From: Aridibaculum aurantiacum
Lineage (GTDB): Bacteria; Bacteroidota; Bacteroidia; Chitinophagales; Chitinophagaceae
Direction: 5' to 3'
NCBI RefSeq assembly: GCF_017355875.1
Contig: NZ_JAFEWC010000001.1
Location: 1,364,001-1,428,000, forward strand
DNA length: 64,000 nucleotides
The position numbers and the translations under genes are program-made. Positions 1-64,000 of this stretch are shown here, one piece after another; the first letter of the stretch is position 1, and every line of letters begins with the position of its first letter. The notes under the pieces are model-generated. The model saw only the letters and a program-made list of their open reading frames with translations, did no database searches and was not told where the DNA came from.

Positions 1-176
1 AGTAAATATTATACAGGTAAATAGGGTGAAAAAGGTGCGTGCCATCTGCTTCATAGATACTATGCTGCTACTGAATAAAGGGTTCCACATAAAAGATTTT
101 TAAAAGTAAGGTTATTTTTCATTTTCAACCTGTGGAATGCAGGCAAGGCCATACCTTTAACCTTTTAGAAATCACT

Positions 177-572
177 ATGGCTAAACTAGAGGCCACTACT
201 ACTATCAAGCGCCTTCGAAACCGGTACCGGTTACTGGTAATGAATGATGATACATATGAGGAAGTTGTTACATTCAAGCTGTCTCGTTTGAGTGTATATA
301 TTATGCTAAGTAGCATTTTCGTTATTTTAGTTGGCTTAACGGTTGCTTTAATCGTATTTACACCGCTAAAACAGTACGTGCCTGGCTATGGTAACCAGAG
401 TGCCCGAAAAGAGTTGCAACTACTGAAAATGCGGACCGATTCGCTGGAGCAGGCAATACGATATAAAGATGTATACCTTGATAACCTGAAAAAAGTTTTG
501 AGTGGAAATGTGGCTATTCAATACGATACTACAGTTTTAGACGTTCCTAAACCTGAGCTTATCGCTGACTAA
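177..572 (+). CDS. Membrane-anchored coiled-coil protein upstream of bactofilin (M23-peptidase-like N-terminus without peptidase domain)
   Basis: A 131-residue protein with a short basic N-terminus, one membrane segment at about residues 43-65 and a periplasmic stretch (about 75-115) with heptad-like Leu spacing. The segment just after the membrane helix (TPLKQYVPGYG) resembles the juxtamembrane part of the M23 metallopeptidases that sit next to bactofilin genes in many Bacteroidota and other bacteria. No LytM/M23 catalytic region (HxxxD, HxH) follows; the frame stops 16 bases before the bactofilin gene. I chose the ATG at 177 over one at 132 because the extra 15 residues look non-coding. It probably shares a transcript with bactofilin. 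The role is inferred: a membrane anchor or partner for bactofilin. It may be a shortened relative of the M23 proteins rather than a broken gene, as the frame is intact. Confidence 0.7.
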   Translation: MAKLEATTTIKRLRNRYRLLVMNDDTYEEVVTFKLSRLSVYIMLSSIFVILVGLTVALIVFTPLKQYVPGYGNQSARKELQLLKMRTDSLEQAIRYKDVYLDNLKKVLSGNVAIQYDTTVLDVPKPELIAD

Positions 573-588
573 ACCTAAAACAATCAAT

Positions 589-1008
589 ATGCTATTTTCG
601 AAGAAAGCAAGGGAAAATGCCAGCCCAGTTAACGGCAGCACAACTATTATTGGTACAGGTGTTACCCTTACAGGAGACATCAACAGTACTGCCGACATTA
701 GAATAGACGGTACATTGAAAGGTAATATTGTAAGTTCTGCAAGAATATTAGTAGGTGCAGGTGGAGTAATAGAAGGAGACCTTCAATGCAACCAGGCTGA
801 TGTAATGGGTAAAATAAAAGGCAATATCAAAACAAAAGAAATACTTAGTCTTCGTGGCGATGCTATGATAACAGGTGATATTTTTGCCGCCAAACTGCAG
901 GTAGAACCTACCGTGAATTTCAATGGGCGCTGCTTTATGAGCAGTAACGTGGTAGAAATGGTGAAAGAAACGAATGAAAAACCAATCATCTCAGCCAAAG
1001 CAAAATAA
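589..1008 (+). CDS. Bactofilin (polymer-forming cytoskeletal protein)
   Basis: 139 residues. After about 15 polar residues comes a Gly/Val/Ile-rich run of short repeats (TIIGTGVTLTGDI, IRIDGTLKGNI, ILVGAGGVIEGDL, ADVMGKIKGNI, LSLRGDAMITGDI) typical of the right-handed beta-helix of the bactofilin family (DUF583), flanked by disordered ends. Bactofilins polymerise without nucleotide and position cell-wall enzymes. The gene starts 16 bases after the membrane coiled-coil gene and its 3' end overlaps the next gene by 35 bases, so an operon is very likely. The length is normal for the family. Confidence 0.93.
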   Translation: MLFSKKARENASPVNGSTTIIGTGVTLTGDINSTADIRIDGTLKGNIVSSARILVGAGGVIEGDLQCNQADVMGKIKGNIKTKEILSLRGDAMITGDIFAAKLQVEPTVNFNGRCFMSSNVVEMVKETNEKPIISAKAK

Positions 1009-1201
1009 CAACCGGTTGCTTTTGAAGTATGCCGGGCTGACCATGCAGATAATGGTGGCTTTAGCACTTGCTGTATTTGCAGGAATAAAGCTTGATGAAT
1101 GGTTTGAATTTTCTACTCCATTGCTCGTATGGTTGCTGCCACTGCTTATTGTTGTAGTAATGATGTGGCAGGTGATCAAGGATACTTCAAAACAAAAATG
1201 A
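974..1201 (+). CDS. AtpZ/AtpI-family small membrane protein
   Basis: 75 residues with two membrane helices (about 18-40 and 47-68) joined by a short loop containing GIKLDEWF, as in the AtpZ/AtpI family (putative F0F1-ATPase assembly or ion-handling subunit). It overlaps the bactofilin gene by 35 bases and shares an ATGA overlap with the next gene, so translation is probably coupled. In Bacteroidota such genes often precede atpB-atpE of the ATP synthase operon, but here no ATP synthase subunit follows within the window. Confidence 0.82.
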   Translation: MKNQSSQPKQNNNRLLLKYAGLTMQIMVALALAVFAGIKLDEWFEFSTPLLVWLLPLLIVVVMMWQVIKDTSKQK

Positions 1202-1599
1202 TGTTCAATAAAACTATTTTGCCACTGGTGCTGGCTTTCCTGGTCATTGGTGGCCTTATTTTATTTTTCAGATCTCAACTTGAGAACGCCGGATTTGACT
1301 GGCAGGTATTAAGCGGCGGCAATCTCTTTTTATACCTGGTTACCGTGTTCTCAATGAACTTGCTAAACCGGGGATTGTCTGCAGAGAATACTGCATTGTT
1401 TCTTAGAAACGCGTATGGCGGGATCATGATTAAATTATTTGGTTGCGCCATCGCTGCTTTTGTTTATATACTTGCAGCCGGCGATAATCTGAACAAGCGC
1501 TCTTTATTTGCCTGCATGGGTTTATACATGGTTTATACTGCCATAGAACTAACAGTAGTATTAAAACAAAGCAAAGCTAGGAGGAATGTCAAAAACTGA
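1198..1599 (+). CDS. AtpI-like membrane protein of unknown function
   Basis: 133 residues with about four hydrophobic segments (roughly 8-25, 38-58, 76-95, 104-124) and a basic C-terminus. I chose the ATG at 1198 because it forms an ATGA stop/start overlap with the AtpZ/AtpI gene; the longer frame from 1129 would overlap that gene by 73 bases. Proteins of this size and topology lie between AtpZ/AtpI and the a subunit of ATP synthase in related genomes, which suggests a role in assembling the membrane sector. That is inference from position. It ends 14 bases inside the SprT-like gene. Confidence 0.7.
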   Translation: MMFNKTILPLVLAFLVIGGLILFFRSQLENAGFDWQVLSGGNLFLYLVTVFSMNLLNRGLSAENTALFLRNAYGGIMIKLFGCAIAAFVYILAAGDNLNKRSLFACMGLYMVYTAIELTVVLKQSKARRNVKN

Positions 1600-2209
1600 G
1601 CATCCGCTCCAGGCGCTTGCAGGTTTTTTACCTCCACACACATTTGAGCCTGTTGCAGCTTTTCTTCAGCAATACAAGGTGCACCTTACCATTACCCGCG
1701 AACGCAAAAGTATATTGGGTGATTACAGGCATGCGTTCAGGGATCGGGCGCACCGGATAAGTGTTAATGGTAACCTGAACCCTTATTCATTTCTCATCAC
1801 GTTGCTACATGAGCTGGCGCACCTTCTTACGTTCGATAAATATGGTAACCGCGTACAGTCGCATGGTAAAGAATGGAAACATGAATTTGGACAATTGCTC
1901 GCACAATTTTTACAGAACAGAGTTTTCCCTGCCGATATAGAAAAAGAGCTGATGGCATCGCTTCATAACCCTGCTGCCAGTAGTTGTGCAGAAGATGGAT
2001 TGATGCGTGTGCTTCGCCGCTATGACCCAAAAACGGAAGGTCATATGCTGGTAGAAGAGATACCGCTGAACGCTATGTTCAGGATGAAGGACGGAAGAGT
2101 TTTTAAAAAAGGTGAAAAGCTTCGAAAGCGCTTCAGGTGCGAAGAAGTAGGAACAAGAAAAGTTTATTTGTTCAGCCCTGTTTTTGAAGTGGAGCTGGTA
2201 ACGGAATAG
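1586..2209 (+). CDS. SprT-like zinc metalloprotein
   Basis: 207 residues. The zincin signature HELAH lies at residues 75-79, followed by a further His in SHGKEWKHEF (about 92-100), which is the layout of the SprT/Spartan-like domain (SprT-like family, 'HExxH...H'). The C-terminal part (140-207) has no recognisable zinc-ribbon cysteine pairs. Family members are putative metalloproteases; the substrate in bacteria is not established. The gene overlaps the upstream AtpI-like gene by 14 bases and is the last plus-strand gene of the bactofilin cluster. Confidence 0.85.
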   Translation: MSKTEHPLQALAGFLPPHTFEPVAAFLQQYKVHLTITRERKSILGDYRHAFRDRAHRISVNGNLNPYSFLITLLHELAHLLTFDKYGNRVQSHGKEWKHEFGQLLAQFLQNRVFPADIEKELMASLHNPAASSCAEDGLMRVLRRYDPKTEGHMLVEEIPLNAMFRMKDGRVFKKGEKLRKRFRCEEVGTRKVYLFSPVFEVELVTE

Positions 2210-2232
2210 AATTTTTCTACAACTGTGGTTGA

Positions 2233-2733
2233 TCAAACAAGTCTCTTCAGCATCCATACATCACATCCAAAATGGCCTGTATTGCCGAGTGGCCCATCCA
2301 GGTATTCAAATCCAAATTTCTCATACACTGTAACAGCTTTGCGTAGCTCGGGCATTGTTTCTATATAAACATTTGTATAGCCAAAGCCTTGTGCAAATTC
2401 CAGCGCTTTATCAATCAGCAGTTTGCCTAATCCCATTCCACGAACTTCTTTTTGTAGATACATTTTTACCAGCTCGCATGTTCCTTGGGGTAAACCATTA
2501 GAAGGAAAGATGCCTGCGCCACCTACTATTACTCCATCTTTTTCTGCTACATAGTAAATGCTGCCCGGCTCCTGGAACAGCTCGTACAGGTGATCTGTTG
2601 TATCATCATAGTAAACTGTTCCTGGTTTGTTAGCGCCAAACTCTGCCAGCGCTTTACGGATAATAACAGCCAGATCTTTATTATCTGCGGGTTGTATTTT
2701 CCTGATATTGATATTCTCCATTTGATCTGCCAT
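2233..2733 (-). CDS. GNAT-family N-acetyltransferase
   Basis: About 166 residues from the start chosen (MADQMENI); the frame is open another 23 codons upstream but that part is not GNAT-like. The acetyl-CoA pyrophosphate-binding motif is visible as VRGMGLGKLLI, preceded by the beta4 strand (CELVKMYLQKE) and followed by AVTVYEKFGFEYLDG, the usual motif B end. The substrate cannot be told from sequence. The gene is convergent with the SprT-like gene (23 bases apart) and divergent from ktrB. A second possible start lies at 2721. Confidence 0.88.
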   Translation of the reverse strand: MADQMENINIRKIQPADNKDLAVIIRKALAEFGANKPGTVYYDDTTDHLYELFQEPGSIYYVAEKDGVIVGGAGIFPSNGLPQGTCELVKMYLQKEVRGMGLGKLLIDKALEFAQGFGYTNVYIETMPELRKAVTVYEKFGFEYLDGPLGNTGHFGCDVWMLKRLV

Positions 2734-2814
2734 AAGAATAGTTGTTTGCAAACATCTATAAAAAATTGCCCCCGCCAGCCAACAACTTATCTGGAGGTGC
2801 ATTTTTTATAAGCC

Positions 2815-2822
2815 TAAGTTTG
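2815..2822 (+). promoter_or_regulatory. Candidate Bacteroidota -7 box for the potassium uptake operon
   Basis: TAAGTTTG fits the Bacteroidota -7 consensus TAnnTTTG and lies 20 bases upstream of the ktrB start codon. No clear -33 TTTG box is seen at the expected spacing, so this is a weak call. Confidence 0.35.
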
Positions 2823-2842
2823 CACGATCATTAAAAGCCGTA

Positions 2843-4684
2843 ATGAACAAGATACGACTGCTGGCAAGGTGGGGACTTAGAAGAACAAAACATACACGTT
2901 TCATAAAAGAAAGCTGGAACGAAAGATTGTTGCGGTGGATAGGTGCTGCCGTGCCTGCATTACTCTTTGTTTGTGTAGCCATTGTAGTGTATGAATTTGG
3001 CTTTAGAACTTTCTGGAGCAATGACGACACTATCAATTCCTGGCTGCAGGTATTGTTGTTTATTATCTGTGCACTAGTTGGTGCAAGGCTGTTGTTGGAG
3101 TTGCTGGTACCAAAGAAAAAATGGGCGCGCTTCTTTACAGTGGTTGTGTGGTTATTCATTCTTGTGCTTACACTATATGTACTACCCACAAAAGCAGCCA
3201 TGCTCAATGCCACTACCAATAGGTACTTGTTTTATAAACTATTGATTTATGCCGGCGTGGTAATGATATTCATAACAGAGATATCATTTTACTTACAGTT
3301 TATCTATTCCCGAACAGTTAATCCCGGTTTGGTATTCGTAGGCAGTTTTGGTTTCCTAATTCTCATTGGTGCTATTTTACTAAAGTTGCCAAATGCAGCT
3401 TACGGTTATACTTCCACAATTGATGCAGTGTTTACATCAGCAAGTGCTGTATGTGTAACGGGTTTGATAGTAGTTGACACTGCCACTCATTTTACGCCGT
3501 TTGGACAGGCAATCATCATGATGTTGATACAGGTAGGTGGCCTGGGCTTCATGACCTTTGCAGGATTACTGGCATATGCTGTGGCAGGTAATACCTCACT
3601 AAAAACACAGATTGCTTATAGCAATATTATGAGCAGCCGTAAGGTTGGAAACATTATGAAGTTTGTATACCAGGTGGTCTTCATTACCATCTTGTTTGAA
3701 AGTGTAGGAGCGTTTTTCATTTACATCTCGCTGGATGATGCCTTGTTTGAACGCAAGCTGGATAAGTTGTTCTTCTCAATCTTTCACTCTATTTCTGCTT
3801 TTTGTAATGCTGGTTTTTCTACCTACAGTGGCGGTTTGTATGAGCCTGTTATCCGCCACAATTACTCGTTGCAAATGTTCATTGCATTTTTAGTAATCCT
3901 GGGCGGGATGGGCTTCCCAATCGTGTTCAACCTGTACAGGCTGGTAAGGATCCGGGTGAGGAATTTTCTTTTCTTCCTTAGGGGAAGTGCAAAGCGCGAA
4001 TACTTTCCAAATGTTATCATGCTGAACTCCCGGCTGGCGCTGGTTGTAAGCGGCTGCTTGCTGGTTGTTGGTTTTGTGTCGTATATCGTGTTCGAACAGT
4101 CAGCTACGCTGGCGCAGCATCCTACTATTACGGGGAAATTGGTAACAGCCTTCTTTGGCAGTGTTACCCCGCGTACAGCTGGTTTTAATAGCGTTGACCT
4201 TACGGCTATGACCTTGCCAATGATCATGATCTACCTGCTACTCATGTGGATCGGCGCATCACCAGGGTCAATGGGTGGTGGTATCAAAACGACTACAGCT
4301 GGTGTTGCTATATTAAACATGGCTGCGGTTCTCAGGGGAAAAGATCGTTCGGAGTTTTTCCGTTCAGAGATATCTCATCAATCGGTGCGGCGGGCATTTG
4401 CCATCATCGTATTGTCGCTGCTGCTCATTGGCATAACGGTGTTTGCTTTATCCTTTTATGACAGCGATAAGGGATTGATCAAAATTGCTTTTGAAGCATT
4501 TTCTGCTTTTAGTACGGTGGGATTATCGTTAGGCATTACACCACAACTTTCTGCATTCAGCAAGTTGGTATTGATCATATCAATGTTCATAGGCAGGGTG
4601 GGAGCTATCACTTTGCTGGTGATACTGGTGCGGCAGAGCAAACAATTGTATTATCGTTATCCAAGGGAGGATATGGCTTTCTAA
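2843..4684 (+). CDS. ktrB: TrkH/KtrB-type potassium transporter membrane subunit
   Basis: 613 residues. Four pore-loop repeats of the TrkH/KtrB superfamily are visible: SAVCVTGL (near residue 200), SAFCNAGFS (near 320), VTPRTAGFN (near 443) and SAFSTVGLS (near 556); each has the selectivity-filter Gly. The MIGASPGSMGGGIKTTT-like stretch (WIGASPGSMGGGIKTTT) is the conserved TrkH/KtrB loop. The protein is longer than Bacillus KtrB (about 445) because of a roughly 140-residue N-terminal extension with several extra hydrophobic helices and a basic tail. It would import K+ across the inner membrane with the RCK subunit encoded 12 bases downstream. Whether Na+ or H+ drives it cannot be told. Confidence 0.93.
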   Translation: MNKIRLLARWGLRRTKHTRFIKESWNERLLRWIGAAVPALLFVCVAIVVYEFGFRTFWSNDDTINSWLQVLLFIICALVGARLLLELLVPKKKWARFFTVVVWLFILVLTLYVLPTKAAMLNATTNRYLFYKLLIYAGVVMIFITEISFYLQFIYSRTVNPGLVFVGSFGFLILIGAILLKLPNAAYGYTSTIDAVFTSASAVCVTGLIVVDTATHFTPFGQAIIMMLIQVGGLGFMTFAGLLAYAVAGNTSLKTQIAYSNIMSSRKVGNIMKFVYQVVFITILFESVGAFFIYISLDDALFERKLDKLFFSIFHSISAFCNAGFSTYSGGLYEPVIRHNYSLQMFIAFLVILGGMGFPIVFNLYRLVRIRVRNFLFFLRGSAKREYFPNVIMLNSRLALVVSGCLLVVGFVSYIVFEQSATLAQHPTITGKLVTAFFGSVTPRTAGFNSVDLTAMTLPMIMIYLLLMWIGASPGSMGGGIKTTTAGVAILNMAAVLRGKDRSEFFRSEISHQSVRRAFAIIVLSLLLIGITVFALSFYDSDKGLIKIAFEAFSAFSTVGLSLGITPQLSAFSKLVLIISMFIGRVGAITLLVILVRQSKQLYYRYPREDMAF

Positions 4685-4696
4685 AAAATTAACTGT

Positions 4697-5380
4697 ATGA
4701 AGTTTATTGTTTTTGGGCTGGGCAATTTTGGTTCGTATTTATGCGAACAGCTGGTACAGCTGGGTCACGAGGTAATTGGTGTAGATGAGAACCTGGAGAT
4801 GGTGGATAAATACAAGCATAGGATAACGCATGCCATAGCGCTGGATGCCACTAATAAAGAAGCCGTGGAGCAACTACCCATCCGTGACTTGGATGCAGCT
4901 ATAGTAGGTATAGGCGAGAATGAGGGTGCTACCATAATGACCACTGCGCTGCTAAAGCAAATGGGTGTAAAGCGGATCATCTGCAGGGTGACCTCGCCGC
5001 TGCAAAAGATAGTGCTGGAGGCGATGGATATACAGGAGTTTGTATACCCGGAGGCTTCATCGGCGGAGCGGCTGGCGCTTAAACTTGACCTGCCGGGTGT
5101 AATTGATTCTTTCCAGATAAATGTAAACTACCGCCTGCTGGAAGTAGGTGTGCCGGGCCGTTATGTCGGTCGTACTATTGCCGAACTGGAACTGGAGAAG
5201 CGGTATAGCCTGGTGCTGGTAACCATCCTGAAAAGAGTGGTGAACAAAAGCATTTTTGGCCACGACACCAGCAACCTGAAAGTAGTAGGGATAGTGCCGC
5301 CCACCACCAAACTTGAAGCAGGTGACGTGCTGCTGTTGTTTGGAGCACCTCGCGATCTGGAAAATTTCATTGAAGGCTAG
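4697..5380 (+). CDS. ktrA: KtrA/TrkA-type RCK regulatory subunit of potassium transport
   Basis: 227 residues, the size of a single-RCK KtrA rather than the doubled E. coli TrkA. The Rossmann nucleotide-binding motif GLGNFG is at residues 7-12 and an acidic residue at the end of beta2 (VDEN) suits an NAD(H)/ATP-binding RCK_N domain (1-130); residues 140-227 form an RCK_C domain. It follows ktrB by 12 bases, so it should be co-transcribed and gate that channel from the cytoplasm. Confidence 0.93.
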   Translation: MKFIVFGLGNFGSYLCEQLVQLGHEVIGVDENLEMVDKYKHRITHAIALDATNKEAVEQLPIRDLDAAIVGIGENEGATIMTTALLKQMGVKRIICRVTSPLQKIVLEAMDIQEFVYPEASSAERLALKLDLPGVIDSFQINVNYRLLEVGVPGRYVGRTIAELELEKRYSLVLVTILKRVVNKSIFGHDTSNLKVVGIVPPTTKLEAGDVLLLFGAPRDLENFIEG

Positions 5381-5433
5381 AAGTTGTTTCAACACTGCAA
5401 ATCGCCACAAGTATATTTACCAAAACCAACTAC

Positions 5434-5961
5434 ATGAAGAAACTGCTTTTGATCGGCCTGCTCGCTGTGTCTGTAAGTGTATCAGCACAGGTGCAAAAAG
5501 GTTCTACTATTATCGGAACCTCTTTAGGAAACCTGAGCTACAATTTTGAAACAGATGTTTTTTCTGCCACGCTCAATCCCTTTGCTGCAAAGTTTGTGAC
5601 CGACAGGCTGGCTATTGGTGGCGGTGCTACTTTGGGTGTTGTTTTCGTTGATGGTCCTGCATTGGTGGCTGGAGTTCAGCCAATGGCTCGCCTGTATAAC
5701 AAGTCTACAGCTGCAGATCGGTTTTTTGTGCAGGCTGGCGCCGGTGTAACTTCTATTATTCATGGCGACGCTGATTTCTATTTCTCGTACAATGGTGGCG
5801 TTGGGTACAACCGCTTCATCAATCAGAACCTGGCTCTGGAACTGGGCTTACAATTCAATGGCATAGCAACAGACGAAATGGTTAACGGTAACAACCTGGC
5901 ACTAAGCCTGGGCGTACAGGTGTTCCTTGCAAAAGGAGAAAGGTTGTTTAGGAGGAGGTAA
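5434..5961 (+). CDS. Small outer-membrane beta-barrel protein
   Basis: 175 residues with an N-terminal signal peptide (MKKLLLIGLLAVSVSVSAQ, cut after the Ala-Gln) and alternating short strands rich in Gly, Asn and aromatic residues, e.g. FSYNGGVGYNRFINQNLALELGLQFNG is too long to be anything but paired beta strands. This fits the OmpA-like/porin-family eight-stranded barrels of Bacteroidota. No ligand or peptidoglycan-binding domain is visible. It lies 53 bases after ktrA and ends in a strong terminator. Confidence 0.75.
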   Translation: MKKLLLIGLLAVSVSVSAQVQKGSTIIGTSLGNLSYNFETDVFSATLNPFAAKFVTDRLAIGGGATLGVVFVDGPALVAGVQPMARLYNKSTAADRFFVQAGAGVTSIIHGDADFYFSYNGGVGYNRFINQNLALELGLQFNGIATDEMVNGNNLALSLGVQVFLAKGERLFRRR

Positions 5962-5987
5962 TACGAGTAGAGAGTACTATATAAAAG

Positions 5988-6020
5988 AAACCCGCCAGTG
6001 TTTAGTTGGCGGGTTTTGTT
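5988..6020 (+). terminator. Rho-independent terminator after the barrel gene
   Basis: A 10-bp perfect stem AAACCCGCCA / TGGCGGGTTT with a 9-nt loop is followed by TTGTTATTT. It sits 27 bases after the stop of the barrel gene. Confidence 0.85.
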
Positions 6021-6042
6021 ATTTGTAAAGTAGAATATTGTT

Positions 6043-6067
6043 ATGCAGTACAAGTGTGCGACGCAAC
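6043..6067 (+). repeat. 25-nt intergenic repeat, copy A
   Basis: This 25-mer differs from the minus-strand sequence at 10021-10045 at a single position. Its core TGCGACGCA is a near-perfect palindrome. It lies in the convergent spacer between the barrel gene and sucC. Weaker similarity to the other copy seems to continue for another 35-40 bases (GGTnACA-type end). Confidence 0.7.
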
Positions 6068-6112
6068 CAAAGTTGAAGAACGACACACTGCTGGTCACAA
6101 CATACTTACTAA

Positions 6113-7324
6113 TTATGCTACAGCTTGCTTAACCAGTTCAGCAGCTTCACTTAATTGTATAGCTGACTGTACTTTTAAACCGCTTTCGTCAATAAGTTTC
6201 TTTGCTTCTACAGCGTTTGTTCCTTGCAGACGAACGATGATAGGAATATTGATGTTGCCCATTTTGTTGTAAGCTTCGATAACACCAGCAGCAACACGAT
6301 CGCAACGAACGATACCACCGAAGATGTTGATCAGGATAGCCTTCACGTTCGGGTCTTTCATGATGATCTTGAAACCAGCCTCTACTGTTTGTGCATTTGC
6401 AGTACCACCTACATCAAGGAAGTTGGCAGGCTCACCACCGCTAAGTTTGATCATATCCATGGTTGCCATTGCAAGACCGGCACCATTCACCATACAACCT
6501 ACGTTGCCATCCAGCTTTACAAAGTTCAGGTTGTACTGGCCAGCCTCTACTTCTGTTGGATCTTCTTCAGTTACATCGCGCATAGCAGCAAGGTCAGGAT
6601 GACGCATCAACGAGTTCTCGTCCAATCCCATTTTACAGTCTACAGCTATGATCTTCTCATCAGAAGTTTTGAACAGCGGGTTGATCTCAAGCATGCTGCA
6701 ATCAAGGCCAACGTAAGCATTATACAGGTTAGTTACAAACTTTACGCAGCTCTTAAACGCGTCGCCGCTAAGGCCAAGGTTGAAGGCAATTTTACGTGCC
6801 TGGAAACCTTGCAATCCACCACCCGGGTGAACGTATTCTTTAAAAATTTTGTCAGGTGTATTGTGTGCTACCTCTTCTATGTCCATACCACCTTCGGTGC
6901 TGTACATGATCACGTTCTGACCACTGGTACGGTCTAATAAGATAGACAGGTAAAATTCTTTTACATCATTAGGTCCAGGATAATAAACATCCTGCGCAAC
7001 CAGGATCTTGTTTACTTTTTTTCCTGCAGGCCCGGTTTGAATAGTAACCAGTGTTCCTCCAAGAAGGTTTTTAGCGATGTTGGTCACATCTTCAAGGCTT
7101 TTAGCAACGGCCACACCTTTCTGGTCTTTTCCTTCAATTTTTCCTTTACCACGACCACCAGCATGTATCTGTGCTTTTATTACGGCGAAGTTGTTGCCGG
7201 TATCGTTCTTTATTTGCCTGTATGCTTCTTCAGCAGCCATTACGTTGTCAACAGCAATGCCTTCCTGCACAGGAACATTGTATCTTTTTAAAAGCTCTTT
7301 AGCCTGGTATTCGTGCAAATTCAT
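6113..7324 (-). CDS. sucC: Succinate--CoA ligase (ADP-forming) subunit beta
   Basis: 403 residues, slightly longer than E. coli SucC (388). The start MNLHEYQAKELLKRY is the family hallmark; an ATP-grasp fold follows with AQIHAGGRGKGK (nucleotide-binding loop, about 50-62) and the C-terminal ligase domain carries NIFGGIVRCDRVAAGVI. The enzyme makes ATP (or GTP) from succinyl-CoA in the TCA cycle together with SucD. No sucD lies nearby, so the two subunits are encoded apart, as is common in Bacteroidota. Confidence 0.97.
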   Translation of the reverse strand: MNLHEYQAKELLKRYNVPVQEGIAVDNVMAAEEAYRQIKNDTGNNFAVIKAQIHAGGRGKGKIEGKDQKGVAVAKSLEDVTNIAKNLLGGTLVTIQTGPAGKKVNKILVAQDVYYPGPNDVKEFYLSILLDRTSGQNVIMYSTEGGMDIEEVAHNTPDKIFKEYVHPGGGLQGFQARKIAFNLGLSGDAFKSCVKFVTNLYNAYVGLDCSMLEINPLFKTSDEKIIAVDCKMGLDENSLMRHPDLAAMRDVTEEDPTEVEAGQYNLNFVKLDGNVGCMVNGAGLAMATMDMIKLSGGEPANFLDVGGTANAQTVEAGFKIIMKDPNVKAILINIFGGIVRCDRVAAGVIEAYNKMGNINIPIIVRLQGTNAVEAKKLIDESGLKVQSAIQLSEAAELVKQAVA

Positions 7325-7515
7325 TGGTAAAAAATTTTGGCGAAGATAAGCTTTAGAGAGTTATGAGCTATGACTTATGCTTGATGAAAATTTATGTTCA
7401 AAGAAGGTGTGATAAGGAGCTTGTAGAGGAAGAATAATCACGAGTTTATAATGATGTATTTGCTGATATTTTCCTTGCTATCAAGTGGGAAAAACATACA
7501 CCACAAGATGCACAT

Positions 7516-9003
7516 TTAATCTCCTTTTACACGGGCTATACCAGCCTTGGCTCTTTGATCTAAAGAGTCTTTATAATCATGATCATCCATGCTGATGCAT
7601 TCTTCGAAAGCGGCAATGGCCTGCGACTTCTGCCCACGTTTTTCGTAGATATAACCCATTTGCAGAGCGGCTCTGGCTGCATAGTATTCAGTGCGGCTTT
7701 TGCCTAATGCAATTGCTCGTTGGTAATATTTTATGGCTTCATCGTCACGTCCAAGATCATCATAAATGCGCGCTACGCGGTAGCTGAATTCTAATGCTTC
7801 AGCTGGTTTATCAAAATCCTGTTCGCTTTTGCCATGTAGTTGTGCCAACGCCTCTTTGTTGTAGCCGCCATCGTTTAGCAGGCGCGCCTTTAGCAACAAT
7901 GGGTTTGGCCAGTTTCCAGCTTTGGCATCTTTATAAGCTTTTTTATCAGCATCAGAATCTACATTACCTCTTTTGATACACAACAGCCTGTAACGTTCGG
8001 CCTCAGCCATATTTCCTTTCAGGTAATGAGCCCAACCAATTTTTAGCAACGCGTCCTTTACGTAGAAGTTCCCTTTAAAATCATCTACAAAAGCAGTCAG
8101 GTGTTGTAGCGCTGCATCCAGTTGTAGTTGGTGAAGATTTATCAGTCCAAGTTCCAGGTCCCACACCGGCGTCTGCAGGTAGCCGGGGCTGGTGTTCATG
8201 TTCTTCAGAATTGCCTCTGCATTATTTGTTTGCTTATTGTTTATGTAAAGATTAGCCGCCATAAATGTGTACAGGTGGTTGTTCACTACATCAAGCTTGC
8301 GCGCCTGGATGAATTTAAAAACCTCATCCGGCTTATTCTCCACATAGTACATCAGGTAACAGTAGTAGAAGATCGCTTCATTACCAAACAGCTTTGCATA
8401 AGGGTCGTTGCTGTTAATGAAGTTGCGCATCATTTTCATTCCCCCCGATACAGAACCACGCATACCAAACAGGCTGGTGATCCACTTATAGCCGCTAGGT
8501 ACGGTGCCAATAATTACCATCAGCGGGCCGTAGATCATATTGTTTGGCTGAAACGATGGATACTTGCTGCGGTTGTCTTTGATAAGAGAATTGGCTTTTT
8601 TAAAATCCCACCCGGCACCATAGCGTTCGCTGAATTTTATCCGTACCGCTGCGCGTTGCATATAAGCCAATCCTTTGCAGTAGCGATAAAAAGGTGAATT
8701 GGTTGGACCTTCGTCAAAAGCGTTTATACGTTTTTCAAAAGCCTGTTTACGCGCCTGGTACTGCTTTGGATCTTCATTAAAGAACAGCTCAAAGAAGTCG
8801 ATATAGCCTTCCAGCAACTCAGGTATCAAGTTATCTGGATTTTGCTGGCGCGCCTGCTGCAACAGTTGCTTGCCAGGCTCTAGTCGCAGTTTCATTATTT
8901 CTGCATACGCCTGCTGGCAAACAGGCGAAAAATCATAAACCTTCTCTGCCATGCCCATTACAGAAAACAGGCAAAATAAAATGGTGATCAGTCCGTACTT
9001 CAT
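7516..9003 (-). CDS. Exported tetratricopeptide-repeat protein
   Basis: 495 residues with a signal peptide (about 1-19, ending GMAE) and helical repeats throughout. The clearest TPR units are near the C-terminus: EALEFSYRVARIYDDLG...AIKYYQRAIALG and AALQMGYIYEKRGQKSQAIAAFEECI (about 395-475). Earlier helices resemble the mitochondrial-outer-membrane IML2-like/TPR proteins found widely in Bacteroidota. The function is unknown; a periplasmic or outer-membrane scaffold is plausible. It stands alone, with 190 bases to sucC and about 170 to the zinc-ribbon gene. Confidence 0.82.
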   Translation of the reverse strand: MKYGLITILFCLFSVMGMAEKVYDFSPVCQQAYAEIMKLRLEPGKQLLQQARQQNPDNLIPELLEGYIDFFELFFNEDPKQYQARKQAFEKRINAFDEGPTNSPFYRYCKGLAYMQRAAVRIKFSERYGAGWDFKKANSLIKDNRSKYPSFQPNNMIYGPLMVIIGTVPSGYKWITSLFGMRGSVSGGMKMMRNFINSNDPYAKLFGNEAIFYYCYLMYYVENKPDEVFKFIQARKLDVVNNHLYTFMAANLYINNKQTNNAEAILKNMNTSPGYLQTPVWDLELGLINLHQLQLDAALQHLTAFVDDFKGNFYVKDALLKIGWAHYLKGNMAEAERYRLLCIKRGNVDSDADKKAYKDAKAGNWPNPLLLKARLLNDGGYNKEALAQLHGKSEQDFDKPAEALEFSYRVARIYDDLGRDDEAIKYYQRAIALGKSRTEYYAARAALQMGYIYEKRGQKSQAIAAFEECISMDDHDYKDSLDQRAKAGIARVKGD

Positions 9004-9123
9004 TGGCTTGCAAGATAAAGGATAAGCAGTAGCGATAACTAAGCGAACGGGGGTGGAGGAGAGATTTAGGATATTGTGATTTTCATTTAATGGTCAATTG
9101 CTGATATTAATTGCCATCAAATA

Positions 9124-9147
9124 AAAAAGGCACCGTTGGGTGCCTTT
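9124..9147 (-). terminator. Terminator of the Nif3/zinc-ribbon operon
   Basis: Read on the minus strand, AAAGGCACC-CAAC-GGTGCCTTT forms a perfect 9-bp stem followed by a T run (TTTTTTAT). It lies 30 bases past the stop of the zinc-ribbon gene. Confidence 0.85.
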
Positions 9148-9176
9148 CAATATTCTACTATATAACTTCTTCAAGA

Positions 9177-9932
9177 TTACTTGGTTTCTACATTCTCATG
9201 CAGATCCTGGTCTACCAGGATACGACCACAGTTCTCGCAAACAAGGATCTTCTTGTGTTGCTTGATCTCGCTTTGCTTTTGAGGAGGAATAGCATTAAAA
9301 CATCCGCCACAGCTATCTCTCAATACAGGTACTACGCTCAGGCCATTGCGGTAGTTCTTGCGGATACGATCGTAAGAAAACAACAGTCTTTCATCCAGCG
9401 CACCACGAGCATTCTCGCTTATAGCTCTAAATTCATTCTCTTCTTTCTCTGTATCAGCAATAATCTTTTCAAGTTCGCCTTTCTTACCATTCAGCACACC
9501 TTCTTTAGCAGCAATCTGCTTTTTAGCAGCTTCCAGCAATTTTATCTTATCAGCTATCTCTTCGTTAGCATCTTTAATATGCTTTTCAGCCAGCTTTATT
9601 TCCAGCTGCTGCATTTCCATCTCCTTGTTAATCGCCTCGAACTCACGGTTATTCTTTACGTTCTCGCTTTGCTTCTCGTATTTTGCCAGCAGCGCCTCGC
9701 TCTCTTTTATTATTTCTTTCTTCTTTTCTATAAAATCCGAAATACCGTTGATCTCTTCTTCTATGCGGGTTTGACGAGCATGCAGACCCTGGATCTCATC
9801 TTCCAGGTCGCTAACCTCTATTGGCAGTTCCCCTTTCAGGATACCGATCTCATCCAGTTTAGAATCAATTTTTTGAAGCCTTACCAGGTTGGTTAATTTT
9901 TCCTGAACAGAAAATTCTTTAACGCTTGCCAT
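9177..9932 (-). CDS. Coiled-coil protein with C4-type zinc ribbon
   Basis: 251 residues. Residues 10-185 are almost entirely charged heptads, predicted as a long antiparallel coiled coil. The C-terminus carries two cysteine pairs, CGGC at 208-211 and CENC at 232-235, forming the C4 zinc ribbon of the DUF164/zf-RING_7 family. Proteins of this family sit next to nif3 homologues in many Bacteroidota, and that is the case here (nif3 is 174 bases upstream on the same strand). The function is not established; related proteins have been linked to RNA or ribosome processes. Confidence 0.87.
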   Translation of the reverse strand: MASVKEFSVQEKLTNLVRLQKIDSKLDEIGILKGELPIEVSDLEDEIQGLHARQTRIEEEINGISDFIEKKKEIIKESEALLAKYEKQSENVKNNREFEAINKEMEMQQLEIKLAEKHIKDANEEIADKIKLLEAAKKQIAAKEGVLNGKKGELEKIIADTEKEENEFRAISENARGALDERLLFSYDRIRKNYRNGLSVVPVLRDSCGGCFNAIPPQKQSEIKQHKKILVCENCGRILVDQDLHENVETK

Positions 9933-10020
9933 ATTTACTTTTAAGATTTGAAGTTTTTAACAGGTTGAACCTCTATAGCTACTGTTATGTTACCGGCTTT
10001 TGTATCTCCGGTTGGTCATC

Positions 10021-10045
10021 GTTGCGTCGCACTCTTGTACTGCAT
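10021..10045 (-). repeat. 25-nt intergenic repeat, copy B
   Basis: The minus-strand reading matches copy A (6043-6067) at 24 of 25 positions. It lies between nif3 and the zinc-ribbon gene and therefore is likely transcribed within that operon. Confidence 0.7.
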
Positions 10046-10106
10046 CACCTTTTTCACCTGCCTAATGTTCTTGTACGAGCTGCAGCAGCTATTGTATATC
10101 AACCAA

Positions 10107-11207
10107 TTACATGAAGTACTGTACCGGGTTGGTTCTTACTCCACTTTTAAGGACGGCAAAGTTAGGGAAATTAGCTTCTAAAACATCATGTAGAAGGTCT
10201 ACGGTAAATTGTTCGCTTTCGTAGTGGCCAATATCAGCTATCACCATTCTGCCTTCTGCATCAAAGAACTCGTGGTACTTAATGTCGCTGGTAATATATA
10301 TATCAGCTTTTGCTCCCAATGCATTTTTGATTAAGAAGCTGCCAGCGCCTCCACATAGTGCAACTGTTTTCACTGGTTTGCCCATTAGCGGCGTATGCTT
10401 CAGGGCCTGCAGGCCAAATTGCTCCTTTACCATGTTGAGAAAATCCTTTTCAACCATTGGTTCAGGCAACTCGCCATACAACCCGCTTCCCACTTCCTGG
10501 AAATAGTTGGTAAGCGCTACCACATCGTACGCCACCTCTTCATAAGGATGCGCTTCCAACATGGCTTCCACCACCACATCTCTTTTGTAAACCGGCAGTA
10601 TCACCTCGATTTTTTCTTCATTGGCTTCTTCACGTTTTCCTATTTCACCAATGTGAGGGTTAGTGCCTTCGCCGGCTTTAAATGTGCCGGTACCTTTTAT
10701 ATTGAAGCTGCATTCGCTGTACTTGCCTATGTTTCCACCCCCGGCTTTGAAGATGGCTTCACGGACCTTGTCTGCATCTGCTTCCGGAACGAAAACCGCC
10801 AGCTTCAGCAGGTTGTTTTGGCGGTGCAGCAAAACCTTCCTGTTCTCTAGGCCCAGCTTATCAGCCATTTTCCCGTTCACACCTGTCAACAGGTTGTCCA
10901 GGTTAGTATGAATGGCATAAATAGCTATATCATTTTTTATGGCTGCAATCACCGTACGCTCAACGTAGTTCCTTCCGGTAATTTTTTTCAGCCCTCCAAA
11001 AATAATGGGGTGGTGGGCCACCACCAGGTTGCAGCCTTTTTCAATGGCTTCAGCTATTACATCTTCCGTTGCATCCAGTGTGCAGAGGATGCCCTTGCAT
11101 TCTGCTGCTGCGTATCCTACCAGCAGGCCGCAGTTGTCGTAGCTTTCCTGGTAGCTAGGTGGAGCAAGCTCTTCAAGTACTTTTATTGCGGCGGCTATAG
11201 TAGGCAT
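10107..11207 (-). CDS. Nif3-like dinuclear metal centre protein
   Basis: 366 residues, the long form with the PII-like insertion (about 125-240) seen in YqfO-type members. Metal ligands are visible: His65-His66 in VVAHHPIIFGG, an Asp in IHTNLDN (about 100), and the C-terminal ADIGHYESEQF with His and Glu. The family forms toroidal hexamers with a two-metal site (often annotated as GTP cyclohydrolase 1 type 2); its true substrate is unclear. It is the first gene of a likely two-gene unit with the zinc-ribbon protein. Confidence 0.93.
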   Translation of the reverse strand: MPTIAAAIKVLEELAPPSYQESYDNCGLLVGYAAAECKGILCTLDATEDVIAEAIEKGCNLVVAHHPIIFGGLKKITGRNYVERTVIAAIKNDIAIYAIHTNLDNLLTGVNGKMADKLGLENRKVLLHRQNNLLKLAVFVPEADADKVREAIFKAGGGNIGKYSECSFNIKGTGTFKAGEGTNPHIGEIGKREEANEEKIEVILPVYKRDVVVEAMLEAHPYEEVAYDVVALTNYFQEVGSGLYGELPEPMVEKDFLNMVKEQFGLQALKHTPLMGKPVKTVALCGGAGSFLIKNALGAKADIYITSDIKYHEFFDAEGRMVIADIGHYESEQFTVDLLHDVLEANFPNFAVLKSGVRTNPVQYFM

Positions 11208-11212
11208 TTTGT

Positions 11213-11250
11213 AAAGTCAAAATTCAAAAGTCAAAATTCAAAAATCCAAA
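11213..11250. repeat. Short tandem repeat, two 14-nt units plus partial third
   Basis: AGTCAAAATTCAAA occurs twice without mismatch at 11215-11228 and 11229-11242, followed by a degenerate AATCCAAA. It sits directly upstream of the nif3 start codon (minus strand). The AGTCAAA half-unit is the same heptamer that is tandemly repeated at 63356-63383. Confidence 0.75.
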
Positions 11251-11295
11251 GGCGAGTGATTAACTAAATACTTTTCAACTAATCAACCTATCAAC

Positions 11296-12489
11296 TTACT
11301 TCCTCCCCGGGTACACCTTAAGCGCTTCTTCAAGGCAATCCATAGCAGCATCAATGGCTGCAAGGTTTAGTACATAAGCCAGGCGAACTTCCTGCTTACC
11401 TAAACCAGGCGTGCCGTAGAAACCTGTTGCTGGGGCCAGCATCACAGTAGCTCCTTTGTATTCAAAGCTCTCAAGCAGCCACTGGCAGAAGGTGTCGCTG
11501 TCATCAATTGGAAGTTTGGCCATTGCATAGAATGCTCCACCAGGATTTGGGCAGAAAACGCCATTCATCGCATTGAGCCGCTTTACAATCAGGTCGCGAC
11601 GACTTTTGTATTCAGCTTTGGTAGTATCAAAATAATCAGCAGGCAAGTCTATTGCTGCTTCACCAGCTATTTGCGCAAAACTTGGCGGACTTAGTCGTGC
11701 CTGTGCAAATTTCATAGCAGCATCCAGAACTTGCTTATTCTTGGTTACCAACGCACCTATTCTTCCACCACATGCGCTGTAGCGCTTGCTGATGGTGTCC
11801 ATCAGGATCACATGATCATCAACTCCTTTTAGGTGCATGGCGCTGAACTGGTTACCCTCATAAGTAAATTCACGGTAAGCTTCGTCAGCAAACAGGTAAA
11901 GATTGTGCTTTACCAGCAGGTCCTTTAGTTGCTGCATTTCTGCTTCGCTGTACGAGTAGCCGGTAGGATTATTAGGATTGCACATCACAATAGCCTTTGT
12001 GCGTGGAGTGATCACCTTCTCAAAATCTTCAATGGGAGGCAGTGCAAAACCGGTTTCTATTCTTGAAGTAATAGGAACAACCTTTACATCTGCTGCTACT
12101 GCAAATCCATTATAGTTTGCATAGAAAGGTTCAGGAATGATCACTTCGTCGCCGGCATCCAGGCAGGTCATGAAGCCAAACAAGATAGCCTCGCTTCCGC
12201 CTGTTGTAATGATGATCTGCGTATGATCTACAAATATGCCTACCGATGCATAGTACTTCACCAGCTTCTTCCGATAGCTTTCGTTGCCTGCGCTATGGCT
12301 GTATTCCAGTACTGTAAAGTCGCTGTTGCGCACAGCATCCAACACCATTTTAGGCGTTTCTATGTCTGGTTGTCCAATATTAAGATGGTAAACTGTAGTG
12401 CCTTTCTTTTTTGCAGCTTCTGCATAAGGTACAAGCTTGCGGATAGGAGAGGGCGGCATCATTTTGCCGCGATTGCTGATCGTTAACAT
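11296..12489 (-). CDS. Class I/II pyridoxal-phosphate aminotransferase
   Basis: 397 residues, fold type I aminotransferase of the aspartate-aminotransferase-like group. Visible marks are the substrate-side HLNIGQPDIETP, the cofactor loop TTGGSEA, the NPNNPTGYSYS motif, DEAYREF, and the Schiff-base Lys235 in DTISKRYSACGGRIG. The C-terminal FYGTPGLGKQEVRLAY carries the carboxylate-binding Arg. Substrate specificity cannot be read from sequence; it may act on aspartate, aromatic or branched-chain amino acids. It is monocistronic, with a candidate promoter just upstream. Confidence 0.93.
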   Translation of the reverse strand: MLTISNRGKMMPPSPIRKLVPYAEAAKKKGTTVYHLNIGQPDIETPKMVLDAVRNSDFTVLEYSHSAGNESYRKKLVKYYASVGIFVDHTQIIITTGGSEAILFGFMTCLDAGDEVIIPEPFYANYNGFAVAADVKVVPITSRIETGFALPPIEDFEKVITPRTKAIVMCNPNNPTGYSYSEAEMQQLKDLLVKHNLYLFADEAYREFTYEGNQFSAMHLKGVDDHVILMDTISKRYSACGGRIGALVTKNKQVLDAAMKFAQARLSPPSFAQIAGEAAIDLPADYFDTTKAEYKSRRDLIVKRLNAMNGVFCPNPGGAFYAMAKLPIDDSDTFCQWLLESFEYKGATVMLAPATGFYGTPGLGKQEVRLAYVLNLAAIDAAMDCLEEALKVYPGRK

Positions 12490-12494
12490 GGGTG

Positions 12495-12502
12495 CAAAGA
12501 TA
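12495..12502 (-). promoter_or_regulatory. Candidate -7 box for the aminotransferase gene
   Basis: The minus strand reads TATCTTTG, fitting TAnnTTTG. It ends only 5 bases before the start codon, so transcription would begin at or very near the ATG; the mRNA would be leaderless or a later Met would be the start. An imperfect -33 (TTC) lies about 18 bases upstream. Confidence 0.4.
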
Positions 12503-12599
12503 GCGGGTGAAGGTATAGGTGAATCCAGGTGCTATAGATAAACATGAAACTCGCCAAATTTTAATGGAGCTGACATGATTAGCTAGTTTTCATACAGGT

Positions 12600-12631
12600 A
12601 AAAAAGAAAAGCCACCTTGTAGGTGGCTTTC
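12600..12631 (-). terminator. Terminator after the second DUF1573 gene
   Basis: On the minus strand AAAGCCACC-TACAA-GGTGGCTTT is a perfect 9-bp stem followed by TCTTTTTT. It lies 22 bases beyond the stop of the 12654-13076 gene. Confidence 0.85.
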
Positions 12632-12653
12632 AACAAATATTATAAATGAGAAA

Positions 12654-13076
12654 CTAGCTCTTTTTGCTTGCAGGTTTTCCTTTAGCCGCAGGCTTAGCAG
12701 CCGAAGCTTTAGCATCTACTACTTCTCCTTCTATATGTAAATATATAGGCTCAGCAACATTGGCAACTTTTACAGTAACCTTTTTTGTGAATGAACCTAT
12801 AGCCTCTGCGTTGTAAGTAACCTTGATGGTTTTTGTCGCACCTTTTGCAATCGGGCTTTTAGGATACTCAGGTGTAGTACAGCCACACTCAGCAGTTGCA
12901 TTTTCTATTACTACCACACCATTTGAATTGTTGGTGAACTGGAAGTTGTAAGTAACAGGTACTCCTTGTTTGATTTTTCCGAAGTTGTGTTTTGCTACTT
13001 TGAATTCCAATGGACCTTGAGCAAAAACAGTGGAGACAGCCACAAGGGCAATAAGAAGAGAAAGGATTTTTTTCAT
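12654..13076 (-). CDS. DUF1573 exported protein (copy 2)
   Basis: 140 residues with a signal peptide (about 1-19, VSTVFAQ) and one Ig-like ASH/MSP-type domain of the DUF1573 family. The family motif AECGCTTPEYP, with a CGC cysteine pair, is at about residues 62-72; KGATKTIKVTYNAEAIGSF follows. The C-terminus is a Lys/Ala/Pro-rich tail. It is a paralogue of the gene 62 bases upstream. The role is unknown; the family is abundant in Bacteroidota and exported to the periplasm or surface. Confidence 0.9.
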   Translation of the reverse strand: MKKILSLLIALVAVSTVFAQGPLEFKVAKHNFGKIKQGVPVTYNFQFTNNSNGVVVIENATAECGCTTPEYPKSPIAKGATKTIKVTYNAEAIGSFTKKVTVKVANVAEPIYLHIEGEVVDAKASAAKPAAKGKPASKKS

Positions 13077-13083
13077 AGTAGGT

Positions 13084-13115
13084 AAATAAAAGGTTGTTGT
13101 ATTGCTACAACAACC
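13084..13115 (-). terminator. Hairpin between the two DUF1573 genes
   Basis: On the minus strand GGTTGTTGTA-GCAA-TACAACAACC is a perfect 10-bp stem with a tetraloop, followed by TTTTATTT. It looks like an intrinsic terminator or attenuator, and ends 8 bases before the start codon of the downstream paralogue. Confidence 0.75.
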
Positions 13116-13138
13116 CGTGAAAAAATGTAAGAAACGTA

Positions 13139-13597
13139 TTATTTAGTTCCGCCTTTGATCTTTTGTACTGCGCCATTAGCAGGAGCCGGAGCTTCAGGTA
13201 CTTTATACCCTTCGCCATGGAAACGGATCTGCTTGCTTAGACCATTGCTGAAGAAAATATCAGCAGTCTTTTCAAAATGACCTTCAGCAAAACCATTGAA
13301 ACCTAAAGTTACTTTTACTGTTTCGCCGGGACCGAATGATTTGCCAGCCTGGTACTTTGGAGTTGTACATCCGCAGCCAACTTTTACGTTCTCTATCTTT
13401 ACAGAATCTTTTCCGATGTTTTTGATCTCAACATCGAATTCCACAGGCTTACCATAAGCAATCTTACCAAAATCGTGGTTGGTTGTTTTGATGTCCAACA
13501 CTTTAGAAATGTCGTTTTGATCTTGGGTAGCAGGTGCTTGAGCATACATAGTTGCTGCAATAAGCAAACTGCTCATGAACAAGGTAAATCTTTTCAT
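13139..13597 (-). CDS. DUF1573 exported protein (copy 1)
   Basis: 152 residues with a signal peptide (about 1-20, AATMYAQ) and a single DUF1573 domain: TTNHDFGKIAYGKPVEF begins the domain and VGCGCTTPKYQ carries the cysteine pair, followed by GPGETVKVTLGFNG. It is the paralogue of the next gene downstream. Function unknown. Confidence 0.9.
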   Translation of the reverse strand: MKRFTLFMSSLLIAATMYAQAPATQDQNDISKVLDIKTTNHDFGKIAYGKPVEFDVEIKNIGKDSVKIENVKVGCGCTTPKYQAGKSFGPGETVKVTLGFNGFAEGHFEKTADIFFSNGLSKQIRFHGEGYKVPEAPAPANGAVQKIKGGTK

Positions 13598-13633
13598 TTT
13601 CGGCTTTGTTTTAAGATTTGTAAAGTTATTGGT

Positions 13634-13663
13634 TTTGCTAAGAAAATATAGTCCCTATTTTCG
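13634..13663 (+). promoter_or_regulatory. Candidate promoter for the E1 dehydrogenase gene
   Basis: TTTG at 13634-13637, an 18-nt spacer and TATTTTCG at 13656-13663 match the Bacteroidota -33/-7 pattern with one deviation in the -7 box. This would give a leader of about 140 nt before the E1 gene. Confidence 0.4.
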
Positions 13664-13807
13664 CAGCGTTCCATTTTATATAATATTTAATACCTTCTGA
13701 AGAGAGGGCAGGTAAAGAACGAAAAATGGGATGAGAAATTTTTTTTAAGACGATTAATTTTTGCTTGCCAGATGATTTGAACAAATTGTACGGCAGTTTT
13801 TTTAAAC

Positions 13808-16207
13808 ATGATTCATATGAGTAACCCCCAACTGCAAACGGAAGTGAATGAAGAAGTAATGTCGTACGATCGCTTTAGGCAGGAGATACTCCAGGATTAT
13901 AGAACGGCGGTACTTAGTAGAGAAGCAAGCTTGCTTGGCAGGCGGGAAGTGCTGACCGGGAAAGCTAAGTTTGGAATATTTGGTGATGGAAAAGAGCTGG
14001 CGCAAATAGCGATGGCAAAGTTTTTCAAGCCGGGCGATTTCAGAGCTGGCTACTACCGCGATCAGACTTTCATGTTCTCTGCTGGCCTTGCTACCGTAGA
14101 GCAATTCTTCGCTCAGTTATATGCTGATCCAGATGTAAATAATGATCCTTTTAGTGCAGGCCGCCAGATGAATGCTCACTTTTCTACGCCTTTTGTAGAT
14201 GGTGAAGGTAACTGGCTGGACCTGGCAAACAGGAAAAATGTATCAAGTGATATTTCGCCTACAGCGGGGCAAATGCCACGTGCATTAGGACTTGCTTTCG
14301 CATCCAAAGCTTTCAGAAGCCTTCCGCAGGTTGAAGAGCTGCAACATTTAAGCAACAATGGTAACGAGATTTGTTTTTGTACCATTGGTGACGCCAGCAC
14401 CAGCGAAGGACACTTTTGGGAAACCATGAACGCAGCTGGTGTACTTCAGGTGCCGCTTGCTTTATTTGTATGGGATGATGGCTATGGCATATCAGTTCCT
14501 AAGCGTTTTCAAACAACAAAAGGATCTGTCTCCGAATCCCTATCAGGCATGCAGAAAACCCATGACAGTAACGGGATAAACATTTACAAAGTAAAAGGTT
14601 GGGATTACGCAGGTATGTGCGAGGTATTTGAACTGGCACTGGAAGAAATGCGTGAAACACATGTTCCGGCTTTATTTCATGTAGAAGAAATAACGCAGCC
14701 ACAAGGGCATAGCACCAGTGGTAGCCACGAGCGCTATAAAACTTTGGATAGGCTGGAGTGGGAGCGTGAATGGGATTGTAATAAGAAATTCAGGGAGTGG
14801 ATCATAGGCAATGGCCTGGGTTCTGATGAAGAATTGGTAGACATAGAGAATGAGGCAAGGGAGCATGTAAGGGAAGCAAAAAATAGTGCGTGGAGCAAAT
14901 ACATAAATCCTATCAAAGAGCAGGTAGCACAGGCTGTTTCTTTATTAGATGCAGTTAATGTAAACGATGTAGACACTTACAACAAGCTGAAGCAACTATC
15001 TGTTGGATTGCAAGGTAATCGCGAACCTATGCGACGCGATATCATGAAGGCTTTAGGTACAGCCACAAGAATAGTGAAGGGTGATGCAGTGAAAGAGGTA
15101 AAAGAGTTTTACCTAAAACTGAAGGGCGACAACAAAGACTTATATAATACCTTCCTGTATAACAACGGTGCAGGATCTGCACTTACTGTAGATGCTGTTC
15201 CTGCTAAATTCGATCAAAGCGCTGCTACCCTGAATGGCTACGAGATCCTGAATAAATTCTTTGATCAGCTATTTGCTTCCAATCCTAAAGTGTTTGCTTT
15301 TGGTGAGGATGTGGGCTATATAGGTGATGTGAACCAGGGCTTCAGTGGGCTGCAAGAGAAACATGGCGATAACAGGATTTTTGATACAGGTATCCGCGAG
15401 TTGACAATAGTAGGACAGGGTATAGGTATGGCACTAAGAGGTTTGAGACCTATCACTGAAATCCAGTACCTAGATTACCTGCTGTACGGCCTGCAGCCAC
15501 TGAGCGACGATGTAGCTACTACACATTTCAGGACCAAAGGCCAGCAAAGCTGCCCGCTTATAATTAGGACACGCGGCCACAGGCTAGAAGGCATCTGGCA
15601 TAGCGGATCACCAATGGGTATGATCATCAATGCGCTGCGTGGAATGCATGTTTGTGTGCCGCGAAATATGGTGCAGGCAGTAGGTATGTACAATACGTTA
15701 ATGCGTGCAAACGATCCTGCTATAGTAGTAGAATGCCTGAATAGTTACCGACTAAAAGAAAAAGTTCCGACCAACCTGCTGGAGTATTCAGTTCCACTTG
15801 GTATACCTGAAGTAGTGAAACAAGGTGATGATATTACCATTGTATCGTATGGCTCTACTTTGCGCGTAGTGCAGGAAGCCGCAGCTACTTTAGATGCTAC
15901 AGGAATAAGCTGCGAAGTGATAGATGTACGAACGCTTCTTCCATTCGACATTAATCATATGATCCTGGAGTCTTTGAAAAAGACAAGCCGTATCGTTTTT
16001 GTAGATGAAGATGTTCCGGGAGGTGCCACTGCTTATATGTTCAATAAGGTGATGGAAGAGCAGGGAGGTTATCGCTGGCTGGATGTGGCAGCAAGAACGA
16101 TCACTGCTAAAGCACACCGCCCTTCTTATGGCAGCGATGGCGACTACTTCAGTAAGCCAAACGTGGAAGAGATAATCGAGGTGATACAGGAAATGATGGC
16201 TGAATAA
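13808..16207 (+). CDS. 2-oxoacid (branched-chain type) dehydrogenase E1, fused alpha and beta subunits
   Basis: 799 residues. The alpha half (about 1-370) has the thiamine-diphosphate motif GDASTSEG...N (near 195-215) and RDQTFMFSAGL; the beta half (about 475-799) starts NGYEILNKFFDQLF and has GEDVGYIGDVNQGFSGLQ, IRELTIVGQGIGMALRG and a transketolase C-terminal domain (ITIVSYGSTL). E1 decarboxylates 2-oxoacids and reductively acylates the lipoyl group of E2. The natural alpha-beta fusion is common in Bacteroidota and most resembles branched-chain 2-oxoisovalerate dehydrogenase. E2 and E3 genes are not in the window. An alternative start is at 13817. Confidence 0.93.
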   Translation: MIHMSNPQLQTEVNEEVMSYDRFRQEILQDYRTAVLSREASLLGRREVLTGKAKFGIFGDGKELAQIAMAKFFKPGDFRAGYYRDQTFMFSAGLATVEQFFAQLYADPDVNNDPFSAGRQMNAHFSTPFVDGEGNWLDLANRKNVSSDISPTAGQMPRALGLAFASKAFRSLPQVEELQHLSNNGNEICFCTIGDASTSEGHFWETMNAAGVLQVPLALFVWDDGYGISVPKRFQTTKGSVSESLSGMQKTHDSNGINIYKVKGWDYAGMCEVFELALEEMRETHVPALFHVEEITQPQGHSTSGSHERYKTLDRLEWEREWDCNKKFREWIIGNGLGSDEELVDIENEAREHVREAKNSAWSKYINPIKEQVAQAVSLLDAVNVNDVDTYNKLKQLSVGLQGNREPMRRDIMKALGTATRIVKGDAVKEVKEFYLKLKGDNKDLYNTFLYNNGAGSALTVDAVPAKFDQSAATLNGYEILNKFFDQLFASNPKVFAFGEDVGYIGDVNQGFSGLQEKHGDNRIFDTGIRELTIVGQGIGMALRGLRPITEIQYLDYLLYGLQPLSDDVATTHFRTKGQQSCPLIIRTRGHRLEGIWHSGSPMGMIINALRGMHVCVPRNMVQAVGMYNTLMRANDPAIVVECLNSYRLKEKVPTNLLEYSVPLGIPEVVKQGDDITIVSYGSTLRVVQEAAATLDATGISCEVIDVRTLLPFDINHMILESLKKTSRIVFVDEDVPGGATAYMFNKVMEEQGGYRWLDVAARTITAKAHRPSYGSDGDYFSKPNVEEIIEVIQEMMAE

Positions 16208-16230
16208 AAATTGTAGAATAAAACTTTTAG

Positions 16231-16259
16231 TGCGGTCATATTCGACCGCATTTTTTTTG
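16231..16259 (+). terminator. Terminator after the E1 gene
   Basis: TGCGGTC-ATATTC-GACCGCA is a perfect 7-bp stem followed by eight T residues, 24 bases after the stop codon. Confidence 0.88.
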
Positions 16260-16339
16260 TCCAAAAGTGTAAGATGATATTGCCTTTCTGCAGCTGTTTC
16301 AGGTAGATGTTCTATTTTCCATTTTACGAATACATATAC

Positions 16340-17656
16340 ATGAGAAGAAGATTTTTATTTGCGGCGCTCCTGGTACAGGTAGCAGCTTTTTCACAACAAG
16401 ATGCTTATAAAGCAAAGCTTTCGCAACAGGCAGACCAGCTACAAAAGAAGGTGGTAGAATGGAGACGCGACTTTCATCAACACCCGGAGTTAGGTAATAA
16501 TGAAGTGCGCACTGCTGGTATCATTGCAGCTCATTTACAGTCGTTAGGTATAGAAGTAAAAACCGGTGTTGCCAAGACCGGAGTAGTAGGTGTGCTTCGC
16601 GGTGGAAAAACTGGTCCTGTGGTAGCACTACGCGCCGATATGGATGGACTGCCGGTAACGGAGCGTGTAGATCTGCCATTTGCTTCTAAAGCACGTTCCG
16701 TTTATAATGGACAGGAAGTGGGAGTGATGCATGCATGCGGCCACGACACGCACATGGCTATATTAATGGGTGTTGCCGAGGTTTTGGCAGCTAATAAAAA
16801 AGATCTGAAAGGAACAGTGAAATTCATTTTTCAGCCTGCAGAAGAAGGACCTCCTGCCGGTGAAGAAGGTGGAGCCGAACTGATGATAAAAGAAGGTGTT
16901 TTAGAAAATCCCAAGGTGGATGTGATCTTTGGACTGCACATCAACGCACAAACTGAGGTAGGTAAGCTGACGTATAAACCTGGTGGTACCATGGCTGGTG
17001 TAAATGATATGAAGATCATCGTGAAAGGCCGGCAGTCGCATGGTGCTTACCCTTGGTATTCAGTAGATCCAATAGTAGTGGCTGCACAAATCATCAACAA
17101 CCTGCAGACAATTGTAAGCCGCAACCTAGATGTAACGCAAAATGCCGGTGTGGTAACGGTAGGTTCTATTCATGGCGGCAACAGGTCGAACATTATTCCT
17201 GAACAGGTGGAAATGCTTGGAACCATAAGAGCTTTAAGCAACGATGATGAAAGATTGCTGATAGAAAGAATACGCACTATAGCTACAAAGACAGCAGAAG
17301 CCGCAGGCGCAACTGCAGAAGTAAAAATTCCATTTAGTGTTCGTTATCCTGTTACTTATAATGATTCCGCACTTACACTTCGTATGTTGCCAACATTGCA
17401 AAAAACAGCTGGCGCAGATAATGTGCTTCTGAAGACAGCTGTTACAGGCGCTGAAGATTTTTCATTTTTCCAGGAGAAAGTGCCCGGGCTTTTCTTCTTC
17501 CTTGGTGGAATGGCTAAGGGTGGAGATCCTTTTAAAACACCAGCGCATCACACACCTGATTTTTATATAGATGAAAGTGGTTTTACACTGGGTGTAAAAG
17601 CATTACTTAATCTAACAGTAGACTATATGGAAGGCGTGCCAAAAGGCAGGAAGTAA
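16340..17656 (+). CDS. Exported M20-family amidohydrolase
   Basis: 438 residues from the start chosen at 16340, which begins a signal peptide (RRRFLFAALLVQVAAFSQ); the frame is open 11 codons further up. It has the M20D signatures: WRRDFHQHPELG, ALRADMDGLPV (metal-binding Asp), HACGHDTHMA (Cys/His metal ligands) and PAEEGPPAGEEGG (catalytic Glu pair), and a dimerisation domain insert. Relatives hydrolyse N-acyl amino acids, hippurate or IAA-amino acids. The signal peptide places it in the periplasm or outside; the substrate is unknown. Confidence 0.92.
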   Translation: MRRRFLFAALLVQVAAFSQQDAYKAKLSQQADQLQKKVVEWRRDFHQHPELGNNEVRTAGIIAAHLQSLGIEVKTGVAKTGVVGVLRGGKTGPVVALRADMDGLPVTERVDLPFASKARSVYNGQEVGVMHACGHDTHMAILMGVAEVLAANKKDLKGTVKFIFQPAEEGPPAGEEGGAELMIKEGVLENPKVDVIFGLHINAQTEVGKLTYKPGGTMAGVNDMKIIVKGRQSHGAYPWYSVDPIVVAAQIINNLQTIVSRNLDVTQNAGVVTVGSIHGGNRSNIIPEQVEMLGTIRALSNDDERLLIERIRTIATKTAEAAGATAEVKIPFSVRYPVTYNDSALTLRMLPTLQKTAGADNVLLKTAVTGAEDFSFFQEKVPGLFFFLGGMAKGGDPFKTPAHHTPDFYIDESGFTLGVKALLNLTVDYMEGVPKGRK

Positions 17657-17677
17657 TTGCAGTTTTGTATAAAAAAT

Positions 17678-17709
17678 AAACGGTAGCCTGGATATGACTA
17701 CCGTTTTTC
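17678..17709. terminator. Shared bidirectional terminator between M20 hydrolase and queA
   Basis: AAACGGTAG / CTACCGTTT forms a perfect 9-bp stem with an 11-nt loop; T tracts follow on both strands (TTCTTTT on plus, ATTTTTTATAC on minus), so it can serve both convergent genes. Confidence 0.82.
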
Positions 17710-17727
17710 TTTTGGCCTATTATCTTC

Positions 17728-18777
17728 TTATAAGATCAATAACGCATCGCCATAACTGAAGAAGCGATACTTGTCTTTAATAGCTTTTTTGTAAGCTTCC
17801 ATGGTAAGATCGTAACCGGCAAATGCACATGTCATGATCAACAGGCTGGTCTTAGGCAGGTGGAAGTTTGTAACTAAAGAGTCAGCAACATTGAAATCGT
17901 ATGGCGGGTGGATGAAAGTGTTCGTCCAGCCTTCATTTGGCTTCAACAATTTTTGTGCAGTGAAGCTGGTTTCCATTGCACGCATGGTAGTAGTACCAAT
18001 AGAGCAAATGCGGTGGCCGGTTTCCTTTGCCTTGTTAACAATGCGGCAAGCGAACTCGTCTATCTTGTAATATTCAGCATCCATTTTATGTTTGCTCAGG
18101 TCTTCTACTTCAATTGGGCGGAATGTACCAAGGCCTGTATGAAGTGTAACCTCTGCAAAACGGATCCCTTTGATCTCGCAACGCTTGATGAGCTCTTTAC
18201 TGAAGTGCAGACCTGCAGTAGGGGCAGCTACAGCACCTTCGTGCTTAGCATAAACTGTTTGATATCTTTCGCGGTCCTCATCATCTGGCTTGCGCTTGAT
18301 GTACTTAGGCAATGGTGTTTCACCCAATGCTTCCAGTTGCGCTTTGAACTCTTCTTCTGAACCTTCCCATAAAAAACGAATGGTACGACCACGGCTGGTG
18401 GTGTTGTCAATTACTTCAGCTACCAGTTCATCTGATTCGCCAAAGTACAATTTGTTACCAACCCTTATCTTTCTTGCGGGATCAACAATTACGTCCCAAA
18501 GGCGGTTTGGTTTGTTCAGTTCGCGCAGCAGGAAAACTTCAATCTTAGCACCTGTTTTTTCTTTGCGACCATACATACGTGCAGGAAAAACTTTGGTGTT
18601 GTTCACTACAAATACGTCTTTGTCATCAAAATATTCCAGGATGTCGCGGAAGTTCCTGTTTTCGATCTGGCCTGTCTTGCGATGAACAACCATCATCCGG
18701 CTGTCTTCACGTTTTTTTGCAGGGTTCTGAGCAATCAGGTTAAGCGGAAGATCAAACTTGAATTGAGATAATTTCAT
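17728..18777 (-). CDS. queA: S-adenosylmethionine:tRNA ribosyltransferase-isomerase
   Basis: 349 residues, normal for QueA. Conserved stretches are the N-terminal [49 protein letters not shown], and [25 protein letters not shown]. The enzyme transfers and isomerises the ribosyl part of SAM to preQ1-modified tRNA, making epoxyqueuosine. It stands alone; no other queuosine genes are nearby. A structured leader may precede it (18805-18843). Confidence 0.97.
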
Positions 18778-19169
18778 GTGTGATTTGGTAGAATTTAATG
18801 AATCGTCACACGCAGGTTACTCCTTTTCACCGGAGTTTGTGTCATGTTACGGCATGATTTTAAGGCGGCAAAATTAGTATAATTACTGTTACCACTGCTG
18901 CATCCTCGTAAAAAAACCTTACCTGTGGCTGGTTCGTGAGGCACATTTATCATTTTATTGTAGATGTTTCTTTAGAAAAAGCTTTGCGTTCTCCACATTT
19001 TTTTACAGGACTCACACTTTTTTAGGCGGGTATTGTTTTTTATACATTATTTGGTGATAGGGTTTAAATTTTCATACCTCGTTTCCCAACTCATTGGTAA
19101 TTAGGCAAAAAAATTTTCCTATGCAGAAGTCGTATATCTTACCGGAAATCATTTTTAATAAATTAACCT
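18778..19169. other. 392-bp divergent intergenic region between queA and the TraB/GumN gene
   Basis: No open frame of note. It holds the queA leader hairpin near 18805-18843 and, further right, AT-rich sequence with several T runs (near 18985-19040). No clear TTTG/TAnnTTTG pair was found for the plus-strand gene. Confidence 0.6.
18805..18843 (-). promoter_or_regulatory. Stem-loop in the putative 5' leader of queA
   Basis: Read on the minus strand, ACTCC and GGAGT pair around an 8-nt loop GGTGAAAA, and outer CACA/TGTG can pair across a bulge. The loop GGT could also pair with the ACC two bases after the stem, giving a small pseudoknot. It lies 28 bases before the queA start. No known riboswitch consensus was recognised. 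Confidence 0.35.
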
Positions 19170-22100
19170 ATGAGTTTGAGGCGTTTAATTCTGATAATGG
19201 TGGTAGCAGGAGCACCTCTCATTCTTTTTTCACAAGGTCAAAACAGCACTAAAAAATACCCAAGTCTGTTTTGGGAAATAACGGGTAATGGACTCAAAAA
19301 ACCATCTTACCTGTTTGGGACCATGCACGTAAGCAGCAAAATGGTTTTTAACCTCAGTGACTCATTTTATCACGCCATTAAAAGTACTGACGCAGTTGCG
19401 CTTGAACTAAATCCTGAGCAATGGCAGGAACAAATGTTCCGTCTTCAAAAGTCTCAGCTTAATCTAACCCGCTTTAGCCGCCCTGCCACCAACGATTTTA
19501 TCAATGAAAAATCTTTCCAGCTTCAGAAATATGAGGACGATATAAAACGTGCACTGAGCGAAGAGCCAACAGTGGTAAATAATTTATTATACCGTAGCTA
19601 CCAGTCACGCGCAGATTTTGAAGAAAACACTTACCTGGACCTGTACATCTATCAAACAGGCCGCAAACTTGGAAAGCAGCCGGCAGGTGTAGAAGATTAT
19701 ATGGAAAGTGAGCGATTGATGCTGGAAGCTTATGCTGATATGGCCAAAGAAAAAAATAAAAAGTCGATAGATACAGATGGCCAGTCGATGTACGAGATAG
19801 AGAAGAAAATGCAGGAAGCATATCGCACAGGTGATCTTGACCTGATGGATTCTTTGCAAAGAATGACGGAAGTATCGCAGGCTTTCAATGAGAAGTTCCT
19901 GTATGTGCGTAACGAGATACAGGCTCATTCTATAGATACCATAATACAAAAGCAAAGTCTATTTGTTGGTGTGGGAGCGGCACATTTACCCGGCCCACGG
20001 GGCGTTATCGAACTGCTTCGGCAAAAGGGATATACGCTTCGTCCCATATTCATGCGTGGCAGAGATGCAGAGGAAAAAGAGAAGATTGACAAACTGAAGG
20101 TGCCTGTAAATTTTCAGCCGGTAACCAGCACCGATGGAATGATTGAAATGAAACTTCCGGGGCAGCTGTTCAAAAGAGAAGAAGCAAAGACCGACAGTTG
20201 GCAATATGCTGATATGAACAATGGCTCGTACTACATGATGACCAGGGTACGCACACATGGAGGCATTTTAGGTGTAGGAGAAAAGGCAGTGCTGAGAAAA
20301 GTAGACAGCCTGTTATACGAGTTCATTCCAGGTAAAATTGTTTCTAAAACTGCAATTACCAAAAATGGGTTTCATGGTTTTGACATTACCAACAAGACCC
20401 GCCGCGGCGATGTGCAGCGCTACCAGGTACTGGTGACGCCGTACGAGATACTCGTTTTTAAAATGAGCGGGATGGACAGCTATGTGCAAGGGCAGGAGGC
20501 AGAAACATTTTTTAATTCTATAAAGATCAACCTGGCTACTAATGACAATTGGGTTCAGTACCAACCAGAACATGGAGGCTTTACTGTAAAACTACCACAG
20601 CAGCCAAATGTGTCGGTGGTAAAAGGAAACGCTGACAGAATTGATAAATGGAATTTTGAAGCGCTTGATAAAAAGACTGGTAATGCCTACCTGGTGTGGC
20701 GCAAGTCGGTTTACAATTTCGGTTTTTTAGAAGAGGATACTTTTGATCTTGCTCTGATGGATGAAAGTTTCCAACGGTCGGAGCTGGTAAGCAAAAAGCT
20801 TAGCCGTAAAATGGTGAACACTGGAAGCAGGCCTTTCCTGGAAGCGAAATACCTGATGAAAGATGGCGGCTATGTGCAAACAAGAACATTCATCAACGGG
20901 CCTCACTATTATATGTTGGTAGCTCGCTCTAATAGTAAGTCAGCAGATTTCACACCTTTCTTTTCTTCCTTCAGTTTTACACCTTTCAAATATCCTAACG
21001 CTGAGAAATATGTGGACTCTGTACTTAACATAGAAGTACTTACATCAGTAAGGCCAGAGATAGATACCATGCTTCGTTCTTGGATAGAAAAGGCTTCTGC
21101 TGATGAAGGTTCCAGCATTACCGGCAACTATAGTTACTGGCCCAAGAGCAGGACCGGCGTTTTTAAAAGCGATGAAACAGGGGAAGCAGTCGTTGTTAAC
21201 GTAGAGTCGTTTCCGAGGTACTACTATAGCAGGGATACAGCTAAATTCTGGCGCGACAGGATGGATGAAAAGAACCTGCTTAAAGACATGGTGCTAAAGA
21301 AGAAGGAGTTTATCCAGCCTGCAGGAACACAGGGAGGTTATGTGCTGGTGCTGTCAGATACCAATTCTTCACGCAATATCATGCACAAGTACCTGCTAAA
21401 GGACGATCACCTGTTCAGGTTTTCAACCATCACAGATGGTACAGGCAATGCAAGTGAGTTCATCAACCAGTTTTTTACTTCCGTGCAGCCCATTCAGAAA
21501 AAGCTTGGACCTTCTATTTTCGAGAATAAGCTGGACCTATTTTTTGCAGATTATAGTAGTAGCGATTCGCTGGTTAAAATGCGGGCACACAATGCTATCT
21601 CCAATGTTTATTTTGGTAAGGCTGGTGCAAACAGGATAGTAGAAGCCATCAATCAACTGAACCTGTCAGATAAGAATTATTTTGAGTTGAAGACAAAGTT
21701 CATAAATGAACTGGGATATATAGATGATACCACGGCACAACCTGGGGTAATAGCAGTGCTAAAAGATCTTTATACAAAAACTGCTGATACGGTTACTTTT
21801 CAAAATCCTGTTCTTATATCGTTGGCAAGGCTAAAAAATGAAGCTGCTTATAAGGTTCTGAAAGAGCTGCTGGTACAGGATCCGCCTATTTTTGAGAACA
21901 GCTATGAATATGGCAGAATGTTCAGCCACTTCACGGATACCTTGCCGCTTGCACGAACACTTTTTCCTGAAATATTACAACTGGCTGATGTGGAAGATTA
22001 CAGAAGTCGCATCAACAGCTTGTTACGCCAGCTGGTAGACAGCGGCTACATTCAAGGAAAGGATTATGCTTCTTACTTCAATAAGTTGATGTTTGATGCT

Positions 22101-22892
22101 ACCATTCAGCTGAAAAAGCAACAGGTGCGCGACGAAAAGCGAATGGAACAAGAGACAAAGCAGGATGATGATAAGCCTATGGTTCGTGGTCTTTACGCCT
22201 CTACTTCTGCTTATGGAAACAGCGGATCATCGATAAATGATTATGCAGTTTTATTGATGCCATTTTACGACCAGAGCCAGCTGGTGTCAAAATTCTTTGA
22301 TAAGCTGCTACATTCTAAAGACCCCGATGTGCAGATGAATGCAGCATTGGTGATGATAAGGAACAACAAGAAGATACCTGATACGCTGCTGGCCAACCTT
22401 GCATCTAAAGATGATTACCGCGCCAAATTATTAGCACGCCTTGAAAAGATAAACAGAACCGATTTGTTCCCGGCGAAGTATAAGAGCCAGGAGCAGATAA
22501 CTACTTCTCTTTTAGTGAATGATAAAAGCTTGCCGCAAGTAGCTGCTGTAGAGTTGGTAAATAAAAAACTGGTAGATGTGAAAGGCAAGAAAGGCTGGAT
22601 CTATATGTACAAATACAAGGTGAAGAAGGAAGATGATTGGAAGATTGGCATCAGCGGGTTGCAGCCTGAGAACATTAAGGAAGTTAGCAGCAACAAGGAT
22701 ATGGTGAAGATGACTGACAGGAGGCTAAAAGGTGATGAGCCTGTAACAGATCAGTTTGAACAGCAGATAAAACAGTTGGTATTTGCCCAGCACAAAAGCA
22801 GCCGTAACTTCTTTACCGATAAAACGCAGAATGTTTTTCGAAGTCCATTTGGCGATATAGAAGATTATGAAATGGAAATAGGAGATTATTAG
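19170..22892 (+). CDS. Very long exported TraB/GumN-domain protein
   Basis: 1240 residues with a signal peptide (about 1-24). Residues 30-300 are a TraB/PrgY/GumN domain: WEITGNGLKKPSYLFGTMHVS at its start with the family GxxH (GTMH), a second ALELNP strand, and the closing FVGVGAAHLPGPRGVIELLRQKGYTLRPI. TraB folds are related to metal-dependent Tiki-type proteases and erythromycin-esterase-like folds. The remaining 900 residues contain no domain I recognise: a beta-rich middle (300-780, with two similar segments around FTVKLPQQPNV and HGFDIT) and a helical end (780-1150) that may be HEAT-like. It is transcribed alone and ends inside a terminator stem. Confidence 0.82.
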   Translation: MSLRRLILIMVVAGAPLILFSQGQNSTKKYPSLFWEITGNGLKKPSYLFGTMHVSSKMVFNLSDSFYHAIKSTDAVALELNPEQWQEQMFRLQKSQLNLTRFSRPATNDFINEKSFQLQKYEDDIKRALSEEPTVVNNLLYRSYQSRADFEENTYLDLYIYQTGRKLGKQPAGVEDYMESERLMLEAYADMAKEKNKKSIDTDGQSMYEIEKKMQEAYRTGDLDLMDSLQRMTEVSQAFNEKFLYVRNEIQAHSIDTIIQKQSLFVGVGAAHLPGPRGVIELLRQKGYTLRPIFMRGRDAEEKEKIDKLKVPVNFQPVTSTDGMIEMKLPGQLFKREEAKTDSWQYADMNNGSYYMMTRVRTHGGILGVGEKAVLRKVDSLLYEFIPGKIVSKTAITKNGFHGFDITNKTRRGDVQRYQVLVTPYEILVFKMSGMDSYVQGQEAETFFNSIKINLATNDNWVQYQPEHGGFTVKLPQQPNVSVVKGNADRIDKWNFEALDKKTGNAYLVWRKSVYNFGFLEEDTFDLALMDESFQRSELVSKKLSRKMVNTGSRPFLEAKYLMKDGGYVQTRTFINGPHYYMLVARSNSKSADFTPFFSSFSFTPFKYPNAEKYVDSVLNIEVLTSVRPEIDTMLRSWIEKASADEGSSITGNYSYWPKSRTGVFKSDETGEAVVVNVESFPRYYYSRDTAKFWRDRMDEKNLLKDMVLKKKEFIQPAGTQGGYVLVLSDTNSSRNIMHKYLLKDDHLFRFSTITDGTGNASEFINQFFTSVQPIQKKLGPSIFENKLDLFFADYSSSDSLVKMRAHNAISNVYFGKAGANRIVEAINQLNLSDKNYFELKTKFINELGYIDDTTAQPGVIAVLKDLYTKTADTVTFQNPVLISLARLKNEAAYKVLKELLVQDPPIFENSYEYGRMFSHFTDTLPLARTLFPEILQLADVEDYRSRINSLLRQLVDSGYIQGKDYASYFNKLMFDATIQLKKQQVRDEKRMEQETKQDDDKPMVRGLYASTSAYGNSGSSINDYAVLLMPFYDQSQLVSKFFDKLLHSKDPDVQMNAALVMIRNNKKIPDTLLANLASKDDYRAKLLARLEKINRTDLFPAKYKSQEQITTSLLVNDKSLPQVAAVELVNKKLVDVKGKKGWIYMYKYKVKKEDDWKIGISGLQPENIKEVSSNKDMVKMTDRRLKGDEPVTDQFEQQIKQLVFAQHKSSRNFFTDKTQNVFRSPFGDIEDYEMEIGDY

Positions 22893-22923
22893 CAGCTCTG
22901 GCTAATAATCTCCTATTATTTTA
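22877..22923. terminator. 17-bp hairpin shared by two convergent genes, overlapping a stop codon
   Basis: Residues 22877-22893 and 22901-22917 form a perfect 17-bp stem around a 7-nt loop. The stop codon of the TraB/GumN gene (22890-22892) lies inside the left arm and the amn stop starts right after the right arm. A T-rich tail (TATTATTTT) follows on the plus strand. Confidence 0.8.
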
Positions 22924-23691
22924 AAACCGCAGGTGACGAACTGTAAGTCCATTGTTCTGCAGTTGCTTTAATGATTGTATGCCTATCATCAGGTGTTTTT
23001 CTACAAATGATTTAGTTACCATTACATCGCTTTGTTCTGTTTTTACACCTTCTGGTATCATTGGTTGATCGCTTACTAACAGGAGTGCACCGGTAGGTAT
23101 TTTATTGAAAAAACCAACCATGAAGATGGTTGCGGTTTCCATGTCTATTGCATAAGCACGTACATTCTGCAGGTAGCTCTTAAACTCTTCATCGTGCTCC
23201 CACACACGGCGGTTGGTGGTATAAACCGTTCCGGTCCAGTAATCCACTTCAAAATCGCGTATGGTGGTTGAGATGGCTTTTTGCAAGGCGAAAGAAGGCA
23301 TAGCCGGCACTTCAGCAGGAAAATAGTCGTTCGATGTACCTTCTCCCCGTATAGCTGCTATAGGCAGTATCAGGTCGCCGATCTTGTTGCGTCTTTTAAG
23401 CCCACCGCATTTACCCAGGAATAAGACAGCTTCGGGTTCAATAGCCGACAAAAGATCCATAACAGTTGCAGCACCCGGGCTACCCATCCCAAAATTGATG
23501 ATCGTTATGTTTTCTGCAGTGGCACATTGCATGGGACGATCAAGTCCTACAATGGGTACATTGTGCTGGTCAGCAAACATTTTTACATAATTGCTGAAGT
23601 TGGTCAGCAGGATGTACTTGCCAAAATTTTCAAGCTTTTCGCCGGTATAGCGTGGCAACCAATTTTTTACTATTTCATCTTTTGTCTTCAT
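22921..23691 (-). CDS. amn: AMP nucleosidase (short form)
   Basis: 256 residues; the E. coli enzyme is nearly twice as long because of an extra N-terminal domain, while the short form is usual in Bacteroidota. The nucleoside-phosphorylase fold is evident: NFGMGSPGAATVMDLL (phosphate/ribose loop), FLGKCGGLKRRNKIGDLILP, RGEGTSNDYFP and the active-site AYAIDMETATIFM. It cleaves AMP to adenine and ribose 5-phosphate in purine salvage. It is divergent from the HsdR_N gene and convergent with the TraB/GumN gene, 28 bases apart. Confidence 0.93.
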   Translation of the reverse strand: MKTKDEIVKNWLPRYTGEKLENFGKYILLTNFSNYVKMFADQHNVPIVGLDRPMQCATAENITIINFGMGSPGAATVMDLLSAIEPEAVLFLGKCGGLKRRNKIGDLILPIAAIRGEGTSNDYFPAEVPAMPSFALQKAISTTIRDFEVDYWTGTVYTTNRRVWEHDEEFKSYLQNVRAYAIDMETATIFMVGFFNKIPTGALLLVSDQPMIPEGVKTEQSDVMVTKSFVEKHLMIGIQSLKQLQNNGLTVRHLRF

Positions 23692-23834
23692 ATGTATGCG
23701 TTATCAGTTTCTAATTTCGAAAAAGTGATTCTGTAAATGTAGCAAAATCAATGGCAATAGCTGCAATAGTAATAGCGGACATTTGTTCTATTTCAATTAG
23801 GCCGCACCCTTATAATATCAAAGTGTCATTGCTT

Positions 23835-23842
23835 TACTTTTG
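23835..23842 (+). promoter_or_regulatory. Candidate -7 box for the HsdR_N-domain gene
   Basis: TACTTTTG fits TAnnTTTG but lies only 5 bases before the ATG, implying a leaderless or near-leaderless mRNA. No -33 box is obvious. Confidence 0.35.
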
Positions 23843-23847
23843 CTACA

Positions 23848-24279
23848 ATGATCAATATCCAGTATCCCAAGTTTCCTTTCAAGATAAAAAATGAAGCCAG
23901 CCGGGAAGTCATTTTTGATGAATGCCGTAAACAATGGGTAACACTAACGCCGGAAGAATGGGTGCGGCAAAATTTTCTCCAATACCTGGTGCAGGTAAAG
24001 CAATATCCTGCTTCGCTGATAGCTGTAGAGAAAGAAATACTAGTTGCAGATGTTAAGAAGCGTTTTGATGTACTCGTTTACAAAAACGCCAAACCATGGA
24101 TGGTGGTAGAGTGTAAAGAAATGAATGTGCCTTTATCGGAAGCCACCATCAGGCAGGTATTAAATTATAATATTCAGCTGCAGGTAGAATATATAGTGAT
24201 AACGAATGGCAGTAACACATTTGCCATGCAAATAAAAGATGGGCAGCACAAATGGGTAGAGGAGATGCCGGAATATTAG
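23848..24279 (+). CDS. Orphan HsdR N-terminal-domain nuclease-like protein
   Basis: 143 residues corresponding to the type I restriction HsdR N-terminal domain (HSDR_N_2 type) on its own. A PD-(D/E)xK-like core can be traced: KEILVADVKKRFDVLVY (Asp of the first motif) followed by PWMVVECKEMNVPL (ExK of the second). No helicase/translocase, HsdM or HsdS is present, so this is not a restriction system. Stand-alone copies are common in Bacteroidota, often near DNA metabolism genes. Nuclease activity is inferred, the role unknown. Confidence 0.85.
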   Translation: MINIQYPKFPFKIKNEASREVIFDECRKQWVTLTPEEWVRQNFLQYLVQVKQYPASLIAVEKEILVADVKKRFDVLVYKNAKPWMVVECKEMNVPLSEATIRQVLNYNIQLQVEYIVITNGSNTFAMQIKDGQHKWVEEMPEY

Positions 24280-24283
24280 CTGG

Positions 24284-24319
24284 AAAAAAAAAGCCCCGGC
24301 TGAAAGCCAGGGACTTTTT
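24284..24319 (+). terminator. Terminator after the HsdR_N gene
   Basis: AAAGCCCCGGCT and AGCCAGGGACTTT pair with one bulge around a GAA loop, followed by TTTTAAT. An A run on the left arm makes it partly bidirectional for the convergent gdh gene. Confidence 0.72.
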
Positions 24320-24341
24320 AATATAATGACTTATAAATCTA

Positions 24342-25760
24342 CTAAGGGAAAATTCCTAATTCAGCATAGCTGGTTGCTACTTTATTGATAGCGCTGATGT
24401 ATGCTGCCGTACGCATGTCTGGAATTTCTGGATTTGACTTCCAGATGTCCATGATCTCGCGGGTAGCAGTGATCATCGTTTCTTCCAATCCTGAATGTAC
24501 AAGGTCTACTTCATCAGCTCCATGCTCAATGAACTTGCGCTCAGATTCGCTTACCTGCTTACCGGTCAGGTCTTCTATCTGGCCAAGGATATGTTTGTTC
24601 ATATTCTCAGTAAAACGCTTTTCCATACGACCATAACGCACGTGGCTCAGGTTCTTCAGCCATTCAAAATAGCTCACAGTAACACCACCTGCATTTAGGT
24701 ACATATCTGGTACTACCAGTGTGCCTTTAGCAGAAAGTATCTCATCAGCTTCCGGAGTAAGAGGACCGTTAGCTGCTTCACCAATTATCTTAGCTTTTAC
24801 TTTTGGCGCATTTACATTGTTGATCACATTCTCAAGTGCAGCTGGTATAAGGATGTCGCACTCTAGTTCTAATGCATCTGTATTGATAGCAAGATTGGTA
24901 GAGCCAGGGAAATTCAGAATGGTTCCTGTAGTCTTACGATGCTGGAAAACTTCCTCTTCATTCAATCCATCAGCGTTGAAGATTGCACCTTCCCATTCTG
25001 CAATGGCAATCACTTTAGCACCACCTTCTCTAAAGAATTTTGCGCTGTGATATCCTACGTTACCTAATCCTTGCACTACAACTGTCTTGTCTTTCATACC
25101 TACAGACAGACCCAATTTTTCCATTACATCCGGCATGTTGCAGATTTCGCGGATGCCGTAGAACACACCAAGACCTGTAGCCTCTGTACGACCACGAACA
25201 CCACCTTGAGATACTGGCTTACCGGTAACACAAGCAGCAGCATCTACTTCACCTGGGTGCATGGCTACATAGGTATCAAGTATCCATGCCATTTCTCTTG
25301 CACCTGTTCCATAATCCGGAGCCGGAACGTCAGTGCCAGGTCCTATAAAATTCTTCTTGATAAGTTCTGCAGTATAACGGCGGGTGATCTTTTCCAGTTC
25401 GTATGGAGTGTATCTCTTTGGATCGATCTTGATACCACCTTTACCACCACCAAAAGGCACGTTCACAATGGCGCACTTATAGGTCATAAGTGCAGCAAGC
25501 GCCATTACCTCATCCTGGTTTACTTCCATGCTAAAGCGAATACCACCTTTACATGGTGTTTTATGGTGGCTGTGCTGCACACGATAAGCTTCTATTACTT
25601 CTACACTATCTCCTATTTTTACTGGAAACTTCATGCGGTAAACGCTGTTGCAAGCTTTTATCTGTTCAAGGATACCTGGATCCCAGCTAGTGAACCTGGC
25701 AGCTTTGTCAAAGCTTCTTAGAACACTTTCAAAGAAGCTGTACTGTTGATTTTCTGACAT
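24342..25760 (-). CDS. Glu/Leu/Phe/Val-family glutamate dehydrogenase
   Basis: 472 residues. The substrate domain has CKGGIRFS and [16 protein letters not shown] with the catalytic-site lysines, and [18 protein letters not shown] with the catalytic Asp; the dinucleotide domain has [16 protein letters not shown] (GxGxxG). It interconverts glutamate and 2-oxoglutarate plus ammonia; cofactor preference cannot be fixed, although the family branch is usually NAD-linked. It lies 102 bases downstream of ccmD on the same strand, so it may have its own promoter or be read from the ccm genes. Confidence 0.94.
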
Positions 25761-25862
25761 GTTATCTTGTTTTCTTGTTTTTAGAAGGTCTGTGATGTTA
25801 TCACTATCTTCTTATTTTGGTTTAATCGTTAGCTTTTTTATTACCCTATAAAAGGGTTCTTT

Positions 25863-26087
25863 CTATTGTTTCTTTTCCAGGCTGCTAATTTTCCGGTCAA
25901 GCCTTATTACATATATAACCAGGCCCACCAGTACGGTTAGTGCTACAGCACCTACAACCCAGATCTTTTCTTCACTACGCATCCATCCTTCATCATCTTT
26001 AACTACATCTTGCACAGTTTGTTGCGCAAGTACAAAATTACTGCTGAACAGGCCTATGATGAAAAGCAGTTTTTTAAGGTTAACCAT
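25863..26087 (-). CDS. ccmD: CcmD-family small membrane protein
   Basis: 74 residues: a signal-like hydrophobic N-terminus (about 5-21), a short periplasmic stretch with a KIWVVGAVALTVLVGLVIYVIRLDRKI membrane helix split as residues 41-62, and a charged cytoplasmic tail. It overlaps the ccmC 3' end by 8 bases, which is the usual place of CcmD in haem-export operons. CcmD helps release holo-CcmE from the CcmABC complex; the unusual N-terminal signal-like segment is typical of the Bacteroidota form. Confidence 0.82.
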   Translation of the reverse strand: MVNLKKLLFIIGLFSSNFVLAQQTVQDVVKDDEGWMRSEEKIWVVGAVALTVLVGLVIYVIRLDRKISSLEKKQ

Positions 26088-26808
26088 TAGCCAGTTGTTT
26101 TTCTTTTAAAAGTTCGTACCTGATCTTAAGCGTTGTGATCCACACACCGAACAGCGTCCATCCTATAACGGCAGGCCAGAATACTTTACGCATTGCTGGG
26201 TCCAGGTCATTGCCATTTATCCCAGGGTTTCCTTCTACACCTTGGCCTCCAGGATGTAGGCTTTCTACCATTCTAGGTAAAATCCAAATGGTAGGTACCA
26301 GAATGGCGAATGCAAAGATGTTGTATACCGCTGCAATTTTTGCACGCTTGTCTATATCAGGAATTGAATTGCGCAGCACAAAGTAGGCCGCGTAAATAAG
26401 TAGTGCGATTGCTGCGCCTATTTGTTTAGGATCGTTGCTCCAATATTCGCCCCATGCATATTTTGCCCATATAGCACCTGTTACCAATCCAAGTATGCCG
26501 TAAACGATACCGGTTTTGGCATAATTAGCTGAATAGATATCTGTGTTAAGCGATGGTGAACGGAGGTATTTTACTGCATATACTACAGAGGTAATGAAAA
26601 CGATCATCATCCCGAACCACATAGGAACATGGAAAAACAGGTTGCGGATGGTCGCATACAAGTTACCGATCATTGGTACTTTAATAGTAAAACCCGCAAT
26701 GAAAGTATAGATGAGTAATAAAACAGACAGGATTTTCCACCAGGATTGTCTGAGCATGTTCTTTGGTTTAAAGAAGGCTGATTTGGAAGTGGCAAGCAAC
26801 CTTTTCAA
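26080..26808 (-). CDS. ccmC: Haem exporter/cytochrome c biogenesis protein CcmC (CcsA family)
   Basis: 242 residues with six membrane helices. The haem-handling tryptophan-rich (WWD-like) motif is seen as WAKYAWGEYWSNDPKQ (about 120-136), and conserved His residues flank it (FFHVPMWF near 60 and SLHPGGQG near 190). It presents haem to CcmE in cytochrome c maturation (System I). The neighbours ccmB and ccmD confirm the assignment; ccmA and ccmE are not in the window. Confidence 0.93.
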   Translation of the reverse strand: MKRLLATSKSAFFKPKNMLRQSWWKILSVLLLIYTFIAGFTIKVPMIGNLYATIRNLFFHVPMWFGMMIVFITSVVYAVKYLRSPSLNTDIYSANYAKTGIVYGILGLVTGAIWAKYAWGEYWSNDPKQIGAAIALLIYAAYFVLRNSIPDIDKRAKIAAVYNIFAFAILVPTIWILPRMVESLHPGGQGVEGNPGINGNDLDPAMRKVFWPAVIGWTLFGVWITTLKIRYELLKEKQLANG

Positions 26809-26827
26809 CCGTCTTGAATTTCGTGCA

Positions 26828-26835
26828 GCAAAAAT
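26828..26835 (-). promoter_or_regulatory. Candidate -7 box for ccmC
   Basis: The minus strand reads TATTTTTG (TAnnTTTG type), 19 bases before the ccmC start; a TTTTG lies upstream at a rather short 15-nt spacing. ccmC may thus be transcribed separately from ccmB. Confidence 0.35.
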
Positions 26836-26926
26836 AGGGGAAGGGTAGCTTCAAAAAGTGATAGATGCCAAATTTAGTTGAGTAGCAGAGGAATGAAGTG
26901 AACCTATGGCGATAACTTGAAATTGA

Positions 26927-27580
26927 TCAATCTTTCCACAAAAACGGGAAAAGAATGACTGATAAGACAATGATCATTAGATCAAGTCCGCACAATAAAA
27001 GCACCATTTGCGAAAGCCCCGCCTGTATTACTGAAGAAAAGGCGATGGAAGAAATTTTCATTAGTAACAATATCTGCGGAATGATGATGGGGAAACCAAG
27101 TATAGCCATGAGTGCTGCCTGTTGTTGTGCTTTAGCTGCTATGGCTGCTAAAAAAGTAAACACCAGGCTTAGGCTTACGCCGCCTAACACTGCAAGACCT
27201 ACAAACTGCATTGGGTTACGAAGCGGGTTTCCCATCAGTAATTGAAATAGTCCCAGGCTCAACAGGCTCATTACCATCATAAGCAGGGCATTGAACAACA
27301 GCTTTGACAAAACAAAATCTCTTGGCCCTGCAATAGAGTAGAAGTAGAGCATCTTACCGCGGCTCTCCTGTAAAAAACTTTTAGCCACCGCATTTATACA
27401 TACAAACAATTGTATCATCCAAAACAAGCCATTCCATACCTGGTCTTCGGGGTGACCCATGGCCAGGTACAAAACGAATATTGTTGACATTACATAAAGC
27501 AGCACACCATAGAAGCTGTACTGTTGTCTTATCTCGAGCAACAGGTCTTTCTTAAAAAGGCTGATGATGGTATGCGGCAT
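26927..27580 (-). CDS. ccmB: Haem exporter membrane subunit CcmB
   Basis: 217 residues with six predicted membrane helices, starting ISLFKKDLLLEIRQQYSFYGVLLY as in CcmB proteins, with a conserved NPLRNPMQF loop and a final FPFLWKD. CcmB is the permease of the CcmAB ABC transporter in cytochrome c maturation. The gap to ccmC is 118 bases. The ATPase gene ccmA is not adjacent. Confidence 0.9.
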   Translation of the reverse strand: MPHTIISLFKKDLLLEIRQQYSFYGVLLYVMSTIFVLYLAMGHPEDQVWNGLFWMIQLFVCINAVAKSFLQESRGKMLYFYSIAGPRDFVLSKLLFNALLMMVMSLLSLGLFQLLMGNPLRNPMQFVGLAVLGGVSLSLVFTFLAAIAAKAQQQAALMAILGFPIIIPQILLLMKISSIAFSSVIQAGLSQMVLLLCGLDLMIIVLSVILFPFLWKD

Positions 27581-27632
27581 TCAAGCGGGTTTATACAAGA
27601 GTGGCTTATTCTTAAAAGAAGAAACAGTGTCT

Positions 27633-28205
27633 TCAGGAAAAATTTTCATGATAACATTTTCTGCAACGCGGTTCATACACATCTTTTTCTCCTAATAATA
27701 CTTGTCCATCAGTTGCAGTTTTGCGATAGGAAATAGCTGCTATGTTTCCGCATCTCACACAAATAGCATGAAGTTTTGTTATGTAATCTGCTATAGCCAG
27801 CAGCTTTGGCATTTGACCAAACGGCTTACCCATATAATCCATGTCTAAGCCTGCAACAATAACACGCGTACCATTCAGTGCAAGTCGTTCGCATACATGA
27901 AGTATCTCATCATCAAAAAATTGCGCTTCATCTATACCAACAATATCAACACCATTGGCAAGTAATAAGATGGTTTGAGAATTATCAATTGGAGTAGACT
28001 GAATAGAATTAGAATCGTGGCTTACCACTTCAGATTCGTGGTAACGGACATCTATGGCAGGTTTAAAAATTTCAACTTTCAGGTTTGCAATCCTGGCGCG
28101 TTTCAATCTCCTGATGAGTTCCTCCGTTTTTCCGCTAAACATGCTTCCGCAAATCACTTCTATCCAGCCACGCCTTTCACCGGAGAAGTTAGGTTCAATA
28201 AACAT
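27633..28205 (-). CDS. tdk: Thymidine kinase (type II)
   Basis: 190 residues. Walker [15 protein letters not shown] at about 20-33, DEAQFF as Walker B (about 93-98), the lasso-loop end IAAISYRKT, and a structural zinc site with CVRCG and CRKCY. It phosphorylates thymidine in the salvage pathway. The first 12 residues include a Bacteroidota-typical N-terminal extension ([16 protein letters not shown]). It lies upstream of ccmB on the same strand, 52 bases away, with no functional link. Confidence 0.95.
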
Positions 28206-28287
28206 TAAGAATATAACTTGTGATTGTAATCAAAGAGTCAGTAATTTTAGCCTGCTTACTTACTAACCCTCAAAAGTATATTATCCC

Positions 28288-29088
28288 ATGGAAAGAGTGG
28301 GTGTTTTGATAAATAAATTGCAGGAGCAGTTAGCTCAAAAGGCTAGTGTAGAGAACATGATTATCACTGCTCAAATGCTTCATACTGAATTGTTGCAGCA
28401 TAAAAATAATGGTGGTATACCTACTTCAAAAGTGGCTGTTATGGTCCCTTCAGTAGTGTCTGTACCAGCACCTGTTTCCACTCCTGAAATATCGCATAAC
28501 GATCACGATCATTATAAGCCGGTTATAAAGCCTGAGCCTGAACCAGCGCCTATACCTGAACCAATGCCAGAGCCTGTTGTGCCTGCTTCAGAGCCTACAC
28601 CTTCACCAACGCCAAAGCCAGAACCTGAGCCAATTCCTCAATATCTTGAAGGCCGTCCATGGGATGAAATTTTCAATCTTGGCAGCGATACCAAACACTG
28701 GCATTCAGAAGCTGTGATAGAAGCACCAACGCTTGCACACCAGGAAAAGATCATCTATGAGTTGAATGATACTATGGGTGGCGAAGAACATTCGCTGAAT
28801 GACAAATTGAAGGAACAAAAGGCTGAAATGGTGAGCATGTTGCAGGAAACTCCTATTAGGGATCTGAAAAAAGCCATCAGCATCAATGACCGCCATCGCT
28901 TTATAAATGAACTGTTTCGCGGCGACGAAACCATGTACGAACGTAGCATCAAAACCATCAACGGTTTCAATATTTATGCTGAAGCTGAATATTGGATCCA
29001 GCGCGAACTAAAAGTGAAACTAGGTTGGAATACAACTCTTGACCTGGTTAAGACCTTTGATCAATTGGTAAGAAGGCGTTTCTCGTAA
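28288..29088 (+). CDS. Pro/Glu-rich protein of unknown function conserved in Bacteroidota
   Basis: 266 residues. The N-terminus (1-35) is a short amphipathic helix (VLINKLQEQLAQKASVEN); residues 70-120 are a low-complexity linker of PEPEP/PTPKPEP repeats; residues 170-266 form a conserved helical domain with ISINDRHRFINELFRGDETMYERS and AEYWIQRELKVKLGW. I recall that C-terminal block as common to unnamed Bacteroidota proteins, but know no function. No signal peptide, so it is probably cytoplasmic. It overlaps the convergent waaA gene by 28 bases. Confidence 0.75.
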   Translation: MERVGVLINKLQEQLAQKASVENMIITAQMLHTELLQHKNNGGIPTSKVAVMVPSVVSVPAPVSTPEISHNDHDHYKPVIKPEPEPAPIPEPMPEPVVPASEPTPSPTPKPEPEPIPQYLEGRPWDEIFNLGSDTKHWHSEAVIEAPTLAHQEKIIYELNDTMGGEEHSLNDKLKEQKAEMVSMLQETPIRDLKKAISINDRHRFINELFRGDETMYERSIKTINGFNIYAEAEYWIQRELKVKLGWNTTLDLVKTFDQLVRRRFS

Positions 29089-30311
29089 ATAAGATCTAAG
29101 ATTGCTTTAGTGGCACCTTGCTTCTGCCTTACATAGTCATATGCTGCCTTGCTTGCTTGCTGGTAGCTACTGCCTTTTTGAAACATAGGATTGAACACCG
29201 TCTCAAATTCTGAAGCAGAACTCACAGTGAAGGCTCCGCCAACTTCTATTAATTCTACCGCCTCTATATATTTATTATATACAGGCCCATAAACTACAGG
29301 CTTGCCATACACTGCTGCTTCCAACACATTGTGCACGCCTTCTTCTGCAAAGCCGCCACCTATAAAGCAAACGGTGCCATAGCGGTACAACCTGCTCAGC
29401 ATTCCTACATTATCAATGATAAGAATATTAAAAGTGCCTGCTCGTCCTTTTACATATTCTGAGTATAGAATGGAATTAGTATACACCCTTTTACATTCAT
29501 TTATCCTTTCCACGCTGATATCGTGTGGCGCAATGATGAACTTTTTGGCTGGGTGTGCATTTACAAAATGAAAAAGCTCTTTGTCGTCGGCAGACCATGT
29601 ACTTCCTGCTACAATTACATCTGCGTTTTGGCAAAAAGCTTCTATTTCAGTGATTGGTTCAAAATTTTCTGCAATGGCAATTACTCTATCAAATCTTGTA
29701 TCACCAGTAATTAATACATTTTCTTTTAGGTTAATGTCATGCAGCAGTTGTTTTGACTCATCGTTTTGCACCAATATATAATCGAAAAAAGATAGCATCT
29801 TTTTGTGCAAGCTGCCATACCATTTGAAAAACGGTTGGTCTTGCCTAAAGATGCCTGACACCAGCAATAGCGGGATATTCCTTTTGTTTACCTCGTGCAG
29901 GTAGTGAAACCAGAATTCATATTTTATAAAGATGACGATGGAAGGTTTGGCAATATCCAGAAATGATCTTGCGTTTGATGCTGTGTCGGCAGGCAGGTAG
30001 TAGATGAAATCTGCTCCAGCATAATCTTTTCTTATCTCGTAACCCGAAGGAGAAAAGAATGTAAGGAGTATTTTGTAGGCAGGATAACGTTGTTTGATTT
30101 CCTCCAAAACAGGGCGGCCTTGTTCAAATTCGCCAAGTGAAGCGCAATGAAACCATGCGATCTTGTCAGCAGGAAGAATGTCAGCTTGCATCCTTTTAAG
30201 CAGGTTCTTACGTCCTAGTAACCATAATCGCGCCTTCTTGTTGAAAGGGGCAATGACGGTAATAGAAAGGATGTAAAGCCTGATGAATAACCGGTATAAC
30301 AACAAATGCAC
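29061..30311 (-). CDS. waaA: 3-deoxy-D-manno-octulosonic acid (Kdo) transferase
   Basis: About 416 residues from the GTG start chosen at 30311. The N-terminus (HLLLYRLFIRLYILSI) matches the membrane anchor of WaaA, followed by the GT30 motif CASLGEFEQGRPVLEEIK with the catalytic Glu, and the C-terminal GT-B domain with CFIGGGFAEEGVHNVLEAAVYGKPVVYGP. It adds Kdo to lipid A precursor at the inner membrane. The frame is open to an ATG at 30428, but that start would overlap the divergent aminotransferase gene and swallow a candidate promoter, and the extra 39 residues do not look like WaaA. Confidence 0.9.
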   Translation of the reverse strand: MHLLLYRLFIRLYILSITVIAPFNKKARLWLLGRKNLLKRMQADILPADKIAWFHCASLGEFEQGRPVLEEIKQRYPAYKILLTFFSPSGYEIRKDYAGADFIYYLPADTASNARSFLDIAKPSIVIFIKYEFWFHYLHEVNKRNIPLLLVSGIFRQDQPFFKWYGSLHKKMLSFFDYILVQNDESKQLLHDINLKENVLITGDTRFDRVIAIAENFEPITEIEAFCQNADVIVAGSTWSADDKELFHFVNAHPAKKFIIAPHDISVERINECKRVYTNSILYSEYVKGRAGTFNILIIDNVGMLSRLYRYGTVCFIGGGFAEEGVHNVLEAAVYGKPVVYGPVYNKYIEAVELIEVGGAFTVSSASEFETVFNPMFQKGSSYQQASKAAYDYVRQKQGATKAILDLIYEKRLLTN

Positions 30312-30326
30312 GACTGATTTTTCGGA

Positions 30327-30334
30327 CAAAAGTA
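30327..30334 (-). promoter_or_regulatory. Candidate -7 box for waaA
   Basis: The minus strand reads TACTTTTG (TAnnTTTG), 15 bases before the GTG start codon. It supports the shorter waaA start. Confidence 0.42.
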
Positions 30335-30382
30335 ACCGTTCCTCACTAAGTAAATTGTAAGTAGAGGAAAGGCCAATTAACG

Positions 30383-30390
30383 TAGATTTG
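30383..30390 (+). promoter_or_regulatory. Candidate -7 box for the nucleotide-sugar operon
   Basis: TAGATTTG (TAnnTTTG) lies 23 bases before the DegT-family start codon. No strong -33 box is seen. Confidence 0.42.
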
Positions 30391-30413
30391 CCGCCATTGA
30401 AAAAGAAAATAAT

Positions 30414-31544
30414 ATGAGGCCGATCCAAATGGTGGATACCAAAACACAGTATTTACATATTAAAGATGAAGTAGATGCAGGCATTCAAGCTGTTCTTGAC
30501 AGTGCTGCATACATCAATGGAAAGGCTGTACATGACTTTGCCAATAATCTATCAAGTTATTTAGGTGTAAAACATACCATTACCTGTGCTAATGGAACTG
30601 ATGCTCTCCAGATCGCTTTGATGGCGCTTGGGCTTCAGCCTGGTGATGAAGTTATTACTCCTTCTTTTACTTATATAGCTACCACTGAAGTAGTTGCACT
30701 GCTAAGGCTAACACCTGTATTTGTAGAAGTAGACAAGCAATCTTTTTGTATTGATCCTGCGGCTATAGAAAAAGCTATCACGCCAAAGACAAAAGCGATT
30801 GTACCGGTGCATCTGTATGGCCAGGCAGCCAATATGGAAGAGATCATGGCAATTGCTGAAAAACATGGATTGCCTGTAATTGAGGATAATGCGCAAGCAA
30901 TAGGATGTGATTATACTTTTTCTGATGGTACAGTAAAGAAAACAGGTACAATAGGAACTATAGGATGTACTTCCTTTTATCCATCAAAAAATTTGGGTGC
31001 TTATGGAGATGGTGGAGCCATGTTTACCAATGATGATGCCCTGGCTGAAAAGCTACGCATGATCGCCAACCATGGCCAAAAGGTGAGATACTACCATGAA
31101 ATGGTGGGTTGCAATTCAAGATTGGACTCTATACAAGCTGCCATATTGGATGTGAAGCTGAAAAGGCTGGATCAATATTCGGCAGCGCGTCAAAAAGTTG
31201 CAGATTATTACAACAATGCGTTTGCTGAGGTTAAGGAAATAACCACGCCGTATGTTGCTCCATATACTGATCACGTTTACCATCAATATACTATGTTGGT
31301 AGAAGGTATAGACAGAGATGCACTGCATACATATCTTGGAGAACATAAGATTCCATCCATGATCTATTACCCGGTGCCAGCTCATCGTCAAAAGATGTTT
31401 GACGCTTTCGGTTCTGCTAATACCGAAATGCCAATTACAGATTGGCTGACAGACAGGGTGCTATCGTTGCCGGTTCATACAGAACTTGATGAGGCACAAT
31501 TAGAACACATCGTACAACACGTTGTAAACTTTATAAAAGCGTAA
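30414..31544 (+). CDS. DegT/DnrJ/EryC1-family sugar aminotransferase
   Basis: 376 residues. PLP-dependent sugar aminotransferase with GTDALQIALMALG, the EDNAQAIG loop, and the Schiff-base Lys192 in FYPSKNLGAYGDGG; C-terminal MIYYPVPAHRQKMF contacts substrate. The closest known relatives are WbpE/WlbC-type enzymes that aminate C3 of UDP-2-acetamido-3-keto-glucuronate. It begins a plus-strand run of five sugar-nucleotide genes spaced by 0-9 bases. Possible starts at 30414 and 30429. Confidence 0.92.
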   Translation: MRPIQMVDTKTQYLHIKDEVDAGIQAVLDSAAYINGKAVHDFANNLSSYLGVKHTITCANGTDALQIALMALGLQPGDEVITPSFTYIATTEVVALLRLTPVFVEVDKQSFCIDPAAIEKAITPKTKAIVPVHLYGQAANMEEIMAIAEKHGLPVIEDNAQAIGCDYTFSDGTVKKTGTIGTIGCTSFYPSKNLGAYGDGGAMFTNDDALAEKLRMIANHGQKVRYYHEMVGCNSRLDSIQAAILDVKLKRLDQYSAARQKVADYYNNAFAEVKEITTPYVAPYTDHVYHQYTMLVEGIDRDALHTYLGEHKIPSMIYYPVPAHRQKMFDAFGSANTEMPITDWLTDRVLSLPVHTELDEAQLEHIVQHVVNFIKA

Positions 31545-31553
31545 AATCAAATT

Positions 31554-32912
31554 ATGAAAATTGCAGTAGTAGGAACGGGCTATGTAGGCCTGGTTACCGG
31601 GACTTGTTTTGCTGAAACGGGCAACTATGTTTGCTGCGTAGACATTGACCAGCGTAAGATAGAGAAGCTGAGCAATGGCCAGATCACCATCTTCGAACCA
31701 GGACTGGAGAAACTTTTCCAGCGAAACCTGAAAGAAGAGCGCCTGAAGTTTACAACCAATCTTGCTGAAGGTATAGAAGATGCAGAAGTTATCTTCCTTG
31801 CGCTGCCTACACCTCCGGGTGAAGATGGAAGCGCAGACCTAAAGTATATCCTGAAAGTGGCTGATGATCTTGGTCATCTGATGAAGGATTACAAGGTGAT
31901 CGTGGACAAGAGCACCGTTCCTGTTGGTACTTCTGAAAAAGTAACAAAGGCTATCGCAGCCAATGCTACTGTAGAATTTGACGTTGTTAGTAATCCTGAG
32001 TTCCTGCGCGAAGGCGTAGCGGTTGATGATTTCATGAAGCCTGACCGCGTAGTGATCGGTACTACTTCAGAGCGTGCAAAGAAGATCATGAACGAACTAT
32101 ATGCACCATTCGTTCGCCAGGGAAATCCTATCATCTTCATGGATGAAGCATCTGCCGAGCTTACAAAATATGCAGCCAACTCATTCCTTGCAACCAAGAT
32201 CACATTCATGAACGAGATCGCCCGTCTGTGCGAACTGGTAGGTGCTGATGTAGACCTGGTACGCAAGGGCATTGGCAGCGATGAAAGGATCGGCAAACGC
32301 TTCCTGTTCCCTGGTATCGGTTACGGTGGTAGCTGTTTCCCTAAAGATGTAAAAGCACTGGTGAAATCATCAGAAGATGTGAACTACGACTTTAGAATAT
32401 TGAAAGCTGTTGAAGATGTGAACGAAGACCAGAAGCTATACCTGTTACCATACATCAAAGAGTTCTTTGGTGGAGAATTAGCTGGTAAAACAATCGCCAT
32501 CTGGGGACTAGCTTTCAAACCAAATACAGATGATATTCGTGAAGCACCAGCCTTAGTAATGATAGATGAATTGCTGGCTGCTGGTTGCACTATCAAAACT
32601 TTCGATCCTGAAGCAATGAAGAATGTGAAAGAGATCTATGGTGAGAAGATAGAATTTAGCGAAGGTCAGTACGAAGCGCTTGAAGGTGCAGATGCACTGA
32701 TCGTTGCTACTGAGTGGGCAGAGTTCCGCACACCGGATTTTGAAAAGATGGAAACAAGACTGAAGTCAAAAGTTGTTTTTGACGGAAGGAATGTATTTGA
32801 TCTTGAGAAAATGGAAGAACTGGGATACTACTATAAGAGCATTGGACGCAGAACCGTAAATGAAAATCTTTCATTGGCAACAAAAGATACAGCAGCCCTA
32901 ACTAACGCCTAA
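31554..32912 (+). CDS. ugd: UDP-glucose 6-dehydrogenase
   Basis: 452 residues. The NAD-binding motif GTGYVGLVTG is at residues 7-16, the catalytic Cys261 in GGSCFPKDVKAL, and the central substrate motif with Lys and Asn (ELTKYAANSFLATKI). It oxidises UDP-glucose to UDP-glucuronate. The UDP-xylose synthase gene 6 bases downstream would use the product, so the two probably act in sequence. Confidence 0.95.
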   Translation: MKIAVVGTGYVGLVTGTCFAETGNYVCCVDIDQRKIEKLSNGQITIFEPGLEKLFQRNLKEERLKFTTNLAEGIEDAEVIFLALPTPPGEDGSADLKYILKVADDLGHLMKDYKVIVDKSTVPVGTSEKVTKAIAANATVEFDVVSNPEFLREGVAVDDFMKPDRVVIGTTSERAKKIMNELYAPFVRQGNPIIFMDEASAELTKYAANSFLATKITFMNEIARLCELVGADVDLVRKGIGSDERIGKRFLFPGIGYGGSCFPKDVKALVKSSEDVNYDFRILKAVEDVNEDQKLYLLPYIKEFFGGELAGKTIAIWGLAFKPNTDDIREAPALVMIDELLAAGCTIKTFDPEAMKNVKEIYGEKIEFSEGQYEALEGADALIVATEWAEFRTPDFEKMETRLKSKVVFDGRNVFDLEKMEELGYYYKSIGRRTVNENLSLATKDTAALTNA

Positions 32913-32918
32913 TAAAAA

Positions 32919-33899
32919 ATGTCTAAAAAAAGAGTTTTAATAACCGGGGCCGCAGGCTTTCTTGGCTCCCATTTATGCGACAGGTTTATCAAAGAAGGTT
33001 TCCATGTTATTGGAATGGACAACCTGATAACCGGCGACCTGAAGAACATTGAACATTTGTTCAAATTGGAAGATTTTGAGTTTTACAATCATGATGTTTC
33101 CAAGTTTATTCATGTTCCTGGTCAATTGGATTATATACTTCACTTTGCTTCTCCTGCCAGTCCAATTGATTATCTAAAAATACCTATCCAAACATTGAAG
33201 GTTGGTTCCCTTGGAACACACAACTGTTTGGGTCTTGCACGCGAAAAGAAAGCAAGAATACTGGTAGCATCTACCAGTGAGATCTACGGTGATCCATTGG
33301 TGCATCCGCAAGATGAAGAGTATTGGGGTAATGTAAATCCTGTAGGTCCGCGTGGTGTATACGATGAAGCCAAGCGTTTCCAGGAAGCAATGACCATGGC
33401 ATATCATACATTCCATGGCGTAGAAACAAGGATCGTTAGGATATTCAATACCTATGGTCCGCGCATGCGACTAAACGATGGCCGTGCATTACCTGCGTTC
33501 ATTGGCCAGGCATTGCGTGGTGAAGATCTTACCGTATTTGGTGATGGTTCACAAACACGTTCTTTCTGTTATGTTGATGATCTTATTGAAGGTATTTACC
33601 GTTTGCTGATGAGCGATTACGCACAGCCTGTAAACGTTGGAAATCCTGTAGAGATTACCTTGAAAGAATTTGCGGAAGAGGTACAGAAACTAACCGGTAC
33701 TGATGCTAAGATCGTTTACAAACCACTACCGGTTGATGATCCGAAGCAGCGTCGTCCAAATATCACCAAAGCAAAAGAACTGCTTGGATGGGAACCTAAG
33801 GTTGCACGTGAAGAAGGTTTGAAGATCACTTACGAATATTTCAAATCTTTGCCTAAAGAAGAATTGTACAAGCAACCCAAAGAGTTCAAGTCTAATTAA
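32919..33899 (+). CDS. UDP-glucuronate decarboxylase (UDP-xylose synthase)
   Basis: 326 residues, extended SDR family. [14 protein letters not shown] carries the NAD-binding GxxGxxG, the catalytic pair Tyr148/Lys152 is in YDEAK, and [16 protein letters not shown] is typical of the UXS branch. It converts UDP-glucuronate to UDP-xylose. It ends in a TAATG overlap with the next gene. Confidence 0.94.
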
Positions 33900-35188
33900 T
33901 GTATTCTGCACTTGTTAATAAACAAACCAAACTAGCTGTTATAGGTTTAGGCTATGTAGGCCTGCCTATAGCAGTTGAGTTTGCTCGTCATGTATCTGTT
34001 ATTGGTTTCGATATAAACCACAAGCGTGTGGAGTTGATGCGGCAACACATTGACCCTAGCGGCGAATTAGATAAAGAAGAATTTGAAGGATGCGACATCA
34101 CCTTTACTTCCAACCCGGAAGATCTTGGTGCCGCATCTTTTTTTATTGTAGCTGTTCCTACACCCGTTGATCCCCACAATGTACCTGACCTGGTGCCGGT
34201 AAAAAGAGCGTCAGAGACAATAGCCAAAGTGCTGAAAAAAGGTGATTACATTGTTTTTGAATCTACTGTTTACCCCGGCTGTACAGAGGAAGATTGTTTA
34301 CCTATCATAGAAAGCGTCAGCGGCCTTAAAGTAGGAGAGGATTTCAAGCTTGGATATTCACCAGAAAGGATAAACCCGGGTGATAAGCAACATACACTAA
34401 CCTCCATCATCAAAGTAGTTTCAGGAAGTGATGATGAGGCTGCCGAAGTGATAGCTAAAACATACGAACTAGTGGTGAAGGCCGGTGTACATCGTGCATC
34501 ATCCATCAAGGTAGCTGAAGCAGCCAAAATAATCGAGAACACGCAGCGCGACGTGAACATTGCGCTGATGAACGAGTTGTCGATCATCTTCGATCGGATG
34601 GGCATCAATACGTACGAAGTATTGGAAGCAGCAGGCACTAAGTGGAACTTCCTACGCTTTCAGCCAGGACTTGTTGGCGGCCACTGCATAGGCGTAGATC
34701 CTTATTACCTTACTTACAAAGCCGCCGAACTTGGTTTCAATTCTCGTGTTATCCTTTCAGGAAGGTATATCAACGACAACATGGGAAACTATGTTTCGAA
34801 GAAGATATTGCAACACGTAATTGCTACCAGTGAAAATGTAAAGGCAGCCAAGATACTTTTCATGGGCGCCACCTTCAAAGAGAATGTGAGCGATATACGA
34901 AATAGTAAAGTAATGGATGTGGTGGAAACGCTACGTACATACCATCTACAAGTATTTGTTACCGATCCATATGCTGATAAAGAGCAACTGCAGGAAGAAT
35001 ACAACTGCTGCGTGATCAGCGAACTGGATGATGATTACGATGTGATTATAGTTAGTGTACCACACGATCCTTATCGTGCATTTGATGATGATTACTTTGT
35101 CTCCATCACCAAGCCTACTGCGCTTATAGCAGATCTGAAAGGCATTTATAGAAATAAAATTACAAGCCGTAAATACTGGAGTTTATAA
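33899..35188 (+). CDS. Second nucleotide-sugar dehydrogenase (WecC/TviB/WbpA type)
   Basis: 429 residues. GLGYVGLPIAVEFA near residue 20 binds NAD; catalytic Cys263 is in GGHCIGVDPYYL, the form found in UDP-N-acetylglucosamine/mannosamine 6-dehydrogenases (TviB, WbpA, WecC) and not in UDP-glucose dehydrogenases. It probably makes a UDP-HexNAc uronic acid, which would be the precursor for the DegT aminotransferase at the head of the operon, although the WbpB-type 3-oxidase is missing here. Start and stop codons overlap by one base with both neighbours. Confidence 0.92.
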   Translation: MYSALVNKQTKLAVIGLGYVGLPIAVEFARHVSVIGFDINHKRVELMRQHIDPSGELDKEEFEGCDITFTSNPEDLGAASFFIVAVPTPVDPHNVPDLVPVKRASETIAKVLKKGDYIVFESTVYPGCTEEDCLPIIESVSGLKVGEDFKLGYSPERINPGDKQHTLTSIIKVVSGSDDEAAEVIAKTYELVVKAGVHRASSIKVAEAAKIIENTQRDVNIALMNELSIIFDRMGINTYEVLEAAGTKWNFLRFQPGLVGGHCIGVDPYYLTYKAAELGFNSRVILSGRYINDNMGNYVSKKILQHVIATSENVKAAKILFMGATFKENVSDIRNSKVMDVVETLRTYHLQVFVTDPYADKEQLQEEYNCCVISELDDDYDVIIVSVPHDPYRAFDDDYFVSITKPTALIADLKGIYRNKITSRKYWSL

Positions 35189-36057
35189 TGAATCCGATCA
35201 TTCTTGTTGCAGGAAAAAATGGACAGCTAGGAAGCGAGTTACAACAACTTGAACCTGCTTTTCCTCAATTCATTTTCCAGCTTACAGATCGCTCAACTCT
35301 TGACATCACCGATAAGCAACAGGTTGATGAATACTTTGCAAAATATAAAATTTCTTTTTGCATAAATGCTGCAGCATATACTGCTGTTGATAAAGCTGAG
35401 GCTGAAAAAGAGACTGCATTGTTTGTAAATGAACAAGCAGTTGCCAATCTTGCCAGTGCATGCAAACAGCATAATGCACGTCTTATTCATGTTTCTACTG
35501 ATTATGTTTTCGATGGCAATGCCACCATTCCTTATACTGAAGATCACCCGGTGAGTCCAGTGAATTTTTACGGTGAAACCAAACTCAAAGGAGAGCAGGC
35601 TGCCATGCAGGATCCTTCCTCTATTGTTATACGTACCAGTTGGGTGTATAGCCACTTTGGAAACAATTTTGTAAAGACCATGCTTCGCCTGATGCGTGAC
35701 AGAGATAGCCTGAACGTAGTGAATGACCAGGTTGGATCTCCTACCAATGCTGCTGATCTTGCTAAAGCTATCCTCGACATCATTGTGAAACTGCAAAATC
35801 ATCCAAGTCAACCGGGTGGCATTTATCATTATTCTAATGAAGGAGTCATAAGCTGGTTCCAATTTGCCGAAGCAATAGCCTCTTATTCTGGTACTTCATG
35901 TAAAGTAGGTGCCATACCGTCATCTGCTTATCCCACACCTGCCAAGCGGCCTGCTTATTCTGTATTGAATAAGGAGAAAATCAAAAATGATTTCCAGGTA
36001 CAGGTGCCTCATTGGAAAGAGAGCCTCGACAAATTTTTTAAGCATATGGCTCATTAG
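35188..36057 (+). CDS. rfbD: dTDP-4-dehydrorhamnose reductase
   Basis: 289 residues. GKNGQLGSELQQL gives the nucleotide-binding loop, STDYVFDG the conserved strand, and Tyr128/Lys132 in YGETK the catalytic pair of the extended SDR fold. It reduces dTDP-4-keto-L-rhamnose with NAD(P)H, the last step of dTDP-L-rhamnose synthesis. rfbA, rfbB and rfbC are not in the window. The overlap TAATG with the upstream gene implies coupled translation. Confidence 0.92.
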   Translation: MNPIILVAGKNGQLGSELQQLEPAFPQFIFQLTDRSTLDITDKQQVDEYFAKYKISFCINAAAYTAVDKAEAEKETALFVNEQAVANLASACKQHNARLIHVSTDYVFDGNATIPYTEDHPVSPVNFYGETKLKGEQAAMQDPSSIVIRTSWVYSHFGNNFVKTMLRLMRDRDSLNVVNDQVGSPTNAADLAKAILDIIVKLQNHPSQPGGIYHYSNEGVISWFQFAEAIASYSGTSCKVGAIPSSAYPTPAKRPAYSVLNKEKIKNDFQVQVPHWKESLDKFFKHMAH

Positions 36058-36151
36058 CGTATATTGATAATGTTTTGGAACAGTTGTTGTCTTCACTCCG
36101 AAACATTCCCTAACCGGCAGTATCACAAATGATACTGAAATCAATTGCTTA

Positions 36152-37807
36152 ATGAGTCAGGTTATAGAATTTTTCCAAAAACTACTAGACACTGCCGATT
36201 GGCCACCACGGTGGCATTGCGGTAACTGGACTGACTTTCATGGCTGGATGTATATCATCAGCGACCTGATGATCTGGGCGGCTTATTTTGCTATTCCTCT
36301 TATCATCCTTCGGTATATCACCCGCAGAAGGGATATACGCTTTCATAAAATATATTTCCTTTTTGCTGGGTTTATTCTTGCGTGTGGCTCTACACATTTG
36401 TTAGATGCAATTATTTTTTGGTTTCCTGCTTATAGGTTGAGTGCATTAGTAAGAGTACTAACTGCCACCATTAGCTGGCTTACTGTTTTCTCCTTAATCA
36501 AACTTTTGCCTACCGCTTTCTCACTGCGCACTGCAGAAGAACTTGAATCAGAGATAGACCAAAGACAAAAGGCCGAGGCTGAATTGCAGGTAAAAAATAA
36601 CCTGCTAAACGAAGCACAGGATATTGCCAAGATGGGATACTGGCAGTGGAATGTAGCAGACAACAAGGTGATCTGGAGCAATAGCTTGTATAAGATATAC
36701 GGCGTACAACCAGTAAATAATGGTGGACTGTCTTATGAAGAATTTCTCAGTATGGTGCATCCTGATGATAGGGAATATGTATCAGCCAACATCAAAGAGG
36801 CTTTCGAGAAAAAAGAATTCAAAGAATATTTTCATCGGATAGTGCTTCCGGATGGTTCTGTAAAAACAATGCTTTCTAAAGGCGAGATAATGCTGGACGC
36901 TAACAACCAGGTGCACATGATGATGGGTACAGGGCAGGATGTAACTGAAATGAAGCGAACGGAGCATGAGCTTGTTATCAAAACACAGGAACTGCAGGAG
37001 ACAAATATGGAACTGCAGAATTTTGCTTACATAGCTTCGCATGACCTGCAAGAGCCATTGCGCAAGATCCATACGTTTACGAACATGCTTCACAAGGGTT
37101 ACGACCACCTGATTGACGAGAGGGGCAAAACCTTCATGCAAAAGATCATGCAGTCATCGAGCCGCATGCAAAAGTTGATAGATGACATCCTGTATTTCTC
37201 ACAGTTCAATTCCAGTAAATATTCTTTTGAACAGGTAGATATGGAACAGGTACTGCAGGAAGTAAAAACAGATATTGAGCTTACCATCGAGGATACCAAA
37301 GCCGTTATACAATCAGATAAACTTCCTGTGATAGAAGCTAATTATACACAGGTGCGGCAGTTGTTTCAAAACCTACTTACGAATGCACTAAAGTTTAGGA
37401 AGGAAGGCGTAACACCAGAGATCAAGATCACCTGTAAGTACATGCAAGGCAACATGGTATATGAAGACCTGGTAAACACTAGTCCTGCCAATAACCAATT
37501 GTTGATGAGTCCACTGTTCTGGCAACACCAGAAGTTTGTACAAGTGAAAGTGATAGATAATGGAATTGGATTTGAAAGTGAATATGCTGAGAAGATCTTC
37601 GGGATTTTCCAAAGATTACACGGCAAAAGTGCCTATGAAGGAACCGGTATTGGTTTAGCTATCTGTAAAAAAATAGTTGAAAATCATCATGGCGTTATCA
37701 AAGCCGAAGCGGTGCCAGGAGAAGGTGCAACATTTACTATTACTCTTCCTGTATCGCAGCAAAATTATAGGGCAGGCGGCTCTGCTAAAGCCAAAGAAGG
37801 TGCCTGA
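36152..37807 (+). CDS. Histidine kinase with an ethylene-receptor (ETR1-type) sensor domain
   Basis: 551 residues. Residues 36-120 form three membrane helices with the full ethylene-binding signature of plant ETR1: Asp38, Tyr45, Ile48, Pro49, Ile75, Cys78 and His82 all sit at the ETR1 positions plus 13 (copper ligands in CGSTH). The helix after it keeps VLTA but has Arg where ETR1 has Lys. A PAS domain follows (about 155-270), then HisKA with phospho-acceptor His297 in SHDLQEPLRKI, and HATPase_c with N411 (NLLTNALKF), DNGIGF and EGTGIGLAI. There is no receiver domain and no response regulator nearby. It would sense ethylene or copper at the inner membrane and relay phosphate to an unknown partner. 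It lies 94 bases after rfbD and overlaps the convergent ATP-grasp gene by 43 bases. Confidence 0.92.
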   Translation: MSQVIEFFQKLLDTADWPPRWHCGNWTDFHGWMYIISDLMIWAAYFAIPLIILRYITRRRDIRFHKIYFLFAGFILACGSTHLLDAIIFWFPAYRLSALVRVLTATISWLTVFSLIKLLPTAFSLRTAEELESEIDQRQKAEAELQVKNNLLNEAQDIAKMGYWQWNVADNKVIWSNSLYKIYGVQPVNNGGLSYEEFLSMVHPDDREYVSANIKEAFEKKEFKEYFHRIVLPDGSVKTMLSKGEIMLDANNQVHMMMGTGQDVTEMKRTEHELVIKTQELQETNMELQNFAYIASHDLQEPLRKIHTFTNMLHKGYDHLIDERGKTFMQKIMQSSSRMQKLIDDILYFSQFNSSKYSFEQVDMEQVLQEVKTDIELTIEDTKAVIQSDKLPVIEANYTQVRQLFQNLLTNALKFRKEGVTPEIKITCKYMQGNMVYEDLVNTSPANNQLLMSPLFWQHQKFVQVKVIDNGIGFESEYAEKIFGIFQRLHGKSAYEGTGIGLAICKKIVENHHGVIKAEAVPGEGATFTITLPVSQQNYRAGGSAKAKEGA

Positions 37808-38877
37808 TCTTCTTCTAATTGTTCAGTAAGAACCTGCGCTTCTAAAACTTTTGAATAAGCCGCATCATCTTTAAACATCTTCACGCCATCTTTGAAGCTC
37901 ATAAAGGGTGAGATCTGCTTATTCTGCATGCTGATTTTGTAAAGGTATTTCCAATGGCGAATGATCTCTTTCCAGGCAAAGAAAATGCTGTGATTGGAAT
38001 CATACATATGAGTAGGCTCACTGCCTGCACCATTCAGTTCAATGATAGAAAAATTCTTTCCATGTCTCAGGTCTTCCCAGTTACTGAATTTGATGTCCAT
38101 TCTGCCATAGTAAAAGCCATCTATTTGTTGGCAAACTTTATCAATAGAAGCTTCTAACTGTTCATCAATAACCGCACTGGCATCAATGAACTTTGCTCCA
38201 CGGCAATGGTTGCCATAAGGCACCAGTACCTTCTTTTCTCCTTTTGGAAGTATGTTGTGCAATTGGGCTCCAAATCGCTCTTCTAACACATCTAATTGCA
38301 GTAGGTATCGTTGGTCTTTTTCAAGCAGTTGCCGGATAGTAGAAACGCCATCCCCTTTTATAGTAAGAAATTCTTTAGCTACTATTCCTGTTACATGTCC
38401 TTTCTTTTCATTAGGTAAACGGTAGTAAAATATACCTGCTTCCATTTCATAAGGTATGTATTCCTGTACCAGGTAATCAAGTTGAAGTGTGGTAGCATAT
38501 TCCACTACATCTTGCTTGTTCAGTAATTTTTTTACAGCGCGGCCGCGGCCTCCAATATCAGGTTTGCCTACCAGCGGAAATTTGAAATCTGCATCTTTAA
38601 TTTTTTGCCACACTTCATTAGCTGGTGTTCCTGCTTTTACAAAAAAAGTTCGTGGGTAGTATTCTTGTGGAATGAGATCATAAATCTTCTTTTTCGACTC
38701 CATTAAAAAGCCACCTGTTTCTATGGTAGGATTGGACGCAGTAAAAAAGAAGAAGGACCTGGCTTTTAAACATAACCAAAACCAGTATGGATATACCGGT
38801 GCATAAACTACATGGAACGGCCAGTATTCCCAGTTTAATAACCGGATGAAAAAAGGACGGTTGAGGATTTTTCTCAT
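37765..38877 (-). CDS. ATP-grasp-fold ligase-like protein of unknown substrate
   Basis: 370 residues from the start chosen (MRKILNRPFF); an upstream ATG at 38913 is possible. The ATP-grasp fold is seen in FPLVGKPDIGGRGRAVKKL (about 120-138, phosphate loop), LVQEYIPYEMEAGIFYYR, and the metal-binding end GRMDIKFSNWEDL...FSIIELNGAGSEPTHMYD. It resembles D-alanine-D-alanine-ligase-like proteins annotated only as ATP-grasp. The N-terminal 60 residues are hydrophobic and aromatic. Proximity to cyanophycin synthetase, another ATP-grasp enzyme, is suggestive but tRNA-Gln lies between. Confidence 0.78.
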   Translation of the reverse strand: MRKILNRPFFIRLLNWEYWPFHVVYAPVYPYWFWLCLKARSFFFFTASNPTIETGGFLMESKKKIYDLIPQEYYPRTFFVKAGTPANEVWQKIKDADFKFPLVGKPDIGGRGRAVKKLLNKQDVVEYATTLQLDYLVQEYIPYEMEAGIFYYRLPNEKKGHVTGIVAKEFLTIKGDGVSTIRQLLEKDQRYLLQLDVLEERFGAQLHNILPKGEKKVLVPYGNHCRGAKFIDASAVIDEQLEASIDKVCQQIDGFYYGRMDIKFSNWEDLRHGKNFSIIELNGAGSEPTHMYDSNHSIFFAWKEIIRHWKYLYKISMQNKQISPFMSFKDGVKMFKDDAAYSKVLEAQVLTEQLEEDQAPSLALAEPPAL

Positions 38878-39080
38878 GTACTGAAGGTAAAATTGATAAT
38901 GCTGCAATAGCAAACGACATACTTAAAAAACTTTACCAGCACAATTGGAGTGATCATATTGCCAAAATCAGATTATTACACTGTAAAAGAAATTGAAACT
39001 ATTGAAGGCTAAAGTTATAGCTGAACAAATGCGATGGGAGGGTAGCGGTAGAAGAGGAGTAAAAGCCAGCGTATGAAAAC

Positions 39081-39109
39081 AAAAAAGCTCCAACATGTGG
39101 AGCTTTTTT
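39081..39109 (-). terminator. Terminator after tRNA-Gln
   Basis: AAAAAAGCTCC / GGAGCTTTTTT forms a perfect 11-bp stem with a 7-nt loop, ending 4 bases from the tRNA; on the minus strand a T run follows. Confidence 0.88.
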
Positions 39110-39112
39110 AAG

Positions 39113-39183
39113 TTGGCCTACCTGGATTCGAACCAAGACAAACAGAACCAAAATCTGTCGTACTACCATTATACTATAGGCCA
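39113..39183 (-). tRNA. tRNA-Gln (anticodon TTG)
   Basis: On the minus strand a 71-nt cloverleaf can be folded: acceptor TGGCCTA / TAGGCCA with discriminator A, a D arm with GTAGTAC, an anticodon stem ACAGA/TCTGT around the loop TTTTGGT (anticodon TTG), and a T arm GGTTCGAATCC. The 3' CCA is not encoded (CT follows), as is usual in Bacteroidota. Confidence 0.95.
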
Positions 39184-39312
39184 AACTTTTGTCCCTATCA
39201 TTTCTGAATTGGGAGTGCAAAAATAAGCGTAGATGCTATTGCTCCCAAAGTTTTTCTTTAAAAATTCTTGATCTTTTTTTTACTGCTATATGAAACATGA
39301 AAAACACAGTGG

Positions 39313-41934
39313 TTAAATCTGTTCCTCCTTCTCTTTCAGTCCTTTTATCAGGCTCAAAGCTTCGGCTACCACATCTGCCATAATGGTGATGATAGAACCT
39401 TTCTTTGCATTGTTGTAAGCATGCATGATCGCCTCTTTTTCATTGATGATCACTTCCACAGGTATATCCTGTTTTTTCGTTTCATTGATACCCTGTATCA
39501 GCAAGCCTACTATTTCCTCGGCTGTGCGACCACGCAAGTGCTTGTCTTGCCTGATGATTATCTCGTCAAAGTATTTGCCAGAGATCCTTCCAATTTCAAT
39601 GATGTCTGCATCTCTTCGGTCGCCGGTGCCAGATATGATACCAACTTTCGGCGTACCGTCCAGTTTGTTCACAAAGTCGCAGAGCAATTGCAATCCTGCA
39701 GGGTTGTGCGCATAATCCACCAGGAACTGGAAATTCTTGAACTGAAATAAATTAAGTCTTCCCGGTGTTTGTACTGCTGAAGGGATGAAAGTTTGCAGCG
39801 CTAGCCGTAAGTCTTCAATGGTGATGTTGCGGTATAGGTAAGTAGCCAATACTGCAGGCAATGTATTCATAATGTTGTGAACGGCTTTACCACCATAAGT
39901 AAGCGGAACATCTGTCACCTTCAATACGCGCAACTTCCAGCTGCCTTTCAAAATGGTGATGTAATTGTTCTCGAATACTGAGGCGATGCCACCATTCTTA
40001 CAATGTTCCTGGATACGAGGATTGTTTTCATCCATGCTAAAGAAGGCAACATTGCAGTCCAGACCTTCGTGCATTTTGTATACCAGGTCGTCATCTGCAT
40101 TCAATATGGCATATCCATGCGGGAAAACCGTTTCCGGTACCACCGCTTTTACCCGTGCCATTTTTTCGAGTGTATCAATACCACCCAATCCCATATGATC
40201 TGCACTAACATTGGTAACAATAGCAATGTCGCAATGCCTGAAAGCAAGACCGCTCCTTATTATCCCACCACGTGCACATTCAAGCACTGCAAAATCCACT
40301 GTAGGATCTTTTAAAACAAACTGTGCGCTTACAGGCCCTGTGCAATCGCCGGTCATCATTAGCTCGTTTTGAATATATACACCATCAGATGTAGTAAAGC
40401 CAACTTTGTAACCTGCATGCTTACATATATGTGCTGTAAGCCTGGTAGTGGTTGTTTTTCCGTTGGTACCTGTAATAGCTATTATAGGGATACGGCCATT
40501 GCTGCTCTTAGGAAAAAGCATATCTATTACTGGTTCGGCTACGTTGCGTGCCAGTCCTTCAGATGGCTCCACGTGCATTCTAAAGCCAGGCGCAGCATTT
40601 ACCTCCAGTACAGCTCCTCCATTTTGTGATATAGGTTCGCGCAGGTCTGGCGCCATGATGTCTATACCACAGATATCAAGTCCAATGATCTTTGAAATTC
40701 TTTCGGCCATGAAAATGTTAGAAGGATGCACTTCATCTGTTACATCTGTACTTGTACCTCCTGTACTCAGGTTGGCCGTAGGTTTCAGGTAAACTATTTC
40801 GTCTTTTGCAGGTATGCTATTCACCGTATAGCCTTTTTCATTCAGCATTTTCTCTGTGAACTGATCAACCACAATTTGTGTCAGCACTTTTTCGTGGCCA
40901 TATCCGCGGCGCGGATCACTGTTCACTACATCTATCAAATGTTGAATGGTGTGTTCACCATCACCAACTACATGGGCTGGTGTACGTAATGCTGCACATA
41001 TAAACTTGTGGTTTATAACAAGCAACCTAAAATCATAACCTACAATAAAATTTTCGCAAATAACACTGCGGCTATATACCTGTGCAGCTTCCAAAGCTTT
41101 AAGTGCCTGCTCCCAATCTAGTATATTGGTCGTGGCACCTTTGCCATGGTTGCCATCTATTGGTTTTAAAACAATGGGATAACCAATTTTGTCTATTGCA
41201 TCCTGTAAGCTTTCAGGATCGCGGACTATAGATCCTCTGGGAACAGGAATTTGTGCTGATTCAAGAAGGTTTTTGGTTTCTTCTTTATCGCCTGCTATAT
41301 CTACAGCTATGTTAGATGTGGTGCTTGCTATGGTAGCACGTATACGTTTTTGATGGATACCATAACCAAGTTGCACAAGGCTATGTTTGTTTAGCCTGAT
41401 AAAAGGAATGCCTCTTTGCGTTGCTACTTCCACTATACTTCCGGTTGAAGGACCAAGCCGCGTATTCTCTCTTATCTCGCGCAGTTCCTGTATATCTTTT
41501 TCCAGGTCATATTCCTGCCCATCTACCAGTGCCTGGCAAAAGCGTACAGAAGCTTTTGCAGTATAAACGCCTGCATCTTCTTCCATATAACTGAAAACAA
41601 CATGATATTCTCCTTCTTTACCTGTACTGCGAGTGCGGCCAAAACCGGTATCCATTCCAGCCAGGGTTTGCATTTCAAGCGCTACGTGTTCTATTACATG
41701 ACCCATCCATGTGCCCTCTTCCACACGATGAAAGAAACCGCCGGCAACACCTTCGCTACAGCGGTGAGTGTACAATGAAGGCATCATTTCGCGAAGCCTG
41801 TCAAGGAAACCATCGATCTTATTGGTAGGACGTTGTTCAAGTTCCTGGAGGTCAAGTTTCATTTGTATTAGCTTCGTCCGCCTGATGCTCCAGTAGTTAG
41901 GGCCACGCATCACTTTAATTTCAACGATCTTCAT
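39313..41934 (-). CDS. cphA: Cyanophycin synthetase
   Basis: 873 residues, typical for CphA1. Domain order: an N-terminal domain (1-200) with ARRTKLIQMKLDLQELEQ-type charged start, an ATP-grasp domain (about 205-470, PIDGNHGKGATTNI and GIDIMAPDLREP) that adds aspartate, and a Mur-ligase-like domain (from about 485, with the P-loop GTNGKTTTTRL) that adds arginine. It makes multi-L-arginyl-poly-L-aspartate as a nitrogen and carbon reserve in the cytoplasm. The cyanophycinase gene is divergent, 240 bases away. Confidence 0.95.
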   Translation of the reverse strand: MKIVEIKVMRGPNYWSIRRTKLIQMKLDLQELEQRPTNKIDGFLDRLREMMPSLYTHRCSEGVAGGFFHRVEEGTWMGHVIEHVALEMQTLAGMDTGFGRTRSTGKEGEYHVVFSYMEEDAGVYTAKASVRFCQALVDGQEYDLEKDIQELREIRENTRLGPSTGSIVEVATQRGIPFIRLNKHSLVQLGYGIHQKRIRATIASTTSNIAVDIAGDKEETKNLLESAQIPVPRGSIVRDPESLQDAIDKIGYPIVLKPIDGNHGKGATTNILDWEQALKALEAAQVYSRSVICENFIVGYDFRLLVINHKFICAALRTPAHVVGDGEHTIQHLIDVVNSDPRRGYGHEKVLTQIVVDQFTEKMLNEKGYTVNSIPAKDEIVYLKPTANLSTGGTSTDVTDEVHPSNIFMAERISKIIGLDICGIDIMAPDLREPISQNGGAVLEVNAAPGFRMHVEPSEGLARNVAEPVIDMLFPKSSNGRIPIIAITGTNGKTTTTRLTAHICKHAGYKVGFTTSDGVYIQNELMMTGDCTGPVSAQFVLKDPTVDFAVLECARGGIIRSGLAFRHCDIAIVTNVSADHMGLGGIDTLEKMARVKAVVPETVFPHGYAILNADDDLVYKMHEGLDCNVAFFSMDENNPRIQEHCKNGGIASVFENNYITILKGSWKLRVLKVTDVPLTYGGKAVHNIMNTLPAVLATYLYRNITIEDLRLALQTFIPSAVQTPGRLNLFQFKNFQFLVDYAHNPAGLQLLCDFVNKLDGTPKVGIISGTGDRRDADIIEIGRISGKYFDEIIIRQDKHLRGRTAEEIVGLLIQGINETKKQDIPVEVIINEKEAIMHAYNNAKKGSIITIMADVVAEALSLIKGLKEKEEQI

Positions 41935-42146
41935 CTGTGTAGTTGTGGTGTTTCTTTTTATGAACTAATTGATGATCAGCTTATAGCCAATCTTGCTGAA
42001 GGTAATAAAATTAGTATACCAGTATAAGATATAGCACTAGTGGAGCGTTGATACTGATGTTAACGTGACCCATATACCCATAGTTTAAAAAACGATAAAA
42101 ACGATGTGCAAATGCTGATTAGCCGCAAACCGCTTTTATAATCAGT

Positions 42147-42154
42147 TACATTTG
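42147..42154 (+). promoter_or_regulatory. Candidate -7 box for cyanophycinase
   Basis: TACATTTG fits TAnnTTTG, 20 bases before the cphB start codon. The 240-bp divergent spacer also contains a TTAGCCGC stretch but no clear -33 box. Confidence 0.42.
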
Positions 42155-42174
42155 CGCTTGTTTATACCTTAATA

Positions 42175-43065
42175 ATGTCTTACCCAAAGGGAAAATTAAT
42201 AGCAATAGGAGGCGCTGAAGACAAGGGGACAAACCTGGAAAAAGGACTTATCAGCCGCAATAATCTCAATTTTTTTGAACTGGGCATTTTACGCCGCATA
42301 GTAGAAGAGGCTGGTGGATTAATGGCACGTATTGAAGTCATCACCACTGCTTCTATGATACCTTTTGAAGTTGGTAATAATTACCTGGAAGCATTTGGTC
42401 GCATTGGCTGTACCCATGTGGGATTGATGCATATACGCAACCGTGAAGATGTAAACAAGCCTGAATACCTGAAGCGAATAGAAGAATGTGATGCAGTAAT
42501 GTTTAGTGGTGGCAACCAGCTCAGGTTATCGGCCACTTTTGGCGGTACTAAATTCCTTCGCACTATTCTCCTTCGTTATCATAATGAAGAATTTGTAATC
42601 GCCGGTACATCGGCAGGCGCAATGGCTATGAGCAATACTATGATCTACGAAGGAGAAGCCAGCCGTGCGCATTTAAAGGGTGAAGTAAAAATAACCACCG
42701 GTCTTGCTTTCATGGATAACGTGATCTTCGACTCTCACTTTGAAAAACGTGGCCGTTTTGGAAGGCTGGCACAGGCTGTTGGTGCTAATCCTTCTGCTAT
42801 CGGTATCGGACTTGGAGAAGATACCGGCATGCTTATCACCGATGGAAATAAGATGGAAGCCATAGGCAGCGGAATGGTCATCATCATCGATGGTCATGGT
42901 ATCATGCATTCCAACATTGCCGATATTCCTGTAGGCAATCCCATTAGCATGGAAGGTTTGCAGGTTCACATTTGCGCCAAAGGCAATGGTTACTTAATTG
43001 ACGACAGGAAATTTGTAGAAAAAATGGGAGCAGTAACTACTCCCATTATGCAAGATGTTGAATAA
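42175..43065 (+). CDS. cphB: Cyanophycinase
   Basis: 296 residues, serine peptidase family S51. The nucleophile Ser146 is in AGTSAGAMAMSN; conserved flanks are SGGNQLRL (about 111-117), FDSHFEKRGRFGRLA with the active-site His, and GIGLGEDTGML. It splits cyanophycin to beta-Asp-Arg dipeptides. Together with the divergent cphA it makes a storage and mobilisation pair. No signal peptide, so it is the intracellular CphB type and not an extracellular CphE. Confidence 0.95.
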   Translation: MSYPKGKLIAIGGAEDKGTNLEKGLISRNNLNFFELGILRRIVEEAGGLMARIEVITTASMIPFEVGNNYLEAFGRIGCTHVGLMHIRNREDVNKPEYLKRIEECDAVMFSGGNQLRLSATFGGTKFLRTILLRYHNEEFVIAGTSAGAMAMSNTMIYEGEASRAHLKGEVKITTGLAFMDNVIFDSHFEKRGRFGRLAQAVGANPSAIGIGLGEDTGMLITDGNKMEAIGSGMVIIIDGHGIMHSNIADIPVGNPISMEGLQVHICAKGNGYLIDDRKFVEKMGAVTTPIMQDVE

Positions 43066-43082
43066 AATATCTTGATCTCCTA

Positions 43083-43685
43083 CTAAAGATATACTACCTG
43101 GTTAGGCGGCGTTTGTAGCTTTTTTACTATTGAATAAATGCAATATCCAAAAGCAATTGCGCCAACTATCAAAGTGCCTGTTGTTCCCAGTATCTCCGCT
43201 ATTTTAGCAAACAAGAATTTCATTCCTGCCCTGCGGCCAGATGTTTCCACTTGTCCACCACCTTCCAATATTTCTGCATCCATATAAATGACCCAGGTAA
43301 ATAAAGCAGTAAAAAATAAACCCAGAAGGGGAGAGGAAATTGTTTTCAGCGTGCTTTGTCTTTCTATTGAAGGCGTAAGATTTTGCCTACTATTGATGTA
43401 AGCAACAACATCAGCCAACTCTTGTGTAGTGGTAAACTGCAGCGGTATCTTTTTGTTATCAGCTTTTACTTCCAGTTTGGTTGCATTGTTTTCAAGATGC
43501 GTAAGCTCGTGGATGGCTGAAATCTCAATCGTTTTCTTTTCCTTGAAAAGCCCTTTCTTATTAAAGCTTTCAAGAAAATCTTCACCTGATTTGAACGACT
43601 TGTTCATCATTAGTAGTTGGTTGTCATGCACCAACATACTTTTCCAACTTTTCTCGTTAGTAAGGGTGTATAAGTTTTGGCTCAT
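43083..43685 (-). CDS. Two-helix membrane protein of unknown function
   Basis: 200 residues from the start chosen at 43685 (MSQNLYTLTNEKSW). The first 110 residues are a soluble, charged domain (INTYTL-type start, FKSGEDFLESFNKKG, EISAIHELTHLENN); two membrane helices follow (about 120-138 and 172-190), each followed by charged residues. It resembles a PH-like or YcxB-like membrane-associated domain in layout but I cannot name a family. The HELTH string is probably not a protease site, as it lies in a strand-rich segment without further His/Glu ligands. It is divergent from GH125 and convergent with cphB. Confidence 0.68.
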   Translation of the reverse strand: MSQNLYTLTNEKSWKSMLVHDNQLLMMNKSFKSGEDFLESFNKKGLFKEKKTIEISAIHELTHLENNATKLEVKADNKKIPLQFTTTQELADVVAYINSRQNLTPSIERQSTLKTISSPLLGLFFTALFTWVIYMDAEILEGGGQVETSGRRAGMKFLFAKIAEILGTTGTLIVGAIAFGYCIYSIVKKLQTPPNQVVYL

Positions 43686-43732
43686 TGGGTTGATTTTGGT
43701 GAATAAATGTATAATTTCCTTCAAATAATTTT

Positions 43733-45130
43733 ATGCACAGGCGGCAATTTATTCTTCAATCTTCCATGGCTGCGGCAGGTCTTGCATTATCTGGATATGG
43801 CAGGGCGCAGTCAAATGTTTTTCCTACTGTTCGCACGCCTGTTGGTAAAAGAAATTTTACAAGCAAAGCGGTAGAAGAACTTATTGCTGAAATAAAAAAC
43901 AAGATCGGCAACAAAGAGATCGCGTGGATGTTTGAGAATTGTTTTCCTAATACACTTGATACAACGGTTGATTACGAGGTAATAAGTAACAAGCAAGATA
44001 CATATGTAATCACTGGCGATATAGATGCTATGTGGCTGCGCGATAGTACAGCGCAGGTGTGGCCATATCTTGCGCTGTGTAAGAAAGATGTTGGTCTGCA
44101 AAAACTGGTTGCTGGTGTTATCAATCGCCAGGTAAAATGCATTTTGCTTGATCCTTATGCGAATGCTTTTTATAAAGATGTAAATAAAGTAAGCGAGTGG
44201 AAGAATGATATTACGCAGATGAAGCCGGGCATTCATGAAAGGAAGTGGGAGATAGACAGCCTGTGTTATCCTGTCAGGCTTAGCTATGGTTATATAAAAG
44301 CTACCGGTGATACCAGCATTCTTGATGATGATTGGATACAGGCGATGCAGCTGGTTGTAAAAACTTTTAGGGAGCAACAACGATTTGATGGACCCGGTCC
44401 TTACAGTTTTATGCGCCAATCGCAATGGGCCAACGATGTAGTGCCAATGGCTGGTTATGGTAACCCCGGTAAACCAAATGGTCTTATCGTTTCTGTCTTT
44501 CGTCCCAGTGATGATGCCACTATTTTTCCTTATCTCATTCCTTCCAATTTTTTTGCTGTAAAAGCTTTGCGTGATATGGCAGATATGATGGAAAGGCAAT
44601 TGCGTTTGGAGCCATTGAAACTTGCAGAAGAAGTAGAGAAGGCACTGCAGCAACATGCCATCATACAGCAGGGAAAACGAAAGATCTATGCGTACGAGGT
44701 GAACGGGTATGGCAGTTTCAACTTAATGGATGATGCAAATATTCCTTCATTGCTTTCGCTGCCTTACCTGGGTTGTGTGCCACTGAATGATCCTATCTAC
44801 CAGCAAACGCGCAAGTATGTATTATCTAACCAAAACCCGCATTTCTATAAAGGGCCTGCAGGCGAAGGTATAGGCGGTCCCCATATTGGCCAGGATTATA
44901 TTTGGCCGCTCAGCATCATTATGCGAGGACTTACCTCTACCAATGATGCAGAGATAAAACTTTGTCTTAACATGCTGCAGAAGAGCCATGCAGGTACAGG
45001 TTTCATGCACGAAGCATTTCATAAAGATGATGCAGCTAAATTTACACGCAGCTGGTTCGCGTGGGCAAATACACTTTTCGGCGAATTTGTATGGAAGGTA
45101 TACCGTGAACGGCCGTCCCTGTTAAATTGA
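43733..45130 (+). CDS. Glycoside hydrolase family 125, exo-alpha-1,6-mannosidase-like
   Basis: 465 residues, starting with a Tat-like signal RRQFILQSSMAAAGLALSG. The GH125 hallmarks are present: WMFENCFPNTLDTTV, ITGDIDAMWLRDSTAQVWPYL (near residue 95), MKPGIHERKWEIDSLCYPVRL, and the C-terminal GPHIGQDYIWPLSIIMRGL and GFMHEAFHKDD with an acidic catalytic residue. Family members are metal-independent exo-1,6-mannosidases acting on mannan or N-glycan fragments. The gene has an intact N-terminus and lies 3 bases before an SGNH hydrolase gene, so the two may be processed together. Confidence 0.93.
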   Translation: MHRRQFILQSSMAAAGLALSGYGRAQSNVFPTVRTPVGKRNFTSKAVEELIAEIKNKIGNKEIAWMFENCFPNTLDTTVDYEVISNKQDTYVITGDIDAMWLRDSTAQVWPYLALCKKDVGLQKLVAGVINRQVKCILLDPYANAFYKDVNKVSEWKNDITQMKPGIHERKWEIDSLCYPVRLSYGYIKATGDTSILDDDWIQAMQLVVKTFREQQRFDGPGPYSFMRQSQWANDVVPMAGYGNPGKPNGLIVSVFRPSDDATIFPYLIPSNFFAVKALRDMADMMERQLRLEPLKLAEEVEKALQQHAIIQQGKRKIYAYEVNGYGSFNLMDDANIPSLLSLPYLGCVPLNDPIYQQTRKYVLSNQNPHFYKGPAGEGIGGPHIGQDYIWPLSIIMRGLTSTNDAEIKLCLNMLQKSHAGTGFMHEAFHKDDAAKFTRSWFAWANTLFGEFVWKVYRERPSLLN

Positions 45131-45133
45131 TCT

Positions 45134-45820
45134 ATGAGTTTAGGTTTAAAATTATTTTTTATAGCAGCGTTTGTTTTTGCCATGATCCTGATGGGCAGCA
45201 ACATGAAACGCAAGAAAAAGAGGCTGATCTTTTTTGGTGATTCAATCACAGAAGCAGGAACCAGGCCTGGCGGTTATATAGCCGTTATATCTGAGCATAT
45301 ACGAGGAGAAAGCATGGGTGAATACCTCGAGATCATTAACAGTGGCAGGGGCGGGCACGGAGTACACGATCTTATAAGACGACTTGATCATGATGTACTA
45401 TTAAATGAGCCAAAGGTGGTGGTGCTTTTCATTGGTATCAACGATGTATGGCACAAACAGGAGCATGGCACAGCGGAAGCTTTGCAGTCTTTTAGAGAAA
45501 ACTACGATAAGCTATTGCAGAAAATGAAGCTGGCTAATATACCGGTGATTGCGTGTACACCAACCACTATAGGAGAGACAGTAGCAGGTAATCAACATTT
45601 TTGGAATGACCTTGAAGCTTACACGCAGGCAATAAAGGAGCTTGCGGCAAATCATGATATACCGGTGGTGGATCTTCATGCTGCTTTCATGCAGTACTAC
45701 CAGTCGGTTCCATCTACGCAAAATGAAGGCATATTAACCACGGATGGCGTACACCTGAATGTAGCAGGCAACAAGCTGGTGGGAGATGAGATATGGAAGG
45801 TGCTTAAGCATTTTTTGTAA
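45134..45820 (+). CDS. SGNH/GDSL hydrolase
   Basis: 228 residues with an N-terminal membrane or signal segment (about 5-22) and a basic KRKKKR stretch. The four SGNH blocks are seen: GDSITE with Ser37, NSGRGGHGV with Gly, GINDVW with Asn103, and TDGVHLN with Asp204/His207. Acts as an esterase, probably deacetylating a carbohydrate released by, or facing, the GH125 enzyme encoded 3 bases upstream; that link is inference. It overlaps the convergent alpha/beta hydrolase by 17 bases. Confidence 0.9.
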   Translation: MSLGLKLFFIAAFVFAMILMGSNMKRKKKRLIFFGDSITEAGTRPGGYIAVISEHIRGESMGEYLEIINSGRGGHGVHDLIRRLDHDVLLNEPKVVVLFIGINDVWHKQEHGTAEALQSFRENYDKLLQKMKLANIPVIACTPTTIGETVAGNQHFWNDLEAYTQAIKELAANHDIPVVDLHAAFMQYYQSVPSTQNEGILTTDGVHLNVAGNKLVGDEIWKVLKHFL

Positions 45821-46457
45821 CCAGTTGTTCCAGTAAGGCGGAAAGTTCGTTTGCTCTGTCCATCACCATTACATGCTCCCCATCTATAATAGTATGATCG
45901 GCTTTTACATAGCTGTAAGGCAGCAGCTTATCTGCCGTACCATGGATATGAACAAGATTAGATGGCACAGTTTCATTTCGCCATTTCACTACAGCATCAA
46001 GCGCCCAACGGGTAAAGGCAGGATTGGAATCTTTCAGTATCTGCCTTTGCAGCTGTTGTTGCTCTTTACCTCTTGCGCCAAGTATACGGAGCACTATTCT
46101 TCCTGATATATGAATAGAATGACGAGAGGTCAATTTGTATACCGGCAAGTGTCTCCAAAAGCGCAGGTATGCCGGGATCTCTCTAAACGTTTTACAACTT
46201 GCAATGATAATCACATTGGTTGAAGGATGTGCTTTTGCAATTTCCGTAGCCAACATTCCACCCAGGCTTAAACCAATAATGGTGGCATGTTCATCTTTGA
46301 TGCATGCTTCAAAAATGCGGAGCGCATACGACTGCAGCGTTTCGTTAGGCAGTGGTTGAAGCCAAGTGATAAAAACAGGCTCGCAAAAGCGTAAGTCTAA
46401 GAAGTTGAAGGCTCGTTTATCAGCTCCCAGGCCGCTTATGAAGTAGACTTTTTTCAA
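45804..46457 (-). CDS. Alpha/beta-hydrolase-fold protein
   Basis: 217 residues. The oxyanion-hole start FISGLGADKRAF and the nucleophile elbow GLSLGGM with Ser64 are clear; VHIHGTADKLLPY and DGEHVMVMDRANE hold the Asp and His of the triad. It is small for the fold. The substrate is unknown; no signal peptide. It overlaps the SGNH gene by 17 bases and lies 66 bases before tyrS on the same strand. Confidence 0.86.
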   Translation of the reverse strand: MKKVYFISGLGADKRAFNFLDLRFCEPVFITWLQPLPNETLQSYALRIFEACIKDEHATIIGLSLGGMLATEIAKAHPSTNVIIIASCKTFREIPAYLRFWRHLPVYKLTSRHSIHISGRIVLRILGARGKEQQQLQRQILKDSNPAFTRWALDAVVKWRNETVPSNLVHIHGTADKLLPYSYVKADHTIIDGEHVMVMDRANELSALLEQLVTKNA

Positions 46458-46523
46458 ATGCTTTTTGTTAAGTACTAACTTTCTCTAACACCAAACTAGC
46501 TGCCATATGTCAAACTAATGCCA

Positions 46524-47810
46524 CTACACCAGCTTCACCAGGTAATAATTCGTTTTTCCCTTTTGTACAAACAGGTACTTTTCGTTTATAAAGTTGCTTG
46601 CATCTACTTTGGTAGCTATATCCGTTACTTTCTGTTTGTTGAAACTTACGCCACCGCCTTGCACCATTTTGCGGGCTTCACCTTTACTTGGAAATATGGT
46701 TGAGTCTGCAAGGAAACTTACTACGTCAGGATTGGTAGCAGCAAGCTCAGCTTGGTTTACTTCCACAGCGGGAACACCTTGAAGGGCAGCATCCAGTTCT
46801 GCCGGCGAAAGTGTGGCCACAATATTCATCGTGTCTTTACTGAACAAGAGTTCTGTGGCACGAATAGCATTATCCAGTTTTTCTTTTCCATGAACAAATG
46901 CGGTTACCTCTGCTGCCAGTCTTTTTTGCAGTTGACGCTGGTGTTCGTTTCCAGAATGAGCTTCCAGCAGTTCGTTTACTTCAGCTTGCGACATAAAGGT
47001 GAAGATCTTTATGTAACGTGTAGCATCAGCATCCGATGTGTTTAACCAGAACTGGTAGAACTCGTATGGAGATGATAGATTTTCGTCAAGCCAAATATTG
47101 CCATTTTCGCTTTTGCCAAATTTGCTTCCATCGGCTTTTGTTATCAAAGGACAAGTAAACGCAAATGCTTCGCCGCCGCCTTTTCTCCTGATGAGTTCGG
47201 TGCCGGTAACAATATTTCCCCACTGGTCGCTGCCACCCATTTGCAGCTTGCAGTTCTTGTTGTTATATAAATAGTGAAAATCGTAGCCTTGAATTAATTG
47301 ATAAGTGAATTCGGTAAAGCTCATTCCGCTTTCTGACTCCAGGCGCTTTTTCACGCTGTCCTTGCTCATCATATAGTTTACCGTGATGTGGCGGCCAGCT
47401 TGGCGGATGAAGTCTAAGAAACTGATCCCTTTGAACCAGTCGTAGTTGTTGGCCATTTCGGCAGCATTCGGTTTAGCCGGATCAAAATCAAGGAACTGCT
47501 CCAGTTGCTTGCGCACACCTTCTACATTTCTTTGCAACACTTCCTCGCTCAGCACCTTGCGCTCTTCACTTTTACCTGTAGGATCGCCAACCATACCGGT
47601 AGCACCACCAACCAAAGCCACAGGTTTGTGGCCAGCCTTCTGCAAATGAACCAACAATAGAATAGGAACCAGGCTCCCAATATGCAGGCTTTCGGCTGTA
47701 GGGTCAAAACCCACATAGCCTGTTGTCATTTCTTTCAGTAATTGTTCTTCAGTGCCTGGCATTATATCCTGTATCATGCCTCTCCAGCTAAGTTCCTCTA
47801 TCAAGTTCAT
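46524..47810 (-). CDS. tyrS: Tyrosyl-tRNA synthetase
   Basis: 428 residues. HIGS is at residues 43-46 (in PTAESLHIGSL), and the KMSKS-like motif is KFGKS in DGSKFGKSENGN (about 230-242). The C-terminal S4-like domain (about 355-428) binds tRNA. This is the bacterial TyrS type with the SSB GxxxD-QWGN pocket GGSDQWGNI. Single-copy housekeeping gene with its own likely promoter. Confidence 0.97.
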   Translation of the reverse strand: MNLIEELSWRGMIQDIMPGTEEQLLKEMTTGYVGFDPTAESLHIGSLVPILLLVHLQKAGHKPVALVGGATGMVGDPTGKSEERKVLSEEVLQRNVEGVRKQLEQFLDFDPAKPNAAEMANNYDWFKGISFLDFIRQAGRHITVNYMMSKDSVKKRLESESGMSFTEFTYQLIQGYDFHYLYNNKNCKLQMGGSDQWGNIVTGTELIRRKGGGEAFAFTCPLITKADGSKFGKSENGNIWLDENLSSPYEFYQFWLNTSDADATRYIKIFTFMSQAEVNELLEAHSGNEHQRQLQKRLAAEVTAFVHGKEKLDNAIRATELLFSKDTMNIVATLSPAELDAALQGVPAVEVNQAELAATNPDVVSFLADSTIFPSKGEARKMVQGGGVSFNKQKVTDIATKVDASNFINEKYLFVQKGKTNYYLVKLV

Positions 47811-47827
47811 GGTTCTGTATTGTGCGG

Positions 47828-47835
47828 CAAATGTA
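47828..47835 (-). promoter_or_regulatory. Candidate -7 box for tyrS
   Basis: The minus strand reads TACATTTG (TAnnTTTG), 17 bases before the tyrS start codon. No clear -33 box. Confidence 0.42.
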
Positions 47836-48057
47836 AAGCGATTGATTTAATCAGCCTTACCTGCACCCCAGTAGTGCAGGAAGATTAAAAGATGAGCAAA
47901 ATTTCCTCGTATGCTATAAAATCTCCTTAACGCAGCCTGTTGGTCAAATTACTCGTGATATGTTTGTTCTTGACTTACAGTGACCGTTATAAGTGCCAGA
48001 GCGATAAAATAAAAATTGGCTTCATACGTTGTAACACCTGTTTCCAAACTCATTTCT

Positions 48058-51000
48058 ATGAACCAAAGGCTACTTATTGTTTTAACGCTTGTACTGTTTT
48101 CACAATATTTATTCAGCCAATCGTATAACAACGAGTGGATCGATTACAATAAAACTTACTACAAGTTCAAGGTTTTTGGTTTTGGAACCGATGCTGCAGG
48201 TGCTCCTATTCCTAAAGGAATGGTGCGGATTTCACATTCTTCTTTGCAGTCTGCAGGCCTGGCTGGTGTCGCCGGTGCACACTTTCAACTTTGGCGCGAT
48301 GGGCAAGAAGTGCCTGTTTATGTTTCAAATACCGGCATCTTTAGTAGTTCAGATTATATTGAGTTCTGGGGTGAAATAAACAATGGTAAGCTGGATGCGC
48401 AATTGTATGGCCAGCCCGATTTCCAGCTTTCTGACAAGTGGAGTTTACAAACAGATACAGCTTCTTATTTCCTTACCGTCAATACTACCGCTGCTAATAA
48501 GCGGCTGACGCCAACTGCAAATAATGTGGCTAATACCTCGCTTACACCCACAACTTATTTTATGCATACGGTTGGGCGATATTTCCGTGCAGGTGATATT
48601 CAAAGTGGTTTCTATGCCAGTTCCGGTACCAACTTATTTTCTTCTACATACGACAAAGGAGAAGGCTGGCTGAGCCGGGTGATTCGTCCTGTTGCCTGCG
48701 GTAGCAGTACCACCTTAGGACAAGGATTTCCTGATCTCTACCCGTTTCTTTCTGGTCCGTCATCAATGGTGATGCGAATAAATGCAGTGGGCGGCGCCCA
48801 GAACAGCAGGGTAGTGAGGGTGCTGCTGAATGGCCAGGAAGTAAACCTCTTCCAGATGGACTACATTAACTACGAAAAGGTAGAAGAGTTGGTGCCGGTA
48901 AGCACAATAAGTTCTGGTAGTGCCAGCTTCTCCATTATTAACCAAAGCCCCAGCCCTTGCGATGAGATGCGCGTTGCAAAGATCGAGTTGACATATCCCC
49001 GCCAGTTCAATTTTGGGGGTAGTTCTGTTTTTGAATTTTCTGTTCCGGCGTCATCATCAGGTAGGTTACTTAAAATAGCAAATTTTAACCATGGTGGCGT
49101 GGCTCCTGTGCTTTACGACCAGGCAAACGGCAAGCGATACGTGACCGATATTTCTGATCCTAATATTGTACAAGTAGTACTGGCACCGGCTACAGTGGCG
49201 TACCAACTGGTACTTACTACACAGGCTGGAAATTATTTCAAAGAGATCAGCAGCTTCCAACAACGTTCTTTTATCAATTATGCACAGCCGGCAAACCAGG
49301 GTGATTACCTGATCGTAAGCAACCCGCTGATCTATGGCTCCGGTTCTGAAAATTACGTAGAGCAATACCGCCAGTATCGTTCATCCACTACCGGTGGAGG
49401 CTACAATGCTAAGGTGATAGATATTGAGCAGCTGGTAGACCAATTTGCTTATGGCGTGAAAAAGCACCCGCTGTCTATCAAAAACTTCCTGCGTTTTGCC
49501 CGAGCCAATTTTGCTGCTGCGCCAAAACATGTTTTCTTGATTGGTAAAGGCGTTTCTTATAATCACTACCGCCAGTACGAGAACAATGCTATGATAGAGC
49601 GGCTGAACCTGGTGCCTACATGGGGTTTTCCTGCTTCAGATAATTTGCTGGCGTCAAGTGATATGAAGGCTGTGCCTGCTACACCAATTGGTCGTTTGTC
49701 TGCGGTGTCGCCACAGGAAGTAGGTGATTACCTGGAAAAGGTAAAACAGTACGAAGCTGCCCAGGCCGTAGGAAACCAAACGCTACAGGATAAGCATTGG
49801 ATGAAAAATATTTTGCAGATCGCTGGTGCCAATGATATTACCTTAGGAAGCCAGATAGATGGTTATCTGAATGGATATAAAGCTACCATTTCGGATACTT
49901 CGTTTGGGGGCAATGTTACCAACTTCAGTAAAACAGCTGATCCTGCTAATTATACCAATGCCATTATTTCGTTTAAAGAAAAATTTGAAAAAGGTGCTTC
50001 TTTGATCACCTATTTCGGCCACTCGTCTTCTTCAAATCTTGATTTTAACCTGGACAACCCGGAGAGTTATAATAACTCTGGAAAATATCCTGTGTTCATA
50101 GCCAACGGATGTAGTGCAGGTAATCACTTTGCATTTGAAACAAGTCGTTTTACTACCAAGACAACTATTTCAGAAAAATTTGTATTAGCACCTTCTAAAG
50201 GAGCGATAGGATATTTGGCCAGTACACACTTCGGTGTGGTAAACTACCTGGATCTTTTTTCAAAACATTTCTATAAGTCAATTGCCCAAACGAGTTATGC
50301 AAAAACAGCGGGTGAAATAATAAAGGAAGCAATAGGCAATGCGCTTACTGTTACTGGTCCTATGGATTATTATGCACGTGTTCATGCTGAAACGTATGCG
50401 TGGCATGGCGACCCGGCTGTAAAATTCAATTCTTTCAAACAGCCTGATTATGTGATAGAGGCGCCGCAGATATCTACTTCGCCTGCATTTCATTCAGTAG
50501 CCGATACCAGTCTTTTTGTAAAAGTGAGAGTGTTCAATATAGGTAAGGCTACTAACGACTCTGTTAGCTTCAAACTTACCCGTACGTGGCCTGGTGGAAA
50601 TACTAAAACCATTGCAACAAAGAAATTCGCAAAACTGCATTATGCAGATTCCATTACTGTGGAAGTGCCTGTAGTAGGTAATATAGATGCTGGTGTAAAT
50701 GTTTTCACAGCTACTATCAATGATGGGAATACTGTTGCAGAACTTTCAACCGCGAACAATTCGGCAGCGAAATCGATCACCATTTCAGCCAATGAGATCC
50801 GCCCCATTTATCCGTACAATTATTCTATTATCAACCAACCAAACGCAAAGCTGGTAGCTTCTACGGCCAATCCTTTAGAGGGTGTAAGGAATTATGTGAT
50901 GGAGATAGATACTACGGCGCTATTCAATTCACCTGCTAAAGTATCTGCTACAAAAGCATCGGCTGGTGGTGTGGTAGAATTTGATCCGGGTTTCAGTTAT

Positions 51001-52944
51001 GAGAACGACAGGACCTACTATTGGCGTGTTTCGCCTGCAGGCCTAACCACTCCTGAATGGAGGCAGTTTTCTTTTGTATACAAAACCGGATTGGAAGGTG
51101 CGCAACAAGGACACCTGTACCAGTTGCTCCAGTCGAAGCACAAGAATATTTCATTAGACAGCGCTTCAAGAAAATATGGTTACCAGAGCCAGAACCACAA
51201 CTTATTTATTTCAAATGCCATGTATCCTACCAGTGGCACAGAGGATATGCACTTCAGTATTTCTGTAGATGGAGTGGCTTCTATACGAAGTGCATGCATC
51301 GGTAGCTCTATAATAGTGAACGTATTTGACTCGCTTACTTTCAGGCCTTGGCGCAATACCACCAATCCGTTTGGTGCAGCACCCGTTTGTAATCCTGGAC
51401 GCGAATACAATTTTGAATATTCGTACCGCACTGCTGCCAGCCGCAAAAACGCCATGGACTTCCTGAACTCTATACCTTCTGGCGCTTTTGTAACAGTAAG
51501 ATTGATTAACGATGCGCCGTATAATATTTATGCATCGCACTGGCAGGCAGATACCAGCCTGTATGGCAGCGGCAATTCGCTGTACCATATGCTAAAGAGC
51601 CAGGGCTTTGCTGAAATAGATTCATTCTATTTTCCACGCACATGGGCTTTTGTTTACCAAAAGAACAACCCGGCCTTTGAACCTGTTTACGAATTCAGCG
51701 AAGGGCAGTACGATAAGCTGGTGCTTTCTAAAGATGCAACCAGTCCACACGTAAGTGGTGTTATAGAGTCCCCAAGGTTTGGCCCTGCCACCAGTTGGAA
51801 CAAAGTACAATGGGCGGGTACAATGGAAGAAGCTGGTAATGATTATCCTGCTGTGCAGGTAGTAGGCACTACACCTGCAGGACAGGAAGTGGTGCTTCAT
51901 ACGCTTAATGTAAATCAGCAGGATTTTGATATTTCTGGCATTAGTGCAGCGGCTTATCCTTTTATAAAGCTGCGAATGGAAAATGCTGATACCGTTACCG
52001 CTACGCCTTACCAGCTAAGCATGTGGCGTGTGTTGTATACGCCTGTTCGTGAAGGTGCCATTGCTCCAAACCTGTATTACCATATTCCTGATACCGTTGG
52101 TTTTGGTACGGCTACTGCCTTTACTTTACCTCTGCAGGTAGGTTTCAAAAATGTTTCTAATAAAGCATTCGACAGCGTGGCTGTGAAGATTGTGCTGACT
52201 GATACGCTCAACAATACTTTTGACTACCAGATAAGTAAGTTGAAGCCTCTGGCTCCGGGCGAACTGGGACAGGTAAATGTTTCATTGAACGTGCAAAACC
52301 TATCGGGCTGGTACAACGTATACATTGAAGCTAACCCGGGACTTCAGCAGTCTGAGCAGTTTGGGTTCAATAATTTCCTATATAAAAAAGTATATGTGAA
52401 TACCGAAGCATTGCTGCCGGTAACGCTTTTGGCTTTTGATGCGCAACTGCAAGGGGCGGATGTAAAGACCAGCTGGTCAGTAACTGCTGAAAATAAAGTA
52501 GCTCATTACATTGTTCAACATTCTTCTGACGGAACAACCTTTGCGCCAATAGGAAAAGTAAATGCAGTGAATGTTCTTAATGGCAACAGGAGTTACGAAT
52601 TCGTTCATGCAAATGCTCCTGCAGGTAAAAACCTGTATCGCCTGCAAATGGTGGACAGCGATGGCAGCCACAAGTATTCAGCTACCAGGTTGGTAACTAT
52701 TGGTAAGAATATACAGGTTAGCATGTATCCTAATCCTGTAAAAGACATTTTGAATATTTCTATCAATAACAATGGAAATTCATTAATTCAACTACGAATG
52801 GTGAATACCTACGGCCAAACTTTGTGGGTACATAAAGCAGCTGGTATCACTCGTTTAGATATGACCAGCTGGCCTGCAGGCATGTATATGCTAATAGTGG
52901 ATGATGGAAAATCAATTCAATCTTTCAAAGTTCAAAAGCAATGA
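48058..52944 (+). CDS. PorU-like gingipain-fold (C25) protein with a T9SS type A sorting domain
   Basis: 1628 residues from the start at 48058, which opens a signal peptide ending in FSQS. The N-terminal beta domain begins NNEWIDYNKTYYKF; the C25 peptidase domain has the catalytic dyad His655 (TYFGHSS) and Cys685 (ANGCSAGN). Beta-sandwich/Ig-like domains follow (from about 820), with a CARDB-like repeat and a late LLPVTLLAFDA module. The last 75 residues are a canonical type A sorting domain (MYPNPVKDILNI ... GMYMLIV). It is a paralogue of the 54192 gene and close to what is called PorU2 in related genomes. In T9SS the PorU sortase cleaves such C-terminal signals; this copy itself carries one, so it may be a cargo or accessory. 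The first of the three-gene block porU-like/porV-like/porU-like. Confidence 0.85.
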   Translation: MNQRLLIVLTLVLFSQYLFSQSYNNEWIDYNKTYYKFKVFGFGTDAAGAPIPKGMVRISHSSLQSAGLAGVAGAHFQLWRDGQEVPVYVSNTGIFSSSDYIEFWGEINNGKLDAQLYGQPDFQLSDKWSLQTDTASYFLTVNTTAANKRLTPTANNVANTSLTPTTYFMHTVGRYFRAGDIQSGFYASSGTNLFSSTYDKGEGWLSRVIRPVACGSSTTLGQGFPDLYPFLSGPSSMVMRINAVGGAQNSRVVRVLLNGQEVNLFQMDYINYEKVEELVPVSTISSGSASFSIINQSPSPCDEMRVAKIELTYPRQFNFGGSSVFEFSVPASSSGRLLKIANFNHGGVAPVLYDQANGKRYVTDISDPNIVQVVLAPATVAYQLVLTTQAGNYFKEISSFQQRSFINYAQPANQGDYLIVSNPLIYGSGSENYVEQYRQYRSSTTGGGYNAKVIDIEQLVDQFAYGVKKHPLSIKNFLRFARANFAAAPKHVFLIGKGVSYNHYRQYENNAMIERLNLVPTWGFPASDNLLASSDMKAVPATPIGRLSAVSPQEVGDYLEKVKQYEAAQAVGNQTLQDKHWMKNILQIAGANDITLGSQIDGYLNGYKATISDTSFGGNVTNFSKTADPANYTNAIISFKEKFEKGASLITYFGHSSSSNLDFNLDNPESYNNSGKYPVFIANGCSAGNHFAFETSRFTTKTTISEKFVLAPSKGAIGYLASTHFGVVNYLDLFSKHFYKSIAQTSYAKTAGEIIKEAIGNALTVTGPMDYYARVHAETYAWHGDPAVKFNSFKQPDYVIEAPQISTSPAFHSVADTSLFVKVRVFNIGKATNDSVSFKLTRTWPGGNTKTIATKKFAKLHYADSITVEVPVVGNIDAGVNVFTATINDGNTVAELSTANNSAAKSITISANEIRPIYPYNYSIINQPNAKLVASTANPLEGVRNYVMEIDTTALFNSPAKVSATKASAGGVVEFDPGFSYENDRTYYWRVSPAGLTTPEWRQFSFVYKTGLEGAQQGHLYQLLQSKHKNISLDSASRKYGYQSQNHNLFISNAMYPTSGTEDMHFSISVDGVASIRSACIGSSIIVNVFDSLTFRPWRNTTNPFGAAPVCNPGREYNFEYSYRTAASRKNAMDFLNSIPSGAFVTVRLINDAPYNIYASHWQADTSLYGSGNSLYHMLKSQGFAEIDSFYFPRTWAFVYQKNNPAFEPVYEFSEGQYDKLVLSKDATSPHVSGVIESPRFGPATSWNKVQWAGTMEEAGNDYPAVQVVGTTPAGQEVVLHTLNVNQQDFDISGISAAAYPFIKLRMENADTVTATPYQLSMWRVLYTPVREGAIAPNLYYHIPDTVGFGTATAFTLPLQVGFKNVSNKAFDSVAVKIVLTDTLNNTFDYQISKLKPLAPGELGQVNVSLNVQNLSGWYNVYIEANPGLQQSEQFGFNNFLYKKVYVNTEALLPVTLLAFDAQLQGADVKTSWSVTAENKVAHYIVQHSSDGTTFAPIGKVNAVNVLNGNRSYEFVHANAPAGKNLYRLQMVDSDGSHKYSATRLVTIGKNIQVSMYPNPVKDILNISINNNGNSLIQLRMVNTYGQTLWVHKAAGITRLDMTSWPAGMYMLIVDDGKSIQSFKVQKQ

Positions 52945-53055
52945 TGGGTTATACAAAATCAATAGTAAGTGCTCCTTCACCGGGGCATTTTATTTTTTCA
53001 ACTGGCGATAATTATACATATTTACCCATCTTTTCGGTTATCCCAAATAATATTC

Positions 53056-54159
53056 ATGAAGTTTAAAGTACTGTCTGCATGTGTGCTGTTTCTGATAGCC
53101 TGTGGAAATGCGGATGCACAGTTTCGAAAATATTCTAACGAGTTTCTAAACATTGGAGCAGGAGCAAGAGGTTTAGCCATGGGCGGAGCGCAGGTGGCCA
53201 GCGTAGAGGATGGAACTGCCGGTTATTGGAATCCTGCGGGCCTTACCGGCATACGACAAGCGCCTTCTATCCAGGCTATGCATGCCGAATATTTTGCCGG
53301 TATAGGCAAATACGATTATGCGAGTATTGCCTTACCACTTCATGGTGATAAACGCGTGGTGGGATTGTCGGTTTTGCGATTTGCAGTAGATGATATCCCA
53401 AACACCTTATTTCTTGTAGAGCCCGATGGTTCAGTTAATTACAACAACATACGCACGTTCTCTTCTGCTGATTATGCATTCATTCTTTCGTATGCACAGC
53501 GTGTAAAGGATGAAGAAAACGAGAAACTAAGCTTTGGCGGAAACGTAAAGATCATTCACCGAAAGGTAGGAAGCTTTGCAAAAGCGTGGGGCTTTGGCCT
53601 GGATGCCGGCGTTCAATACCGCATCAATAAATGGAAGCTGGGCTTGGCAGCCCGCGATGTAAGTACCACCTTCAATGCGTGGTCCTTCAGCTTTTCGGAG
53701 CGTGAAAAAGAAGTGCTTTATCTGACAAACAATGATATCCCAGTAAAATCTACAGAGCTTACTGCACCCAGGCTGATACTTGGTGGTGCCCGCACATTCG
53801 ATATCAATGAAAAATTTGCACTTACCGCTGAAGCAAATCTTGATGTAACTTTTGATGGCAGAAGGAATACAGTTGTAAGCAGTAATGCGGTGAACATTGA
53901 TCCACGCGCAGGTATTGAAGCTTCGTACCAAAACAACATTTTCCTTCGTGCAGGTATCTCTAATTTTCAAAGAGCGCTGGCCGATCGCGATACACTTAAT
54001 CAAAAGAAAGTTTGGATTTACCAGCCGAGTGTTGGTGCTGGTTTCAGGATAAAGAACGTGATGATTGATTATGCATTTACCAACCTGGCTAACCAGTCTA
54101 ATCCATTATACACCCACATCTTTTCGTTAAGGGTAGACCTGACGAAAAAGAATGATTAA
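53056..54159 (+). CDS. PorV/PorQ-family outer-membrane protein
   Basis: 367 residues from the start chosen at 53056, which gives a signal peptide (ACGNADAQ); the open frame reaches 52969. The family signature EFLNIGAGARGLAMGGAQVASVEDGTAGYWNPAGL is the start of the PorV/PorQ barrel (same fold as FadL), split here as residues 30-62. The rest is alternating beta strands. PorV ferries T9SS cargo from the translocon to the PorU sortase, and porU-porV adjacency is conserved in Flavobacterium and Porphyromonas. It is flanked by C25 proteins on both sides, 32 bases from the second. Confidence 0.9.
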   Translation: MKFKVLSACVLFLIACGNADAQFRKYSNEFLNIGAGARGLAMGGAQVASVEDGTAGYWNPAGLTGIRQAPSIQAMHAEYFAGIGKYDYASIALPLHGDKRVVGLSVLRFAVDDIPNTLFLVEPDGSVNYNNIRTFSSADYAFILSYAQRVKDEENEKLSFGGNVKIIHRKVGSFAKAWGFGLDAGVQYRINKWKLGLAARDVSTTFNAWSFSFSEREKEVLYLTNNDIPVKSTELTAPRLILGGARTFDINEKFALTAEANLDVTFDGRRNTVVSSNAVNIDPRAGIEASYQNNIFLRAGISNFQRALADRDTLNQKKVWIYQPSVGAGFRIKNVMIDYAFTNLANQSNPLYTHIFSLRVDLTKKND

Positions 54160-54191
54160 CCCTTGACCGGTAGAAAACTGATTAAATACGT

Positions 54192-57100
54192 ATGAAAAGA
54201 ATTGCTGTTTTTGTTGTGCTGCTGCTTGTGAGTGCTGTCACTTTTGCTCAATCGTATTACAATGAGTGGATCGATTACTCAAAAACTTATTATCGCTTCA
54301 AGGTTGGGAGTAACGGTTTATACCGTATTCCTGGCACCCTACTAGGTTCTCTTGACCTTGCTGGCCATCCCGCTGAGCATTTCCAGCTTTGGCGCAATGG
54401 TAAGCAGGTTCCCATATTTACCAGTAGTGCTACAGGACCATTGGGCACAGGTGGCTTTATAGAATTTTGGGGTGAAATGAACGACGGCACCACCAATACC
54501 GACCTTTACCGCAACCCAAACTTTAACCTGAACGATAAGAAGAGCCTGCTAACAGATACTGCTGCTTATTTTCTAACGGTTAATCCTGCTGGTGGTGGAA
54601 ATTCTCGTTTTGCTGCTACCGCCAATAATGTAACTGGCAATACACTTCCGGCGCAGCCATTTTTTATGCATACTGCCCGCCACGATTTTATGCAACAGAT
54701 ACATCGTGGTATGGCACTTCCTGCAGGCAGCGAGTATGTATACTCCAGTGCTTATGACCAGGGGGAAATGTGGAGCTCATGGGATACGCACCCTGCTAAC
54801 CCGCTGTCTCATACTTTCGATAACTTGTTTTTGTCTAATGATGGGCCTGCTGCCAGCTTTAGAGCTGCGGTAGCTGGGTCTGCACCCAATAACAGGCAAT
54901 ATCGTTTTGAAATAAATAATGTAGCGGTTGTTGATAGTAGCCTCTCTACTTTTGGTGCAGGTATAAATCAACGCAATAACGTCACCCTTTCAGGCAACAC
55001 TGCATCGGTACGACTTGTAAACTTATCTACCCAGCAGCACGACAGGATCGTGTGCAGTTTTATTGAGTTGAGATATCCCCGCCAATTCAACTTCAACAAC
55101 CAGTCTTCTTTCACTTTTACAATGCCGGCAACTGCCAGTGGCCAATACCTGGAAATTCAGAATTTTAGGACCGATGGTGTAGCGCCTGTTTTGTACGACC
55201 TTACCAATAATCGCCGTTATGTAGCAGATGTTTCTACGCCTGGCGTGGTAAAGGTGGTGCTTCAACCTTCATCGGTAGCTGCTAACCTGGTGCTGGTATC
55301 TCAGCATCCCAACGAAATTGTCCAGGTTCAAAATTTACTTACCCGCACGTTTGTAGATTACCGTGTTGCCGCCAACCAGGGCGATTATCTAATCATCTCT
55401 CACCCGCTTTTACAGCAGTCTTTCCAGGGTGCAGACCAGGTAGAGGCTTACAGGGCTTATCGCAATTCTTCTGTTGGTGGAGGCTTCACTGCACGCATAG
55501 CCAATATCGATCAGCTTGTTGACCAGTTTGGTTATGGCATAAAGAAGAACCCGCTGAGCGTAAAGAACTTTTTACGTTTTGCCAGGGCCACATTTGCTGT
55601 TGCGCCTAAATATGCTTTCTTGATTGGTAAAGGCGTTTCTTACAACGAGTACCGTATGCACCAGGCGAGCCCACATGCAGATAGATTGAATATTGTTCCA
55701 ACGTGGGGTTACCCGGCTTCAGATGTGATGCTTGGTTCAGACAATCTTGACCCCGTAATGCGTACAGGAATTGGACGTTTAAGCGTGGTTTCTCCAAAAG
55801 AAGTTGCGGATTATTTAGAAAAGATAAAGCAATACGAAGAGGCACAACGAAACCCTGCACAAACAATAGAGGCAAAAGCATGGATGAAGAATGTGGTACA
55901 TGTGGAAGGTGGAAACGATCCTAACATCAGTAACCTGTTAGGTGCTTATTTGCGCAGCTACGAAAACATCATCAAGGATACTTTGTTTGGAGCCAACGTG
56001 GTTACTTTTAGTAAGACCACTACCGGCCCGGTAACTCCTATTGTGAACCAGCTGATGCAGCAAATGTTCTCATCTGGTATAAGCCTGCTCAACTATTTCG
56101 GCCACTCCTCAGCCACCGCCTTAGATTACAACCTTGAAGATCCATATTCGTACAACAACCAGGGTAAGTACCCAATGTTCATTGTTAATGGTTGTAATGC
56201 AGGTAATATGTTCTCGTTTGATACCGCACGTTTTGTAGTATTAAGCACACTTACTGAGCGTTTCACTTTGGCCAAAGAAAGAGGCGCTATTGGTTTTATT
56301 GCCAGCACTCACTTCGGTCTTACTTCTTACCTGGATTACTATAATCTTGGGTTTTACCGCCACCTGCGTGGTCCGGGTTATGGTAAATCTGTTTCAGAAA
56401 ATATGGTAGCAGCTAACAATGGCTTGCTTACTTCTCCTTATGGTCCTAATGTAATGGGTGCACGTCTTCACGCTGAAGAGACCACTTTACATGGAGATCC
56501 TGCAATAAAAATAAATGCACACGAGAAACCAGATTTTGTAGTGGAAGAACCGCAGATACGTATTGTACCCAACATTGTATCTGTAGCTGATCTGAAGTTT
56601 GATGTAAAGGCACTTGTATACAATATTGGAAAAGCAACCGGCGATTCGGTTATGGTCCAGGTAAAACATCAATATCCGGATGGAACCAGTGCAGTATTGC
56701 TCCAAAGAAAGATCAGGTCTATACGCGTAGTAGATTCTTTGATGCTGCAAGTGGCAATTGATCCATTAAGAGACAGGGGTGAAAACAAGATCATTGTTAC
56801 CGTAGACCTTGACAATGCTTACAATGAAATGAGCGAGACCAACAATTCTAATGCACGCACTTTTGTAATACAGGATAATGGCCTTCGCCCGGTTTACCCA
56901 GTGAATTTTGCTATAGTTAACCGTACAAACATAAAGCTGGCTGCTTCTACTACTAATCCTTTGGCGCCGTCGCAGCCGTATATGATGGAGATAGATACCA
57001 CTGAGTTTTTCAACTCGCCACTAAAGGTTTCCCGTACAATAACATCTGCAGGTGGTTTAATAGAATTTGAACCAGGAATATCTTTTACCGACAGTACTGT

Positions 57101-59300
57101 GTACTACTGGAGAGTAGCAAGTGTACCTACTGCTGGTGTTGCAAACTGGACAACTTCATCTTTTACTTACGTTGGTGGTCCTAATATAGGTTATAATCAA
57201 TCGCACTTATTCCAGCACCTGAAATCAACAAGCCAGAGAATGAGCATAGACTCAGCAAGCAGGCAATGGAAATATGGTAACAGCTTATCAAATATGGTAA
57301 TCATAAATGCAGTACCTGGTATAAGTGGTTTCTACAACAACGATTACAGCATTTCGGTAAATGGTAACCTGAATATCATAAGTGCATGCGTTGGTCACTC
57401 AGTTATTTTCAATGTATTTGATCCTGTAAGCATGAAGCCTTACTACAACCAACCACAACCGGCAACTACACCTAACAATGTGTCGGGAACCTTCATGAAC
57501 AGCGGGTTTAGGGGTAATGGCAATTGTGACAGGTTTGGACGCCAGTGGAATTTTGAATACTCCTTCAAGGACACAACATCAAGAAGGTGGATGCGTGATT
57601 TCATGGACTGGATCCCATCCGGGGCTGTGGTAACTGCGCGTATCATTTTAGATGGACCGTTAAATGAGAATCCTTATGTAGATGTTTGGAAAGCAGATCA
57701 GTCAATCTATGGAGTAGGCAACACTCTATATGATCGTTTGAAAGCGGCAGGCTTTGCTGAGCTAGATTCTTTCAACCGTCCACGCACATGGTCTTTTGTT
57801 TACAAAAAGAACGATGCTACTTTCCAACCTGTTTCAAGGCTTAGTGTAGCGCAGGAACTGATAACATTGAATGTAGATATTCCTACCAGGGATACATTGG
57901 GTTTTGTTACCTCCCCTGTATTTGGCCCTGCTCGTAGCTGGAAGCAAGTAAATTGGCGTGGAGCAAGTGCAGAAACTACTGCGGGTGATTCTATTGTTGT
58001 TTCAGTAATAGGAATACGCCCTTCTGGTGTGGCTGATACTTTGTTCAGGTTGAACTCGCAGCAGCAGAACTTTGATATATCATCTGTTTCGGCTACTCAA
58101 TATCCTAACATGCGCCTGCATATGCGCAACCAGGATTCACGCCATCTCACTCCTTATCAACTGCGTTACTGGAGGCTTTTCTATGAACCTGTACCGGAAG
58201 GTGCACTGGCTGCAAACTTGGCGCCGGCTATGAAAGATAGTTTTGAAGTAGGTGAGAAGCTGAACTTTGCTATTGCTTTCAAAAATATAAGTGATGCTCC
58301 TTTTGCTGATAGCATCAGGCTGCGGATGATATTGTACGATAAAAACAATGTGGCGAATGTTATTCCTTATGCACGCCTAAAAAGGTTGCAGCCGGGGGAT
58401 ACTGCCATGATCAGGTACGAGATCAACACCTCGTTGTACGAAGGAAACAACACTGTTTACCTTGATGTTAACCCTGATTTTGAGCAACCTGAGCAGTACA
58501 GGTTCAACAACTTCCTGTACAAGAACTTCAGGGTGCAGCAAGATGTATTCAACCCGCTGCTCGATGTAACTTTTGATGGTGTGCGCATTTTGAATGGTGA
58601 TATCGTTTCTGCTAAACCAAGCATTCTTGTCAAGTTGAAGGATGATTCTAAATTCCTGGCGTTGAACGATACGGCACTTGTTACTGTTTACCTGAAGTAT
58701 CCGAACAACGGCCCGGTTAGAAGGTTTGCTTACAATACCGACACGTTGAAGTTTATACCGGCTGATCTTTCTGCAGGTAAAAATGAAGCAATGATAGAAT
58801 TCAATCCATCATTGATTGAGGACAGTGGAAACGACTTCTACGAGTTGATCGTGAAAGGAAAAGATCGCGCAGGTAATCCAACCAGCAATCTTGATTACCA
58901 GGTACGTTTCCAGGTGATCAATAAGCCGATGATATCAAACATGTTCAACTATCCTAATCCATTCACTTCGTCTACGGCTTTTGTATTTACCCTTACCGGA
59001 AGCGAGGTGCCGCAGAACCTGCGTATCCAGATCATGACGGTTACAGGAAAAATAGTGAAGGAAATAACCAAGCACGAATTGGGGCCTCTGAACATAGGTA
59101 GAAATATTACTGAGTACAAGTGGGATGGTACTGACCAATATGGACAGCAACTGGCAAATGGTATTTACTTGTACCGGGTTATTACCAACCACAATGGTAC
59201 ATCGTTAGAGAAATACAATTCCATAGATGGTTCAGGCAATAGAGTAAATACTGATAAATTCTTCAATAACGGGTATGGTAAAATGTACCTGATGAGATAA
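54192..59300 (+). CDS. PorU-like gingipain-fold (C25) protein, candidate T9SS sortase
   Basis: 1702 residues with a signal peptide (about 1-19, VTFAQ). Same architecture as the 48058 gene: YYNEWIDYSKTYYRF at the mature N-terminus, FLIGKGVSYNEYR before the C25 domain, and the dyad His638 (NYFGHSS) and Cys668 (VNGCNAGN). Beta-sandwich/Ig-like domains fill residues 800-1580. The C-terminus differs from the first copy: a FlgD-like Ig domain (YPNPFTSSTAFVFTL ... ANGIYLYRV) followed by about 38 extra residues ending MYLMR, not a canonical type A tail. A non-cleaved C-terminal domain is a known trait of PorU, so this copy is the better sortase candidate. Sequence similarity to the first copy is obvious by eye in many blocks. 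Confidence 0.88.
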   Translation: MKRIAVFVVLLLVSAVTFAQSYYNEWIDYSKTYYRFKVGSNGLYRIPGTLLGSLDLAGHPAEHFQLWRNGKQVPIFTSSATGPLGTGGFIEFWGEMNDGTTNTDLYRNPNFNLNDKKSLLTDTAAYFLTVNPAGGGNSRFAATANNVTGNTLPAQPFFMHTARHDFMQQIHRGMALPAGSEYVYSSAYDQGEMWSSWDTHPANPLSHTFDNLFLSNDGPAASFRAAVAGSAPNNRQYRFEINNVAVVDSSLSTFGAGINQRNNVTLSGNTASVRLVNLSTQQHDRIVCSFIELRYPRQFNFNNQSSFTFTMPATASGQYLEIQNFRTDGVAPVLYDLTNNRRYVADVSTPGVVKVVLQPSSVAANLVLVSQHPNEIVQVQNLLTRTFVDYRVAANQGDYLIISHPLLQQSFQGADQVEAYRAYRNSSVGGGFTARIANIDQLVDQFGYGIKKNPLSVKNFLRFARATFAVAPKYAFLIGKGVSYNEYRMHQASPHADRLNIVPTWGYPASDVMLGSDNLDPVMRTGIGRLSVVSPKEVADYLEKIKQYEEAQRNPAQTIEAKAWMKNVVHVEGGNDPNISNLLGAYLRSYENIIKDTLFGANVVTFSKTTTGPVTPIVNQLMQQMFSSGISLLNYFGHSSATALDYNLEDPYSYNNQGKYPMFIVNGCNAGNMFSFDTARFVVLSTLTERFTLAKERGAIGFIASTHFGLTSYLDYYNLGFYRHLRGPGYGKSVSENMVAANNGLLTSPYGPNVMGARLHAEETTLHGDPAIKINAHEKPDFVVEEPQIRIVPNIVSVADLKFDVKALVYNIGKATGDSVMVQVKHQYPDGTSAVLLQRKIRSIRVVDSLMLQVAIDPLRDRGENKIIVTVDLDNAYNEMSETNNSNARTFVIQDNGLRPVYPVNFAIVNRTNIKLAASTTNPLAPSQPYMMEIDTTEFFNSPLKVSRTITSAGGLIEFEPGISFTDSTVYYWRVASVPTAGVANWTTSSFTYVGGPNIGYNQSHLFQHLKSTSQRMSIDSASRQWKYGNSLSNMVIINAVPGISGFYNNDYSISVNGNLNIISACVGHSVIFNVFDPVSMKPYYNQPQPATTPNNVSGTFMNSGFRGNGNCDRFGRQWNFEYSFKDTTSRRWMRDFMDWIPSGAVVTARIILDGPLNENPYVDVWKADQSIYGVGNTLYDRLKAAGFAELDSFNRPRTWSFVYKKNDATFQPVSRLSVAQELITLNVDIPTRDTLGFVTSPVFGPARSWKQVNWRGASAETTAGDSIVVSVIGIRPSGVADTLFRLNSQQQNFDISSVSATQYPNMRLHMRNQDSRHLTPYQLRYWRLFYEPVPEGALAANLAPAMKDSFEVGEKLNFAIAFKNISDAPFADSIRLRMILYDKNNVANVIPYARLKRLQPGDTAMIRYEINTSLYEGNNTVYLDVNPDFEQPEQYRFNNFLYKNFRVQQDVFNPLLDVTFDGVRILNGDIVSAKPSILVKLKDDSKFLALNDTALVTVYLKYPNNGPVRRFAYNTDTLKFIPADLSAGKNEAMIEFNPSLIEDSGNDFYELIVKGKDRAGNPTSNLDYQVRFQVINKPMISNMFNYPNPFTSSTAFVFTLTGSEVPQNLRIQIMTVTGKIVKEITKHELGPLNIGRNITEYKWDGTDQYGQQLANGIYLYRVITNHNGTSLEKYNSIDGSGNRVNTDKFFNNGYGKMYLMR

Positions 59301-59334
59301 GAAACATTTCTTACCTCTTTTTTCACCACCTTTG

Positions 59335-59362
59335 AGGGGCCGGGTTTCCGGCCTCTTTTTTT
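59335..59362 (+). terminator. Terminator after the second PorU-like gene
   Basis: GGGGCCGG-GTTT-CCGGCCTC is an 8-bp stem (one G-T pair) followed by seven T residues. The T run ends exactly where the next ATG begins. Confidence 0.85.
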
Positions 59363-59749
59363 ATGGATAATATGCGCAAAACCGGTGTTGGTACAAGGGT
59401 GTTGAATTTTGTTGTAGACACGCTGTTGATCTTTCTTCTAAGCTATTTGCTGTACAAGTGGTGGGTGTTTTACGTTCGGTATTGGGGCCAGCCGTACTTC
59501 CCGTTTTATATGTTCTTCTACGGAACCTTATTTATGTATTACTTTTTGTTTGAAAGTCTTTTTACCCGTACGCCCGGGAAATGGTTAACCATTACCAAAG
59601 TGGTTACAACCAAAGGAGAGCGCCCCAACATTCTACATATTCTTCTGCGCAGCCTGCTTCGCCTTACGATCATAGATCCATTTTTCATTGCCTTATGGGA
59701 AAAGCCACTGCATGATAAGCTGAGCAGGACTGAAGTCATAGAAGCATAG
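59363..59749 (+). CDS. RDD-family membrane protein
   Basis: 128 residues with three membrane helices. The RDD family marks are TRVLNFVVDTLLIFLLSYLL (helix 1, with Arg and Asp), FYGTLFMYYFLFESLFTRTPGKWLTITKVV (helix 2 and loop) and LLRSLLRLTIIDPFFI near the end. Function is unknown; some members affect solute transport. The start at 59363 touches the T tract of the preceding terminator; a start at 59372 (MRKTGVG) is equally possible. Confidence 0.82.
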   Translation: MDNMRKTGVGTRVLNFVVDTLLIFLLSYLLYKWWVFYVRYWGQPYFPFYMFFYGTLFMYYFLFESLFTRTPGKWLTITKVVTTKGERPNILHILLRSLLRLTIIDPFFIALWEKPLHDKLSRTEVIEA

Positions 59750-59793
59750 CCTTGGTGGCAATTGGACACCCTAAAATTTATAGCTAACTTTTT

Positions 59794-60330
59794 ATGCGAA
59801 AAAATTCTTCATCAGGTAAACATTTGTATAGTCGCGGTTGGTTTGGGCTGATTCCCCTAATAGGAGGTATTGTTGGACTTGGACTGATTGCGTTAGGTGT
59901 TTTCAAGTACAAAGACAGGAAACTTATTATTATCGGTTCTGCAGCACTCCTTTTTACCGTCGTAGTCTATTCATCCATTATCTTTTACTTTGAATACAGT
60001 GAGGCTTTCCGAAAAGATTTTGCTGTTTTTTCAAAACCTGCAATGGATGAACTTATCAAAAGCATAGAGTTCTACAAAACACAGAATGGACAATATCCAG
60101 ACAGTCTTCAAGAGTTAACGAAGGAAAGCAAATTGGTGCAGATACACGACCCCATATCGCAACGGGAGGATGGAGAGCGTCGTGGTCTTTTTTATTACCA
60201 GCGTGTAGACAATAGGTATTTTTTGTTTTCAGCGGGTGTTGACAAAAAACCATTTACTGAAGACGATATTTTCCCATCAGTAACATATTTCGACAGCACG
60301 AAGACTGGACTAATCAAGCCTCTATTTTAA
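59794..60330 (+). CDS. Membrane protein with GspG-like C-terminal domain
   Basis: 178 residues. Two adjacent membrane helices (about 20-38 and 48-68) and a soluble domain from residue 85 that resembles the C-terminal part of type II secretion pseudopilin GspG: PAMDELIKSIEFYKTQNGQYPDSLQEL, then LVQIHDPISQREDGERRGLFYYQ and FFSAGVDKKPFTEDDI. There is no prepilin peptidase site (no GFTLIE), so it is not a pilin. Repurposed pseudopilin-like domains of this type occur in other Bacteroidota. It may be co-transcribed with the RDD gene (44 bases apart). Confidence 0.7.
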   Translation: MRKNSSSGKHLYSRGWFGLIPLIGGIVGLGLIALGVFKYKDRKLIIIGSAALLFTVVVYSSIIFYFEYSEAFRKDFAVFSKPAMDELIKSIEFYKTQNGQYPDSLQELTKESKLVQIHDPISQREDGERRGLFYYQRVDNRYFLFSAGVDKKPFTEDDIFPSVTYFDSTKTGLIKPLF

Positions 60331-60393
60331 CTGTTGATCAACCATCCGCCATCGGCAATACTTTGAAGGCTGGCTGCTTAAGGTCTATAACAG

Positions 60394-60420
60394 AAAAAGG
60401 CCCCGCATATGCAGAGCCAT
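60394..60420 (-). terminator. Terminator after the DUF2911 gene
   Basis: On the minus strand GGCTCTGCAT / ATGCGGGGCC pair with three G-T wobbles (loop of the central bases), followed by TTTTTC. It lies 24 bases beyond the stop. Confidence 0.6.
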
Positions 60421-60443
60421 TTCAAATTTTATAATGAAAGAGA

Positions 60444-61280
60444 TTAGATCTTCTTCATCAGGTCGTTGGCCATCCTTACATAATCATCATTCTTTTGCTC
60501 AGTAGCAAGTGTTACTACTTGTTGAGCTGTTGTTCTTGCACCTGCTTTGTCACCCATGTCTTTTTGAATACGTGCCTTTAGCATGTACATCCAGAAAGCT
60601 TTAGGTGAAGCTTCAATAGCTTTATTTACATTTTCTAAAGCTTTGTCATAGTTCTTATCAAACTCGTAGTAAAAGTTAGCAGCAGGGAAATAAGGCTTTC
60701 TATCTGATTGTAGTGCCGCTTCCAACTGGCCGCGTAAGCGATCTCTTACATCTGTTTTAATAGGTACAGTAACAACTGTTTTACCCCACATCAACTCCAG
60801 GTCAGCTGTTTCGTTTGTGATGTTGTTTACCTGGATAGTAAAATTCTCAGCAGTATTTTTCAGTGATTTCGGCTGAGCTTTTACTCTTACCACATCTTCA
60901 GACTGCTTGTAGTCGTTTACGCTGGCATTTGCATTCTTATTGAATATTACTTCCCACTCATTCTTTTGTGGTATTGTAAAAATTGAATAAGAACCTGTAT
61001 CAATGGTGGTGCCGCCAATGGTTACCTTATCGGTAAAACGAATACGGGTGGCTGCATTAGCGCCAGTGCGCCATAATTTGCCTAATGGAGCAAGGTCTGA
61101 ATTGTCTTTGAACATTGACCTTCCTTTTACTGATGGGCGGCTATAGGTTATCTCTATACGACCCATTCCGAAGTCTTGGCGGATGTGTTGAAGAGGGCTT
61201 GGTTGAGGCATGTTGATCTGTGCCTCTACAGCTGTGCTAACTGCTAGCAGTGCAATCGCTGATACTAGAAATCTTTTCAT
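60444..61280 (-). CDS. DUF2911 exported protein with TPR-like tail
   Basis: 278 residues with a signal peptide (VSTAVEAQ, about 1-20). The DUF2911 domain spans about 22-165: PSPLQHIRQDFGMGRIEITYSRPSVKGR, LGKLWRTGANAATRIRF, and KNEWEVIFNKNA. Residues 190-278 hold two TPR-like helix pairs (DKALENVNKAIEASPKAFWMYMLKARI). The family is nearly confined to Bacteroidota; function unknown. It stands alone. Confidence 0.88.
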   Translation of the reverse strand: MKRFLVSAIALLAVSTAVEAQINMPQPSPLQHIRQDFGMGRIEITYSRPSVKGRSMFKDNSDLAPLGKLWRTGANAATRIRFTDKVTIGGTTIDTGSYSIFTIPQKNEWEVIFNKNANASVNDYKQSEDVVRVKAQPKSLKNTAENFTIQVNNITNETADLELMWGKTVVTVPIKTDVRDRLRGQLEAALQSDRKPYFPAANFYYEFDKNYDKALENVNKAIEASPKAFWMYMLKARIQKDMGDKAGARTTAQQVVTLATEQKNDDYVRMANDLMKKI

Positions 61281-61351
61281 TCGTGTGCAATTTTTTACAA
61301 ACGTACACTAACGAAAACTAAGGTCAAAAGGAGTTTTGCATGAGTGGTGAA

Positions 61352-62662
61352 TTAGTTGAAAGAAATCTTCAACCTGACCCTGCCATTTTTGCGAAGCAAT
61401 CGCCAGCGTGGTCCTTTTTCAATTATCTCTGTTGCTACTTTTTCGGTTGTTTTATTGGTTCCTGTTGCTTCAATATTGGTAGGGTTTCCGGCAGAGTTTA
61501 TCTTAAAAAGAATGGTCACATCATTTTCAACCATGGCACCTGCAGTTTTTATGCTGTCTACTTGTTTGTTGATGTACTGGTAGAAACTGTTCCACCCAAT
61601 TAAAGGCTCTGCAACATTGGATCTTTGTTTTTGTATTGCTCTTTTCTTAGAAGTCATTCCTGTTACCACTACTTCAGAAAGCGCTGTTTCCTGCTCGGGC
61701 AGTACTATTTTAGTAGCCGGAGCACTGCTTTTCAGTTTAGCATTGGTGGTAGCGTATCCTAAAGATTGCACCGTAACATTCAAAACTGAATCTGTAGAGC
61801 GAAGCGAGAAATTTCCTTTAGCATCGGTAACAGTGCCAACCGCATTGTTGTTCGCTCTTATACTGGCAAAAGGTAGTGGATCACCTGCCGGGTCCACCAC
61901 AGTTCCTGCAAAATGATTAGACGGACCTGCTGCTGTTCTGCCCTGGCGTTGGCTCATTGGGATGTCTACACCGGCTGCCCGCCCTGCCAATTGCTGATCT
62001 ACCCCAGTGGGAGGGGCCGATTTTTTATCAGCATTAGAATACGTAATAGGTATTTCTGTTGCCTCCGTTGCTGTCGCTTTTTGATCCATTTGATAGGGAA
62101 CAGGAGCGGGGCTAGCCACTGCCATAAGTGTGCTGTCAGGAGCTGAGGCTGCGGCTAAAGCAGGCGTATGTTTAGCTTCGTTGTTCGCCAAAAGAGGAGA
62201 ACCAGCAGGTGTTGGTTTTTTCTCCCTCAGTGGCAGTTGGGCTTGTTGCACCGCCAGGCTGGGTTCTGCAGGTTGTATACTGTCAATAGTGGCTTCAACT
62301 TCATCTTGTTTTACCTGCGCCATTTGCTGCGCTGTCTGGGGTGCATCTTTATTATCGGTTATGCGGTAGGTAATGATGCCTGCGCCAAGCAATATGATTA
62401 GCATTGCTGCTATCTGCCACCATGGAGTTTTCTTTTGTGCAAACGGAATAACCTTTGCTTGTTTGGTTTCTCCCTGTACAGCATGTTCTATAAAAGCGAG
62501 ATGGTTTTGTGCCTCACCTGCATCTGCATTTTTATAACCTTCCAAAGCATCCGCCAGGAATGGATCTTCCAGCATAGCTTTTTCGAAAGCATGCATTTCT
62601 TTGGCATTCATCTGCTGCTGCAGGTACCGCTGGATGTCGTTATGGTTAAAATGATCAGCCAT
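61352..62662 (-). CDS. Anti-sigma-factor-like membrane protein fused to SusC-plug-like and TonB-like domains
   Basis: 436 residues. Residues 1-78 are a soluble helical N-terminus (HNDIQRYLQQQMNAKEMHAFEKAMLED) like Bacteroidota anti-sigma N-termini; one membrane helix at 81-99; a Pro/Ala-rich periplasmic linker 104-215; a GRAAGVDIP string at 227-235 like the SusC plug; a carboxypeptidase-D regulatory-like domain 251-330 ending LSEVVVTGM; and a TonB-C-like end 375-436 (INSAGNPTNIEATGT ... KGPRWRLLRKNGRVRLKISF). Its start overlaps the sigma gene by 8 bases, which supports an anti-sigma role. It may relay an outer-membrane signal to the sigma factor. Confidence 0.82.
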   Translation of the reverse strand: MADHFNHNDIQRYLQQQMNAKEMHAFEKAMLEDPFLADALEGYKNADAGEAQNHLAFIEHAVQGETKQAKVIPFAQKKTPWWQIAAMLIILLGAGIITYRITDNKDAPQTAQQMAQVKQDEVEATIDSIQPAEPSLAVQQAQLPLREKKPTPAGSPLLANNEAKHTPALAAASAPDSTLMAVASPAPVPYQMDQKATATEATEIPITYSNADKKSAPPTGVDQQLAGRAAGVDIPMSQRQGRTAAGPSNHFAGTVVDPAGDPLPFASIRANNNAVGTVTDAKGNFSLRSTDSVLNVTVQSLGYATTNAKLKSSAPATKIVLPEQETALSEVVVTGMTSKKRAIQKQRSNVAEPLIGWNSFYQYINKQVDSIKTAGAMVENDVTILFKINSAGNPTNIEATGTNKTTEKVATEIIEKGPRWRLLRKNGRVRLKISFN

Positions 62663-63224
62663 TTTGTTCCATACAATTTTTAAGGTTTCTCCTGCCGTTT
62701 TGAATCAGGCTGCGTACTTTATTCCAATCCAGACCTGTTAGGTCACAGATCTCGTTATAGCACTTGTCCTCCATATAAAATAGGTGCACCGTATGCTTTT
62801 GCTCAGCATTTAGTTGCTCCATGCATAGCTCCAGCCTTTGCAGGCGACGTTCTTTTTCTAACACAGAATCCAGATGCGAAAAGTCTTCTGATTGCACATA
62901 TTCAGATTGAAACTCTACGGTAATCATCTTTTTGTTTTGTCGAAGCACCATCAGGCAGTGGTTCTTTGTTACCACATACAGCCAGCTTTTGAAGTTTTCG
63001 ATTGCGTGGTTCTTCACTTTTTCCAGCAGCTCGTTATAGATGTTCATAGTAGCATCTTTTGCTGCCTCCTGGTCTGCTAAGTATTTTATGCAGGTGCCAT
63101 ATACAAGGTCGTGGTAGCGAAGAAACAGTTGGGCAAGTATATCCTGGTGATGTTGTTTCTGGTAAAGTTTTACCAGTTCCAAATCAGAAAGGGGAGAAGA
63201 ATGTATCTGCTTTACTATGGCCAT
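62655..63224 (-). CDS. ECF-type RNA polymerase sigma factor
   Basis: 189 residues from the start at 63224 (MAIVKQIHSS). Sigma region 2 at about 22-85 (LFLRYHDLVYGTCIKYL ... FKSWLYVVTKNHCLMVLR) and a region 4 helix-turn-helix at 125-185 (LCMEQLNAEQKHTVHLFYMEDKCYNEICDLTGLDWNKVRSLIQNGRRNLK). The gene is translationally linked to the anti-sigma-like gene. The open frame extends a further 48 codons upstream, but that part is translated repeat sequence and lacks features of a sigma N-terminus. Confidence 0.9.
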   Translation of the reverse strand: MAIVKQIHSSPLSDLELVKLYQKQHHQDILAQLFLRYHDLVYGTCIKYLADQEAAKDATMNIYNELLEKVKNHAIENFKSWLYVVTKNHCLMVLRQNKKMITVEFQSEYVQSEDFSHLDSVLEKERRLQRLELCMEQLNAEQKHTVHLFYMEDKCYNEICDLTGLDWNKVRSLIQNGRRNLKNCMEQNG

Positions 63225-63355
63225 GTGCAGCAGCAATTTACGAAAATATGCGGCAGCGGCGGGAAGTCTGAAATCAAAAGTCAAAAGGCAAAAGGCAAAA
63301 AGGGGTAAAGCAAAAAGTAAAAAGCAAAAAGAAAGAATAAAGGGCAGGAAGTTGA

Positions 63356-63383
63356 AGTCAAAAGTCAAAAGTCAAAAGTCAAA
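63356..63383. repeat. AGTCAAA heptamer tandem repeat, four units
   Basis: Four perfect AGTCAAA units at 63356-63383 inside a longer stretch of AAAAG- and CAAAA-rich sequence (63271-63390). Confidence 0.8.
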
Positions 63384-63495
63384 AGCGAAAACATCCAGCA
63401 TCTGCTATCAGTTGTTTGTCATCTCGCTTCATACCAACAAGTAAAGCCTCGCGCCTGCCATCCAGCATCATTATATAATCATCTACTAAAGAACT

Positions 63496-63588
63496 ATCTC
63501 TAACGCCTCACGCTTGCAATCCAGTATCCAGCATCCAGCATCATCATTTAAATCAACCGCCCTCAAACTAATCTCTAACGCCTCACGC
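63496..63588. repeat. Direct 18-nt repeat pair with ATCCAGCATC motifs
   Basis: The 18-mer ATCTCTAACGCCTCACGC occurs at 63496-63513 and 63571-63588 without mismatch. ATCCAGCATC is found near 63393, 63459 and 63531-63542, the last in overlapping tandem. Confidence 0.7.
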
Positions 63589-63644
63589 CTATAAGTCAAG
63601 CCCCCAAATCTTAAATCCGCAATGTAAAATCCTAAATTATCATT

Positions 63645-64000
63645 CTATCCTTCAGCTTTTTTCTGCCTGCGTAGTTGCTGGTAATCGAGGAAGTAAATAA
63701 ATTTAACTGTAACCTCATTGCTGTGCGGGACCTGGAAGACCTGGTTGAGGTTTTTGCTGTAGTTCCTATTGACAATGCCATTGATAGCAGCGTCTGGACC
63801 TAAAGCATTTTTCCATGCTACGATCAGGCGGCTGCCCAGCCTGAAGTCCCAGGTGTAAAACATGTCCATGTTAAACACGTTGAAGTTCCGGTCAGCATTG
63901 TTGATGAAAGGCCTGTCTGTCCAATGCCCATCGGCCTGCACATCGTGAAAAGACAGGTAGTGCACTTTGCTCCAGTAATGCCTTGCACGCATGGTTAGGT
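63645..64000 (-). CDS. C-terminal end of a DUF5916 protein (partial, cut by window edge)
   Basis: About 118 residues are visible and the frame stays open to base 64000, so the gene begins outside the window. The end GRLIVAWKNALGPDAA-like stretch, FNVFNMDMFYTWDFRLGSRL and the closing VKFIYFLDYQQLR match the C-terminal barrel part of DUF5916 proteins (large exported proteins with an N-terminal CBM9-like domain). The internal Met at 63992 is not the true start. Confidence 0.82.
   Translation of the reverse strand, partial: LTMRARHYWSKVHYLSFHDVQADGHWTDRPFINNADRNFNVFNMDMFYTWDFRLGSRLIVAWKNALGPDAAINGIVNRNYSKNLNQVFQVPHSNEVTVKFIYFLDYQQLRRQKKAEG

Follow-up and report, generated by a model that had tools for sequence, protein, structure and literature searches.

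Ethylene receptors of other bacteria change the cell surface and biofilm (PMC6682694, PMC11819568). SynEtr1 (slr1212) of Synechocystis couples an ethylene-binding domain to a histidine kinase, includes a light-sensing GAF domain, and has the response regulator slr1213 as its signaling partner (PMC6682694, PMC7700396). AzoEtr1 of Azospirillum brasilense binds ethylene through residues 1-130 (PMC11819568; PLoS Genet 2025), and consists of an N-terminal three-helix domain with seven ethylene-binding residues, one PAS domain, and one histidine kinase, with no receiver (PMC11819568). We scrutinized a 64,000-nucleotide stretch (hereafter the window) of the genome of Aridibaculum aurantiacum, a soil-type bacterium; it encodes a kinase that shares this domain layout and the seven residues with AzoEtr1. 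Unlike the 551-aa window kinase, which has no such neighbor, the 525-aa AzoEtr1 is followed by a 135-aa response regulator that overlaps its stop codon (PMC11819568); its host belongs to a different phylum. As in SynEtr1, the ethylene-binding-type domain feeds a histidine kinase, but the window kinase has neither the GAF domain nor the slr1213 partner. Plant ETR1 and ERS1 likewise possess all seven ethylene-binding residues; compared with these, the window kinase lacks the GAF and receiver domains and contains a PAS domain, and its N-terminus is of bacterial type, bearing the motif PRWxCGxW. A sequence-only reading of the window had presented SynEtr1 as the known studied bacterial case, which was overstated, given that AzoEtr1, with the same EBD-PAS-kinase layout, binds ethylene (PMC11819568).

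The sensor kinase and its seven-residue site

The kinase gene and its parts lie in the window as follows.

36152..37807, + strand: ethylene-receptor-type sensor histidine kinase, 551 aa, start ATG (open reading frame; Pfam ETR1_N, PAS_3, HisKA, HATPase_c)
36239..36523, + strand: ETR1_N ethylene-binding-type domain, residues 30-124, three membrane helices (Pfam, E 3.3e-31; AlphaFold2)
36263..36298, + strand: helix 1 site residues Asp38, Tyr45, Ile48, and Pro49 (alignment with ETR1 and relatives)
36374..36397, + strand: helix 2 site residues Ile75, Cys78, and His82, the Cys and His being predicted Cu(I) ligands (alignment)
36668..36931, + strand: PAS_3 domain, residues 173-260 (Pfam, 3.3e-14)
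37013..37210, + strand: HisKA dimerisation domain, residues 288-353, with phospho-acceptor His297 (Pfam, 1.1e-9; H-box SHDLQEPL at 296-303)
37346..37756, + strand: HATPase_c domain, residues 399-535, with N, G1, F, and G2 boxes (Pfam, 1.6e-23; motifs)

The ETR1_N match scored 107.8 bits against a curated cut-off of 27, and no other membrane-sensor family was assigned to the sensor region. PAS_3, HisKA, and HATPase_c each exceeded their Pfam cut-offs, the catalytic motifs (His297 plus the N, G1, F, and G2 boxes) were complete, and a Pfam scan of all 551 aa detected no receiver domain, which bears out the PAS-HisKA-HATPase kinase without receiver proposed in the sequence-only reading.

That reading had also listed seven site residues shared with ETR1, and all are present at the numbers it gave: in our alignment, D38, Y45, I48, P49, I75, C78, and H82 each lie 13 positions beyond their ETR1 counterparts D25, Y32, I35, P36, I62, C65, and H69. 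The Pfam ETR1_N match is independent of the ETR1 row in this alignment. Across 33 HMM-found homologues, the seven site columns averaged 87% identity to the window protein, versus 54% domain-wide, and only 2 of 100,000 random seven-column sets equalled the conservation of the site, a match far beyond chance. Ile75, Cys78, and His82 were invariant in a 46-sequence alignment. A pattern scan of genome contigs recovered 170 relatives, the best 80 of which came from Chitinophagaceae, Mucilaginibacter, Hymenobacter, and kin; among these best 80, the same seven letters occurred exactly in 67. Arg101 of the window kinase aligns with ETR1 Lys91, as had been noted for the position before VLTA, and Arg is usual among relatives, occurring in 77 of the same best 80.

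The AlphaFold2 model of the sensor, built from the 46-sequence alignment (pLDDT 92.4, pTM 0.80), placed helices at residues 2-9, 28-58, 65-88, and 94-124, the last three being the membrane helices, a confident prediction of the three-helix region first read at the N-terminus. Sequence and fold comparison of the sensor domain with solved structures returned no meaningful match; no solved fold competes with ETR1_N, and fold comparison hence speaks neither way. Alignment and profile evidence support the window protein as a true ETR1_N-domain histidine kinase with a complete seven-residue site.

Proposed signaling, partners, and distribution

The window kinase is probably a bacterial ETR1-type membrane ethylene receptor, with a predicted Cu(I)/ethylene site and a signal passing via PAS to His297 and an unlinked regulator. 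Its domain order, site residues, intact kinase motifs, predicted fold, and lack of a linked regulator are the directly established part of this explanation. By analogy with ETR1, SynEtr1, and AzoEtr1, from which we infer the involvement of copper and ethylene, Cu(I) would be held by Cys78 and His82 within the three helices and would bind ethylene. The PAS domain would then relay the ethylene-induced change to the kinase and thereby alter how His297 is phosphorylated, if the signal runs in the presumed direction. Because no regulator is linked to the window kinase, the phosphate would be handed to a response regulator whose gene lies at another site in the genome. The likely output, judging from Synechocystis and Azospirillum, would be surface adhesion or biofilm.

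Co-conservation of a response regulator, raised in the sequence-only reading, was found among relatives but does not extend to the window kinase. A single-domain response regulator directly followed the kinase in 41 of 78 related loci, 35 of these regulators lying within 100 bp and 13 overlapping the kinase gene, which is the gene order of AzoEtr1 (PMC11819568). One such neighbor, scanned by Pfam, was classified as Response_reg. Single-domain regulators overlapped or adjoined the receptor kinase gene in L030, L045, L082, L084, L087, L090-L092, L095, L099, L106, and others. Regulators in this position are likely dedicated partners. Beside the window kinase and in its nearest relatives, a linked single-domain response regulator was absent; in the kinase tree, the window protein fell within an 18-member set, only one sub-branch of which had the regulator. 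The partner regulator from locus L057 gave 55 receiver-domain matches in the genome of the window, the best of them only 40% identical, and thus pointed to no particular orphan partner. The family offers testable kinases both with and without a linked regulator.

Among Chitinophagaceae genomes, 24 of 149 in one sample and 70 of 396 in another carried ETR1_N (16-18%), as did 21 of 395 sampled Bacteroidota genomes (5%). The family is thus common in Bacteroidota and the window kinase is not rare, being a good but ordinary further member of a known receptor family. Through it, Bacteroidota, common in soil and on roots, join the bacteria with apparently complete ethylene receptors. Two loci with weak matches and in-frame stops (L024, L025) and one with a broken frame (L112) were left out. 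A plasmid search with the window kinase returned only distant PAS and kinase matches, all below 60% identity. In Flavipsychrobacter stenotrophus (L062, L209), the receptor frame ended after 203 aa with other + strand frames directly after it, reflecting either a broken gene or a sequencing error.

The upstream nucleotide-sugar cluster

Immediately upstream of the kinase lie the following.

30414..36057, + strand: nucleotide-sugar cluster of degT, ugd, uxs, an NDP-sugar dehydrogenase (TviB/WbpA-like), and rmlD, a neighbor that is probably transcribed separately from the kinase (the last two assigned by Pfam/NCBIfam, the others named from sequence)
36058..36151, + strand: gap between rmlD and the kinase with two hairpins and no T-run, a possible end of the sugar operon (folding of 36050-36151, z-score -3.6; sequence)

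The order kdtA-degT-ugd-uxs-dehydrogenase-(rfbC)-rmlD, at 29061-36057 of the window, was strongly conserved across Chitinophagaceae. The kdtA-like gene is divergent at the left end, and rfbC is a usual member of the cluster; the window has no rfbC between the dehydrogenase gene and rmlD. One gap hairpin has 11-base arms and the other is an 8-pair stem shortly 5' of the start codon. Scanning this gap for sigma-70 promoters gave nothing useful; Bacteroidota promoters are of another type.

The sequence-only reading had offered this cluster as a candidate output by position only. The adjacency now reaches beyond one genome, as six genomes (the window, L031, L039, L042, L046, and L080) have the sugar cluster 5' of the kinase, with rmlD directly adjoining it in the same orientation; most of them differ in the genes downstream of the kinase. 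If the kinase were a dedicated regulator of the nucleotide-sugar operon on the same transcript, ethylene would control how much activated sugar (UDP-uronic acids, UDP-xylose, and dTDP-rhamnose) is available for surface polysaccharide. Both this recurrent adjacency amid varying downstream genes and the effects of other bacterial receptors on cell surface and biofilm (PMC6682694, PMC11819568) are consistent with such a role, but we consider it doubtful. All 10 rmlD regions read in other genomes of the family, including G099 of the same genus, had the cluster in full or in large part but lacked the kinase, and most kinases of the family sit elsewhere. Of eight further genomes sampled from the genus, three carry a different, shorter ETR1_N kinase (~370-380 aa) elsewhere in the genome, away from the cluster. 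Strong hairpins with T-runs, resembling terminators, separate rmlD from the kinase in L039 and L042 (the latter read from sequence, since the simple scan misses loops longer than 8), and the gap in the window is itself strongly folded. We therefore take the adjacency to be real and lineage-specific, and, as the cluster occurs without the kinase and hairpins separate them in two relatives, membership of the kinase in the sugar operon is unlikely.

On the other side of the kinase, a weak ATP-grasp-like protein is encoded at 37765-38913, near the nitrogen storage genes for cyanophycin synthetase (39313-41934, - strand) and cyanophycinase (42175-43065, + strand), which stand side by side close to the kinase.

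Ligand of the sensor and a His-less branch

Many homologues retain ETR1_N without the His, which shows that an ETR1_N match is in itself no proof of ethylene binding or sensing; the window protein lies on the intact side. A Chitinophagaceae class of ~320-358 aa has ETR1_N, PAS, and HisKA and no HATPase_c, with Tyr, Phe, or Gln at the position of His82 and with Cys78 also lost in some members. Relatives losing His82 also lose the ATPase domain, as expected if the site and the kinase work together, in a tabulation where some long proteins were truncated at the locus end or escaped the motif (L016, for example, has HATPase_c by Pfam). Because most of the short proteins keeping the His were fragments, the argument is based on the His-less class and on feoB as its neighbor. 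A gene reading as feoB lay directly upstream of 14 of the 21 His-less proteins versus 0 of 106 with His, counts that are not independent, as the His-less genomes were drawn from few genera. Five of six feoB-like neighbors scanned exceeded the NCBIfam feoB curated cut-off, the sixth, at a locus end, falling just under it. L192, a short protein that keeps the His, had no feoB upstream. Within the paper collection searched, no paper joined FeoB, ethylene binding, and a histidine kinase.

The His-less, feoB-linked proteins are possibly an iron-linked offshoot of the ethylene-receptor domain. Tentatively, the domain may have split in two within Chitinophagaceae, into copper-site kinases and a His-less, ATPase-less feoB branch serving ferrous-iron uptake. 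Were this true, the fold would serve generally as a membrane sensor built around a metal site, with ethylene sensing as one use. The branch provides a natural control, and possibly a second use of the same fold.

The feoB link of this related branch also bears on the ligand of the window kinase, which might bind Cu(I) yet sense copper itself, CO, another alkene, or redox state, the kinase then reporting metal or gas status. Cys and His do fix copper more directly than ethylene. We nevertheless regard this as improbable: the window kinase retains all seven ETR1 ethylene-binding residues, even the ones that do not ligate copper, and ethylene is bound by, or elicits a response from, the two best-studied bacterial proteins with a site of this kind (PMC11819568, PMC6682694). 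That the sensor domain is a degenerate relic without ligand, the PAS domain being the real input, is very improbable: the site has been lost in a whole branch of ETR1_N proteins, but in the window protein no site residue is missing and the kinase is intact, and its seven letters recur in 67 of the best 80 of 170 pattern-found relatives.

The short His-less proteins adjoining feoB were those of L008, L020, L022, L023, L190, L191, and L193-L200. In several His-less loci, IscA- and IscU-like genes were found on the other side.
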